Assembly (NCBI GenBank): GCA_025463365.1
Contig: JAOBWM010000197.1
Location: 1-42,510 of the forward strand
Length of the DNA stretch: 42,510 nt
Source: Acidimicrobiales bacterium
GTDB taxonomy: Bacteria > Actinomycetota > Acidimicrobiia > Acidimicrobiales > Iamiaceae
Reading direction: 5' to 3'
Made by a program: the position numbers and the translations under genes. Below are positions 1 through 42,510 of the stretch, piece after piece; the stretch's first letter is position 1, and each line of letters opens with the position of its first letter. A model generated the notes under the pieces. That model did not search any database. It was not told where the DNA came from and saw only the letters and a program-made list of their open reading frames with translations.

Positions 1-170
1 TCCACGCCGATCGCACCGGCCTCCTCCTGCAACCCGACCCCGACGTAGACGGCGACCTGCTCGGCGTCCGCCTCCCTCGCCGCTTCGCGACGTCACTCCC
101 GCCCGGCCGGGGCTGGCTGGCCGGGGCCGGGGACGACGGCCTCATCCAGGTCGCGCTTCCTGATCGATGA
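1..170 (+). CDS. FtsK/SpoIIIE (EccC-type) ATPase, C-terminal end (partial)
   Basis: Only the last 55 codons are present, in the frame starting at base 3 and ending at TGA 168-170. The residues read ...ADRTGLLLQPDPD...LLGVRLPRR...PPGRGWLAG...LIQVALPDR. This is the characteristic end of the last ATPase module of FtsK/SpoIIIE-type translocases in WXG100 (type VII-like) secretion loci, where a PPGRG segment precedes a short 'xxQVAxP' strand. The catalytic domains lie upstream of the window, so no Walker motif is visible. The WXG100 gene and small membrane protein immediately downstream support the assignment. The motor would be membrane-bound and would energise export of WXG100-type substrates. 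Family call is fairly secure; the exact subtype is inferred. Confidence 0.7.
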   Translation, partial: HADRTGLLLQPDPDVDGDLLGVRLPRRFATSLPPGRGWLAGAGDDGLIQVALPDR

Positions 171-179
171 CATCATGAA

Positions 180-209
180 TTGACATGAAAGATGCTGAGA
201 CTGTACGTT
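180..209 (+). promoter_or_regulatory. Sigma-70-type promoter for the WXG100 gene
   Basis: A TTGACA box at 180-185 and a TACGTT box at 204-209 are separated by 18 bp, close to the housekeeping consensus and in an unusually A+T-rich stretch for this genome. The predicted start of transcription near 216 leaves a short leader with a GGAGG ribosome site at 232-236. An in-frame ATG at 185 overlaps the -35 box and so is an unlikely start. Confidence 0.65.
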
Positions 210-241
210 CGTCAGTCCCCGCCCGCTCCTCGGAGGTGCCC

Positions 242-517
242 ATGCCCCGTGTCCTGTCCACCGATGCCGCCCGCTCGGCGATCCAGTCCATGACGTCGAT
301 CATCAACGGCGGCCTCGCCGATCAGATCGCCCGGCTCGACCAGCAGGGCCGCCAGCTGTGCGACCCCGAGGTGTGGGACGGCGGCCTCGCCACGCAGTTC
401 CGGGCCGCCTGGCCCCAGACGTCGAAGTCGCTCCAGACCGTCAAGGTGGAGCTCGACGAGCTGCGCCAGAAGGTCGAGCGCATCAACGCCGACATCATGG
501 CGGCAGGAGGCAGCTGA
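242..517 (+). CDS. WXG100-family protein (ESAT-6-like)
   Basis: A 91-residue, mostly helical protein with the short two-helix hairpin layout of the WXG100 family. A WDG turn lies at residues 45-47 (Trp45), between a first helix (about 8-40) and a long charged second helix (about 55-85). Members are small dimeric substrates or partners of type VII-like secretion machines. The start at 242 is chosen because GGAGG at 232-236 sits 5 nt upstream; an upstream in-frame ATG at 185 would add 19 low-complexity residues and overlaps a good -35 box. It follows an FtsK/EccC-type ATPase end and precedes a small membrane protein by 3 nt, so it belongs to a WXG100 locus that continues leftward. The C-terminus ends AAGGS; I see no clear YxxxD/E export signal. 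Confidence 0.8.
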   Translation: MPRVLSTDAARSAIQSMTSIINGGLADQIARLDQQGRQLCDPEVWDGGLATQFRAAWPQTSKSLQTVKVELDELRQKVERINADIMAAGGS

Positions 518-520
518 CCC

Positions 521-724
521 ATGAGCCTGCTCGCCGCGGTCTCGAACCTTGCCATCGCACTGTTCACGTTGGCGATCGTGTTCGCCGCCTACGTGATCCA
601 GTCGATGCCGGTCGCCTGGGCGTTCGCCTTCTGGGCGCTGTCGCGCTACTCCCGCCGTCCCGCCCCACGATGGCTGTCCACCGAGCGGTGGCGCACCACC
701 AACGACCGGCGGGACAACTCCTAG
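521..724 (+). CDS. Small single-pass membrane protein of the WXG100 locus
   Basis: A 67-residue protein of unknown function. Residues about 5-45 are almost uninterruptedly hydrophobic (LAAVSNLAIALFTLAIVF..., then AWAFAFWAL), giving one long or two short membrane segments, followed by a basic cytoplasmic tail rich in Arg (RYSRRP...RWRTTNDRRD). It starts 3 nt after the WXG100 stop, and AGGAGG inside the end of that gene serves as its ribosome site, so the two are very likely co-transcribed. It could be an accessory membrane subunit or inner-membrane anchor of the secretion apparatus, but that is inference from position only. Confidence 0.6.
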   Translation: MSLLAAVSNLAIALFTLAIVFAAYVIQSMPVAWAFAFWALSRYSRRPAPRWLSTERWRTTNDRRDNS

Positions 725-733
725 GCCTCGGTC

Positions 734-764
734 GTGAGGTCGGCCTCCCGTCAGCCGGCCTCAC
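734..764 (+). terminator. Hairpin 1 after the WXG100 locus
   Basis: Inverted repeat GTGAGGTCGGC (734-744) / GCCGGCCTCAC (754-764) with a 9-nt loop and one wobble pair, 10 nt after the membrane-protein stop. It lacks a U-tract, as is usual for terminators in very G+C-rich actinobacteria. Confidence 0.6.
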
Positions 765-768
765 CACG

Positions 769-806
769 GTGGCGGGCCCGGTGCTCCACCACGCCGGGCC
801 CGCCAC
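769..806. terminator. Hairpin 2, perfect 13-bp stem
   Basis: GTGGCGGGCCCGG (769-781) pairs perfectly with CCGGGCCCGCCAC (794-806) around a 12-nt loop. It lies 4 nt after hairpin 1, in the gap before the histidine-kinase gene, and can fold on either strand. Confidence 0.6.
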
Positions 807-810
807 TACG

Positions 811-843
811 CCCCCGGGCGCAGCCGGCGGTGCGCCCCGGGGG
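811..843. terminator. Hairpin 3, bulged stem
   Basis: CCCCCGGGCGCA (811-822) pairs with TGCGCCCCGGGGG (831-843) with a single bulged C and an 8-nt loop. It is the third hairpin in a row and ends 25 bp before the -10 box of the next gene. Confidence 0.45.
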
Positions 844-868
844 TGACGACGGATCGAGGGGCCGGGCG

Positions 869-874
869 TACCGT
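869..874 (+). promoter_or_regulatory. -10 box TACCGT for a leaderless histidine-kinase mRNA
   Basis: TACCGT ends 6 nt before the ATG at 881, placing the expected transcription start on or next to the A of the start codon. No Shine-Dalgarno sequence precedes the ATG. The same spacing recurs before many genes here. No convincing -35 box is seen. Confidence 0.5.
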
Positions 875-880
875 GCCCCC

Positions 881-2044
881 ATGTCACCGCGGACCCGGGT
901 CGCCATCTGGGTCACCGCGTGTGCCGTGGGCGCCTTCCAGCTCGTGGGCTCGTACGGAGCTGCCAGCAACCAGCCCGAGCGGCGGCCGATGGACGTGCTC
1001 GCCGTCGTCTTGGTCTTGGCCGGGCCGGCGGCCCTCGCGTTCCGAGATCGATGGCCGCTCGCGGTCGCGGCTGCGACCGTGGCCCTCGCCGACGCCTACG
1101 TCGGCATCGGGTACGCCTACGGGCCGATCTTCGTCTGCGCGGTCGTCGCCATCTTCTCTGCCGTGCGCGCCGGCCATCGGCGCCCCACCTGGATCCTGGC
1201 GGGCGCCGGCTACGTCGGGTTCGTGATCGCATCGCTGGTCGACCCGCGGTCCGGCCATGGATCGACGGCGTTGCGCCTCACGGTCGTCGCCGGGTGGCTG
1301 GCGCTGCTGCTCGCCGTCTCGGAGGTGGTCCGCATCCGCCAGGAGCAAGCGGCCAGCTTCCGCCGGGCCGAGCGGGAGGAGCGCCAGCGAGCCCTCGCCG
1401 AGCAGCGGCTCGGGCTGGCCCAGGAGCTCCACGACGTCCTCGCCCACAACATCTCGCTCATCAACGTGCAGGCCAGCGTGGCCCTCCACCTGGTGGACGA
1501 GCAGCCGGAGCGGGCCCGGCCGGCGCTGGCCCACATCAAGAAGGCGAGCAGCGAGGCGCTCCAGGAGCTGCGGGCCGCCCTCGATCTGCTGCGCCACGGC
1601 GACGATGCCCCCCGGGCACCAGCTCCCCGGCTGTCCGGGCTCGACGACCTCGTCGCCGGCGTGCGCGCCGGGGGCCTCGACGTCAGCCTCGAACGCCACG
1701 GCTCCCCCACCGACCTGCCGGCGTCGGTGGAGCTCGCCGCCTACCGCATCGTGCAGGAGTCGCTCACCAACGTGACCCGCCACGCCCGGGCCGGCCACGT
1801 GACCGTCCGGGTCGGCTACGACGACGGCGTGGACATCGAGGTCACCGATGACGGCATCGGCCTCGCCGCCGCCACCGTTGCGGCCGACGGCGGGTCGACG
1901 TCCGACGGGTCCGGTCCGCGGCCGGGAAACGGGATCACCGGGATGCGCGAGCGGGCGACCGCCGTCGGCGGGACGCTCGAAGCCGGCCCCGCGTCCCGTG
2001 GCGGATTCCGCGTGTCCGCCCACCTGCCGGAGCGCCAGTCGTGA
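881..2044 (+). CDS. Sensor histidine kinase, DesK/NarX-type (HisKA_3)
   Basis: 387 residues. The N-terminal ~150 residues form several hydrophobic membrane helices (TACAVGAFQLVG, DVLAVVLVLAGPAAL, several more to about 145), followed by a basic coiled linker rich in Arg/Glu. The HisKA_3 dimerisation motif AQELHDVLAHNIS has the phospho-acceptor at His184. The ATPase domain shows the N-box (QESLTNVTRHA), G1 (VTDDGIG) and G2 (GNGITGMRERA) motifs. It would autophosphorylate in response to an envelope signal and pass the phosphate to the regulator whose start overlaps its stop by 4 nt. An earlier in-frame GTG at 734 would run through the terminator hairpins; the 881 start with its -10 box is preferred. 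The ABC exporter downstream suggests control of a transporter against an envelope-active compound, which is inference. Confidence 0.9.
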   Translation: MSPRTRVAIWVTACAVGAFQLVGSYGAASNQPERRPMDVLAVVLVLAGPAALAFRDRWPLAVAAATVALADAYVGIGYAYGPIFVCAVVAIFSAVRAGHRRPTWILAGAGYVGFVIASLVDPRSGHGSTALRLTVVAGWLALLLAVSEVVRIRQEQAASFRRAEREERQRALAEQRLGLAQELHDVLAHNISLINVQASVALHLVDEQPERARPALAHIKKASSEALQELRAALDLLRHGDDAPRAPAPRLSGLDDLVAGVRAGGLDVSLERHGSPTDLPASVELAAYRIVQESLTNVTRHARAGHVTVRVGYDDGVDIEVTDDGIGLAAATVAADGGSTSDGSGPRPGNGITGMRERATAVGGTLEAGPASRGGFRVSAHLPERQS

Positions 2045-2706
2045 TATGCGTGCTCATCGCCGACGACCAGGCGCTCGTCCGCGCCGGCTTCCGCGCCCTC
2101 CTCGACAGCCAACCCGACATCACCGTCGTCGGCGAAGCGGCGGACGGCGCCGAAGCGGTGGCGCTCGCGCTGGAGCTGCGCCCCGACGTGGTGCTCATGG
2201 ACATCCGCATGCCCGGGATCGACGGCCTCGCCGCAACCAAGCGCCTCACCGACGATGAGCGCCTCGGCGACGTCAAGGTCGTCATCCTCACCACGTTCGA
2301 GCTCGACGAATACGTGTTCGAGGCGATCCGCGCCGGCGCCAACGGGTTCCTCGTCAAGGACACCGAGCCCGCCGAACTGCTGCGAGCGGTCCGGGCCGTG
2401 GTGGCCGGCGATGCCCTCCTCTCGCCCGGCGTCACCCGCCGGCTGATCGCCGAGTTCGCCAACCGGGCCAAGGATCCCGTCGGCATCCCCGAGCTCGCCG
2501 GCCTGACCGACCGCGAGCGCGAGGTGGTGGCCCTCGTGGCCGAAGGGCTCACCAACGACGAGATCGCGACCCGGCTCATCATGAGCTCGGCCACCTCGAA
2601 GACCCATGTGAGCCGAGCCATGATCAAGCTCGGCGCGCGAGACCGGGCTCAGCTGGTCGTGTTCGCCTACGAGACCGGCCTCGTCCGTCCCGGGTGGCAG
2701 GCCTGA
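2041..2706 (+). CDS. NarL/FixJ-family response regulator
   Basis: 221 residues. The receiver domain (about 1-120) has the acidic pair DD near the N-terminus, the phospho-acceptor Asp54 in VVLMDIRMPG, and the conserved Lys in GFLVKDT. The C-terminal LuxR-type helix-turn-helix (about 155-215) begins with LTDREREVVALVAEGLTNDEIA. The recognition-helix region reads SSATSKTHVSRAMIKLGARDRAQL, a slight variant of the usual SxxTVKTHVxxIxxKL. The GTG start at 2041 overlaps the kinase stop (GTGA), implying translational coupling. It is the cognate regulator of the upstream kinase and probably regulates the downstream ABC transporter genes, which begin 102 bp later. Confidence 0.93.
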   Translation: MICVLIADDQALVRAGFRALLDSQPDITVVGEAADGAEAVALALELRPDVVLMDIRMPGIDGLAATKRLTDDERLGDVKVVILTTFELDEYVFEAIRAGANGFLVKDTEPAELLRAVRAVVAGDALLSPGVTRRLIAEFANRAKDPVGIPELAGLTDREREVVALVAEGLTNDEIATRLIMSSATSKTHVSRAMIKLGARDRAQLVVFAYETGLVRPGWQA

Positions 2707-2808
2707 CACCGCCGGCCCGAAGCTGGCCCGCGCTACTCCCGGCGACGTAGCCGCGAAGCCTCCCCGCGGCCGATGACGGGCGCCCTTCCTCGGCCCGACG
2801 ATGGGTGC

Positions 2809-3729
2809 ATGACATCCACCGCACTGTCCGTGACCGGACTCACCAAGCGCTACGGCGGCCGAACAGCCGTCGACCAGCTCGACATCGAGTTGCCGTCCGG
2901 CGTCGTCGCCGGCTTCGTCGGTCCGAACGGCGCCGGCAAGACCACCACCATGGCCATGCTCCTCGGGCTGGTCCGACCCACCGCCGGCACCGGCACCGTG
3001 CTCGGTTCATCGATCGATGCGCCGGACCAGTACCTCCCCCGCGTCGGCGCCCTGATCGAGAGCCCCGCGTTCTATCCGGCCCTCAGCGGCGCTGCGAACC
3101 TGCGGGTGTTCGCCACCGTCGCCGGCCACGACACCAGCGGCATCCCGTCGCTGCTCGCCCAGGTCGGGCTCGAGGGGCGCGGCGACGACCGCTACCGCAG
3201 CTACTCCCTCGGCATGAAGCAGCGCCTCGGCATCGCCGCCGCCCTGGTCGGTGATCCGGACCTGCTGATCCTCGACGAACCGGCGAACGGGCTCGACCCA
3301 CAAGGCGTGCGTGAGATGCGCTCGCTCATCGGGCGCCTGTCCGAGACCGGTCGCACGGTCCTCGTGTCGTCCCACGACCTCAGCGAGCTCGAACAGGTCT
3401 GCGACTGGCTCGTGCTGATCGACACCGGCAAGTCGCTCTACCAGGGGCCGACGCGAGCCCTGCTGGACGGCGTGGTGGGCGGCTTGGCCGTCGTCCCGCC
3501 CGCCGGACGGCTCGACGACCTGCGCTCGCTGCTCGCCGCCCGCGGCCACCAGGTCTCAGCGGAGGACCACCGCCTCGTGGTCGACGTCGACGGCACCGAC
3601 GTCGCCGACCTCGCCGGCGAGGTCAACCGGGCTGCGTTCGACGCCGGGATCGTGCTCGTGGAGCTCATCCCCCTCCGCACGACGCTCGAAGACCGTTACC
3701 TCTCGATGGTGCAAGGAGACGCACGATGA
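2809..3729 (+). CDS. ABC transporter ATP-binding protein (BcrA/DrrA type)
   Basis: 306 residues. Walker A is GPNGAGKTT, the ABC signature YSLGMKQRLGIAAAL, Walker B LLILDEPANGLDP, and the H-loop SSHDLSELE. The C-terminal ~80 residues after the nucleotide-binding domain match the accessory tail of bacitracin/daunorubicin-type exporter ATPases. The start at 2809 begins the canonical TALSVTGLTKRYGG strand; a GACGAT box ends 6 nt before this ATG, consistent with leaderless initiation, and an upstream ATG at 2773 lacks a ribosome site. The stop overlaps the permease start (ATGA). It would hydrolyse ATP to drive the adjacent permease, most likely exporting a lipid-like or antimicrobial compound; the substrate is unknown. 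Confidence 0.93.
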   Translation: MTSTALSVTGLTKRYGGRTAVDQLDIELPSGVVAGFVGPNGAGKTTTMAMLLGLVRPTAGTGTVLGSSIDAPDQYLPRVGALIESPAFYPALSGAANLRVFATVAGHDTSGIPSLLAQVGLEGRGDDRYRSYSLGMKQRLGIAAALVGDPDLLILDEPANGLDPQGVREMRSLIGRLSETGRTVLVSSHDLSELEQVCDWLVLIDTGKSLYQGPTRALLDGVVGGLAVVPPAGRLDDLRSLLAARGHQVSAEDHRLVVDVDGTDVADLAGEVNRAAFDAGIVLVELIPLRTTLEDRYLSMVQGDAR

Positions 3730-4514
3730 CCAGGATCATCCATGCCGAACTGATCCGACTGCTGCGACGACGGACGATCGTCATCGCCACGCTCGGATCG
3801 CTGCTCTTCGCCGCGGTGGCCACCCTGACCGTCGTCTCGTCGGCCAAGGCCACGAGCATCGCCTCCCGACAGGACGGCGCCTCGCTCGCCGGCCTCGCCG
3901 GCCACGGCGGCGGCACCCAGGCCTTCGCCATCGGTGCCTCGTTCGCCGGGTTCTTCGTGTTCGTGACGTTCATCGCGCTGGTGGCCACCGAGTTCTCCGG
4001 CGGCACGTTCCGGGCCCTGCTGCTGCGCAACCCGCACCGGCTCCAGGTGATCATCGGCAAGCTCGCCGGCATCCTGCTGGTGGCCGCGGCGGTGGTGGCG
4101 CTCACCGAGGCGTTCAGCTTCGTGTTGTCGCTGGCCCTGGTGCCCACCAAGGACGTCTCGTCCAGCGCGTGGTTCTCGGCCGCCGGCCTCGGCGCGGGAC
4201 TCCGCGACTACGCCACCGTGTTCGCCGGCGTGGCCGGCTGGGCGGTCTTCGGCACGCTGCTCGCCGTCATCTTCCGCTCGGTGCCGCTCGCCCTGGGCGT
4301 CGGCTTCGCCTGGGCCGGACCGTTCGAGAACATCGTCGTCGACTCGTGGACCGCGGGCTACCGCTACTTCCCCGGTCAGGTCCTCGCCTCGCTCATCCGC
4401 GGCGGCACCGTCGAGCTCGGCCTCGGCCGGGCGGCCCTCACCGCCTCCCTCTATGCCGGGCTCGCGACCCTCGTGGCCCTGTTCCTCGTCTCCCGAAGGG
4501 ATGTCACCGCATGA
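3726..4514 (+). CDS. ABC transporter permease (ABC-2 type)
   Basis: 262 residues with about six hydrophobic segments: TIVIATLGSLLFAAVATLTVV, AFAIGASFAGFFVFVTFIALVA, IIGKLAGILLVAAAVVALTEAFSF, the TVFAGVAGWAVFGTLLAVIF region, ALGVGFAWAGPF, and a C-terminal ALTASLYAGLATLVALFLVS followed by a basic tail. The ATEFSGGTFRALLLRNPHR cytoplasmic loop is the coupling region typical of ABC-2 (BcrB/NatB-like) membrane subunits. It overlaps the ATPase gene by 4 nt and the next gene by 4 nt, giving a tight three-gene unit. It forms the channel of the exporter; specificity cannot be read from sequence. Confidence 0.85.
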   Translation: MTRIIHAELIRLLRRRTIVIATLGSLLFAAVATLTVVSSAKATSIASRQDGASLAGLAGHGGGTQAFAIGASFAGFFVFVTFIALVATEFSGGTFRALLLRNPHRLQVIIGKLAGILLVAAAVVALTEAFSFVLSLALVPTKDVSSSAWFSAAGLGAGLRDYATVFAGVAGWAVFGTLLAVIFRSVPLALGVGFAWAGPFENIVVDSWTAGYRYFPGQVLASLIRGGTVELGLGRAALTASLYAGLATLVALFLVSRRDVTA

Positions 4515-4774
4515 CCTCGCTGCTGATCGCCTCCGAGCACTGGCACACCGACGGCTACCACGGCCACGCCGGCCCCTGGTTCCCGTTCTTCCCCCTTGCG
4601 CCGATCTTCTTCATCGCCCTGTGGATCCTCGTCTTCCGCACCGTCGGGCGCCGCCGTTGGCGGCACCTGTCGGGCCACTCGGGCGAGTCGGTCCTGGCCG
4701 AGCGCTTCGCCCGCGGCGAGATCGACGAGCCCGAGTACCGCCAGCGCCGCGCTGCCTTGCGCAGCAAGGACTGA
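4511..4774 (+). CDS. Small membrane protein with C-terminal SHOCT domain
   Basis: 87 residues. A His-rich N-terminus (EHWHTDGYHGHAGPW) leads into one membrane helix (FFPLAPIFFIALWILVF). After a basic stretch comes SGESVLAERFARGEIDEPEYRQRRAAL, the SHOCT short C-terminal oligomerisation motif. SHOCT proteins are often encoded with two-component systems and transporters in actinobacteria, but their role is not established. The start overlaps the permease stop (ATGA), so it is the last gene of the kinase-regulator-ABC cluster. The hydrolase frame from the opposite strand runs antisense through its 3' two-thirds, which I attribute to a frameshift in the hydrolase. Confidence 0.8.
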   Translation: MTSLLIASEHWHTDGYHGHAGPWFPFFPLAPIFFIALWILVFRTVGRRRWRHLSGHSGESVLAERFARGEIDEPEYRQRRAALRSKD

Positions 4775-5814
4775 CCGACACCGGGCCTCAGCCGGCGGCC
4801 ACGGCGACCTTCGCGTCGACGGCCGCCGGCGGAAGCGGTGGCGGGATTGGTGGCGCCAGGAATCTCGTCGTCGACCGGGCGCGTGATCGGGTGCCGGCCC
4901 TCGCGCAGGAGCCGGCGCCAGCGCTCCTGGTCGAAGGCGACCGGGTCGGTGTCGTCGATGAAGCCCGTGAGCACCTCGAGGAAGCGGTCGGGATCTTGGT
5001 GGTGCGGGAAGTGCCCAGCCTCCCCGAACACCTCGAGGCGGCTGCCGGGCATGGCGTCGTGGGCGATGTAGCCGTGCGAGACCGGGATCACCGCGTCGTG
5101 CGCGCCCCACACGAGTTGCACCGGCATCGCCTCGGCGAGGTAGCTGCGGTCGAGCATGGTGACCACCTGGCCGCGCCAGTCGACCACGGACCGCAGGGTG
5201 CGGCTGAACGCACCTCGCGCCGCCACGTCGGGCAGAGCATCGAGCACCCGGCCGAGCTCGTCGGCATCCCGACCGATGTCGGTGCCGCTGCGCCGCAGCA
5301 GTTCGATGGCGGCCATCGCTGCCAGGCGAGCAGGCGGGAACTTCAACATGGGCAGGACCACGTCGGCGGCGGGAGTGGAGGCCCAGCGCAGGGCGACGCT
5401 CACCTCGCGCGCGACCCCGCCGCTGGCCACCAGCGCGAGCCGGTCCACACGCGTCGGGTGCTGGTAGGTGAGCTGGGCGGCCACGCCGCCACCGAGGGAG
5501 TGGCCGACGACCGTCGCTGTGTCGAAGCCGAGGACATCGAGCAGGTCCCGCATGCCGTTGGCGTATGCCGCAACCGAGTAGTCGGCGCGGGGCTTGGCCG
5601 ACTCGCCGTGACCCAGCAGGTCGGGCGCGATGACCGTGAACCGCTCGGCCAACGGGCGCATCAGCGGGACCCAGCTCGCCGAGCTGTCCCCGATGCCGTG
5701 GAGCAGGAGCAGCGCCGGGCCCGAGCCACAGACGCGGTAGGCGCGCTCGTGGCCGTGGATCACCGTGAAGCGGGTGGTGGTGTCGAGATCGGTGGTGCGC
5801 CGACGTCTGGCCAT
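4555..5814 (-). CDS. Alpha/beta hydrolase, 3' end apparently frameshifted
   Basis: The hydrolase domain occupies residues about 12-290: strand GPALLLLHGIG (oxyanion region HG), nucleophile elbow VVGHSLGGG with the catalytic Ser, Asp in VWGAHDAVIP, and His in FGEAGHFPHH. It belongs with actinobacterial epoxide-hydrolase/haloalkane-dehalogenase-like alpha/beta hydrolases; the substrate is unknown. The reading frame continues to 4555, which adds about 100 Arg/Pro/Ser-rich residues unlike the rest and puts 220 bp antisense over the SHOCT gene. A one-base shift near 4854-4857 moves the frame to one that ends DAKVAVAAG with TGA at 4790-4788, 13 bp past the SHOCT stop, so the true 3' end is probably 4788. 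The start is the ATG at 5814 with a weak AGAGGA upstream. Confidence 0.8.
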   Translation of the reverse strand: MARRRRTTDLDTTTRFTVIHGHERAYRVCGSGPALLLLHGIGDSSASWVPLMRPLAERFTVIAPDLLGHGESAKPRADYSVAAYANGMRDLLDVLGFDTATVVGHSLGGGVAAQLTYQHPTRVDRLALVASGGVAREVSVALRWASTPAADVVLPMLKFPPARLAAMAAIELLRRSGTDIGRDADELGRVLDALPDVAARGAFSRTLRSVVDWRGQVVTMLDRSYLAEAMPVQLVWGAHDAVIPVSHGYIAHDAMPGSRLEVFGEAGHFPHHQDPDRFLEVLTGFIDDTDPVAFDQERWRRLLREGRHPITRPVDDEIPGATNPATASAGGRRREGRRGRRLRPGVGQSLLRKAARRWRYSGSSISPRAKRSARTDSPEWPDRCRQRRRPTVRKTRIHRAMKKIGARGKNGNQGPAWPW

Positions 5815-6050
5815 GGCGTGATCGTCGTCCTCTCACCGCCACGCGGGCGGAGCAGCGGCTCCCAGAGTGGCGCCAACGTACGCGCCCCATGTCACCCCAC
5901 CATCACTCGCCCGTGAACGCTCCATGACGCCGACCACGCGAACGACGGGAATGCCACCGATGACGCGAAACGGCCGGCCCGAAGGCCGGCCGTTCCGATT
6001 CTGGGCTCAGCTCACAGCCACCCCTGGGGGGGTGGGGCGGCCGGCGAACC
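5815..6050. other. Intergenic region between hydrolase and groEL
   Basis: This stretch is the upstream region of the hydrolase and the downstream region of groEL, both on the minus strand. It contains the groEL terminator hairpin. No ORF on either strand looks protein-like, and no -10 box at leaderless spacing stands out before the hydrolase ATG. Confidence 0.5.
5969..5994 (-). terminator. Terminator after groEL
   Basis: AACGGCCGGCC (5969-5979) and GGCCGGCCGTT (5984-5994) form a perfect 11-bp stem with a 4-nt CGAA loop. It lies 57 nt past the groEL stop. On the minus strand the stem is followed by a short TTT. Confidence 0.75.
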
Positions 6051-7785
<1,735 letters not shown>

Positions 7786-8024
7786 CGCAGGGCAGGCGCG
7801 CCACCGAGCGCACGACCCGGCTCGGGGCCCTCGGACCGTCGGCCGGAAGGGCCGAACGGCCCATGGGGACATCGGCGAGAACGCCGATCCCTTCCCTTGC
7901 CGGAGCGCAAGCGACGGCACAGCGGGCCGAGTCGCCGGCGGCAGGAGGGGCCGTCGGTGACTCGCCGCGGCCCCACCCCGCACTCGCTCGCTCGCTCAGG
8001 TTGGCCGCCGCCGCCCGGGGTGGC
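7786..8024. other. Non-coding gap between the sulfur-carrier gene and the groEL operators
   Basis: No convincing gene on either strand; the open frames here are Arg/Pro/Ser-rich G+C artefacts. One small perfect hairpin, ATCGGCG-AGAA-CGCCGAT (7871-7888), could end the sulfur-carrier transcript. I see no tRNA arms or recognisable riboswitch core. Confidence 0.4.
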
Positions 8025-8306
8025 TCAGGCGGCGCCGCCGGCCACCGCGGGGATGATCGACACGGTGTCGCCATCGGCCACCGGCGTGGCCAGGCCGTCG
8101 CGGAAGCGGACGTCGTCGTCGGCCACGTAGAGGTTGACGAAGCGGCGCAGGCCACCCTCGTCATCCAGCAAGCGGTCCTTGAAGCCCGGGTGGGCGGACT
8201 CGAGCTGGTCGAGCACGTCGCCGACCGTGGCGCCGGCCAGCTCCACCTCGGAGGCGCCCGCGGTGAGCGTGCGCAAGGTGGTGGGGACTCGGACGGTGAC
8301 GCTCAT
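8025..8306 (-). CDS. CysO/MoaD-like ubiquitin-fold sulfur carrier
   Basis: 93 residues with a ubiquitin-like beta-grasp. It closely resembles mycobacterial CysO as I remember it: VTVRVPTTLR near the N-terminus, then LRRFVNLYV, DDVRF, GLATPVADGDTVSIIPAVAGG. In CysO the C-terminal Gly-Gly is converted to a thiocarboxylate that donates sulfide to O-phosphoserine for cysteine synthesis; MoaD and ThiS use the same chemistry for molybdopterin and thiamin. Here two Ala residues follow the Gly-Gly at 90-91, so the carrier would need trimming by a JAMM-type protease before activation. No cysM, mec or E1-like gene is adjacent in the window. The ATG at 8306 is preferred because the fold begins at SVTVRVP; longer in-frame starts add Arg-rich sequence. 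Confidence 0.85.
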   Translation of the reverse strand: MSVTVRVPTTLRTLTAGASEVELAGATVGDVLDQLESAHPGFKDRLLDDEGGLRRFVNLYVADDDVRFRDGLATPVADGDTVSIIPAVAGGAA

Positions 8307-8476
8307 GGACGCGGACCTCTGCTTCGACCTGCGCTCCGGCGGCCGCCGAAGCGTCGCCGATGGTAGTAGCGACCCGCATCCGTTCCACCGCCCGGGCGAC
8401 GGGGGGCGAAGCGTGGCGACAGATTTCCGATGGGACGGCTTCACGGACGAGAAACCGCTACGACACGACCGTTCCG

Positions 8477-8482
8477 TACCGT
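8477..8482 (+). promoter_or_regulatory. -10 box TACCGT for leaderless gpgS mRNA
   Basis: TACCGT ends 6 nt before the ATG at 8489, the same hexamer and spacing as before the histidine kinase. No ribosome-binding site precedes the start codon. Confidence 0.5.
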
Positions 8483-8488
8483 CTCTCC

Positions 8489-9472
8489 ATGAGCCTGCAC
8501 GTGGAGCTTCCCCCTGCCCCCGTCGACCTCACCTTGGATCCGGCGGTCTTGCCAGCGCCGACGGGACCGGTGACGATTGCCCGCATGGCTGGCCGAGGGG
8601 TGCGATCGTTCGCCGCCGGCGCGTTCGACCTGGTCGACCTCGTGGCCACCAAGGCCCGGACCGGCACCACGATCTCGGCCTGCATCCCCGCTCGCGACGA
8701 GGAGGCCACCGTCGGCCTCGTCGTCGCCGCGATCCGCCAGGCGCTCATGGTGGACGCGGCCCTGATCGACGAGATCGTGGTGGTCGACGACCACTCGTCC
8801 GATGCCACCGGCGCCGTGGCCGCAGCCGCCGGCGCCCGCGTGGTCGATGCCTCGCAGGTGCTGGCCGACCACGGCGAAGGTCACGGCAAGGGCGAAGCGC
8901 TGTGGAAGTCGGTCCACGAATCCAGCGGCGACCTCGTCGCGTGGGTGGACGCCGACATCGTCGACTTCGACCCGGCCTTCCTCATCGGCATGCTCGGCCC
9001 GCTCCTGCTCGACCCCGAGATCGACTTCGTGAAGGGTCACTACCACCGCCCCGAGGCCGACGGCGTGGGCGGCGGCCGCGTGACCGAGCTGCTCGCCCGG
9101 CCGCTCCTCGCCCAGTACTTCCCCGACCTCTCGGAGATCGCCCAACCGCTTGCCGGCGAGTACGCCGGGCGGCGCTGGCTGCTCGAGCGCTTGCCGTTCG
9201 TCGTGGGGTATGGCGTCGACGTGGCCCTGCTGATCGACGCTGCACGCGCCGTCGGCACCCACCACGTCGCCCAGGTCGACCTCGGCGTGCGCCACCATCG
9301 CAACCGCACCCTCGCCGAGCTCGGACCCCAAGCGGTGGCCGTGTCCCAGGCGATCCTCGACCGCGCCGGCGTCCGCCCACCCGGCCCGGCTGTGCTCCGC
9401 CGCCCGGGGATGCAGCCGCTGCCGATCGCTCTGCACGAGCGCCCACCGCTCGCCACCCTCCGCCCCGCCTGA
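8489..9472 (+). CDS. gpgS: Glucosyl-3-phosphoglycerate synthase
   Basis: 327 residues, a GT-A fold family 81 glycosyltransferase. Visible features are the nucleotide-binding start TTISACIPARDEEATVG, EIVVVDDHSSDATG, the GHGKGEALWKS loop, the DxD-type VDADIVDFDP motif, and conserved blocks FVKGHYHRP, QPLAGEYAGRR and GYGVDVALLIDAA. It transfers glucose from NDP-glucose to 3-phosphoglycerate, giving glucosyl-3-phosphoglycerate, the precursor of glucosylglycerate and of mycobacterial methylglucose lipopolysaccharide. The matching phosphatase gpgP is not in the window. The start at 8489 has a -10 box at leaderless spacing; the frame extends upstream to 8360 but that stretch is not family-like. With otsA, otsB and glycerate kinase further along, it suggests compatible-solute metabolism. 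Confidence 0.93.
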   Translation: MSLHVELPPAPVDLTLDPAVLPAPTGPVTIARMAGRGVRSFAAGAFDLVDLVATKARTGTTISACIPARDEEATVGLVVAAIRQALMVDAALIDEIVVVDDHSSDATGAVAAAAGARVVDASQVLADHGEGHGKGEALWKSVHESSGDLVAWVDADIVDFDPAFLIGMLGPLLLDPEIDFVKGHYHRPEADGVGGGRVTELLARPLLAQYFPDLSEIAQPLAGEYAGRRWLLERLPFVVGYGVDVALLIDAARAVGTHHVAQVDLGVRHHRNRTLAELGPQAVAVSQAILDRAGVRPPGPAVLRRPGMQPLPIALHERPPLATLRPA

Positions 9473-9553
9473 TCTCCACCCCGTCCGCCGGAAGGATGTC
9501 GGGGCCCCCGCGGTTGGACCCGCTTCGGAACGAACGAAGCTGAGGAGCGAACG

Positions 9554-9883
9554 ATGGCGAAGGCAACCTGGAACGGCGCCGTGCTGGCCGAGAGCGACGA
9601 CACGGTGATCGTCGAGGGCAACCACTACTTTCCCGCCGCCACCGTGGACCGAGCGTTCCTCCGGGACGTGGACACCACCACGATCTGCCCCTGGAAGGGC
9701 ACCGCGAGCTACTACGACGTGGTCGTCGACGGCGAGGTCAACCCGGGCGCGGCTTGGTACTACCCGACGCCAAAGGAGGCCGCGGCCGAGATCCAGGACC
9801 GCGTCGCGTTCTGGAAGGGCGTCACCGTCGACGTCGCTGACTCGGGCGAATCATCGGAAATGTCTGTAGCTGCCGAGGGGTAG
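9554..9883 (+). CDS. DUF427 domain protein
   Basis: 109 residues. The sequence ATWNGAVLAESDDTVIVEGNHYFP...CPWKGTASYYDVVVDGEVNPGAAWYYPTP is the full DUF427 domain, a small beta-barrel of unknown biochemical function that is common in actinobacteria. The CPWKG-x-ASY motif and Tyr-rich core are conserved. GAGGAG lies 8 nt before the ATG, so this gene has a conventional leader, unlike many neighbours. It is 81 bp after gpgS on the same strand and may be read from the same promoter, but no functional link is known. The last ~10 residues (SGESSEMSVAAEG) are outside the domain. Confidence 0.9.
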   Translation: MAKATWNGAVLAESDDTVIVEGNHYFPAATVDRAFLRDVDTTTICPWKGTASYYDVVVDGEVNPGAAWYYPTPKEAAAEIQDRVAFWKGVTVDVADSGESSEMSVAAEG

Positions 9884-9943
9884 CACAAAGGGCCGAAAAT
9901 ATTCGAGGTGTAATGGCGGTACTGGTCGGGGTACACGGGGCCC

Positions 9944-10645
9944 GTGCCCGATGTCACCTGCGAACCCGCCTCCCGCACCCGCCCGACCCGCTGCAGCCGC
10001 CGCGTCGCCCCCGGCACCCCGTCTCGCCCATCGGCCTCAAGGCGATGGCGCCGCTGGGCGAGACGGCCAGTCCTGGCCCTCACCGCCGCCGCGCTCGTCC
10101 TGGCCGCCTGCTCCTCGTCGAACGACAGCCAGGACGTCGCGCCGCACGCCGCATCGACCACCACCGCCGAACCACCGACCACCACCGTCACGACCTCACC
10201 GCGGACCACGACGACCACCCGCCCCGACCCCAAGGCCGAAGTCGAAGCCGCCTACCTCGCAGCCAGTCGGGACTACTACAACGTCCTTTCGCACCCAGAT
10301 CCGGACGATCCTCGGCTACGACGACGCCACATCGGCGCAAATCTCTCCTACCTACAACAGGTGATGGCAGACCTCCGGAGGCGCCACCTCGTGGCGAGGT
10401 ATCCACACGGCGTCCCGAACCCGGCGATCATGGCCAGTCACATCGACGGTGCAGCGGCGGCGACGGTACGTGCCTGCCTGATCGATCGAGCAGTTGTCGG
10501 TCCGGAGGACCAGCCGGGAGGCGGAGACTTTGGAACTGATACCGAGGAACTGACGGCAAGCCTCACTCTGTTCGAGGGGCGATGGCGGGTCGCCAACGAG
10601 GTGGTCGAGCACCATTGGGACGACGACGGGGGCTGCGTCCGGTGA
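9944..10645 (+). CDS. Putative lipoprotein with Thr-rich linker
   Basis: 233 residues if started at GTG 9944. An Arg-rich N-region precedes the hydrophobic stretch PVLALTAAALVLAAC with a lipobox ending in LAAC, so the mature protein would be lipid-anchored outside the membrane. A disordered Thr/Pro linker (TTTAEPPTTTVTTSPRTTTTT) follows, then a ~130-residue globular domain with a C-terminal strand LTLFEGRWRVANE typical of NTF2/SnoaL-like or DUF4878-like lipoprotein domains. The ~45-residue basic N-terminus before the hydrophobic core is long for a signal peptide, so a later start is possible. Its GTGA overlap with the next gene shows they form one unit. The coding sequence is noticeably less G+C-biased than its neighbours. 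Confidence 0.7.
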   Translation: MPDVTCEPASRTRPTRCSRRVAPGTPSRPSASRRWRRWARRPVLALTAAALVLAACSSSNDSQDVAPHAASTTTAEPPTTTVTTSPRTTTTTRPDPKAEVEAAYLAASRDYYNVLSHPDPDDPRLRRRHIGANLSYLQQVMADLRRRHLVARYPHGVPNPAIMASHIDGAAAATVRACLIDRAVVGPEDQPGGGDFGTDTEELTASLTLFEGRWRVANEVVEHHWDDDGGCVR

Positions 10646-11430
10646 AGGCGCGACTGTTCCTCGCGATCGTCGTGACCCTTTGCGGTATCCCTGCCACTGC
10701 GCGTGCATCGTCCCCAAGCCACGGGAACGCGGCCGCTACGAGAAGCGACAAAGGCGGTGAGGTCGCCGTTGTTAGCCGCGGCGGCACATCTCAGCCCGGC
10801 CGGTCAGCTCATCATGAGTCGCCGTACTCGGAGTGCCACATCGAGAACTTGTGGAGCATGCGGGGTCCGTTCGGGCTGGACATCGAGACGGGGGCCATCG
10901 TGCAGGTCTGCACTCGCAAGGCGGACGGCGGGAAGGATCGATCGCTGTACCTGCCGACCGATCCCCGGCCTGCGGTGACGGCGGATGCGGTGGCGTCGGC
11001 GCAGGCGCAGTTGGCGCTGCCGGAGCCCGAGATCGGTACCGCACCACCGCGGGACGGGGTGCTGCTCGTCGGGGTCGAGACGTGGTTCTGGGCCCGCAAC
11101 GACCGGCCGGCAAGCGCCACCGCAACGATCCCGGGCTTGTCGGCCACGATCACGGCGTCGCCGAAGGCGCTGCACCTGCGGTTCCCGGACGGCACGTCGA
11201 TCACATGTCCCGGCGGAGGGTCCGCGTGGGCACCCGGTCGGTCGGGGCGGTCGCAGCACAGCGACTGCACGCACATCTTCCAACGGGCTGGGGACCAGGC
11301 CGTGCGGGCGACGCTCGACTGGGACCTGTCGTGGACGGCGACCAACGGCGAGTCCGGCTCCCTGCCGGCCGTCCATCGGACCTCGGACATCCACCTCCCG
11401 TTGCGGCAAGCACAGGCCACGACGGACTGA
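10642..11430 (+). CDS. Secreted protein of unknown function
   Basis: 262 residues from the GTG that overlaps the lipoprotein stop. A signal peptide (MKARLFLAIVVTLCGIPATARA, cleavage expected after ARA) precedes a beta-rich domain. The order LALPEPEIGTAPPRDGVLLVGVETWFW, ATATIPGLSATITASPKALHLRFPDGTSITCPG, HSDCTHIF matches actinobacterial secreted proteins usually labelled 'ATP/GTP-binding protein' without real support. In these, a PKD-like strand pattern (TxTxxPxxxxxxFGDG...CxHxY) follows a tryptophan-rich segment. Paired Cys residues suggest disulfides outside the cell. It is co-transcribed with the lipoprotein and followed by a strong hairpin. Function unknown; a role at the envelope is inferred. 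Confidence 0.75.
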   Translation: MKARLFLAIVVTLCGIPATARASSPSHGNAAATRSDKGGEVAVVSRGGTSQPGRSAHHESPYSECHIENLWSMRGPFGLDIETGAIVQVCTRKADGGKDRSLYLPTDPRPAVTADAVASAQAQLALPEPEIGTAPPRDGVLLVGVETWFWARNDRPASATATIPGLSATITASPKALHLRFPDGTSITCPGGGSAWAPGRSGRSQHSDCTHIFQRAGDQAVRATLDWDLSWTATNGESGSLPAVHRTSDIHLPLRQAQATTD

Positions 11431-11444
11431 TCGGCGGCGGATCC

Positions 11445-11482
11445 GCTCCTCCCGGGGCCCTGCCCCCGGCCCCGGGAGGAGC
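11445..11482 (+). terminator. Strong terminator hairpin
   Basis: GCTCCTCCCGGGGCC (11445-11459) pairs perfectly over 15 bp with GGCCCCGGGAGGAGC (11468-11482) around an 8-nt loop. It begins 14 nt after the stop of the secreted-protein gene. No U-tract follows. Confidence 0.75.
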
Positions 11483-11622
11483 CGGCACCGACCCGCCCTC
11501 GACCTCGAGCGGCGCCCGCCGTCGTCCGGCGTCCATCGGCATCGCCATCGCCGTTCCCAATTGCCACCGCCATCGCCGCAACCGCCCCCTGGGGTGCGAC
11601 CCGCTCGTTCCGTCGCCGGCGA

Positions 11623-11667
11623 CCCATTCCACCCATTCCACCCATTCCACCCATTCGACCCATCACC
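11623..11667. repeat. 9-bp tandem repeat (CCCATTCCA)
   Basis: Three perfect copies of CCCATTCCA (11623-11649), a fourth with one change (CCCATTCGA, 11650-11658) and a degenerate fifth (CCCATCACC, 11659-11667). It lies between the terminator and a doubtful small ORF and has no association with spacers, so it is a minisatellite, not a CRISPR. Confidence 0.8.
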
Positions 11668-11696
11668 GCACTGCAGGCAGGAGCGCACGTCGAGCC

Positions 11697-12008
11697 ATGA
11701 CCCCACACCATCCACCTCGCCTCCTCGAACCGGGCTCTCGTCCATGCAGCCGGCCCGCGACCCCCACCGGCCCGACCCCCACCGGCCAGATCCCGGCCGG
11801 CCAATCGCCGGTCGACCCGGTGCCCGTCCTCGAGTCCCCCGGCCCCGGGGTGATCCCCGAGCGCGTGGTCCCCTCCGCAGCCGCACCGCGGCCGCCGACC
11901 GAGACACCGATGCACCTCGTCCTCACCGCCGCCGAGCTGGCTCGATGTCATCGGGCCATGCACCTCGCTCTGCTCATGGCCGGGGCCCGCCTCATCGACC
12001 CGACCTGA
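11697..12008 (+). CDS. Doubtful small ORF, hypothetical
   Basis: A 103-residue frame starting at ATG 11697, with AGGAG about 12 nt upstream (rather far). The first ~70 residues are Pro/Gly/Ser-rich low complexity. The last 30 (MHLVLTAAELARCHRAMHLALLMAGARLI) look like a genuine amphipathic helix pair. I recognise no family. The surrounding 600 bp has no other gene, and this frame is open upstream as well, so it may be a G+C artefact, a small expressed protein, or the remnant of a larger gene. Confidence 0.25.
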   Translation: MTPHHPPRLLEPGSRPCSRPATPTGPTPTGQIPAGQSPVDPVPVLESPGPGVIPERVVPSAAAPRPPTETPMHLVLTAAELARCHRAMHLALLMAGARLIDPT

Positions 12009-12037
12009 CCGCAGGAGCGTCGCCTCGAGGGCGGAGG

Positions 12038-12754
12038 TCAGACCCACATGGCGATGCGGCGGCCGGTCACGGGTTCGATGTCGTGGCCGTGGGGTTCGGC
12101 GATGCCGGTGGCGACCCGCCAGGCGGACCATGCGGCGGCGGCCGCGTCGAGCACGTCGTCGACGGGGACCTGGCCGGCCGGACCGAGGTCGCCGGGGAGG
12201 ACGATCGCGGGGTCGGTCGAGGCGAGCAGCGTGCGGCGCCGGGCCGAGCCGTTCCATGTCTTCTTCGAGGACTGGAGGTGCTCACCCGCCATGGCGCGGA
12301 ACGAGGCCTCGGGGAAGACCTCGACGACACGCTGGTCGTGGGCCAAACCGGCCACCTCGCGGATGCGGGGGAAGAGGCGGAAGCCCTGGATGCTCAACCC
12401 GGGATGACCGAGCTGGGCCAGCCGGCGGTTGACCTCGCCGTGATCGTCGAGGGCGAGGACGTCGGGATGCGGTGCCGGGAACACGCTCGAGCGGCGTGGT
12501 CCCACGAAGGCGCGGGCAGCGAGGTCGGCCGAACGAGCCGGGCCGTCGACGAGGCCGATGGGGATGTCGACCCCGACGGCCAGCAACGGACGGCCGCCGA
12601 GCGACGGGTCCGCCTCGGCATCGGAGATCAGCTCGGCGACCGTGAGGGCCACGTGGGCGGCGACGAACCCGTCGGCGCCGACCACCACGCCCACCCAACC
12701 CTTCGAGCCGGCGGCGTCGACGCCGAGCGCGTGGACCGGTGCACCGGCGTGCAT
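12038..12754 (-). CDS. DUF429 family protein (RNase H-fold, predicted nuclease)
   Basis: 238 residues. The family signature is clear: GVDAAGSKGWVGVVV (first acidic residue of the RNase H-like fold), LLAVGVDIPIGL (second Asp), ARRSSVFPAP-type loop (here RRSSVFPAPHPDV), LSIQGFRLFPRIREV, VVEVFPEASFRAM, and the C-terminal DDVLDAAAAAWSAW with paired Asp. DUF429 proteins are predicted metal-dependent nucleases with an RNase H-like fold, but no activity is established. The ATG at 12754 is 4 nt after the stop of the YqeY-like gene, so the pair is co-transcribed. An alternative GTG six codons in would also preserve the domain. Confidence 0.85.
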   Translation of the reverse strand: MHAGAPVHALGVDAAGSKGWVGVVVGADGFVAAHVALTVAELISDAEADPSLGGRPLLAVGVDIPIGLVDGPARSADLAARAFVGPRRSSVFPAPHPDVLALDDHGEVNRRLAQLGHPGLSIQGFRLFPRIREVAGLAHDQRVVEVFPEASFRAMAGEHLQSSKKTWNGSARRRTLLASTDPAIVLPGDLGPAGQVPVDDVLDAAAAAWSAWRVATGIAEPHGHDIEPVTGRRIAMWV

Positions 12755-12758
12755 CCGG

Positions 12759-13211
12759 TCAGCCGCCGGCGAGACGGGCCTTGACGATGACGCTCACGGC
12801 CTTGCCATCGGCGCGCCCGGCGACTGCCGCGGTCGCGGCCTTCATGGCCAGGCCCATCTGCGAGGGCTCGGTGAAGCCGCCCTCGGCGAGGGCCTCGGCG
12901 ACGATCGCCGTCAGCTCCTCCTCGGACATGGCGGCCGGGAGGTAGGCGGCCAACACCTCGCGCTCGGCCAGCTCCCGGGCGGCCTGCTCGGTGCGGCCCC
13001 CTGCGGTGAACGCCTCGGCGGCCTCCTCGCGACGCTTGGCCTCCTTGGCCAGGATGGACAGGACCTCGTCGTCAGAGAGGTCGCGGACGGTGTCGCCCGA
13101 CACCCGGGCGTCCTTGACGGCGGCGAGCGCCAGGCGCAGGACGGAGCGCTTGAGCTCGTCCTGGGCCTTCATGGCGGCGGTGAGGTCGGACTGGATCTGC
13201 TCGGCGAGCAT
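12759..13211 (-). CDS. GatB/YqeY domain protein
   Basis: 150 residues, the standard YqeY length. It starts LAEQIQSDLTAAMKAQDELKRSVLRLALAAVKDAR and ends with the tail typical of the family (MGLAMKAATAAVAGRADGKAVSVIVKARLAG). The fold is the helical tRNA-binding tail domain of GatB, and free-standing YqeY proteins are thought to bind tRNA or act in amidotransferase-like contexts, though their role is unproven. The start at 13211 has GGGAG 7 nt upstream. A longer in-frame start at 13751 would overlap the divergent SNF2 gene and is rejected. The DUF429 gene follows after 4 nt. Confidence 0.92.
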   Translation of the reverse strand: MLAEQIQSDLTAAMKAQDELKRSVLRLALAAVKDARVSGDTVRDLSDDEVLSILAKEAKRREEAAEAFTAGGRTEQAARELAEREVLAAYLPAAMSEEELTAIVAEALAEGGFTEPSQMGLAMKAATAAVAGRADGKAVSVIVKARLAGG

Positions 13212-13307
13212 CGGTGTTCTCCCGTTCGTGGACGCCGACCACTGTGGCCCATCGACAGGTGCGAGCACACGACGGTTGCCAGGGGATCGACTTCGGGCAC
13301 GCCCCCG

Positions 13308-13313
13308 TACGCT
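13308..13313 (+). promoter_or_regulatory. -10 box TACGCT before the SNF2 gene
   Basis: TACGCT ends 7 nt before the ATG at 13321, consistent with a leaderless transcript; no ribosome site is visible. It lies in the 109-bp divergent gap with the YqeY gene. Confidence 0.45.
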
Positions 13314-13320
13314 CGACCGG

Positions 13321-16263
13321 ATGTCCCCGGTCCGCTCGCTCCTCGAACAGCCCGGGGTCGAGGTGGTGTTCGTGCCCGGGCTACCGGCGCGAGACGGGCA
13401 GTTGGCCCTCTGGCACCCGGACCGGACCCCGTCGTCGTTCACCGACACGTTGGAGCTGGTCCTGCCGGCGGGATCGACGATCCGCCAGCGCCAGGTGCCA
13501 GTCACGTTCGTGCCGATCCGTGCCGGGCTCGACGACCTCGTCGCCCTCGCTCCCGGGGCCGCGTCGGCCTCGTCCGCCCATGCCTGGGCCGCAGTCGCTC
13601 GTGGTGCGCTGCACCTGATCGCCCGAGGCCGGCTGCTGCCGAGCGTCGACGAGGCCGGGATCGACGGTTGGCGGATCGGGCCGCTCGAGCCGGCTGACGT
13701 CGCCGCCCGAGATGCCCTCGCCGATGCCCTCCCACCCGGCGCCCATGCCACGGCCGTCCCCGGGACGGCGCCCCGCCGGGTGTCGTCGCCGCGCTGGTTG
13801 GTGGCCCGGTTCTGGGATGCGGTGGCCGACGCCTACGTCCGCACCGCGGCGGCCCCGGTCGCGGCCGGCCATGACGCGTTCGCGGTGTGGCCGCCCACGA
13901 TCGTGGTGCCCCAGGGAGACGCCGAGGGAGGACCCGGGTTTGCGGATCGGGCCGCGCTGCCGGCATGGCTGGTCGCCACCGGGTCATCGGCGGAGGCCGA
14001 AGCCGCCATCGCCCTGCGACTGGAAGCGGCCGACGATGATGCCCCGGCATCGTCCGCCGGGAGCGCCGCCCGAGCCGGCGCCGGGCCGGGCATCCATCCC
14101 ACCGACGCCACCGATGACGCAACCGATGCCGACGGCGAGCTGGCGGCGGCCGGCGCGTTCCGAGCGGTGCTCGAGGTGGCCAGCGTGACGGACCGCAGCC
14201 TGGTACTGGACGCGGTCGACCTGTGGCGCGCCGCCGACTCCTTGGCGGCCCGGTTCGGGCCAACGGTGGAGGGCGATGTGCTGCTCGCCCTCCGGCGCGC
14301 CGCTCGGGTCTGGCCGCCGGTGGCCCGGCTGCTCGACCAGGCTCAGCCCGACCGCATCGACCTCGACGGGGAGGAGGTCGCCGAGCTGCTCGGGCCCGTC
14401 GCCGATCGGTTGGCTGGCAGCGGCATCGAGGTCCGGTGGCCGGCCAACGTCCTGGCCACGGTCGACCTGGCGCCAGTCGTCGCGTCGCCCACGGTCGCGG
14501 CCGATCGCGAATCGGGACTCGACTTCGCCGGGCTCTGCGAGCTCCGGTGGGATGCCTCGGTCGACGGCGAGGCGCTCACCGACCAGGAGCTGGCCCTCCT
14601 CGTGGCAGCCAAGCGTGGCGTCGTTCGCCTGCGAGGGCGGTGGGTCCGGGCCGATCCGGAGCGCCTGGCCCGCATCAACCAGCGCAAGCAGGTCACCGCG
14701 GGCGAGGCGCTGGCTGCCGCGCTGAGCGGCGAGCTCGTGGTGGACGGCGAGGAGATCGATGCCGCCATCGAAGGCCCGCTCGCGACCCTGGGCGCGCGGC
14801 TCGCCGACACGACCGGACGCGACCGCTGGGTGCCACCCGAGGGCCTGCACGCCGACCTCCGCCCGTACCAACGAGATGGCGCCGCGTGGCTCAGCGAGAT
14901 GGCGGGCCTCGGCCTCGGTGGGGTGCTCGCCGACGACATGGGCCTCGGCAAGACCGTCCAGTTCCTCGCGGTCCACGTCGCCCGCACGGACATCGCCAAG
15001 CCCTCGCTGGTGGTCTGCCCGGTGTCGGTGCTCGGCAACTGGGCCCGCGAAGCGGCCCGGTTCGCGCCGGGCATCCCGGTCATCCGCTACCACGGCACCG
15101 AACGATCGCTCGTCGACGTGCCCCCCGACGCCATCGTCCTGACCACCTACGGCATCGCTCGCCGCGAAGCCTCGGCCCTCAGCGAACAGGAGTGGGGCCT
15201 GGTCGCCGCCGACGAGGCCCAGGCGATCAAGAACCCGCTCTCGCGCACCGCACGGGCCCTTCGCCGGATCCCCGCCGACGCCCGCTTCGCCCTGACGGGT
15301 ACGCCGGTCGAGAACCGCCTCGTCGATCTCTGGTCGTTGCTCGACTGGACCACGCCTGGACTGCTCGGCCCGCTGGAGCGGTTCCGCCGCGAGGTGGCGG
15401 TGCCGGTCGAGCGCGACCAGGACGCGGACGTGGCGGCATCGCTCGCGCGGCTCGTGCGGCCCTTCCTGCTGCGGCGCCGCAAGTCCGACCCCGACATCGC
15501 ACCCGAGCTCCCACCCAAGACCGAGACGGACAACGTGGTGCCGCTCACCACCGAGCAGCTGACGCTCTACGCCGCCACCGTCGAAGAGGTCATGGCCCAG
15601 GTGGAGGCGGCCGACGGGATGAGCCGGCGCGGCCTCGTGCTCAAGCTGCTCACCGGCCTCAAGCAGATCTGCAACCACCCGGCCCAGTTCCTCAAGCAGG
15701 CCGGGCCGGTGAAGGGTCGCTCCGGCAAGCTCGACGCGGTCACCGAGCTGATCGACACCATCACCTCTGAGGGGGAGTCGGTCCTCGTGTTCACCCAGTT
15801 CGTGGCCATGGGGGACCTGCTCCGTGCCCACCTCTCGGCACCGGGCCGGCCCGTCGAGTTCCTGCACGGGAGCGTCCCGATGGCCAAGCGCCAGGACATG
15901 GTCGACCGCTTCCAGGCCGGCGAGTTCCCCGTCTTCGTCATCTCCGTGAAGGCCGGTGGCACCGGCCTCAACCTCACCCGCGCCACCCACGTCGTCCACT
16001 ACGACCGCTGGTGGAACCCCGCCGTCGAGGACCAAGCGAGCGACCGGGCCTGGCGCATCGGGCAGGACCGTCCCGTCCAGGTCCACCGCATGGTCTGCGA
16101 GGGCACGATCGAGGACAAGATCTCGGCCCTGCTCAGTGCCAAGCGGTCCATCGCCGAGTCGGTCATCACCAGCGGCGAGGGCTGGATCTCCGAGCTGGGC
16201 GACGACGACCTCCGCATGCTCGTGTCGCTGGGCGCCGAAGCGTCGAGCGGGGTCGACGGCTGA
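13321..16263 (+). CDS. SNF2-family DEAD/DEAH helicase (HepA/RapA-like)
   Basis: 980 residues. The N-terminal ~500 residues are the bacterial SNF2-associated region, Ala/Pro-rich and poorly conserved, ending with the EALTDQELALLVAAKRGVVRLRGRWV block. The motor domain begins LRPYQRDGAAWL. Motif I is DDMGLGKT (about residue 540), motif II DEAQ (about 630), motif III LTGTPVENRL. The C-terminal helicase lobe has LVFTQFV, FLHGSV, the V-VISVKAGGTGLNLTRA motif, HYDRWWNPAVEDQASDRAWRIGQ (motif VI) and a closing ISALLSAKR. Such ATPases translocate on DNA or remodel nucleoprotein. The stop overlaps the SWIM gene by one base (TGATG), so the two are translated together. Cellular role unknown; repair or defence is conjecture. 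Confidence 0.95.
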   Translation: MSPVRSLLEQPGVEVVFVPGLPARDGQLALWHPDRTPSSFTDTLELVLPAGSTIRQRQVPVTFVPIRAGLDDLVALAPGAASASSAHAWAAVARGALHLIARGRLLPSVDEAGIDGWRIGPLEPADVAARDALADALPPGAHATAVPGTAPRRVSSPRWLVARFWDAVADAYVRTAAAPVAAGHDAFAVWPPTIVVPQGDAEGGPGFADRAALPAWLVATGSSAEAEAAIALRLEAADDDAPASSAGSAARAGAGPGIHPTDATDDATDADGELAAAGAFRAVLEVASVTDRSLVLDAVDLWRAADSLAARFGPTVEGDVLLALRRAARVWPPVARLLDQAQPDRIDLDGEEVAELLGPVADRLAGSGIEVRWPANVLATVDLAPVVASPTVAADRESGLDFAGLCELRWDASVDGEALTDQELALLVAAKRGVVRLRGRWVRADPERLARINQRKQVTAGEALAAALSGELVVDGEEIDAAIEGPLATLGARLADTTGRDRWVPPEGLHADLRPYQRDGAAWLSEMAGLGLGGVLADDMGLGKTVQFLAVHVARTDIAKPSLVVCPVSVLGNWAREAARFAPGIPVIRYHGTERSLVDVPPDAIVLTTYGIARREASALSEQEWGLVAADEAQAIKNPLSRTARALRRIPADARFALTGTPVENRLVDLWSLLDWTTPGLLGPLERFRREVAVPVERDQDADVAASLARLVRPFLLRRRKSDPDIAPELPPKTETDNVVPLTTEQLTLYAATVEEVMAQVEAADGMSRRGLVLKLLTGLKQICNHPAQFLKQAGPVKGRSGKLDAVTELIDTITSEGESVLVFTQFVAMGDLLRAHLSAPGRPVEFLHGSVPMAKRQDMVDRFQAGEFPVFVISVKAGGTGLNLTRATHVVHYDRWWNPAVEDQASDRAWRIGQDRPVQVHRMVCEGTIEDKISALLSAKRSIAESVITSGEGWISELGDDDLRMLVSLGAEASSGVDG

Positions 16264-17603
16264 TGGCGGCTCGCACGTTCGGGGCCACGTGGTGGGGACG
16301 GGCCTGGGTCGGCGCGCTCGAGCATCGCAGCGGCATCGACCCCAACCGGTTGTCGCGTGGCCGCACCTACGCGCGCCACGATCGCGTCGCCCGCCTCGAG
16401 ATCGAGCCCGGCCGGATCACCGCCCTCGTGCGGGGCAGCCGCGTGCTCCCGTACCAGGTGGAGATCAGGGTGCCGACGTTCGACGACGACCAGTGGGACC
16501 GCGTGGTCTCCGCGATCGCGGGCCGGGCCGCCCATGCCGCAGCGCTGCTGGACGGCGAGCTCGAAGCCCAGGTGCTCGACGATGTCCGCGCCGTCGGCAT
16601 CGACCTCCTGCCCGGCCCCGGCGACCTCTCGCCCCGCTGCTCGTGTCCGGACTGGGGCGATCCGTGCAAGCACGCCGCCGCGGTCGCCTACCTGGTGGCC
16701 GACGCGCTCGACGACGACCCCTTCGTCCTCTTCACCCTCCGGGGCCGCTCACGGGACCAGGTGCTCCAGGCGATCCGCCGACACCGCCAGCGGGCGGCCG
16801 GTTCGAGCGGTTCGTCGGTGCATGGCGGGGACGGCGGGGAGACCGAGTCGCGGTCCGGGTCCGCGTCCGCGTCCCTGTCCATGGCCGCGACGAACACGGG
16901 CGCTGGCCCGGGCGACCACGATGCCTGGGACCGGGACCAGGGCCGGGACCGGGACCGGGACCGGGAGCCGGTGACGGCCGCGATGGCCGTCGAGGACCCG
17001 GGGATCGTGGCGCGCGATGCCTGGGCCGAACGGTCGATCGAGCCGCCGCACCGGCGAGAGCTGCCGGCTGAGCCGGGCGCGCCCGCGGCGTGGCCCTCCG
17101 ACCCGCCGGATGGCGCGCCGTTCACCGCGTCGGGCCTGACCGAACTGGCCGCAGATGCCGCCCGCCGGGCCTGGCTCCAGCTCGCCGACGGCATGGCGTC
17201 GCAGCTCGACCTCTCCCTCCCCGCCGACCTGGCGCGCCGCGCCGCGGATCGCCTCGACCGGGACGTACCGCTCACCGACCTCGGTCTGGCATCGGCCATC
17301 CCTGCCGGTCACCTCGCGCTGCAGGCGGCCGGTTGGCGCCACGGCGGCGCCGCTGGGGTGACCGCGGTGGACGAGGCATTGTGGCGACCGACCGACGAGC
17401 TCGTGGAGGCGGCGATCGATGCCTTCGAGGCTGCTGGCGTCGACGTCATGGCCCTGAGCATCCGCTCCAACCGCTTCTCGACCCGCGACGTCCAGCTGCG
17501 TGTGACCACGGATGGCCGCTGGTGGCGATACGAGAAGCGCGGCCGCACGTGGGAGCTCGTCGAACCCCCGGCCGACTCCCCCGCCGACCTCCTCACCGGC
17601 TGA
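16263..17603 (+). CDS. SWIM zinc-finger protein partnered with SNF2 helicase
   Basis: 446 residues. It begins FGATWWGRAWVGALE, the usual start of actinobacterial SWIM proteins, followed by a beta-rich segment (RVARLEIEPGRITALVRGSRVLPYQVEIRV). The SWIM zinc motif CxCx6CxH is CSCPDWGDPCKH with ligands Cys126, Cys128, Cys135 and His137. Residues about 175-270 are a disordered linker with Ser/Ala runs and an Arg-Asp alternation (DRDQGRDRDRDRDREP) encoded by a tandem ccgggac repeat. The C-terminal ~150 residues form a second conserved domain ending RDVQLRVTTDGRWWRYEKRGRTWELV. SWIM domains bind DNA or protein. Overlap with the SNF2 stop indicates a fixed functional pair; the linker probably tethers two modules. 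Confidence 0.9.
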   Translation: MAARTFGATWWGRAWVGALEHRSGIDPNRLSRGRTYARHDRVARLEIEPGRITALVRGSRVLPYQVEIRVPTFDDDQWDRVVSAIAGRAAHAAALLDGELEAQVLDDVRAVGIDLLPGPGDLSPRCSCPDWGDPCKHAAAVAYLVADALDDDPFVLFTLRGRSRDQVLQAIRRHRQRAAGSSGSSVHGGDGGETESRSGSASASLSMAATNTGAGPGDHDAWDRDQGRDRDRDREPVTAAMAVEDPGIVARDAWAERSIEPPHRRELPAEPGAPAAWPSDPPDGAPFTASGLTELAADAARRAWLQLADGMASQLDLSLPADLARRAADRLDRDVPLTDLGLASAIPAGHLALQAAGWRHGGAAGVTAVDEALWRPTDELVEAAIDAFEAAGVDVMALSIRSNRFSTRDVQLRVTTDGRWWRYEKRGRTWELVEPPADSPADLLTG

Positions 17604-17841
17604 TCCCCTCCGGAGGAGGGTGTCAAGAGGTTCGCCGGGTTGACGCTCTGGTGGTTGTTGTGGACGATGTGTGGCGGGGAAGGTCGCCCCGGTTGTCCAC
17701 GCCCTCGGTGTGTGACCTCACTGTGCCTCGAGCACTTGCCTGGGGGCCTTCCCCACCTTCTTGTTTGGCGTGGCCTCGCACGTCGGCAGTGACGGTCCAC
17801 TGGCGGCGAGGACCTGGTGCGCTGGTGCTGCGACGCGAGGG
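17604..17841. other. Non-coding convergent gap with lower G+C
   Basis: 238 bp between two convergent genes. The base composition is visibly less G+C-rich and rich in GTTG/TTGT words (17630-17700). A CCTCCGGAGG palindrome directly after the SWIM stop could form a small hairpin. No ORF here looks convincing, although a minus-strand frame reads HIVHNNHQSVNPANLLTP, which is more protein-like than the usual shadow frames. It may be an eroded gene end or a repeat element. Confidence 0.4.
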
Positions 17842-18426
17842 TCAGGACCTCGACGAGACGAGCGGCTCGTCGACCAGAGCGCGGATGGTGGTGGCGTCGA
17901 CCGGGGCGTAGTCCCAGACGTCGCAGCCGACGTTGATCTGGCGACCTCGGACGCGCCACTTCTCGTGGACGTGGCCATGCAGCAACCACCGGCCGTCGTC
18001 GACCGGGCGGTACTGCTCGAAGCGGTCCTCGTCGTGCGAGTCGCCCTGGTAGGGGAAGTGGCAGGCCGGGAGGACGACGCCGGCGCCGAGGTCGATCTCG
18101 GTGCGGGTGACGATCTCGACGAAGCCGGCGGCGCGGTAGCGATCGACCCACTTCTCGTGGCCGCGGTTCCCGACCCAGCACCGGTCGTGGTTGCCGGCGA
18201 CGAGGTGCTTCTCGCCGTCGAGGGTGGCGGCCAGGGCCAGCGAGTGGTGGATCGACCCGAGGGCCAGGTCGCCCAGGACCCACACGACATCGTCCGGCAT
18301 CACCCGCTCGTTCCAGCGGCGCACGAGTTCGGCATCCATCTCGTCGACGTCGGCGAAGGGACGTCCGCAGTACTGGATGATGTTGGCGTGACCGAGGTGG
18401 AGGTCACTGGTGAGCCAGACCGTCAT
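17842..18426 (-). CDS. Calcineurin-like metallophosphoesterase
   Basis: 194 residues. The metal-binding motifs of the family are all present: SDLHLGHANII (Asp and His), VWVLGDLALG, VAGNHDR, CHFPYQGD and LLHGHVHEKWRV with a final INVGCDVWDYAPV. The small size and HFPY/HGHVH arrangement match the phage/bacterial single-domain phosphoesterases related to the YfcE/lambda-phosphatase group that act on small phosphodiesters. A very strong AAGGAGG lies 7 nt before the ATG at 18426; the longer in-frame start at 18477 is therefore rejected. It is divergent from the DUF222-HNH gene and convergent with the SWIM gene. Substrate unknown. Confidence 0.92.
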   Translation of the reverse strand: MTVWLTSDLHLGHANIIQYCGRPFADVDEMDAELVRRWNERVMPDDVVWVLGDLALGSIHHSLALAATLDGEKHLVAGNHDRCWVGNRGHEKWVDRYRAAGFVEIVTRTEIDLGAGVVLPACHFPYQGDSHDEDRFEQYRPVDDGRWLLHGHVHEKWRVRGRQINVGCDVWDYAPVDATTIRALVDEPLVSSRS

Positions 18427-18554
18427 GACCGACCTCCTTCCCCGCGATCGTGCCCGCAGGCCCGGTGCGGGCGCCAACGGGTTCCTCGTTCACCGGGATC
18501 GGCGCGTCGGGATCAAGTTGCTTGAGCGCACACCAGAAAGTTCCCGTGAAGGGC

Positions 18555-18583
18555 TTGCACTGCATGAGGAACCTGGGTAGAGT
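18555..18583 (+). promoter_or_regulatory. Promoter of the DUF222-HNH gene (leaderless)
   Basis: TTGCAC at 18555-18560 and TAGAGT at 18578-18583 are separated by exactly 17 bp. The -10 box ends 7 nt before the ATG at 18591, so the transcript should begin at the start codon. This is the clearest complete sigma-70-type promoter before a leaderless gene in the window. Confidence 0.7.
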
Positions 18584-18590
18584 CGAACAC

Positions 18591-20057
18591 ATGTTCGATG
18601 CAGACCCGAAAGCGCTGGAGCACGCGGCTCGCACCAAGGCAGTCGAAGCGCGCATCGCCGAGCTCATGGGCGTGATCAACTCGGCGCACGGCGAGTTGGT
18701 CTCCATCGCCGGCGCCGTGGTCGACGAGAAGCTCGGCCTGGGTCCCGGCGTCCACTCGCCGGCCATGTACCTCGCGTGGAAGGCGGGCCTGTCCCCGTCT
18801 CGGGCCCAGGACATCGTCCGCTTGGCCAAGCGGCGCGCGGAGCTCCCGACCTGCACCGCCGCGCTGGAAGCGGGGTCGCTCACGCTGGACCAGGCGGCCG
18901 AGATCGCCCGCCACGTGCCGGCGGCCTACGAAGCCGATGCCACCGAGACGGGCCAGCTCATGACGGTGCGCCAACTGCGCCGCACCCTGCCCCGGTTCGG
19001 GTTCGTCGACGACGAGGCTTCCAAGCCACCGGAACGACCGAAGCCGCAGGAGGAGGCGCGCGAGGTCTCGATGGGAGTCGACGAGAAGAGCTGGTGGCTG
19101 CACGCGCGGCTCCCGGCGGATGAGGGCGCCATCGTCGAGCAGGCCATCAAGGCCATGCGGGACGATGTCTTCCGCCAGCGCTCGGCCACCATTCCGTCGG
19201 GCGAGACGACCCATGCCACCTCCGCCGACGGGCTGGTGTGCGCCGCCGAGGCCGCGCTGCGCGCTGGTGAGGCCCAGCATCCGGGAACCGACCGCTACCT
19301 CGTCCACGCCCACCTCGAGGAGGACGCGGGCGCGCCTGGCAAGGGGATGCTCTCGCTGCACCTCGGCCCGCGCCTCCCCGCATCCTTGCAAGCACTGCTG
19401 CTGTGCGATGCGAAGACTCGCCTCGTCATCCAGCGCGATGGCGTCCCGCTGAACGTCGGGCGGACCACCCGCGTGATCGGGCGACGGATGCGGCGCCTGA
19501 TCGAACATCGCGATGGCGGCTGCGCCGTCCCGGGCTGTGGTGCCACGACCGGACTCGACATCCACCACATCGTCCACTGGGAGGACTTCGGCCCCACCGA
19601 CACGCAGAACCTCGTCGCCTTGTGCCGCCGCCACCACCGGATGCACCACCTCGGCGCGCTGGGCGTTGCCGGCGATGCCGACCTGCCTCGTCCCGGCGAA
19701 GGCGCCCTCACGTTCACCGATCGGTTCGGCCGTGAGATGGATACCTGCGGCCGGCCGATCCCGATCCGTCCCAAGCACGACTGCTCCCGGGCGGCAGCCA
19801 CCGACCGGGGGGTGATCACGCCGACCTACGTTCCCCCGCTGAACGAACGCCTCGACACCTCCGGGTTCCACCTCAACTTCCGCGACCCACGCCCACCTCG
19901 TCCGAACCTCTGGGTCGATTCGCCACCGTCGGACGCTGGGCCGGATGCGACCACGTCCCCACCGCAGGACGCGTCCCCACCTTCGGGGCAAGCCCAGCGC
20001 CAACGGAGGCGGACGCCTCTCGAGGACGCGTCGGTCCGCTCGGCCGGCCCCCCGTGA
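18591..20057 (+). CDS. DUF222 / HNH endonuclease (13E12 repeat family-like)
   Basis: 488 residues. The N-terminal DUF222 domain (about 1-290) includes GPGVHSPAMYLAWKAGLSPSRAQDIVRLAKRRAELP and GSLTLDQAAEIARHVP. The HNH nuclease domain reads HRDGGCAVPGCGATTGLDIHHIVHWEDFGPTDTQNLVALCRRHHRMHH, with the two Cys and His residues needed for zinc and catalysis intact. The C-terminal ~120 residues are Pro/Ser-rich and probably disordered. These genes are multicopy in many actinobacteria (REP13E12-like in mycobacteria) and may be mobile homing-type or resident nucleases; their function is unknown. Start chosen at 18591 because of the promoter; in-frame sequence upstream crosses that promoter. A terminator follows. 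Confidence 0.92.
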   Translation: MFDADPKALEHAARTKAVEARIAELMGVINSAHGELVSIAGAVVDEKLGLGPGVHSPAMYLAWKAGLSPSRAQDIVRLAKRRAELPTCTAALEAGSLTLDQAAEIARHVPAAYEADATETGQLMTVRQLRRTLPRFGFVDDEASKPPERPKPQEEAREVSMGVDEKSWWLHARLPADEGAIVEQAIKAMRDDVFRQRSATIPSGETTHATSADGLVCAAEAALRAGEAQHPGTDRYLVHAHLEEDAGAPGKGMLSLHLGPRLPASLQALLLCDAKTRLVIQRDGVPLNVGRTTRVIGRRMRRLIEHRDGGCAVPGCGATTGLDIHHIVHWEDFGPTDTQNLVALCRRHHRMHHLGALGVAGDADLPRPGEGALTFTDRFGREMDTCGRPIPIRPKHDCSRAAATDRGVITPTYVPPLNERLDTSGFHLNFRDPRPPRPNLWVDSPPSDAGPDATTSPPQDASPPSGQAQRQRRRTPLEDASVRSAGPP

Positions 20058-20077
20058 CCGCAACCTGACCTGACCCG

Positions 20078-20111
20078 AGCCCCGCGCCACCAATTCAGGG
20101 GGCGCGGGGCT
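20078..20111. terminator. Bidirectional terminator between convergent genes
   Basis: AGCCCCGCGCC (20078-20088) pairs with GGCGCGGGGCT (20101-20111), an 11-bp perfect stem with a 12-nt loop, located between the convergent HNH and DinB-like genes. Confidence 0.75.
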
Positions 20112-20126
20112 TCGGCGCGCCTCAGC

Positions 20127-20756
20127 TCAGAGGCGGTCGGCCAGGACGGCCACGCCGTCGCCTTCGAGCTCCTCGAAGAACGGCCGGCGACCGAGCATGG
20201 CAGCGGCCAGCGCCAGTGCCGGACCCCGCACGAGCTGGGCGCCGGATCCGAAGGTCTCGTCGAGGTCGGTGGCCTGGAACGCGAGCCCGTCGATCCCGAC
20301 CGATCGGAACGCCCGCTTGGCGGCCGGGCTGACCAGGAACGCGAGGATCGTGCGGAGGGCCTCGGGCGAGACGTCGACCGATCGGCCGAGCGGCTGGAGG
20401 ATGTCGGCACCATGGAGCACGCAATCGGTGAGCGGCGCCTCGGCTCCGAGCGTCGGCGGCGTGAACCGGTCGGTGGCGTGCTCGCGGTAGCGGGCGACGC
20501 ACGCCGCAGGGTCGAGCTCGGCGGCCAGGTCCAGCGATGCCCGGTCGATCGTCTTGGCGATGTTGCCGCGAGCCCTGAGCAGTCCGGCCAGCAAGGTCGT
20601 CCGCCCGATCGACCACGGAACGTTGAGGTGAGCGACCACCACGTGGTTCGTCCAGCCCGCGCAGAGCGACGGGGCGTCCCACTCCGGTGGATGCAGCTGG
20701 TCGAGTTCGTCGGCCAGCCGGACCCGTTCGGTCGCGATCACATCGAAGGTGTCCAC
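20127..20756 (-). CDS. Maleylpyruvate isomerase/DinB-like mycothiol-dependent protein
   Basis: 209 residues. The N-terminus DTFDVIATERVRLADELDQLHPPEWDAPSLCAGWTNHVVVAHLNVPW is the typical start of the actinobacterial maleylpyruvate-isomerase-like family (four-helix DinB fold). The metal-binding His is in VVAHL and further His residues follow in the YREHATDR and CVLHGADI segments. Members are mycothiol-dependent isomerases or transferases; the substrate cannot be predicted. I choose the GTG at 20756 because a TAGGTT box (20764-20769, minus strand) ends 7 nt upstream; an alternative TTG at 20765 overlaps that box. Divergent from the EVE-like gene. Confidence 0.85.
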   Translation of the reverse strand: MDTFDVIATERVRLADELDQLHPPEWDAPSLCAGWTNHVVVAHLNVPWSIGRTTLLAGLLRARGNIAKTIDRASLDLAAELDPAACVARYREHATDRFTPPTLGAEAPLTDCVLHGADILQPLGRSVDVSPEALRTILAFLVSPAAKRAFRSVGIDGLAFQATDLDETFGSGAQLVRGPALALAAAMLGRRPFFEELEGDGVAVLADRL

Positions 20757-20763
20757 GGCGCGC

Positions 20764-20769
20764 AACCTA
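20764..20769 (-). promoter_or_regulatory. -10 box TAGGTT for the DinB-like gene
   Basis: On the minus strand, TAGGTT is followed by 7 nt and then the GTG at 20756, fitting the leaderless pattern seen through the window. Confidence 0.45.
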
Positions 20770-20787
20770 CCGGCGTGCGGCGATGCC

Positions 20788-20811
20788 GGCTGTGGCTGCT
20801 ACACCACAGCC
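20788..20811 (+). promoter_or_regulatory. Inverted repeat abutting the start codon of the EVE-like gene
   Basis: GGCTGTGG (20788-20795) and CCACAGCC (20804-20811) form a perfect 8-bp inverted repeat with an 8-nt spacer, ending on the base before the ATG at 20812. The spacer and right arm contain TACACC (20800-20805), at the usual -10 spacing. It could be an operator that blocks the promoter, or a hairpin if transcription starts upstream. Confidence 0.45.
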
Positions 20812-21912
<1,101 letters not shown>

Positions 21913-21915
21913 GCC

Positions 21916-21932
21916 TCCGCGACTGCCGCGGA
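21916..21932. terminator. Small terminator hairpin between convergent genes
   Basis: TCCGCG-ACTGC-CGCGGA, a 6-bp perfect stem in the 41-bp gap between the EVE-like gene and the DUF4214 surface protein gene. Confidence 0.45.
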
Positions 21933-21953
21933 AGCAACGGTCCGGTGTGAGCC

Positions 21954-24329
21954 TCAGTTCGCCCGGGGGATGAACACCGCGTCCGTGTGGATGAGGTTCC
22001 GCACGACGTCGGCCAGGGACGAACCCCCCACCAACGCAGTCACGAACGCATCGCGCTCGATCACGGTCGGCGCCTTGCCGTCCATGTCGATGGCGACGAT
22101 CGCCGCGTGCAGCTTGTCGGCCTGGGTGCGCTTGTACTCGGTGGACTCCGAGAAGCCGACCATGACCTGACCCCGGTTCTTGTTGCCGCGGTCGAGTTGG
22201 CCGGTCCAGAAGTCGATGCCGGATGGGTCCCCGGTCCGACCCTGCACGTTCACGTAGATCTGCTCGACGAACTTCCGGTTGCTCATCTCTCCGTAGCGGC
22301 GCACGAACTCCGAGGACCGGGCGAACTCGGTCGAGATCTGCGAGATCTTCATGCCGCCGCGCTTCTTGTTGACCCAATGGTCGAGCCCGGACTTGTCGGG
22401 GATGCGGACGAAGTAGGCCGAGTAGAGCCGAGCGGTCGGATCGACGTTGCTCGTGGCGTCCGGGCCGACGCGGAGGACCGCGACGAGATCGCCGGGCCGC
22501 TTCGTGCCGCCGTCGAGCTGGCCCAGCCACGTGCTCAGTTCCGAGGCCGTCGGCGCCTTCCCGGTGAACCAGACGAACAGTTGGTCGACGGCGGCCGGAC
22601 CTGACGACCAGGGCAGCCACCACTGAGCGGTGACCGGCGATGACACGCTCGACGGCGGGCCCGTGCCGATGCCGTTCACGGCGGCCACCTTGAACGTGCG
22701 GGTCACCCCGTTGGACAACCCGGTCAGCGTGGCCGAGGTGGTCGACCCTCCGGGCACGGCAACCGCGGCCTGGGCAAGGCCACCGATGAACGGGGTCACC
22801 ACGAAGCCCGTCAGCGCGCTGCCACCCGTGTTGGCGGGAGCCGTCCACGACAACGTGGCCTGACCTTCCTGCACGACCGGCGGCCCGGCGAACGACGGTG
22901 CACCCGGGACGGTCGCGAGGACGGTGATGGACACGGTGCCCGCATCCGAAAGCAGGCCATCGGATGCGGTGAAGGTGAACGAATCCAGCCCCACGTAGCC
23001 CGCCGCCGGCGTGTAGGTGAGGTTCGGTGCGGTTCCGGTGAGCGTGCCGTGGGCCGGGGCAACGGCACCGAGCGCGAACGTCAACGGCGTCGACTCCGGG
23101 TCGGTCCCGGCCAGCGTGATCGCCTTCGCGGTCTGGTAGGTCACCGCGACGGCCTGGTCGGTCGCCGTGGGCGGCGCGTTGTTCGCTGCGGCCACCGTGA
23201 TGGTCACCGTCCCGACGTCCGACAGCAGGCCGTCGGATGCGGTGAACGTGAACGCATCAGTGCCGACGTAGCCGGTCGCCGGGGTGTAGGTGAGGCTCGG
23301 TGGCGTGCCGGTCAGCGTGCCGTGGGCCGGGGCGACGGCACCGAGCGCGAACGCAAGGGGATCGGATTGGGGGTCGGTCCCCGCCAAGGTGATCGCCTTC
23401 GGTGTCTGGAAGGCGACGCCGACCGCCTGGTCCGTCGCCGTCGGAGCCGTGTTCGGCCGCGGACCCACCGTGATGGACACGGTGCCGATGTCGGACAGCG
23501 AGCCGTCGGACGTGGTGAACGTGAACGAGTCGGGGCCCGAGTAGCCGGCGACCGGCGTGTAGGTGAGGCTCGGTGGCGCGCCGCTCAGCGCGCCGTGGGC
23601 CGGAGCCAGCGCGCCGAGGGCGAACGTCAACGGGTTCGACTCCGGATCGGTGCCGGCCAACGTGATCGCCTTGGCGGTCTGGTAGTTCACCGAGACCGCC
23701 TGGTCGGTCGCGGTGGGAGCGGTGTTGGGCCCGACCACGGTGGTCGTGAGCAGCGTGGTGTCCGCGTTGTTCGCGGTGCACGTGGCGGTGAAGTTCCCGA
23801 GGAACGTGCTGCCCTTGGCGACGATCGAGCTCGGCACCTTCCACGACACCGTCCGCGGCGGGCCGGCCACCGTGGTCGTGACCGTGATGTCGGGCACGCT
23901 CGGCGCCCCGCCGCTGGACTTGATGACGACGCTCCCGCTCAACGTCACGATCAGGTTGGTTCCGTTCAGCGCCCAGATCTGGGTGGTGAAGCTCGACGAG
24001 GTGAACGTCACGTTCGTCACGGTCACGCCGGTCGGGATGGCGATCGTGAGCTTGACCTCCTTCACGGTGACGTCCACCGGTGGGGCCGTCACCGGGACGG
24101 GGACGTTGATCGTGTTGGTGACGGTGCCGCCGGGCGCGACAGGATCGACATCGTCGGTCGCGTTCACGTTGGCGGTGGCCGTGGTGCTCCCGATGACCGG
24201 GATGCCCGTGCAGGTGATCGGGACGGCAGTCAGCCCGTCAGCGGCAGCCGGATTCGGTAAGATCACCGCCGCACCGGCAACGGCCAGTGCACATGCCAAC
24301 CCAGCCGCGAGCGATCGCGCTGCACGCAT
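21954..24329 (-). CDS. Secreted surface protein: Ig/cadherin-like repeats, FN3, DUF4214
   Basis: 791 residues. The signal peptide RAARSLAAGLACALAVAGAAVILPNPAAA ends near residue 30. A DUF11-like beta domain follows (about 35-200). Three 91-residue tandem repeats start NxxPTATDQAV and end FTFTxSDGxLSDxGTVxITV, the cadherin/Ig-like 'Big' type of adhesins. Then comes a fibronectin type III domain (PGAPSFAGPPVVQEGQATLSWTAP...). The C-terminal ~200 residues are DUF4214 repeats (QLFVWFTGKAPT..., YSAYFVRIPDKSGLDHWVN..., QIYVNVQGRTGDPSGIDFWTGQLDRG). DUF4214 repeats occur in large exported and S-layer-like proteins of unclear role. A GGGGGAA site precedes the ATG. A second DUF4214 protein closes this window. 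Likely an adhesin or cell-wall associated protein. Confidence 0.88.
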   Translation of the reverse strand: MRAARSLAAGLACALAVAGAAVILPNPAAADGLTAVPITCTGIPVIGSTTATANVNATDDVDPVAPGGTVTNTINVPVPVTAPPVDVTVKEVKLTIAIPTGVTVTNVTFTSSSFTTQIWALNGTNLIVTLSGSVVIKSSGGAPSVPDITVTTTVAGPPRTVSWKVPSSIVAKGSTFLGNFTATCTANNADTTLLTTTVVGPNTAPTATDQAVSVNYQTAKAITLAGTDPESNPLTFALGALAPAHGALSGAPPSLTYTPVAGYSGPDSFTFTTSDGSLSDIGTVSITVGPRPNTAPTATDQAVGVAFQTPKAITLAGTDPQSDPLAFALGAVAPAHGTLTGTPPSLTYTPATGYVGTDAFTFTASDGLLSDVGTVTITVAAANNAPPTATDQAVAVTYQTAKAITLAGTDPESTPLTFALGAVAPAHGTLTGTAPNLTYTPAAGYVGLDSFTFTASDGLLSDAGTVSITVLATVPGAPSFAGPPVVQEGQATLSWTAPANTGGSALTGFVVTPFIGGLAQAAVAVPGGSTTSATLTGLSNGVTRTFKVAAVNGIGTGPPSSVSSPVTAQWWLPWSSGPAAVDQLFVWFTGKAPTASELSTWLGQLDGGTKRPGDLVAVLRVGPDATSNVDPTARLYSAYFVRIPDKSGLDHWVNKKRGGMKISQISTEFARSSEFVRRYGEMSNRKFVEQIYVNVQGRTGDPSGIDFWTGQLDRGNKNRGQVMVGFSESTEYKRTQADKLHAAIVAIDMDGKAPTVIERDAFVTALVGGSSLADVVRNLIHTDAVFIPRAN
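22908..23726 (-). repeat. Three 273-bp direct repeats inside the surface protein gene
   Basis: Repeat units begin (minus strand) at 23726, 23453 and 23180, each exactly 273 bp (91 codons) and similar over their full length. Units 2 and 3 share long identical blocks (for example AITLAGTDP and APAHGTLTGT). Recent duplication or gene conversion is likely. Confidence 0.85.
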
Positions 24330-24416
24330 ACAACTTCCCCCTGGTGATTCCCCCGGACCGATCGGACCGTACCAGCGGGGGGAGGTGTGGCGCCCCGCAC
24401 CGGCGAATGCCACGCG

Positions 24417-26501
24417 ATGCCCGCCCGCACCGTCTCCTCCCCTGGTCCTGTCCCCGACCCGACCCATAGGGACGCGCACCGGAACGCGCTCGGGAAGGCG
24501 CACGCGGAGGCGCAGGGGAACACGCAGACCCACGCTCACGATCCCGGCCTCGACGGCCTGCGTGGCTTGGCCGTCGTCGTCGTGATGGTGTTCCACTTCG
24601 AGCCGCACTGGCTGCCGGGCGGCTTCCTCGGCGTCGACACGTTCATGGTCATCTCGGGCTTCTTGATCTCCCGGCTCCTGCTCGCCGAGTGGGAGCGGTC
24701 CGGCACCGTGTCGCTTCGGGCGTTCTGGGGACGGCGGGCCCGCCGGCTCCTCCCGGCGCTCTTCCTCGTGCTGGTCGCCGTCGCCGGTGCCGCGGCCGCC
24801 TGGCTCCCGGCGAGTCAGCTCCCCAGCCTGCGGCTCGACGGCCTGGCGGCGTTGACCTACGTCTCGAACTGGCACCTGATCTCGAGCCACCAGTCGTACG
24901 CCGCGGTCGCGGCCACACCCTCACCCCTGCGGCACATGTGGTCACTGGCGATCGAGGAGCAGTACTACGTCGTCTGGCCGCTGGTCGTGGTGGCCTGCCT
25001 GGCCGTCCGGCGCCGGGGTCGGGCGGTCCTGGGAGCCCTGTGCGTGGTCGGCGCGGCCCTGTCCGCGGTCGCCATGGCGGTCACCTACCGCGCCGCGGAC
25101 CCGTCACGGGCGTACTACGGGACCGACACGCGAGCGCAGGCACTGCTCGTCGGCGCGGGCCTCGCGGTCCTGCTCCACTCCCGGCCGCTGCCGACCGGGC
25201 GGTGGCTCCGGGTCGCCGCCGCGTGCGCGCTCGCGGGGCAGGCGATGCTGTGGGCTGGCGCCTCGGTGCGCGACGGATGGCTCTACCGCGGCGGGTTCCT
25301 TGCCTACGCCCTGACCAGCGCGGTGCTCGTGACGGCGGCGATGGCCCACGGGTCGGCGGCCCGGCTGTTCTCCGTGCGACCGGCACGCGCCATCGGTCGC
25401 GTGTCCTACGGGTTGTACCTCTGGCACTGGCCCGTGACGGTGTTCCTCACGCCGGTGCGGACCGGCCTGGGAGGTCCGGCCCTGCTCGCGGCCAGGACGG
25501 GTGTCACGGTCGCCGCCACGCTCGTCTCCTACGTGGGGCTGGAACAGCCGGTCCGCCAGCGCCGATGGAGCGACCGGGCGATCCGCCGGCTGGCTCCCGC
25601 GTCGGTGGTTGCGGTGGCCGCGATCTTCCTCCTCGTGGCGCTCGGGTCACATCCCCTCCCGCGGTACCTGCGATCGCGTGACGTCGCCACCGCGGCCGAC
25701 CGGCCCAGCCCGGTGGTGCGGGCCCGGAAGGGCCCATCGACGAAGGTGCTCGCGGCCACGGTGACGGCGACCACCGCGAGCGCGTCCACCAACGCGTCCA
25801 CCAAGTCGTCCACCACGTCGACCCCTCCTCGCCCGCTTCCACGGACGGTCGTGATCGAGGGCGACTCGGTGTCGGACAGCCTGCAGGATGCCCTGGCCCA
25901 AGAGTTGGCCGACCGGGGCATCTCCGCGGTGAAGTCGGCCGTGCCCGGGTGCGGGATGATCACCGGGAGCCCGCTCGACCCCGACGGCCAGCCCTATGTC
26001 TTCGGCCCCGCTTGCTCGAAGGAGATCGTCGAGCGCGAGACCAAGGACATCGACACCTACGCCCCCGACGTCGTCGTGTGGATCAGTTCGTGGGAGGCGC
26101 GGAATCGAGCGGTCGACGGGCACACCGCCCAGCTCGGGAGCCCAGCCGGTGACCACGAGATCCTCGGTCTGATGCGCGACGCCGTGGACCGCCTGAGCCG
26201 CCACGGCGCTCGCGTCGTGGTGGTGACCCTCCCGACCCCGTACGACACGGCCGAGGTGACCCACCCGGCTGGCCTGATCGAGGCCGTCCCGAAGATGAAC
26301 CACCTCCTGCGCCGACTGTCCTCCGATGACCCCGACCGCGTCGGCCTGGTGGACCTCGGGCAGATCGCCTGCGGCCCGAGATCTGGCGACTGCCCGCACG
26401 AGCGCGACGGCATCCAACTGCGCGCCGACGGGCTGCACTACAGCGACGCTGGGTCCGCGTGGGTGGCGCCGCGGCTGACTGACGCCCTGCTCACCTCCTG
26501 A
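24417..26501 (+). CDS. Acyltransferase 3 (OafA-type) fused to SGNH domain
   Basis: About 694 residues. Residues ~40-380 are the ten-helix Acyl_transf_3 membrane domain: GLDGLRGLAVVVVMVFHFE with the catalytic His, FLGVDTFMVISGFLISRLLL, RRARRLLPAL, and MWSLAIEEQYYVVWP, then YGLYLWHWPV. After a last helix and a Thr/Ser-rich linker, a periplasmic SGNH domain begins IEGDSVSDSLQDAL (block I Ser) and ends with the Asp/His block ADGLHYSDAG. OafA-SGNH proteins O-acetylate cell-surface polysaccharides or glycolipids. The start is uncertain: ATG 24417 is given; a GTG at 24387 adds 10 residues and has a GGAGG only 1 nt away. The gene diverges from the DUF4214 surface protein, which fits a shared role at the cell surface. 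Confidence 0.9.
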   Translation: MPARTVSSPGPVPDPTHRDAHRNALGKAHAEAQGNTQTHAHDPGLDGLRGLAVVVVMVFHFEPHWLPGGFLGVDTFMVISGFLISRLLLAEWERSGTVSLRAFWGRRARRLLPALFLVLVAVAGAAAAWLPASQLPSLRLDGLAALTYVSNWHLISSHQSYAAVAATPSPLRHMWSLAIEEQYYVVWPLVVVACLAVRRRGRAVLGALCVVGAALSAVAMAVTYRAADPSRAYYGTDTRAQALLVGAGLAVLLHSRPLPTGRWLRVAAACALAGQAMLWAGASVRDGWLYRGGFLAYALTSAVLVTAAMAHGSAARLFSVRPARAIGRVSYGLYLWHWPVTVFLTPVRTGLGGPALLAARTGVTVAATLVSYVGLEQPVRQRRWSDRAIRRLAPASVVAVAAIFLLVALGSHPLPRYLRSRDVATAADRPSPVVRARKGPSTKVLAATVTATTASASTNASTKSSTTSTPPRPLPRTVVIEGDSVSDSLQDALAQELADRGISAVKSAVPGCGMITGSPLDPDGQPYVFGPACSKEIVERETKDIDTYAPDVVVWISSWEARNRAVDGHTAQLGSPAGDHEILGLMRDAVDRLSRHGARVVVVTLPTPYDTAEVTHPAGLIEAVPKMNHLLRRLSSDDPDRVGLVDLGQIACGPRSGDCPHERDGIQLRADGLHYSDAGSAWVAPRLTDALLTS

Positions 26502-26512
26502 CGCCGGGCAAG

Positions 26513-26855
26513 ATGGCGCCCGTGACGGCCCGCGACGCGATCTTGCGCGTGCTCGCTGACCTCGCACCGGATCGTCGCCAGGCCGGCTTCGACGTGTCGG
26601 GCAAGGGCCCGACCACGATGGCGTGGATCGGCTTCCTCGACTCCACCAGCGAATCCCGAGACCCGTTCATCGAGGCCGGCCTCGCCACCAAGCCGACCGT
26701 CCCGCGATCCGATGCCCTCGCGGCGCGGTGTCGTGGTCCACATCCGCCGGCATCTGGCCCCCACCCGCGCCGGGTGGCAGCAGGCCGAGGCCTTCCCGAC
26801 CGGCCACGATGGAGACCCGGTGGCCACGGCCCTCGCACTGGGAGACCTCCGGTAG
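26513..26855 (+). pseudogene. Small gene of unknown function, frameshifted
   Basis: The first frame is protein-like for about 65 residues (TARDAILRVLADLAPDRRQAGFDV... to ...IEAGLATKPTVPRSDA) and then turns into Arg/Pro-rich nonsense. From about 26712 a different frame becomes protein-like, reading RRGVVVHIRRHLAPTRAGW then QQAEAFPTGHDGDPVATALALGDLR, and stops at TAG 26853-26855. A single-base indel between about 26700 and 26740 would join them into one ~110-residue protein. I do not recognise the family. The start may be ATG 26513 or GTG 26522; the latter has CAAGAT 7 nt upstream. The TAG stop is itself part of the next gene's TAGGGT box. A sequencing error cannot be excluded. Confidence 0.5.
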
Positions 26856-26858
26856 GGT
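26853..26858 (+). promoter_or_regulatory. -10 box TAGGGT of the LLM oxidoreductase gene
   Basis: TAGGGT with transcription expected from about 26865, giving a ~45-nt leader that carries a palindromic operator and an AAGGGAG ribosome site. No strong -35 box is seen. Confidence 0.5.
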
Positions 26859-26868
26859 CGGCTTCGTT

Positions 26869-26883
26869 CTGACGGGTCGTCAG
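26869..26883 (+). promoter_or_regulatory. Palindromic operator CTGACG-GGT-CGTCAG
   Basis: A perfect 6-bp inverted repeat with a 3-bp centre, placed just downstream of the -10 box at the expected start of transcription. The size and form suit a TetR-type repressor site that blocks promoter clearance. I recall similar CTGACG/CGTCAG palindromes upstream of lipid and flavin-oxidoreductase genes in actinobacteria, but cannot check this here. No regulator gene is adjacent. Confidence 0.6.
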
Positions 26884-26909
26884 GTCGGCCGTCATGAAGG
26901 GAGCAACCC

Positions 26910-28046
26910 GTGGAGTTCGGCATCTTCAACGGCGCCTACGTCCCCGCCTCGATGGTGGAGCAGGACGGCCGGCTCGCCGAGTACCGGCGCTTCAAGGAGG
27001 AGGTCGAGTGGGTCAAGGCCGCCGACCGGTCGGGCTTCAAGTACCTCTGGGCCACCGAGCACCACTTCCTCGAGGAGTACTCGCACCTCTCCGCCAACGA
27101 GAGCTTCCTCGGCTACTGCGCGGCGGCCACCGAGCGCATCCACCTCGGCTCGGGCATCTTCAACGTCACCCCGCCGGTGAACCACCCGGCCCGCGTGGCC
27201 GAGCGCGTCGCCGTCCTCGACATCTTGAGCGACGGCCGCTTCGAGCTCGGCATGGGCCGGGGGTCCTCCACCACCGAGCAGGCCGGCTTCGGCATCACCG
27301 ATCCTGACCTCACCCGCGAGATGTTCGACGAAGCGGTGCCCCAGATCGTCGAGATGTGGAAGCCCGGCACCTACCCCGGCTTCGACGGCCAGTTCTTCAC
27401 GATGCCGCCGCGCAACGTGCTGCCCAAGCCGTACACGCTCCCGCACCCGCCGCTCTGGGTCGCGGCGGGGAGCCCGTCCACCTTCGAGAAGGCGGCCCGG
27501 ATGGGGGTCGGCGTCCTCTGCTTCACGCTCGGCGCGTCCGAGGAGCTGAAGCCCCTGATCGAGCTGTACAAGCGAGAGATCGCCAACGCCGACCCGGTGG
27601 GCGGGTACGTGAACGACAACGTCATGGTCACGTCGTCGATGCTGTGCCTCGAAGACGGTGACCGGGCCCGCGACCTCATGCTCAAGGCCCGCGGGAACTA
27701 CCACAAGAGCCTCCTCTTCCGGTACCTCGACACCTTCCCGCGCCCCGCCGATGCACCGGTGTGGCCCGAGCTGGCGCCGGCGATGACCAAGGAGGAGATC
27801 GAGCTGGCCGTCCAGCTCGGCGAATGGGCCATCGGCGATCCCGACGACGCCCGCCGAGCCGTGCAGACCTGGGTCGACGTCGGTGCCGACCAGATGACGT
27901 TCGGCATGCTCTCGCAGGAGACCCCCATCGAGATCGTGATCGAGGCGACCGAGCTGTTCGGCCGGGAGGTCATCCCCCAGTTCGACACCGATCCGGTGCA
28001 CCGCAGCACCCGCCTCCGCGAGCAGCAGGTCGGGTCAGGCGCCTGA
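26910..28046 (+). CDS. LLM-class flavin-dependent oxidoreductase (luciferase-like)
   Basis: 378 residues, full length for the bacterial luciferase-like TIM-barrel family. It starts EFGIFNGAYVP, and shows KYLWATEHHFLEEYSH, RIHLGSGIFNVTPPVNHPARVAERVAVLDILSDGRFELGMGRG, and HPPLWVAAGSPSTFEKAARMGVGVL. These enzymes use reduced FMN or F420 to oxidise or hydroxylate varied substrates; many in actinobacteria are F420-dependent or monooxygenases of lipid-like compounds. The specific substrate is unknown. The GTG start at 26910 has AAGGGAG 6 nt upstream. The 5' leader carries a CTGACG-N3-CGTCAG palindrome, suggesting repressor control. Its 3' end overlaps the convergent amidase gene by 12 bp. Confidence 0.93.
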   Translation: MEFGIFNGAYVPASMVEQDGRLAEYRRFKEEVEWVKAADRSGFKYLWATEHHFLEEYSHLSANESFLGYCAAATERIHLGSGIFNVTPPVNHPARVAERVAVLDILSDGRFELGMGRGSSTTEQAGFGITDPDLTREMFDEAVPQIVEMWKPGTYPGFDGQFFTMPPRNVLPKPYTLPHPPLWVAAGSPSTFEKAARMGVGVLCFTLGASEELKPLIELYKREIANADPVGGYVNDNVMVTSSMLCLEDGDRARDLMLKARGNYHKSLLFRYLDTFPRPADAPVWPELAPAMTKEEIELAVQLGEWAIGDPDDARRAVQTWVDVGADQMTFGMLSQETPIEIVIEATELFGREVIPQFDTDPVHRSTRLREQQVGSGA

Positions 28047-29489
28047 CCAGATCCCAGGGCGGCGGTCCGCCCAGGGGGAAGCCTGCTCGAGCTGGGCCGC
28101 GACCTGGATGAGGATGTCTTCGCGGATGGGGGCGGCCACGAGCTGCATCCCGATCGGCAGGCCCTCGGTGCTCATGTGGAGCGGCAGCGAGATGGCCGGC
28201 TGGCCCGTGATGTTGAACGGGGCGGTGAAGGCGCACGTGATGGCCGAGCGGAACATCCCGTCGAAGGGGCTCGCAGCGGTGGAGCCGAACTGGCCGAGCG
28301 TGGGCGGCAGCTCGGGGACCGTCGGCGTCAGCAGCAGGTCGAACCCACCGGACCACCACGAGACGATCGAACGGGTGGCGCCCTGCAAGCCGTCGATCGC
28401 GGCCAGGTACTGCTGGGCGGTGATCGCCCGGCCGGACTCGGCGAGGGCCCAGGTTCCCGCCTCGAAGCCCGCCGCGGTCGGTTCCTCGCCCACCAGCTCG
28501 CGGAGGCGATCCAGCTCGCGAGCCACCCACGCGCTGTAGGCGACGAGGAAGTTGCCGGTGATGGCGTCGGCGTCGGCCAACACCGGGGGGTGGGCCTCCT
28601 CCACCCGGTGGCCGAGTCCTTCGAGGAGCTCGGCGGTGGCCTCGGTGGCCGCCACCACCTGCGGGTCGGTCTCGAACGACCCGTCGGGTGACGCCGCGAC
28701 CCAGCCGATGCGAAGCGATCCCGGCTCGACGGTCAGCTCCTCGACGTATGGGCGCTCAGGTTCCGGCGCCCAGTACGGATCGCCGGTTCCGGGGCCCTCG
28801 ACCGCGTCGAGCAGTGCCGCGGTGTCACGGACCGAGCGGGTGACGGCCAGCCGGGCCACGAGCCCGCCCCATGCCTCGCCCAGCTCCGGGCCGAGGGTGA
28901 TCCGGCCGCGGCTGGGCTTGAGCCCGACCAGACCACAGTGGGCGGCGGGAATGCGGATCGAGCCACCACCGTCGCCGGCATGGCCCATCGGCACGATGCC
29001 CGATGCCACCGATGCGGCGGAACCACCGCTCGATCCGCCCGTCGATCGGGTCGGGTCCCAGGGGTTGCGCGTCGGCCCGTAGGCCTCAGGCTCGGTGGTC
29101 GGCACCAACCCGAGCTCTGGGGTGTTGGTGCGCCCGATGACGACGAGGCTCGCGTCGCCGAAGCGAGCGGTCAGCTCCGAGTCGGTCACCGCGACGTAGC
29201 CCCGCTCCTTCAAGAACCGGGTTCCGCAGTGCAGGGGCTGGCCCGCGGCCGTGCCGTCGAGGTCCTTCAGCACGAAGGGCACGCCGACGAAGGGCCCGCC
29301 CGACGCTGGGTCGAGCGCGGCGGCCTCGGCGCGGGCCTCGTCGAAGCGTGGGTGGATGATGGCGTTGAGCTGGCCGTTCACCGCTTCGGCTCGGGCGATC
29401 GCCGCCTCGACCAGCTCGCTGGGCGCCACCTCCCCGGAGCGGACGAGGTCGGCCTGGGCGGTGGCGTCGAGCGCCGCGAGATCAGACAT
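28035..29489 (-). CDS. Amidase (amidase-signature family)
   Basis: 484 residues. The Ser-cisSer-Lys triad is visible: Lys in [11 protein letters not shown], and the Gly/Ser-rich amidase signature [49 protein letters not shown] containing both serines. The C-terminal [29 protein letters not shown] is also typical. Family members hydrolyse amides or, as GatA, act in tRNA transamidation; the absence of gatB/gatC and the GGSIRIPA variant indicate a stand-alone amidase, often used on aliphatic or aryl amides or 6-aminohexanoate oligomers. Substrate unknown. A TAGGGT box ends 6 nt before the ATG (29489), so the mRNA should be leaderless. Overlaps the LLM gene's end by 12 bp. Confidence 0.95.
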
Positions 29490-29495
29490 GGCCGC

Positions 29496-29501
29496 ACCCT
29501 A
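29496..29501 (-). promoter_or_regulatory. -10 box TAGGGT of the amidase gene
   Basis: On the minus strand TAGGGT, 6 nt, then ATG at 29489. The arrangement is the same as before otsA. Confidence 0.55.
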
Positions 29502-29610
29502 GGCATGCCCGTCATGACCGGGCCGCTCCGCCGTCGACACCGGGCCACGCCCGAGCGGCGAGCAGAAGGGGTCGAGTCGTGCACGCAGCAGAGGCAGCAG
29601 AGGTGGGCGG

Positions 29611-31404
29611 ATGCGGGTGGATGTCGTGAACCTGCTGCCGGACGCCCTGATCCTGGCGGTAACCGTGTGCTTCGGATGCGCGTCGGACCTCCGGCGGCGT
29701 CGGGCTGCACACCAGGACGAGTCGAGGCTGCACATCGTCGAGCTCCTCCTCGACGATGTCGAGGGAGGGGCCCACAACTGGATCTGGGAGACGGACAGCC
29801 ACGGGGCGCTCGTCCACGTCTCCGCCGGGTTGGCCGACGCGCTGGGCACCGACGCCGGGCGCATCGAGGGCCGACCCCTCGTCGAGGTGCTCTGCGGCAC
29901 GTCACCCGCCGAGCTGCGGGCCCACGTCGCCGCATCCCGCCCGTTCCGCGATCAGCGGGTGCGCGTCCGCGTCCACGGGGAAGAGCGGGACCTCTCGCTG
30001 ACCGGCACGCCGCGGAAGCGAGGACCCGCGGACCAGCGCGGCAGGCAGGGCGGGCGCGGCAGGCAGGGCTGGCATGGCGTCGGGTCTGACATCACCGTCG
30101 CCCTGCGGGAGCGGGACGAGATCATCCGGCTCGCCAACTACGACGAGCTGACCGGGCTGGCGAACCGCCACCGCTTCCAGGCCGACCTCGCGGCGCGGGT
30201 CGCCGACCGTCCGATCGACGGATCGGTCCAGCTCGCGCTGCTCGACCTGGACGACTTCAAGTCCGTCAACGACACGCTCGGCCATCCGGTGGGCGACCGC
30301 CTCCTGGCCGCCGTCGCCGAGCGGCTCGCCGCCACCGCGCCTCCCTCGGTCACGTGCGCCCGCATCGGCGGTGACGAGTTCGCCCTCGTCGCCTCGGTCG
30401 CGGGACCCCACGAGACGATCGAGTGGCAGTCGTTCATCGAGGCGCTCGACGAGCCGTTCTCGTTCGACGACACCCGCCTGGTCGCCCACGGGTGCATCGG
30501 CCACGCCACGCTGCCAGCCGACGCGTCGACCGCCGAGGAGCTCGTCGTGGCTGCCGACCTCGCCCTCTATCGGGCCAAGCAGGCGGGCGTGGCCAAGCTG
30601 AGCGCCTTCGACCAGGATCTGGTCGCCATCGCCCGACGGAAGTCCGACATCCGCCACGAGCTGGCCCGGGCGATCGAGTGCGACGAGCTGGAGCTGCACT
30701 TCCAGCCGCAGGTCGCGGCGTCGGACGGCCGGGTCCTCGCGTTCGAGTCGTTGCTGCGATGGTGCCACCCGACCCGCGGGCTCCTGTCACCGTCGGAGTT
30801 CGTCACCGCGTCCGAGGAGACGGGCCTGATCGTGCCCATCGGCGAGCGGGTCCTGGCGCTGGCGTGCCGGGCGGCGAAGGAGTGGCCTCCAGAGGTCAAG
30901 GTGGCGATCAACGTGTCGGCGCTCCAGCTGCAGTCGGCAGGGTTCGCGGCGTCGCTCGCGGCGATCGTCGCGGCAGCGGGACTCGACCTCGGGCGGCTCG
31001 ACCTCGAGGTCACCGAGTCGATCCTCGCGGTGGAGGCATCGGTCGACGTCCTGACCGGCCTGCGAGCGCTCGGCGCGTCGGTCTCCGTCGACGGCTTCGG
31101 GATCGGTTGCTCGTCGCTGGAAGCCCTGCGACGGCTGCCGGTCGACCAGCTGAAGATCGACCGCGCCTTCGTGACCTCCCTCGATCGTCCCGATGCACGC
31201 CGGGCGACCGCGATGGTCACGGCCATCGTGGAGATCGCCGGCGCGTTCGGCCTCACGACGGTGGCCGAAGGCGTCGAGACCGAGGCGCAGCGCTGCGCCG
31301 TCGTCGCCCTCGGCTGCGACGCCATCCAAGGGTTCCAGGAGTCCCGGCCCATGCCTGCCGACGCGGTCGATCGCTACCTCCGCTGCCGGCGGCTGATCAC
31401 ATGA
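29611..31404 (+). CDS. PAS-GGDEF-EAL protein with altered EAL active site
   Basis: 597 residues. A short hydrophobic N-terminus (LLPDALILAVTVCFGCA) may anchor it. A PAS-like sensor (about 45-135, NWIWETDSHGALVHVSAGLADALG...) precedes a GGDEF domain with start YDELTGLANRHRF and intact catalytic GGDEF at 253-257; no RxxD inhibitory site is evident. The EAL domain (about 345-590) has ESL at 379-381 (Glu kept), NVS, LEVTES, LKIDRAFV and AEGVET, but the metal-loop motif DDFGTGYSS reads DGFGIGCSS at 494-502, losing the second Asp. It is therefore probably a diguanylate cyclase with an impaired phosphodiesterase or c-di-GMP-sensing EAL domain. ATG 29611 has an AGAGG upstream. Its 3' end overlaps the convergent LuxR gene by 8 bp. 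Confidence 0.9.
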   Translation: MRVDVVNLLPDALILAVTVCFGCASDLRRRRAAHQDESRLHIVELLLDDVEGGAHNWIWETDSHGALVHVSAGLADALGTDAGRIEGRPLVEVLCGTSPAELRAHVAASRPFRDQRVRVRVHGEERDLSLTGTPRKRGPADQRGRQGGRGRQGWHGVGSDITVALRERDEIIRLANYDELTGLANRHRFQADLAARVADRPIDGSVQLALLDLDDFKSVNDTLGHPVGDRLLAAVAERLAATAPPSVTCARIGGDEFALVASVAGPHETIEWQSFIEALDEPFSFDDTRLVAHGCIGHATLPADASTAEELVVAADLALYRAKQAGVAKLSAFDQDLVAIARRKSDIRHELARAIECDELELHFQPQVAASDGRVLAFESLLRWCHPTRGLLSPSEFVTASEETGLIVPIGERVLALACRAAKEWPPEVKVAINVSALQLQSAGFAASLAAIVAAAGLDLGRLDLEVTESILAVEASVDVLTGLRALGASVSVDGFGIGCSSLEALRRLPVDQLKIDRAFVTSLDRPDARRATAMVTAIVEIAGAFGLTTVAEGVETEAQRCAVVALGCDAIQGFQESRPMPADAVDRYLRCRRLIT

Positions 31405-33883
31405 GGCCGCGGCGGCGAGCCAGCTCGACGGCATCGGACCGCGAGGTGACGCCGAGCTTGCGATAGATCCGTCGGGTGTGCGTCTTCAACGTGTTGGGCG
31501 AGAGGTAGAGCTGCGCCGCAACCTCGTTGAGCGGCAAACCGCCCCCGAGGCACCGCAGCACCGCGGCCTCCCGGACGGTGAGCGCCCCGCCCGGTGAGCG
31601 GTCCGTGCCGGACCCGGCGAGGACGGCCAATGCCGATTCGAAGTCGTCCGGCGCCGGCAGCCCGCCCAGGACCGCGGCGAGCACGGCCGGCAGTTCGGCG
31701 AACGGACCCACCAGCCGCTCGGGGCGGGCCGCCTCGATCGCGTCACGCAGAGCGGCGGACGCGAGCGATGCCTCACCTCGGTTTGCCGCCGCGATGGCCT
31801 CGGCCAAGGCGGCGTGCAGGCGGGCCGACGGCCAGTTGGGCACGGTCCACGCCGTCCGGCTGACGTCGACGTCGTCCCCCGGCGACACCGTCTCGGCCAG
31901 TCCCACCACGGTGTCGGGTCCGAGCGACCGGGAACGAGCGACCGCCCGGGCCCCGGCGAGATCACCGAGGCGCAGGCGTGCTCGGGCCTCGAGGGCGGAA
32001 CCCCACGCCTCGTTCACCCCGAGCAGCGGGTGGGGTGCATCGGCGAGGGCCGCCAATGCCGCGTCCGGATGGCCCGCACGCAACTCGATGTGGCCACGCA
32101 GGATCGCCGCCGCGGCCAGCTGCGGCGAGGATCGGTGGTGCTCGGCCGCCGCCTTGGCCGCGGCGACCGCCTCCCGCGCCGGCTCGACCTGGTTGCGCCA
32201 CAACGACGCCTGGGCGATGGCGAGGTGGGCCTCGGCCAGCGCCTGGTGGTCGATGACCCCGCGACCGGCGGCGGCTTCGTAGGCCCCGGCGGCGCAGCGT
32301 TCGGCTGCGGCCAGGTCGCCTCGGCGGGCCAGCACCCAGGCGAGCGCGCTGCGGGCGTTGAGGCGGACGAGGAAGCTGACGCCCGGGTCTTCGGCGATGG
32401 CTGACAGGCGCCGCCGCGACGCTCCCCAGCGGTAGAGGAGGTTCTCGGCTCGTCCCGCCGAGATCCCGGCCAGGTGGAGGTACGGGCCCCGGGCCCGGAT
32501 GCCGGTGAGCACCGGGAGGCTGGCCTCGTCGGCGGCCTCCAAGCCCTCGATGGCGCGCTCGGCGGCTTCGATGGCGATCGTCGGCGGGGAGTCGAACGAC
32601 ACCATGAAGGCGCGGATCGTGTCGGCCACGGCGGCGACCCCCGGAGGGAGGTCGTGATCGGTGATCGGCGACTTCGAGAGCACGGCGGCGGCCCGATCGG
32701 CTTGGCCGGCGCTGAGCGACATGAGCGCGTAGTGCAGCGCCAGGGTCGAGTCGCGCTCCCACGAGGACCGCGGAGCGGCGTCGAACAACCGGATGAACGT
32801 GCGGTGGGCGCCGTTCTCCGCGAACTCGAGCGACGTATCGGCCAGCAGGTCGAGCAGGTCGTCCCAGCGCCGCCCCGAGATCAACATCTCCGCGGCCCGC
32901 ACCGCCTGGCCCTCACGTCGATGCCAGTCGGCCACGCGCTGTACGAGCTCCGGGACCGAGACGTCCGTGGTCACCGCGAGCTCCCGGCGCAGCCCGACCG
33001 CGAGGAGCGGGTGCAGGCGATACCAGGTGGGGTCGTCGGGATCGGGCGTCAGGCCGGCGGACGTCCGGCCGAGGGCCACCACCCGCCGCCCCGTTCCCGG
33101 GGGTCCGATCTCATCGCCCAGGCGCTCGGAGATCGCGAGCGGCGCCGATGCGAGCAACAGGGTTCGTCGCTCGTCATCGTCGGCCAGGTCGGCGAGGACG
33201 CGGGAGGTGAGGTGGTCGGCGAGATCGGCGACCAGCGGCTCGATGGCCGGCTCCCGCCCGGCCAGGTCGCGGGCCACGGCCATGGCCGCCGGCCATCCTC
33301 CGGTGCGGCGGTGCAGCTCGACCAACCAGTCCGGTGGGTGGGCGGCATCGCCGGTGACCAGGGCGGCCGCTTCGTCGAGCGTGAAGGCGAGGTCGGCGTC
33401 GAGGATCACCTGCGACATGCCCTGGATCCGCCACTCGGCCAGGGGCCACGGGGGCAGGCGGCGGCCGGCGGCCACCACGAGGACCCCGGCCGCCGCGAGC
33501 TCGTCGAAGGCGGCCTTCACGGTCGGTTGGTCGTCGTCGTCGGCCAGGTGGATGTCGTCGACGGCCACCGCCGCCTCCGGGCCAAGGGCCACGAGGCGGT
33601 CGATCACCTTGACCAGGTTCGGGTTGTCCCGCACCGGCATCGAGTAGTCGCCGGCCATCCCCACCATGTCGCGGATCGCGGCCTCGGGTCCGGCGATCGA
33701 GACCCGGAGACGGCCTCGCGGAGACGAGAACACGGCGTGGTGGACGAACCCTCGCGTCGCCAGGATCTGGTCGATGAGGACTGACTTGCCGCTGCCGGGG
33801 AGGCCGACGGCCACCACGATCGGCGCTCCCTCGTCGGGGGTCCACAGCCGGGGCCGGGACAGGAGTCGTGCGGTGTCGGGCAC
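31397..33883 (-). CDS. Large MalT/STAND-type LuxR transcriptional regulator
   Basis: 828 residues. An N-terminal NTPase has Walker A GLPGSGKS (residues 27-34), Walker B VAVDDIH, sensor LVVAAGRRLP and the MalT-like RRTGGWPAAMAVA segment. Residues about 330-740 are Ala-rich helical repeats of TPR type. The C-terminal LuxR helix-turn-helix is LTVREAAVLRCLGGGLPLNEVAAQLYLSPNTLKTHTRRIYRKLGVTSRSDAVELARRRG. Such STAND proteins bind an inducer and ATP, oligomerise and activate transcription. The GTG start at 33883 lies 8 nt after a TACATT box. Targets are not known; the overlapping c-di-GMP protein and the trehalose genes behind it are the nearest candidates. Confidence 0.93.
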   Translation of the reverse strand: MPDTARLLSRPRLWTPDEGAPIVVAVGLPGSGKSVLIDQILATRGFVHHAVFSSPRGRLRVSIAGPEAAIRDMVGMAGDYSMPVRDNPNLVKVIDRLVALGPEAAVAVDDIHLADDDDQPTVKAAFDELAAAGVLVVAAGRRLPPWPLAEWRIQGMSQVILDADLAFTLDEAAALVTGDAAHPPDWLVELHRRTGGWPAAMAVARDLAGREPAIEPLVADLADHLTSRVLADLADDDERRTLLLASAPLAISERLGDEIGPPGTGRRVVALGRTSAGLTPDPDDPTWYRLHPLLAVGLRRELAVTTDVSVPELVQRVADWHRREGQAVRAAEMLISGRRWDDLLDLLADTSLEFAENGAHRTFIRLFDAAPRSSWERDSTLALHYALMSLSAGQADRAAAVLSKSPITDHDLPPGVAAVADTIRAFMVSFDSPPTIAIEAAERAIEGLEAADEASLPVLTGIRARGPYLHLAGISAGRAENLLYRWGASRRRLSAIAEDPGVSFLVRLNARSALAWVLARRGDLAAAERCAAGAYEAAAGRGVIDHQALAEAHLAIAQASLWRNQVEPAREAVAAAKAAAEHHRSSPQLAAAAILRGHIELRAGHPDAALAALADAPHPLLGVNEAWGSALEARARLRLGDLAGARAVARSRSLGPDTVVGLAETVSPGDDVDVSRTAWTVPNWPSARLHAALAEAIAAANRGEASLASAALRDAIEAARPERLVGPFAELPAVLAAVLGGLPAPDDFESALAVLAGSGTDRSPGGALTVREAAVLRCLGGGLPLNEVAAQLYLSPNTLKTHTRRIYRKLGVTSRSDAVELARRRGLM

Positions 33884-33891
33884 CGCCGGGG

Positions 33892-33897
33892 AATGTA
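33892..33897 (-). promoter_or_regulatory. -10 box TACATT of the LuxR regulator gene
   Basis: Minus-strand TACATT, 8 nt, then GTG at 33883. It lies in the 58-bp gap after the glycerate kinase gene, so the regulator may have its own leaderless transcript. Confidence 0.4.
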
Positions 33898-33941
33898 CCT
33901 CTCGGGGCGCGGTGGCATCGCCTGGATGAGTGATGCAGGCC

Positions 33942-34931
33942 TCAGCCAGAACGCTCGAGGTGGGCGGCCACGACCTCGGTGATGCAGGCGGTCGTGTCGG
34001 CCATGGCGCGGTCCCGGCCGAAGCGCTCCACGAGGCTGACCGCCGTCACGTGATCGCCGACGTCGTCGAACACCTCTCCCGCCACGACCAGGACCGGGAC
34101 GCCGAACTCGGCCGCGAGCTCCACCACCCCACCGACGACCTTGCCGTCGAAGGAGGCGGCGTCGACGAACCCCTCGCCGGTGACGACGAGGTCCGCCCCC
34201 TCCACCGCCGACGCCAGGTCGAGCTCCTCGGCGATCAGCTCGAAGCCGGACTCGACCGTGGCGCCGACGGCCGCGAGCGCGCCCGCCAGTCCGCCGGCCG
34301 CTCCCCCGCCGACCACGGTGGTGACGTCGACCTCGTAGTCCTCGAGGTACACCTGCGCGAGGCGCTCGAGCCGGCGGCGCAGGAGCGCGACCTGGCTCGG
34401 CGTGGCGCCCTTCTGGGGCGCGAACACGTCGGCGGCGTCGAGGAACGGCGTGCGGACGTCGACCGCGGCGACGAGCTCGATCCCGAGCAACCGGGGCGTG
34501 GGGAACAGGGCGCGCAGCGCGGCCAGCCCGCCGTCGGTCGTGGCGGACCCGCCGTGTCCCACGAAGATGCGGCGCGCACCGGCATCGAGCGCCGCGGTGA
34601 TGAGCTCACCGGTACCGGCGGTGGAAGCGGCGATCGGATCGTTGCCTTCCGCCCCGCCGGCGAGGGCGAGGCCCGATGCCTCGGCCATCTCGATCACGGC
34701 GACCTTGCCCGCCGAGCGCCACCGCGCCTCCACCCGCTTGCCGAGGGGACCGGTGACGGTCGTGGTCCGGTTGGCGCCGCCGAAGACCTCGAGGAAGCCC
34801 TCGCCCCCGTCGCTCATGGGGAGCTCGGTCGTCCGGGCTCCGACCGCTCGGCCCGCGGCAGCCACCGCCGTCGCGGCCTCGGCCGCGGTGGCCGTGCCAC
34901 GGAACTTGTCGGGGACGGCCACGATGCGCAT
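33942..34931 (-). CDS. Glycerate kinase (GlxK/GarK family)
   Basis: 329 residues. Family blocks are RIVAVPDKFRGTATAAEAA, ELPMSDGGEGFLEVF, VIEMAEASGLAL, AGARRIFVGHGGSATTDGGLAAL, and the Gly-rich GGGAAGGLAGAL followed by DLVVTGEGFVDAASFDGKVVGGV. It phosphorylates D-glycerate with ATP to 2- or 3-phosphoglycerate; this type (Pfam glycerate kinase 1) is usually 2-phosphoglycerate forming. The start at 34931 begins the first strand; CAGCAT lies 6 nt upstream, and an ATG 6 codons earlier is less likely. It follows otsA by 51 nt on the same strand. With GpgS in the window, it could recycle glycerate released from glucosylglycerate, which is inference. Confidence 0.92.
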   Translation of the reverse strand: MRIVAVPDKFRGTATAAEAATAVAAAGRAVGARTTELPMSDGGEGFLEVFGGANRTTTVTGPLGKRVEARWRSAGKVAVIEMAEASGLALAGGAEGNDPIAASTAGTGELITAALDAGARRIFVGHGGSATTDGGLAALRALFPTPRLLGIELVAAVDVRTPFLDAADVFAPQKGATPSQVALLRRRLERLAQVYLEDYEVDVTTVVGGGAAGGLAGALAAVGATVESGFELIAEELDLASAVEGADLVVTGEGFVDAASFDGKVVGGVVELAAEFGVPVLVVAGEVFDDVGDHVTAVSLVERFGRDRAMADTTACITEVVAAHLERSG

Positions 34932-34982
34932 TCGCCCATGCTGCCGCACGAGCGCGGTGGCACCGGACGGCGACCCGGACCG

Positions 34983-36380
34983 CTACCCGGCGGCGGTGAG
35001 GTTGTCGGCCAGCCAGTGCGCCGGCGTCCGTGCGAGCGATGCCTCGCGCAGCACCTTCGCCCGGCGGGTCCGCTCGATGGCCGGCGCGTCGAGCGCATCA
35101 GCGATCGCCGCCGCGGTGGCGCCGACGTCGAAGGGATCGGCGGCCCAGGCACCGTCGGCCAACTCCTCCCATGCCCCCGCCTCGGGAGACAGCACGAGCT
35201 GGCCGGCGCGCTGGTTGATCAGCATCGCTTCCTTGGCCACGAGGTTGAGGCCGTCGCGGACCGGGTTCACCAACACGACGTCGGCGCGGGCCAGCGCGGC
35301 CATCGAGCGCGGGTAGTCGTCATGGGGGTCGTAGTGGATCGGCTCCCAGCCATCGGTCCCGAACCGCCCGTTGATCTCCGAGACGCGGCGGGCCACGGCG
35401 TCGCGGTACCGGTCGTAGGCGGGAACGCCCTCGCGAGAGGGATAGACGAACGCACCGAACACGACCGTGCCGCGACGTTCGGGCTCGGCCTCCAACATCG
35501 CCGCGTAGGCATCGAACCCGCGCAGCACGTTCTTCGACAGCTCGATGCGGTCGACCCGCACCACGAACGCCCGGTCCCCCACCACCGCATCCAGGTCGGC
35601 GGACGCGGCCTGGGCGGCGGAGGACTCGATCGTCTCGCGGAGGTCGTCGGCGTCCGGGCCGAGGGGTGCCACGAAGGTGACAGGAGTCGCGGGGGCCGCC
35701 GGGCCCAGCGATCGGGCCGAGGCGGCGAAGTCGTCGGCCCACCGCTGGGTGTGGAAGCCGCACGCATGGTGCGCGGCCAGGCCGGCGAGGAGCTCGGTTC
35801 GCACGGGCACCGGCAGGAAGCGGAGCCACTGCGGCGGGGCGAACGGCGTGTGCGAGAAGTGCACGAGCCGCAGGTCGGGGCGCAGCTCGCGCAGCCGGGG
35901 AGCGACCAGGCAGAGGTGGTAGTCCTGGATGAGCACGGCCGCGCCCGCGGGCGCGTCGGTGGCGAGGGCGTCGGCGAAGCCGTGGTTCACGCGGCGGTGC
36001 GCGGCCCACGCGCCCTCCACCCAGCCACGGGGCCAGGCCGGCTCGTAGACCGGATCGAACAGGCCGTGGTGGGCGAACCAGAGGGCCTCGTTGCACACCG
36101 TGTCGTAGTGCGCCGCCCAGTCGTCGGGATCGAAGGCGAGGAGTCGGACCCGGAAGCCCTCGGCATCGGCGACGCCGACCGATGCCGCCGCCCGATCGCC
36201 GTCGCTCATGGCTGCGGCCACCCAGGTGGTCGCGGTCCCACGGACGAGCGGGCCGAGCCCCGACACCAGGCCACCGGCTCCGCGGCGCGCCACCGGCGTC
36301 CCGTCGTCGGCGAGCCGGTAGGAGACGGGACCCCGGTTCGAGACGATCACGATCGGCCGGTCGGCCGAGGATCCGGTCAT
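34983..36380 (-). CDS. otsA: Trehalose-6-phosphate synthase
   Basis: 465 residues, glycosyltransferase family 20. It shows IVIVSNRGPVSYR, GGLVSGLGPL, the WFAHHGLFDP block, VLIQDYHLCLVAPRLR, VHFSHTPFAPPQWLRFLP, VDRIELSKNVLRGFDAY, and the donor-binding VVLVNPVRDGLNLVAKEAM. It makes trehalose-6-phosphate from NDP-glucose and glucose-6-phosphate; OtsB, encoded just upstream, removes the phosphate. The family is usually ~450-500 residues, so it is full length. A TAGGGT box ends 6 nt before the ATG within the 30-bp otsB-otsA gap, so otsA can be transcribed on its own as a leaderless mRNA in addition to any read-through. Confidence 0.97.
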   Translation of the reverse strand: MTGSSADRPIVIVSNRGPVSYRLADDGTPVARRGAGGLVSGLGPLVRGTATTWVAAAMSDGDRAAASVGVADAEGFRVRLLAFDPDDWAAHYDTVCNEALWFAHHGLFDPVYEPAWPRGWVEGAWAAHRRVNHGFADALATDAPAGAAVLIQDYHLCLVAPRLRELRPDLRLVHFSHTPFAPPQWLRFLPVPVRTELLAGLAAHHACGFHTQRWADDFAASARSLGPAAPATPVTFVAPLGPDADDLRETIESSAAQAASADLDAVVGDRAFVVRVDRIELSKNVLRGFDAYAAMLEAEPERRGTVVFGAFVYPSREGVPAYDRYRDAVARRVSEINGRFGTDGWEPIHYDPHDDYPRSMAALARADVVLVNPVRDGLNLVAKEAMLINQRAGQLVLSPEAGAWEELADGAWAADPFDVGATAAAIADALDAPAIERTRRAKVLREASLARTPAHWLADNLTAAG

Positions 36381-36386
36381 CGGGCC

Positions 36387-36392
36387 ACCCTA
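36387..36392 (-). promoter_or_regulatory. Internal -10 box TAGGGT before otsA
   Basis: Minus-strand TAGGGT followed by 6 nt and the otsA ATG. It lies in the short gap after the otsB stop and would uncouple otsA from otsB expression. Confidence 0.5.
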
Positions 36393-36410
36393 CGAGGCGG
36401 CCCGGACCGC

Positions 36411-37139
36411 TCAGGCCGAGAGGGCATCGAGCAGCGCGGGGACGGCCTCGACGCCGTCGAGGACCACGTCGGCGCGGTCGCGCAGCTCGACCGGGAGCTC
36501 GGGACCGCCGACGGCCACGCGGGCCACGTGCACCCCGTCCTCGGCCAGGCGGTCCAGGGCATCGAACGCTGGAAGGTCACCCCGGTCGTCGCCGGCGTAG
36601 AGGACGTGGCGCGCGCCCGCAGCCAGGGCGAGCAGCGCGGTGCCCTTGTCGGAGTCGATCGGCGGGTGGAGCTCCACCGACATCTTGGCCGGGCGGACCT
36701 CGAGGCCGAGCTCCTGGCCGAGCCGCGTCGCCAGGCCGATCACGTCGGGCTCCAGGCGGGGATCGGTGCGGTAGTGCAACGTGATCGACAGGCCCTTGGG
36801 CTCGACCACCATGGCGGCCGGGCCGTCGGCGGCGGCCCGGGCGGCCGCCGAGGCCACGGTCGGGCGCCACCGCTCCGCCTCGGGATGTTCGGTGCGCCGG
36901 CCGGCCACCTGCGACTCGAGCCCGTACAGGCCCGACAGCGAGAGTGCGGCCGGCAGGTGGGCGGCGAGGAACGACACCGGCCGACCGGACACCGCACCGA
37001 CCACGCGGTAGCGGCCGGCCAGCGCCTCGAGCCGGGCCGCGATCCCGTCGGCGAGCCGGGCCGCCGCGGGGTCGTCGACGATCGGGGCAAGGGTGCCGTC
37101 GACGTCGAACAGGAGCACCGAACCCGCAGGGTCCGCCAC
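36411..37139 (-). CDS. otsB: Trehalose-6-phosphate phosphatase
   Basis: A HAD-superfamily phosphatase of about 242-253 residues. Motif I is VLLFDVDGTLAPI (nucleophile Asp), followed by GAVSGRPVSFL, the cap region with GLYGLESQVAG, SVELHPPIDSDKGTALLAL and the metal motif LYAGDDRGDLPAFD. It completes trehalose synthesis from the product of OtsA. The start is unclear. Comparison with the family favours beginning some 20 residues before motif I, but no ATG or GTG exists there in frame. The GTG at 37139 (giving MADPAGSVLLFDVDGT) is listed; a CTG at 37172, two bases past the stop of the preceding gene, would give LIDLTALAAPFVADP and better match family length. The two genes are then almost touching and probably translationally coupled. 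Confidence 0.92.
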   Translation of the reverse strand: MADPAGSVLLFDVDGTLAPIVDDPAAARLADGIAARLEALAGRYRVVGAVSGRPVSFLAAHLPAALSLSGLYGLESQVAGRRTEHPEAERWRPTVASAAARAAADGPAAMVVEPKGLSITLHYRTDPRLEPDVIGLATRLGQELGLEVRPAKMSVELHPPIDSDKGTALLALAAGARHVLYAGDDRGDLPAFDALDRLAEDGVHVARVAVGGPELPVELRDRADVVLDGVEAVPALLDALSA

Positions 37140-37174
37140 GAACGGGGCCGCAAGGGCCGTGAGGTCGATCAGGC

Positions 37175-37780
37175 CTACGTGGTGCTGGTGGTGGCGCCGG
37201 CGCTCGACGTCGTCGAGGTGGTGCTCGTCGAGCTGGCCGCCGGCGTGTCGGCCCCGAGGACGACGATCACGTTGGCCGAATCGGTGCCGGGACCGAGGGC
37301 CGTGGCTGGCTTGGGCTGGACCACGCTGGAGTCCTTGCCGAGGATCCCGGCGACCGCTTCGGCGTCGGCCTGGTAGCCGGGGGCGAAGTACACCGAGGTG
37401 GTGCTGGGCTTGGGGACGGCGTTGGCGGCCGTCAGCATCTTGTAGCCCTTGGTGCCGATCGTGGTGGAGTTGCTCTGGGCCACGCCGACCTTGCCGCTGC
37501 CGTTGAGCACGATCACCTTGACCTGGCCTGGGGTGTGCGCCCCGGTCGAGCCCCCGCCGGTCGTGGTGGTGACCGAACCGCTGCCCGAGGTGGTGGTCCC
37601 GCCGAGCGCGGCCGTGGTCGCCGGAGTCGAACTGCCCTTCGACGCATCGATCTTCGTGGTCCCCCCGCCGCTTCCCGTCTTCAGCAGGAGCAGCAGGCCG
37701 ATCGCCACTGCGGCCACGAGGACGATGATGCCCCTGGCGTTGGCATCGAGTCCGTTGGCACGGGGTTCGGGTGCGGTCAT
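37175..37780 (-). CDS. Membrane-anchored LytR_C domain protein
   Basis: 201 residues. An N-terminal membrane segment (GIIVLVAAVAIGLLLLL) is followed by a Thr/Gly/Ser-rich linker (about 45-95). The LytR_C domain starts VKVIVLNGSGKVGVAQ and runs through GYKMLTAANAVPKPSTTSVYFAPGYQADAEAVAGIL to ANVIVVLGADTP. This domain is found at the C-terminus of LCP (LytR-CpsA-Psr) cell-wall ligases and as separate exported proteins in actinobacteria, where it probably binds cell-wall polymer. No LCP catalytic domain is present. A Thr/Ser-rich tail ends the protein. The ATG at 37780 has CACGCT 6 nt upstream. It sits between the LOG-family gene and otsB. Confidence 0.85.
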   Translation of the reverse strand: MTAPEPRANGLDANARGIIVLVAAVAIGLLLLLKTGSGGGTTKIDASKGSSTPATTAALGGTTTSGSGSVTTTTGGGSTGAHTPGQVKVIVLNGSGKVGVAQSNSTTIGTKGYKMLTAANAVPKPSTTSVYFAPGYQADAEAVAGILGKDSSVVQPKPATALGPGTDSANVIVVLGADTPAASSTSTTSTTSSAGATTSTT

Positions 37781-37821
37781 CGGACCAGCGTGGTCGGCCG
37801 GCCAACCTGATGCAAGCACCC

Positions 37822-38763
37822 TCAACCAGGGCGGAGGAACGCAAGGATCTCGACAGGGTCCGGCGTGATGCGAACGTGGGCCTCGAACGCGTCGTCCCCG
37901 AACAGCTCGCGCAACAGGGGTTCGACCAGCAGCCGCTCGGACCAGGCGCCTCCGGTGTCGAGGAAGACCATCGGGCTGAAGCGATCGCGGACGACCCGGT
38001 ACACGTTCTGGGCCGCGTCCTGGAACACCTCCTGGACGGTCCCGGCCCGACCCTCGGCGTAGACCACGCCGTCCTCGGCGATCGCCAGCAGCCCGTCCTC
38101 GCGCAGCGAGTTCGAGAAGTACTTGGCGATGTGGGACGCGAACGGGGTGGGCGGTTCGTGGCCGTAGAACCAGGTGGGCACGGCGAGGCTCTCGCCCCGC
38201 TGATCTGCCGGCAGCGCGGCGAGCAGCTCGAACGCGGGCCGCTGCCACGCGTGCAGGGCGGCAAGGGTCACGTCGTCCACGGCCCCACCCGGAGCGACGA
38301 GCCGCGACGTCGTTCCCGGGAACGCGGCGACGGTGGTGAGGTGCGCGATGGCGTCGGCGAGCGCACCGGCCGGGTGTCCCGCCAACAGTGCTCCGAGGTG
38401 GGTCGCCTCCATGGCCCCGGGCCCGCCGCCCGACACCACCAGCACGCCCTCGCGGGTGAGGTCCCGGGCGAGCGCCGCCACCTCCGCGTAGGCCGGCGCA
38501 TCGCGGCCGAGCGCGTGGCCGCCCATCACGGCGACGACGCGGCGGCCGAGGAGCAGGCTGTCGCGGGCATCGGTGATCGACTGGTCGTGCAGGGCCCGCA
38601 GCATGCCGACCTCACGCGAGGGGGCGAGGCGCGTCGACCGGTAGGCACGGAAGTCCGGGGTGCGCCCGTACGACGTCGGATCGTCCAGGTCGAAGCCGTC
38701 GAAGAGCTCGTCAGGGCCGTACACCTCGGACCGGAACGGCAGCACCGGGAAGGCATCCTGCAT
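37822..38763 (-). CDS. LOG-family (lysine decarboxylase-like) Rossmann protein
   Basis: 313 residues. The nucleotide-binding fold has VVAVMGGHALGR, the LVVSGGGPGAMEATHLGALL motif (family PGGxGTxxE-like first block, here GGGPGAMEA), and a second block VVYAEGRAGTVQEVFQDAAQN. In cytokinin-activating LOG enzymes these blocks hydrolyse the N-glycosidic bond of cytokinin ribotides; this longer bacterial subgroup is of unknown substrate. The C-terminal ~70 residues (RFSPMVFLDTGGAWSERLLVEPLLRELFGD) are shared by that subgroup. The start at 38763 is 24 bp from the divergent dioxygenase start; TACGGT lies 8 nt before it. It heads the minus-strand group with lytR_C, otsB, otsA and glycerate kinase, although promoters occur inside that group. 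Confidence 0.85.
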   Translation of the reverse strand: MQDAFPVLPFRSEVYGPDELFDGFDLDDPTSYGRTPDFRAYRSTRLAPSREVGMLRALHDQSITDARDSLLLGRRVVAVMGGHALGRDAPAYAEVAALARDLTREGVLVVSGGGPGAMEATHLGALLAGHPAGALADAIAHLTTVAAFPGTTSRLVAPGGAVDDVTLAALHAWQRPAFELLAALPADQRGESLAVPTWFYGHEPPTPFASHIAKYFSNSLREDGLLAIAEDGVVYAEGRAGTVQEVFQDAAQNVYRVVRDRFSPMVFLDTGGAWSERLLVEPLLRELFGDDAFEAHVRITPDPVEILAFLRPG

Positions 38764-38771
38764 GGCGGCCG

Positions 38772-38781
38772 ACCGTAGGCT
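38772..38781. promoter_or_regulatory. Overlapping divergent -10 boxes
   Basis: TAGGCT on the plus strand (38776-38781, 6 nt before ATG 38788) and TACGGT on the minus strand (38777-38772, 8 nt before ATG 38763) share the TA at 38776-38777. The two leaderless promoters cannot be occupied at once. Confidence 0.55.
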
Positions 38782-38787
38782 GCGGGC

Positions 38788-39558
38788 ATGCACGACGCCG
38801 CACCGACGGCCGCCCAGGTGGGGCACTTCCGCGCCACCGGCTGGCTGCTGACCCAGACCCTCGACGATGCCGGGGTGGCCGCGCTCCAGGGTTGGGTGGA
38901 CGAGGTCGCGGCTTGGCCCGACGACGACGGCGACTGGCTGCACCACCGCGAGCTCACCGACGACGGCCCCAAGCTCTGCCGGAGCGAGAACATCATCCCC
39001 TTCCATGACGGGTTACGCGCCCTGCTCACCGCGGGCAACCTGTTGGCGACGGCGTCAGCCCTGCTCGGCGAGCCGGCGGTCCTCTACAAGGAGAAGGTCA
39101 ACTACAAGCTGGCCGGCGGCGCGGGGTACGCGCCGCACCAGGACGCCCCGGCATACCCGTTCATCGCCAGCCACGTCTCGTGCATGGTCGCGGTCGACGA
39201 TGCCACCCTCGCCAACGGCTGCCTCGAGGTCGTCCCCGGGCTGCACGGCGAGGTGCTGGCCATGGACGGCGGCGGCTGCATCGACCCTGCCCTCGTCGCC
39301 TCCTACACGTGGGAGCCCGTCGAGGTCCCAGCCGGGTGGACCCTGTGGTTCCACTCGCGCACGCCGCACCGCAGCGGCCCGAACTCGTCGGGGGTGCCCC
39401 GGCGGGCCCTCTACCCCACCTACAACGCCGCGTCGGAGGGCGACCTCCGAGCCGACTACTACCGCGAGAAGCTCGCACGCTTCGCCACGGGCGGCCGGGC
39501 CGACGGCAAGGTCCAGGTCTCGCTGATCGACGACTTCCAGGGACGGTCGGCATCGTGA
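38788..39558 (+). CDS. Fe(II)/2-oxoglutarate dioxygenase, PhyH/PhnY/TmpA-like
   Basis: 256 residues, phytanoyl-CoA dioxygenase (PhyH) family. The iron-binding facial triad is His117-x-Asp119 (GYAPHQDAPAYPF) and His194 (RTPHRSGPN), with a likely 2-oxoglutarate-binding Arg in VPRRALYPTYN. KEKVNYKLAGGAG precedes the HxD as in PhyH proteins. Because the next gene, overlapping by 4 nt (GTGA), encodes a PhnZ-like HD oxygenase, this enzyme probably hydroxylates an organophosphonate next to the C-P bond, as PhnY and TmpA do. The substrate (2-aminoethylphosphonate, its trimethylammonio analogue, or another) cannot be read from sequence. Starts at ATG 38788 behind a TAGGCT box. No phosphonate transporter gene is in the window. 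Confidence 0.85.
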   Translation: MHDAAPTAAQVGHFRATGWLLTQTLDDAGVAALQGWVDEVAAWPDDDGDWLHHRELTDDGPKLCRSENIIPFHDGLRALLTAGNLLATASALLGEPAVLYKEKVNYKLAGGAGYAPHQDAPAYPFIASHVSCMVAVDDATLANGCLEVVPGLHGEVLAMDGGGCIDPALVASYTWEPVEVPAGWTLWFHSRTPHRSGPNSSGVPRRALYPTYNAASEGDLRADYYREKLARFATGGRADGKVQVSLIDDFQGRSAS

Positions 39559-40136
39559 GCTCGGCGGTGCCGGGCCCGGCCGCGTCGCCGGCCGCCTCGG
39601 TCGCCGACGTCCTGGCGCTGTTCGACGGGTTCGGACGCCGGCGCTACGACGAAGACGTCACCCAGCTCGAACACGCCCTGCAGGTCGCGGCGCTCGCTCG
39701 GTCGGAGGCCGCGGGCGACGCGCTCGTCGCCGCCGCACTCCTCCACGACGTCGGCCACCTGCTCGAGTTGCGCGACGGCGGGATCGACGACGGCCAGGTC
39801 GACGTCGACCTCGGCCACGAGGCAAGCGGGGCGCGGTGGCTCGCGCCGCTGTTCCCTGCCGCGGTGACCGGCCCGATCGCCCTGCACGTGGCGGCCAAGC
39901 GCTACCGCTGCGCCGTCGATCCGGCGTACCACGAGGGGCTCTCGACCGGTTCCACGCGGAGCCTCGTGCGCCAGGGCGGGCCGATGGACGACGTCGAACA
40001 GGCGAGGTTCGCCGCCCACCCCGGCGCCGACGACGCCGTGAGACTGCGCGGCTGGGACGACGGCGGCAAGGTCGACGGCGTGGTCGTCGACGACCTCGAC
40101 ACCTACGTCGACCTGCTGGAATCGCTCACCCGCTAG
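39555..40136 (+). CDS. PhnZ/TmpB-like HD-domain mixed-valent diiron oxygenase
   Basis: 193 residues. It is not a generic HD phosphohydrolase. The order LEHALQVAALA, LLHDVGHLL, GHEASGARWL, ALHVAAKRYRCAVDPAYHEGLS, SLVRQGGPM and GWDDGGKV follows PhnZ closely. Candidate diiron ligands are His40, His64-Asp65, His88, His111 and Asp168, with His68 and Lys115 at the places of the PhnZ active-site residues. Tyr31 and Glu33 lie just upstream where PhnZ has its gating Tyr and Glu. PhnZ and TmpB cleave a 1-hydroxy-phosphonate oxidatively to phosphate and a carboxylate (glycine or glycine betaine). The GTG start overlaps the stop of the hydroxylase gene, forming a two-enzyme unit. A hairpin follows. Confidence 0.85.
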   Translation: MSSAVPGPAASPAASVADVLALFDGFGRRRYDEDVTQLEHALQVAALARSEAAGDALVAAALLHDVGHLLELRDGGIDDGQVDVDLGHEASGARWLAPLFPAAVTGPIALHVAAKRYRCAVDPAYHEGLSTGSTRSLVRQGGPMDDVEQARFAAHPGADDAVRLRGWDDGGKVDGVVVDDLDTYVDLLESLTR

Positions 40137-40167
40137 GCCCCCGGGGGAGGGGTGTGGGGACCTAGCG
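40131..40167. terminator. Terminator between convergent genes
   Basis: CGCTAGG (40131-40137, containing the stop codon TAG) pairs with CCTAGCG (40161-40167). The enclosed sequence begins with a CCCCCGGGGG palindrome. It lies between the HD-oxygenase gene and the convergent protease gene. Confidence 0.55.
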
Positions 40168-40229
40168 GGGAGCGGACCGTGTGAGGTCACGCCGGGGGGG
40201 CGCAACCCTTCCACGGTGACCCTGGCGTC

Positions 40230-42510
40230 TCAGGTGTTCTGGGCGTTCACGTAGTACTCGTTGGTGGCCGCGATCGCGATGGCCAGGTCGGCATCGCTCT
40301 GGGTGGTCAGCTTGCTGGTCCAGGAGGTGTACTCCGCCGTGGTCGGATCCCGGTGGAGCAGGAGCTGGAACTGGACCTTGGTGCGGCGACGCTTGGACTC
40401 GGTCGAGTTGTAGAGGTCGAGCGCCACCTGGCGACGGGTCGTCCCGCCGTTGATGGCGTTCACCCTGGCGGTGCGCTCCGCGGACGTGGGTGGGCGGGCG
40501 AGGATCGCCTGGAACGTCGCGTTCACGAACCCGGTGACGGTGCCACCCGACTTGGTGAGGTACTCGTTCGAGCCGATCAGGTTGAGCACGAGCGTCGAGA
40601 TGGGCAGGCCGTGTTGGACCTTGTTGGCCCAGTACTCCCGGCCGCTCGGGTCGGTCGCCCGGCCGAGGACGTCGAGGTACGCGCGGGTCACGACCTTCAC
40701 CGAGTACTCGTGGCTGCGGGCCATCTGCTTGGCGAACGACGCATGCGTCTCGGTGCCGTTGTCGACCCGGTTGGTCCAGAACGTGAGCCCACCGCTGTCC
40801 GCGAGCCGGCCGACGAAGTCGAGGAACACCTGCTCGACGAACGCCTGCGTGGGCGTCTGGACCGTGATGTCGACCGCCACGGTCGAGCCGTTGGCGGTCC
40901 CGTCGTTGGGCTTGTACGTGAAGGAGTCGGCGCCCAGGTAGTCGGTCGTCGGCGTGTAGGTGAACCCGCCGTTGGCGTTGAGCGTGACCGTGCCGTGCGA
41001 CGGGTTGGTCACCTTCACGGCGGTGAGGGTGTCGCCGTCGGAGTCGGTGTCGTTGGCCAGCACGCCGAGGGCGGCCGACTTGGTGAGGACCTTGTTCTTG
41101 ACCGCCCGGTAGGTGTCGACGGTCGAGGTCGGTGCCGAGTTCGAGCCGGTGAAGATGGTGCACGTCGCGGTCTGGATGTGCAGGGAGAAGGCGCGGATGC
41201 TGCCGGTGTCCTCGCCGTAGGCGTCGAACGCGTGCACCTTCCACGTGCCCTGCGGGTCCTCGCCGTCGAAGAGCGAGAGGGGCGTCGCCGGCTTCCAGGT
41301 CCCGGTGAAGGGCGGATCGGTGCTCGCCGTCTTCGCCTGGATGGGCGTGGCCGCGGCGTCGCTGAACACCGCCTGGCACATGTTGTGGCCGCTGTCACCG
41401 ATGCCCGAGAACAGCGTGATCTCGGTACCCGACGGCGACTCGAGGGTCACCGTGAGGTCCGAGATGAAGGTGTGGTCGATCCCGACCGTGGTGGAAGCCG
41501 CCGCGGTCGTGCACGAGCTGCCGTCGATGCTGAAGGTGAGGTCGGCGATGCGGCCGACGCTGCCCACGGCCACCGTTGCGGTGGCACCGGTGTCGTTGGC
41601 GTCGGGGATGGCCACCGGCGAGCCGGCGTAGGCGACGTTCGTGACCGGGCCCGGCGTGCCGATGGGGATCTTCACCGGGATCACGACCGTTGGCGCGTAG
41701 CCACCGGTGTAGTGGACGGTGATGTTGACCGTGAGCACCGATCCGCACGCGCAGGTCGTGGCGATCTTGAAGCGCAGCGGCCCGCCCGTGGGAGATGCGG
41801 TCCCGCCGCCCGACGCGATGTTCGGGTAGCTGACCGAGCTGGTGAGCACCACGGCGTCGCTCGTCGGCGATGCGAGGGTGGCGGTGACCCCCGTGGCGCT
41901 GGCCGCCCCGGTGTTCTTCAGGACCTGCGACAGGTTCACGGTCTCGCCCGGTTCGTAGGCGCCGTCGCCGTCACCCGGCGAGATGGTCTTCGTGAGCGCG
42001 CCCGCCTGCACGTTGGCCTTGGGCGTGGCCCCGATCGCCGCCATGAGGGCGGGGGCCATCACGATGCCGTTGCCGGCCACCGGGTCGATGCCGGCCGCCT
42101 CGATGTCGGTGGCCGAGCTCTTCATGGCCGACTCGAGCTGCGCCGGGGTCAGCGTCGGCTTCGCCTGCAGGGCCAGGGCCGCGATGGCCGCGACGTTCGG
42201 GGAGGCCGCTGACGTCCCGAAGAACGGGATGAAGCCGGGTGTCGTGGTGCCCACGCCGTCGGCGCCCGTCACATCGGGACCGTTGAGGGGGGTCCCACCG
42301 GTGTGGGTGACGTTGCCGGGGGTGATGGCGGTGCCGGTGCTCGCGAAGAACTTGCGGATCGGACCGTCGCGGGTGAAGAGCTCCGAGAGGTCCGAGCCGG
42401 AGTGTTGACCGACGCCCGGGCTCACGTAGGGGCCGGCGGGGCTGGCGCCCGACCTCTTCGTCCGAGCGGGGGTGGCCGAGACCGAGACGGCGTCGGCGCT
42501 GCCGTTGTGG
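40230..42510 (-). CDS. Subtilisin-like (S8) secreted protease with P domain and DUF4214 tail (partial)
   Basis: The gene runs off the right edge; about 760 codons are present, open to the last base. The catalytic Ser motif is [17 protein letters not shown], followed by [31 protein letters not shown]; the Asp and His of the triad would lie outside the window. The order after that is a beta-rich domain (CARDB-like, [29 protein letters not shown]), a P-proprotein domain ([11 protein letters not shown]...[27 protein letters not shown]...[23 protein letters not shown]), a VCBS/Ig-like repeat ([36 protein letters not shown]), and DUF4214 repeats at the C-terminus ([29 protein letters not shown]...). 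A secreted, cell-associated protease is implied; a GTG at 42425 is internal, not the true start. Confidence 0.88.

Follow-up and report, generated by a model that had tools for sequence, protein, structure and literature searches.

A PhyH dioxygenase–HD oxygenase gene pair of Acidimicrobiales predicted to cleave carbon–phosphorus bonds oxidatively

The window analysed here, the whole stretch of 42,510 nucleotides from an Acidimicrobiales genome, carries two overlapping genes on its forward strand. The upstream gene, at positions 38788–39558 (stop codon at 39556–39558), encodes a PhyH-type Fe(II)/2-oxoglutarate dioxygenase of 256 aa, as indicated by PF05721, NF052437 and the predicted model. 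The downstream gene, at 39555–40136 (stop codon TAG at 40134–40136), encodes an HD-domain protein of 193 aa which is predicted, from the profiles TIGR03276, NF052439 and NF049941 and from its fold, to be a C–P cleaving diiron oxygenase. The two reading frames share the tetranucleotide GTGA (39555–39558, forward strand), in which the stop codon of the first gene overlaps the start codon of the second, and both lie where an earlier note on this DNA, which had described them as a two-gene unit, had placed them. The overlap suggests that translation of the two genes is coupled. The same arrangement, PhyH followed by HD with a 4-nt overlap, was found in 54 of the 77 loci that possess an HD gene, among 81 loci examined (the window and 80 loci from named genomes, i.e. 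the best 80 of 254 relatives of the PhyH protein), and being so common it is not a matter of chance.

A −10-like hexamer, TAGGCT, is located at 38776–38781 on the forward strand, 6 nt 5′ of the PhyH ATG. The pattern TANNNT occurs in a like placement in 26 of the 81 loci, compared with 157 of the 12,718 ATGs (1.2%) in those loci, all starts being script-assigned; judging from this placement, the PhyH transcript may be leaderless. The start of a divergent gene (37825–38763) lies only 24 nt from the PhyH ATG. It does adjoin the pair, as previously described, but the evidence for naming it 'LOG family' is weak (with Pfam LDcluster4 it scores 23.3 bits, below the cut-off of 26.3; no NCBIfam match at E 0.001). 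A LOG-like gene adjoins the pair in only three of the 81 loci (the window, L077 and L082), and it was consequently rejected as a functional partner. Of the other neighbouring frames, that at 34983–36380 (reverse strand) resembles by eye a trehalose-phosphate synthase, and that at 40230–42425 (reverse strand) a large secreted repeat protein. No phosphonate gene was found near the pair between 28000 and 42510, in agreement with the absence of neighbouring phosphonate transport genes noted before.

The dioxygenase has the HxD iron ligands H117 and D119 (39136–39144), a role assigned from the family, the third iron ligand H194 (39367–39369), assigned by alignment, and R205 (39400–39402), the candidate arginine for binding 2-oxoglutarate. 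All four residues are invariant in an alignment of 16 PhyH sequences, window included, and the pattern HxD..H..R is present in 81 of 81 loci. The protein matches PF05721 with 86.8 bits (cut-off 22, passed), and its only strong curated match is the methylphosphonate hydroxylase model NF052437, with 266.8 bits and hence short of the cut-off of 500. NF052437 matches all 16 aligned dioxygenases; at E ≤ 1e-40 it is matched in 15 of the 396 genomes sampled across the phylum, 13 of them in Acidimicrobiales, and its cut-off is reached in none of the 396. The predicted structure (pLDDT 93.3) most resembles Fe/2OG hydroxylases, e.g. proline hydroxylase H11 (Z 25.5). The protein is therefore predicted to be the α-hydroxylase of a small phosphonate.

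In the HD protein, alignment with PhnZ and TmpB provides a full set of candidate diiron ligands, namely H40 (39672–39674), H64-D65 (39744–39749), H88 (39816–39818), H111 (39885–39899, together with K115 in the motif HVAAKRY) and D168 (40056–40058). These, like H117, D119 and H194 of its partner, are all present at the numbers given in the earlier note; they are invariant, along with Y31, E33 and K115, in an alignment of 16 HD sequences including that of the window, and the ligand pattern H...HD...H...H...D is kept in 77 of 77 HD genes from the window and the named loci. TIGR03276 (phosphonate degradation HD-domain oxygenase, Phn-HD), the family against which the earlier note had proposed a profile search, is its best curated profile, at 198.1 bits, though under the cut-off of 214.6; it is followed by NF052439 (hydroxymethylphosphonate dioxygenase, 171.5 bits) and NF049941 (TmpB, 137.5 bits), both with a cut-off of 300 that was likewise missed. 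Each of the three profiles matches 16 of the 16 aligned HD proteins. Among PDB sequences at E ≤ 1, TmpB (E 7e-27) and PhnZ (E 1.1e-21) are the sole matches of the HD protein, whose identity with the PhnZ structures is 32–35%. Its AlphaFold2 model (pLDDT 90.6) retrieved from Foldseek, at E ≤ 0.001, TmpB and PhnZ chains only (10 of 10) and no hydrolase. The overlay on PhnZ proposed in the earlier note gave, with VIA-align, a Z score of 24.5 (rmsd 1.9 over 172 aligned residues; range for PhnZ, Z 23.6–24.5), compared with 24.4 for TmpB, 11.7 and 10.9 for myo-inositol oxygenase (MIOX), and at most 9.4 for the remaining structures listed. The predicted fold of the HD protein is thus far nearer to PhnZ and TmpB than to MIOX or to HD hydrolases.

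PhnZ and TmpB carry a YxxE lid (PMC8177086, available text). The corresponding gate of the window protein is Y31-x-E33 (39645–39653, forward strand), located by alignment; both residues are invariant in 16 of 16 sequences, and the literal YxxE spacing is absent. The shorter spacing prevails among relatives: in a check of 117 HD genes, in which some loci were counted twice, YxE was found in 100, YxxE in four and no such motif in 13. Three of the four genes scored as YxxE read YYSE, and therefore contain YxE as well. YxxE is present in the Variovorax, Nostoc and Hymenobacter proteins and in a TmpB homologue, YxE in the Rhodococcus and Dietzia plasmid homologues, and neither in the Asticcacaulis one.

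The pairing extends across the order. In a sample of 397 Acidimicrobiales genomes (thresholds E ≤ 1e-40 for PhyH and E ≤ 1e-15 for HD), the dioxygenase was found in 57 and the HD protein in 116. An HD gene of either of the two types described below lies within 300 nt of the dioxygenase gene in 53 of the 57 carriers, i.e. in 53 of the 397 genomes, while the proximity expected by chance is, as a rough figure, about 0.001 per genome. The four exceptions are G084, where the two genes are 3.9 kb apart with phnDCE in between, G172 and G340, where the match is near a contig end, and G186, where it is partial. The PhyH–HD pair is a stable unit of Acidimicrobiales. In four of the genomes with both genes (G134, G325, G019 and G255) a single frame, of the same open length for either match, holds PhyH and HD together. 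The fusion of G134 (locus L180) is 517 aa long, its first half best matching NF052437 (245 bits) and its second the hydroxymethylphosphonate dioxygenase model (217 bits), both below cut-off. Equality of open-frame length alone does not prove a fusion, because in G245 the lengths are equal and the frames different; this genome was left out of the count. In L180, the fused gene (5269–6819, reverse strand) is divergent from a second PhyH copy (6942–7709, forward strand).

Among the 81 loci, an HD gene was found in 77 and none at L088, L089, L129 and L144; automatic gene calling frequently picked the frame antisense to HD, and the neighbour gene lists are approximate. The record titles of 78 of the 80 named loci give actinobacterial taxa, the exceptions being L104 and L150. 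Some titles look wrong: seven metagenome-assembled genome (MAG) records titled Bifidobacterium breve (L092, L100, L116, L119, L124, L125 and L151) and the Acidobacteria-titled record L150 carry Acidimicrobiales genes. A search of plasmids returned 43 records with relatives, all below 60% identity. No PhyH relative was confirmed in viral contigs and there was no match in phage records; for the HD protein, one viral contig gave a weak hit, at 32% over 75 residues. Two plasmids, those of Rhodococcus sp. NJ-530 (L155) and Dietzia (pI, L156), hold a related PhyH–HD pair in a common cluster with a methionine-synthase-II-like protein, another 2OG oxygenase, a YaaH-type transporter and a MurR/RpiR regulator, and with no obvious phosphonate genes.

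Phosphonate genes do accompany some relatives of the pair. One case is L174 (genome G084), where PhnE (490.5 bits, cut-off 216.7) and PhnC (277 bits, cut-off 266.1) both pass, and a PhnD-type binding protein scores 178.7 bits with TIGR01098 (subfamily cut-off 112.05, passed) and 170.6 bits with PhnD itself (cut-off 261.1, missed). This locus also holds a PhnM-like gene, an HD gene and, divergently oriented, a distant PhyH gene whose product is 41% identical to that of the window. At L180 a PhnD-type gene stands next to PhnC- and PhnE-like ones, and in L177 phnDCE are found near an HD gene of the gate-less type described below. For the 80 named loci, context was counted with PhnC-like matches of about 30–35% identity disregarded as generic ABC ATPases. 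PhnE-like genes are present in four (L130, L138, L143 and L148). A binding protein and a permease like those for 2-aminoethylphosphonate (AEP), below cut-off, are present in six (L092, L100, L101, L104, L107 and L150), and L142 is a seventh such locus, which is cut off. In this clade the binding protein and the ATPase best match the AEP ABC models, again below cut-off, and the permease is ambiguous (sulfate 48.0 bits, AEP 47.1). A PehA-like ester hydrolase adjoins the pair in seven (L109, L118, L120, L125, L137, L139 and L140). The other 62 of the 80 show none of these three contexts in the available flank; these are raw counts, and the flanks are often short.

The host genome of the window, assigned to the Acidimicrobiales by way of Aquihabitans, is 98.4% complete; the corresponding proteins of Aquihabitans sp. 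G128 (NZ_CP077604.1) are 83% and 72% identical to the two of the window. Neither PhnJ (C–P lyase) nor PEP mutase was detected in it; there was no TmpA match at E 1e-50, no PhnE over the cut-off (best 36.3 bits against 216.7), and a PhnT2 match of 387.7 bits below the cut-off of 457.7. Two proteins match PF12974, at 31.0 bits (cut-off 27, passed) and 26 bits; both (contigs C29 and C155) were rejected as a phosphonate transporter, their operons looking by eye urea/guanidine-type and taurine-type. The genome also encodes, on another contig, a PehA-like phosphate/phosphonate ester hydrolase (C81:17677–19179, L197; 508 bits, cut-off 900), which is a candidate feeder enzyme.

We infer that the two proteins constitute one oxidative C–P cleavage unit working like PhnY*/PhnZ, and assign to this reading, which was also that of the earlier note, a probability of roughly 0.87. 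The profiles, the solved relatives, the predicted fold, the pairing across the order, the fusions and the phosphonate transporters of relatives all agree with it; against it stand the facts that neither protein reaches the cut-off of any phosphonate family, that no sampled genome of the phylum attains the methylphosphonate hydroxylase cut-off, that the gate is YxE, that the host has no clear phosphonate transporter, that 62 of the 80 named loci show no phosphonate context and the Rhodococcus and Dietzia plasmid clusters no obvious phosphonate genes, and that the PhyH gene of L174 is a distant one. The PhyH-fold enzyme, using Fe(II), O2 and 2-oxoglutarate, would hydroxylate the carbon adjoining phosphorus. 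The α-hydroxyphosphonate would then be held by the iron centre of the HD enzyme, presumably mixed-valent and diiron, by K115 and by the Y31/E33 lid, and the enzyme would activate O2 and split the C–P bond, giving phosphate and a carboxylate. With methylphosphonate, the sequence would run through hydroxymethylphosphonate to formate and phosphate. The pair might thereby provide a route for scavenging phosphate in a genome with no C–P lyase detected.

Several characterized systems are comparable. GmPhnY*/GmPhnZ (PhnZ1) of Gimesia maris and PhnY/PhnZ of Prochlorococcus MIT9301 convert methylphosphonate to formate and phosphate and, like the window, combine a PhyH-type hydroxylase and an HD oxygenase in tandem. 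By comparison through curated models only, the Gimesia-type models are the nearest for the window dioxygenase (266.8 bits of a cut-off of 500) and the second nearest for the HD protein (171.5 of 300); the window, however, is from a different phylum and lacks the ptxABC transporter genes described beside phnYZ (PMC6581173, available text). PhnY*/PhnZ of HF130_AEPn_1 acts on 2-aminoethylphosphonate. Its PhnZ and the window HD protein have in common the fold, the diiron ligand set and the Lys, Tyr and Glu residues, and differ in the Tyr–Glu spacing, which is one residue shorter in the window (PhnZ spacing from the available text of PMC8177086). Resemblance to TmpB of Leisingera caerulea is also close (E 7e-27, Z 24.4), but TmpA belongs to the TauD family whereas the partner in the window is a PhyH protein, and the TmpB model is matched with only 137.5 of 300 bits. 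The earlier note had left open a PhnY/PhnZ-like or a TmpA/TmpB-like pair; the PhyH partner favours the former, and the TauD-family nature of TmpA, with no match in the genome at E 1e-50, speaks against the latter. The Phn-HD family of C–P lyase operons, as noted, supplies the best profile (198.1 of 214.6 bits). Its Variovorax and Nostoc members (227.1 and 250.6 bits) are inside phn C–P lyase clusters, have YxxE spacing and, among the neighbouring genes listed with annotation, are accompanied by no hydroxylase. Finally, PhoF of Fonsecaea is a fusion of PhnY and PhnZ (PMC10574752, available text), in this respect like L180 and the triple fusion described below; it is a single fungal protein, whereas the window has two genes.

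As regards the substrate, the PhnY* hydroxylase is the specific step and PhnZ is more tolerant (PMC10574752, available text), and it is therefore the NF052437 match of the dioxygenase that carries any proposal. On this basis methylphosphonate would be the most likely substrate, at about even odds; the assignment is only a guess, because that match is below the cut-off. A possibly new substrate had been suggested earlier; this suggestion finds no support, as the nearest curated models point, though below cut-off, to methylphosphonate. The same chemistry could have 2-aminoethylphosphonate as its natural substrate, as in PhnY/PhnZ proper, with glycine and phosphate as products. E33 is invariant, and the matching Glu of PhnZ and TmpB bonds the amino group of the substrate (PMC8177086, available text); the AEP-like transporter of one clade of relatives points the same way. 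AepX reportedly is specific for 2-aminoethylphosphonate and binds methylphosphonate poorly (PMC8316502, available text), and that clade may therefore differ in substrate. We consider 2-aminoethylphosphonate rather unlikely for the window, since the only strong curated match of the dioxygenase is the methylphosphonate hydroxylase (a one-sided comparison, no AEP-type PhnY model being among the matches), and since the HD protein scores higher with the hydroxymethylphosphonate model than with that of TmpB. Some other phosphonate is to be regarded as unlikely to the same degree.

Alternatively, the compound hydroxylated and cleaved by the pair could be something other than a phosphonate; as with MIOX, the oxygenase fold of the HD protein would then have been turned to a different bond. 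The lack of a phosphonate gene beside the pair in the window and the company kept by the Rhodococcus and Dietzia relatives would fit this idea, but the phnDCE, PhnM-like and AEP-like transporter genes and the PehA-like hydrolases beside other relatives, together with a fold far nearer to PhnZ and TmpB than to MIOX, make it improbable. Most improbable of all, to the point of being hardly credible, is a conventional phosphohydrolase activity of the HD protein, with no more than proximity to a PhyH enzyme. The protein does contain a generic HD domain (PF01966, 24.8 bits, cut-off 22), yet Foldseek returned no hydrolase at E ≤ 0.001, and the best non-oxygenase fold match of the model has a Z of 9.4. 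With PhnZ and TmpB as the only solved sequence relatives, fold and sequence therefore make a strong case against a phosphohydrolase, and the pairing in 53 of 57 carriers and the PhyH–HD fusions add to it. The earlier expectation that the protein is not a phosphohydrolase is thus borne out, with the Lys, Tyr and Glu residues kept and the Tyr–Glu spacing one shorter.

The HD component of the pair comes in two types. In 13 of the 77 HD genes of the window and the named loci, the gate tyrosine is missing and the ligand pattern is kept (L145:7420–7953, L108, L099, L115, L126, L128, L133, L139, L141, L147, L151, L152 and L154). Such gate-less proteins score 115–127 bits with TIGR03276 (three tested) and match PhnZ with E 6e-18 (one tested). 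Position differs as well: gate-less HD genes are upstream of PhyH in 12 of 13 cases and on the opposite strand in one, whereas gated genes are downstream in 64 of 64. On a PhyH tree of the window and the 80 named loci (11 further rows were dropped, including the long-branched L175 and L174 and the fused L180), the two partner types require at least two changes, as judged from a quick tree with weak deep branches; exchange of HD partners around the PhyH enzyme is therefore likely, though not proved.

To the best of our knowledge of the literature searched, in the text available, there is no report of phnY/phnZ in Acidimicrobiales; the chemistry proposed for the pair is already known, and what appears unreported is its occurrence in this order. 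Of the phnZ homologues surveyed in PMC10574752, 81.6% are in Alpha-, Beta- and Gammaproteobacteria, and its available text names no actinobacterial phnZ. One Acidimicrobiia isolate has phnCDE and phnA, and the terms 'phytanoyl' and 'HD domain' are absent from the available text of that paper (PMC12263773). In Flathead Lake, Ilumatobacteraceae are among the carriers of phnJ (PMC10734540, in whose available text the term phnZ does not appear); the genome studied here is an Acidimicrobiales genome with the oxidative pair and with no phnJ detected. C–P lyase converts methylphosphonate to methane, one proposed source of this gas in oxygenated water, whereas the oxidative pair yields formate (PMC6581173, available text). 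Should methylphosphonate be the substrate, estimates of lake methane derived from methylphosphonate would need an oxidative term.

A further combination of related domains is a protein of 783 aa at L069:7957–10305 (forward strand), in which a type I phosphodiesterase-like domain (PF01663, 81.7 bits), a PhnZ/TmpB-like HD domain (Phn-HD, 157 bits) and a TmpA-like TauD domain (TmpA, 316.5 bits, cut-off 400) are joined. Fusions of about 780 aa are also present in L068, L070, L071, L072 and L074 (L069 and L070 were assigned by profile, the others by clustering). At least 15 of the 397 genomes have their HD and TmpA matches within a single frame, equally long for both, the frame being at least 756 aa long in 14 of these and 568 aa, too short for a phosphodiesterase domain, in G335; in G281, the TmpA match ran across a stop. 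From its domains, the triple fusion could possibly open an ester, hydroxylate and cleave the C–P bond in one chain. As a speculation that we hold to be doubtful, Acidimicrobiales may have rebuilt the oxidative route in several ways, with one PhyH enzyme served by a YxE-gated or an upstream gate-less HD protein and, in addition, the triple fusion acting on phosphonate esters, and would then represent an overlooked, methane-free freshwater sink for methylphosphonate and its esters. Several of the named relatives of the pair are, according to their record titles, lake or pond MAGs.
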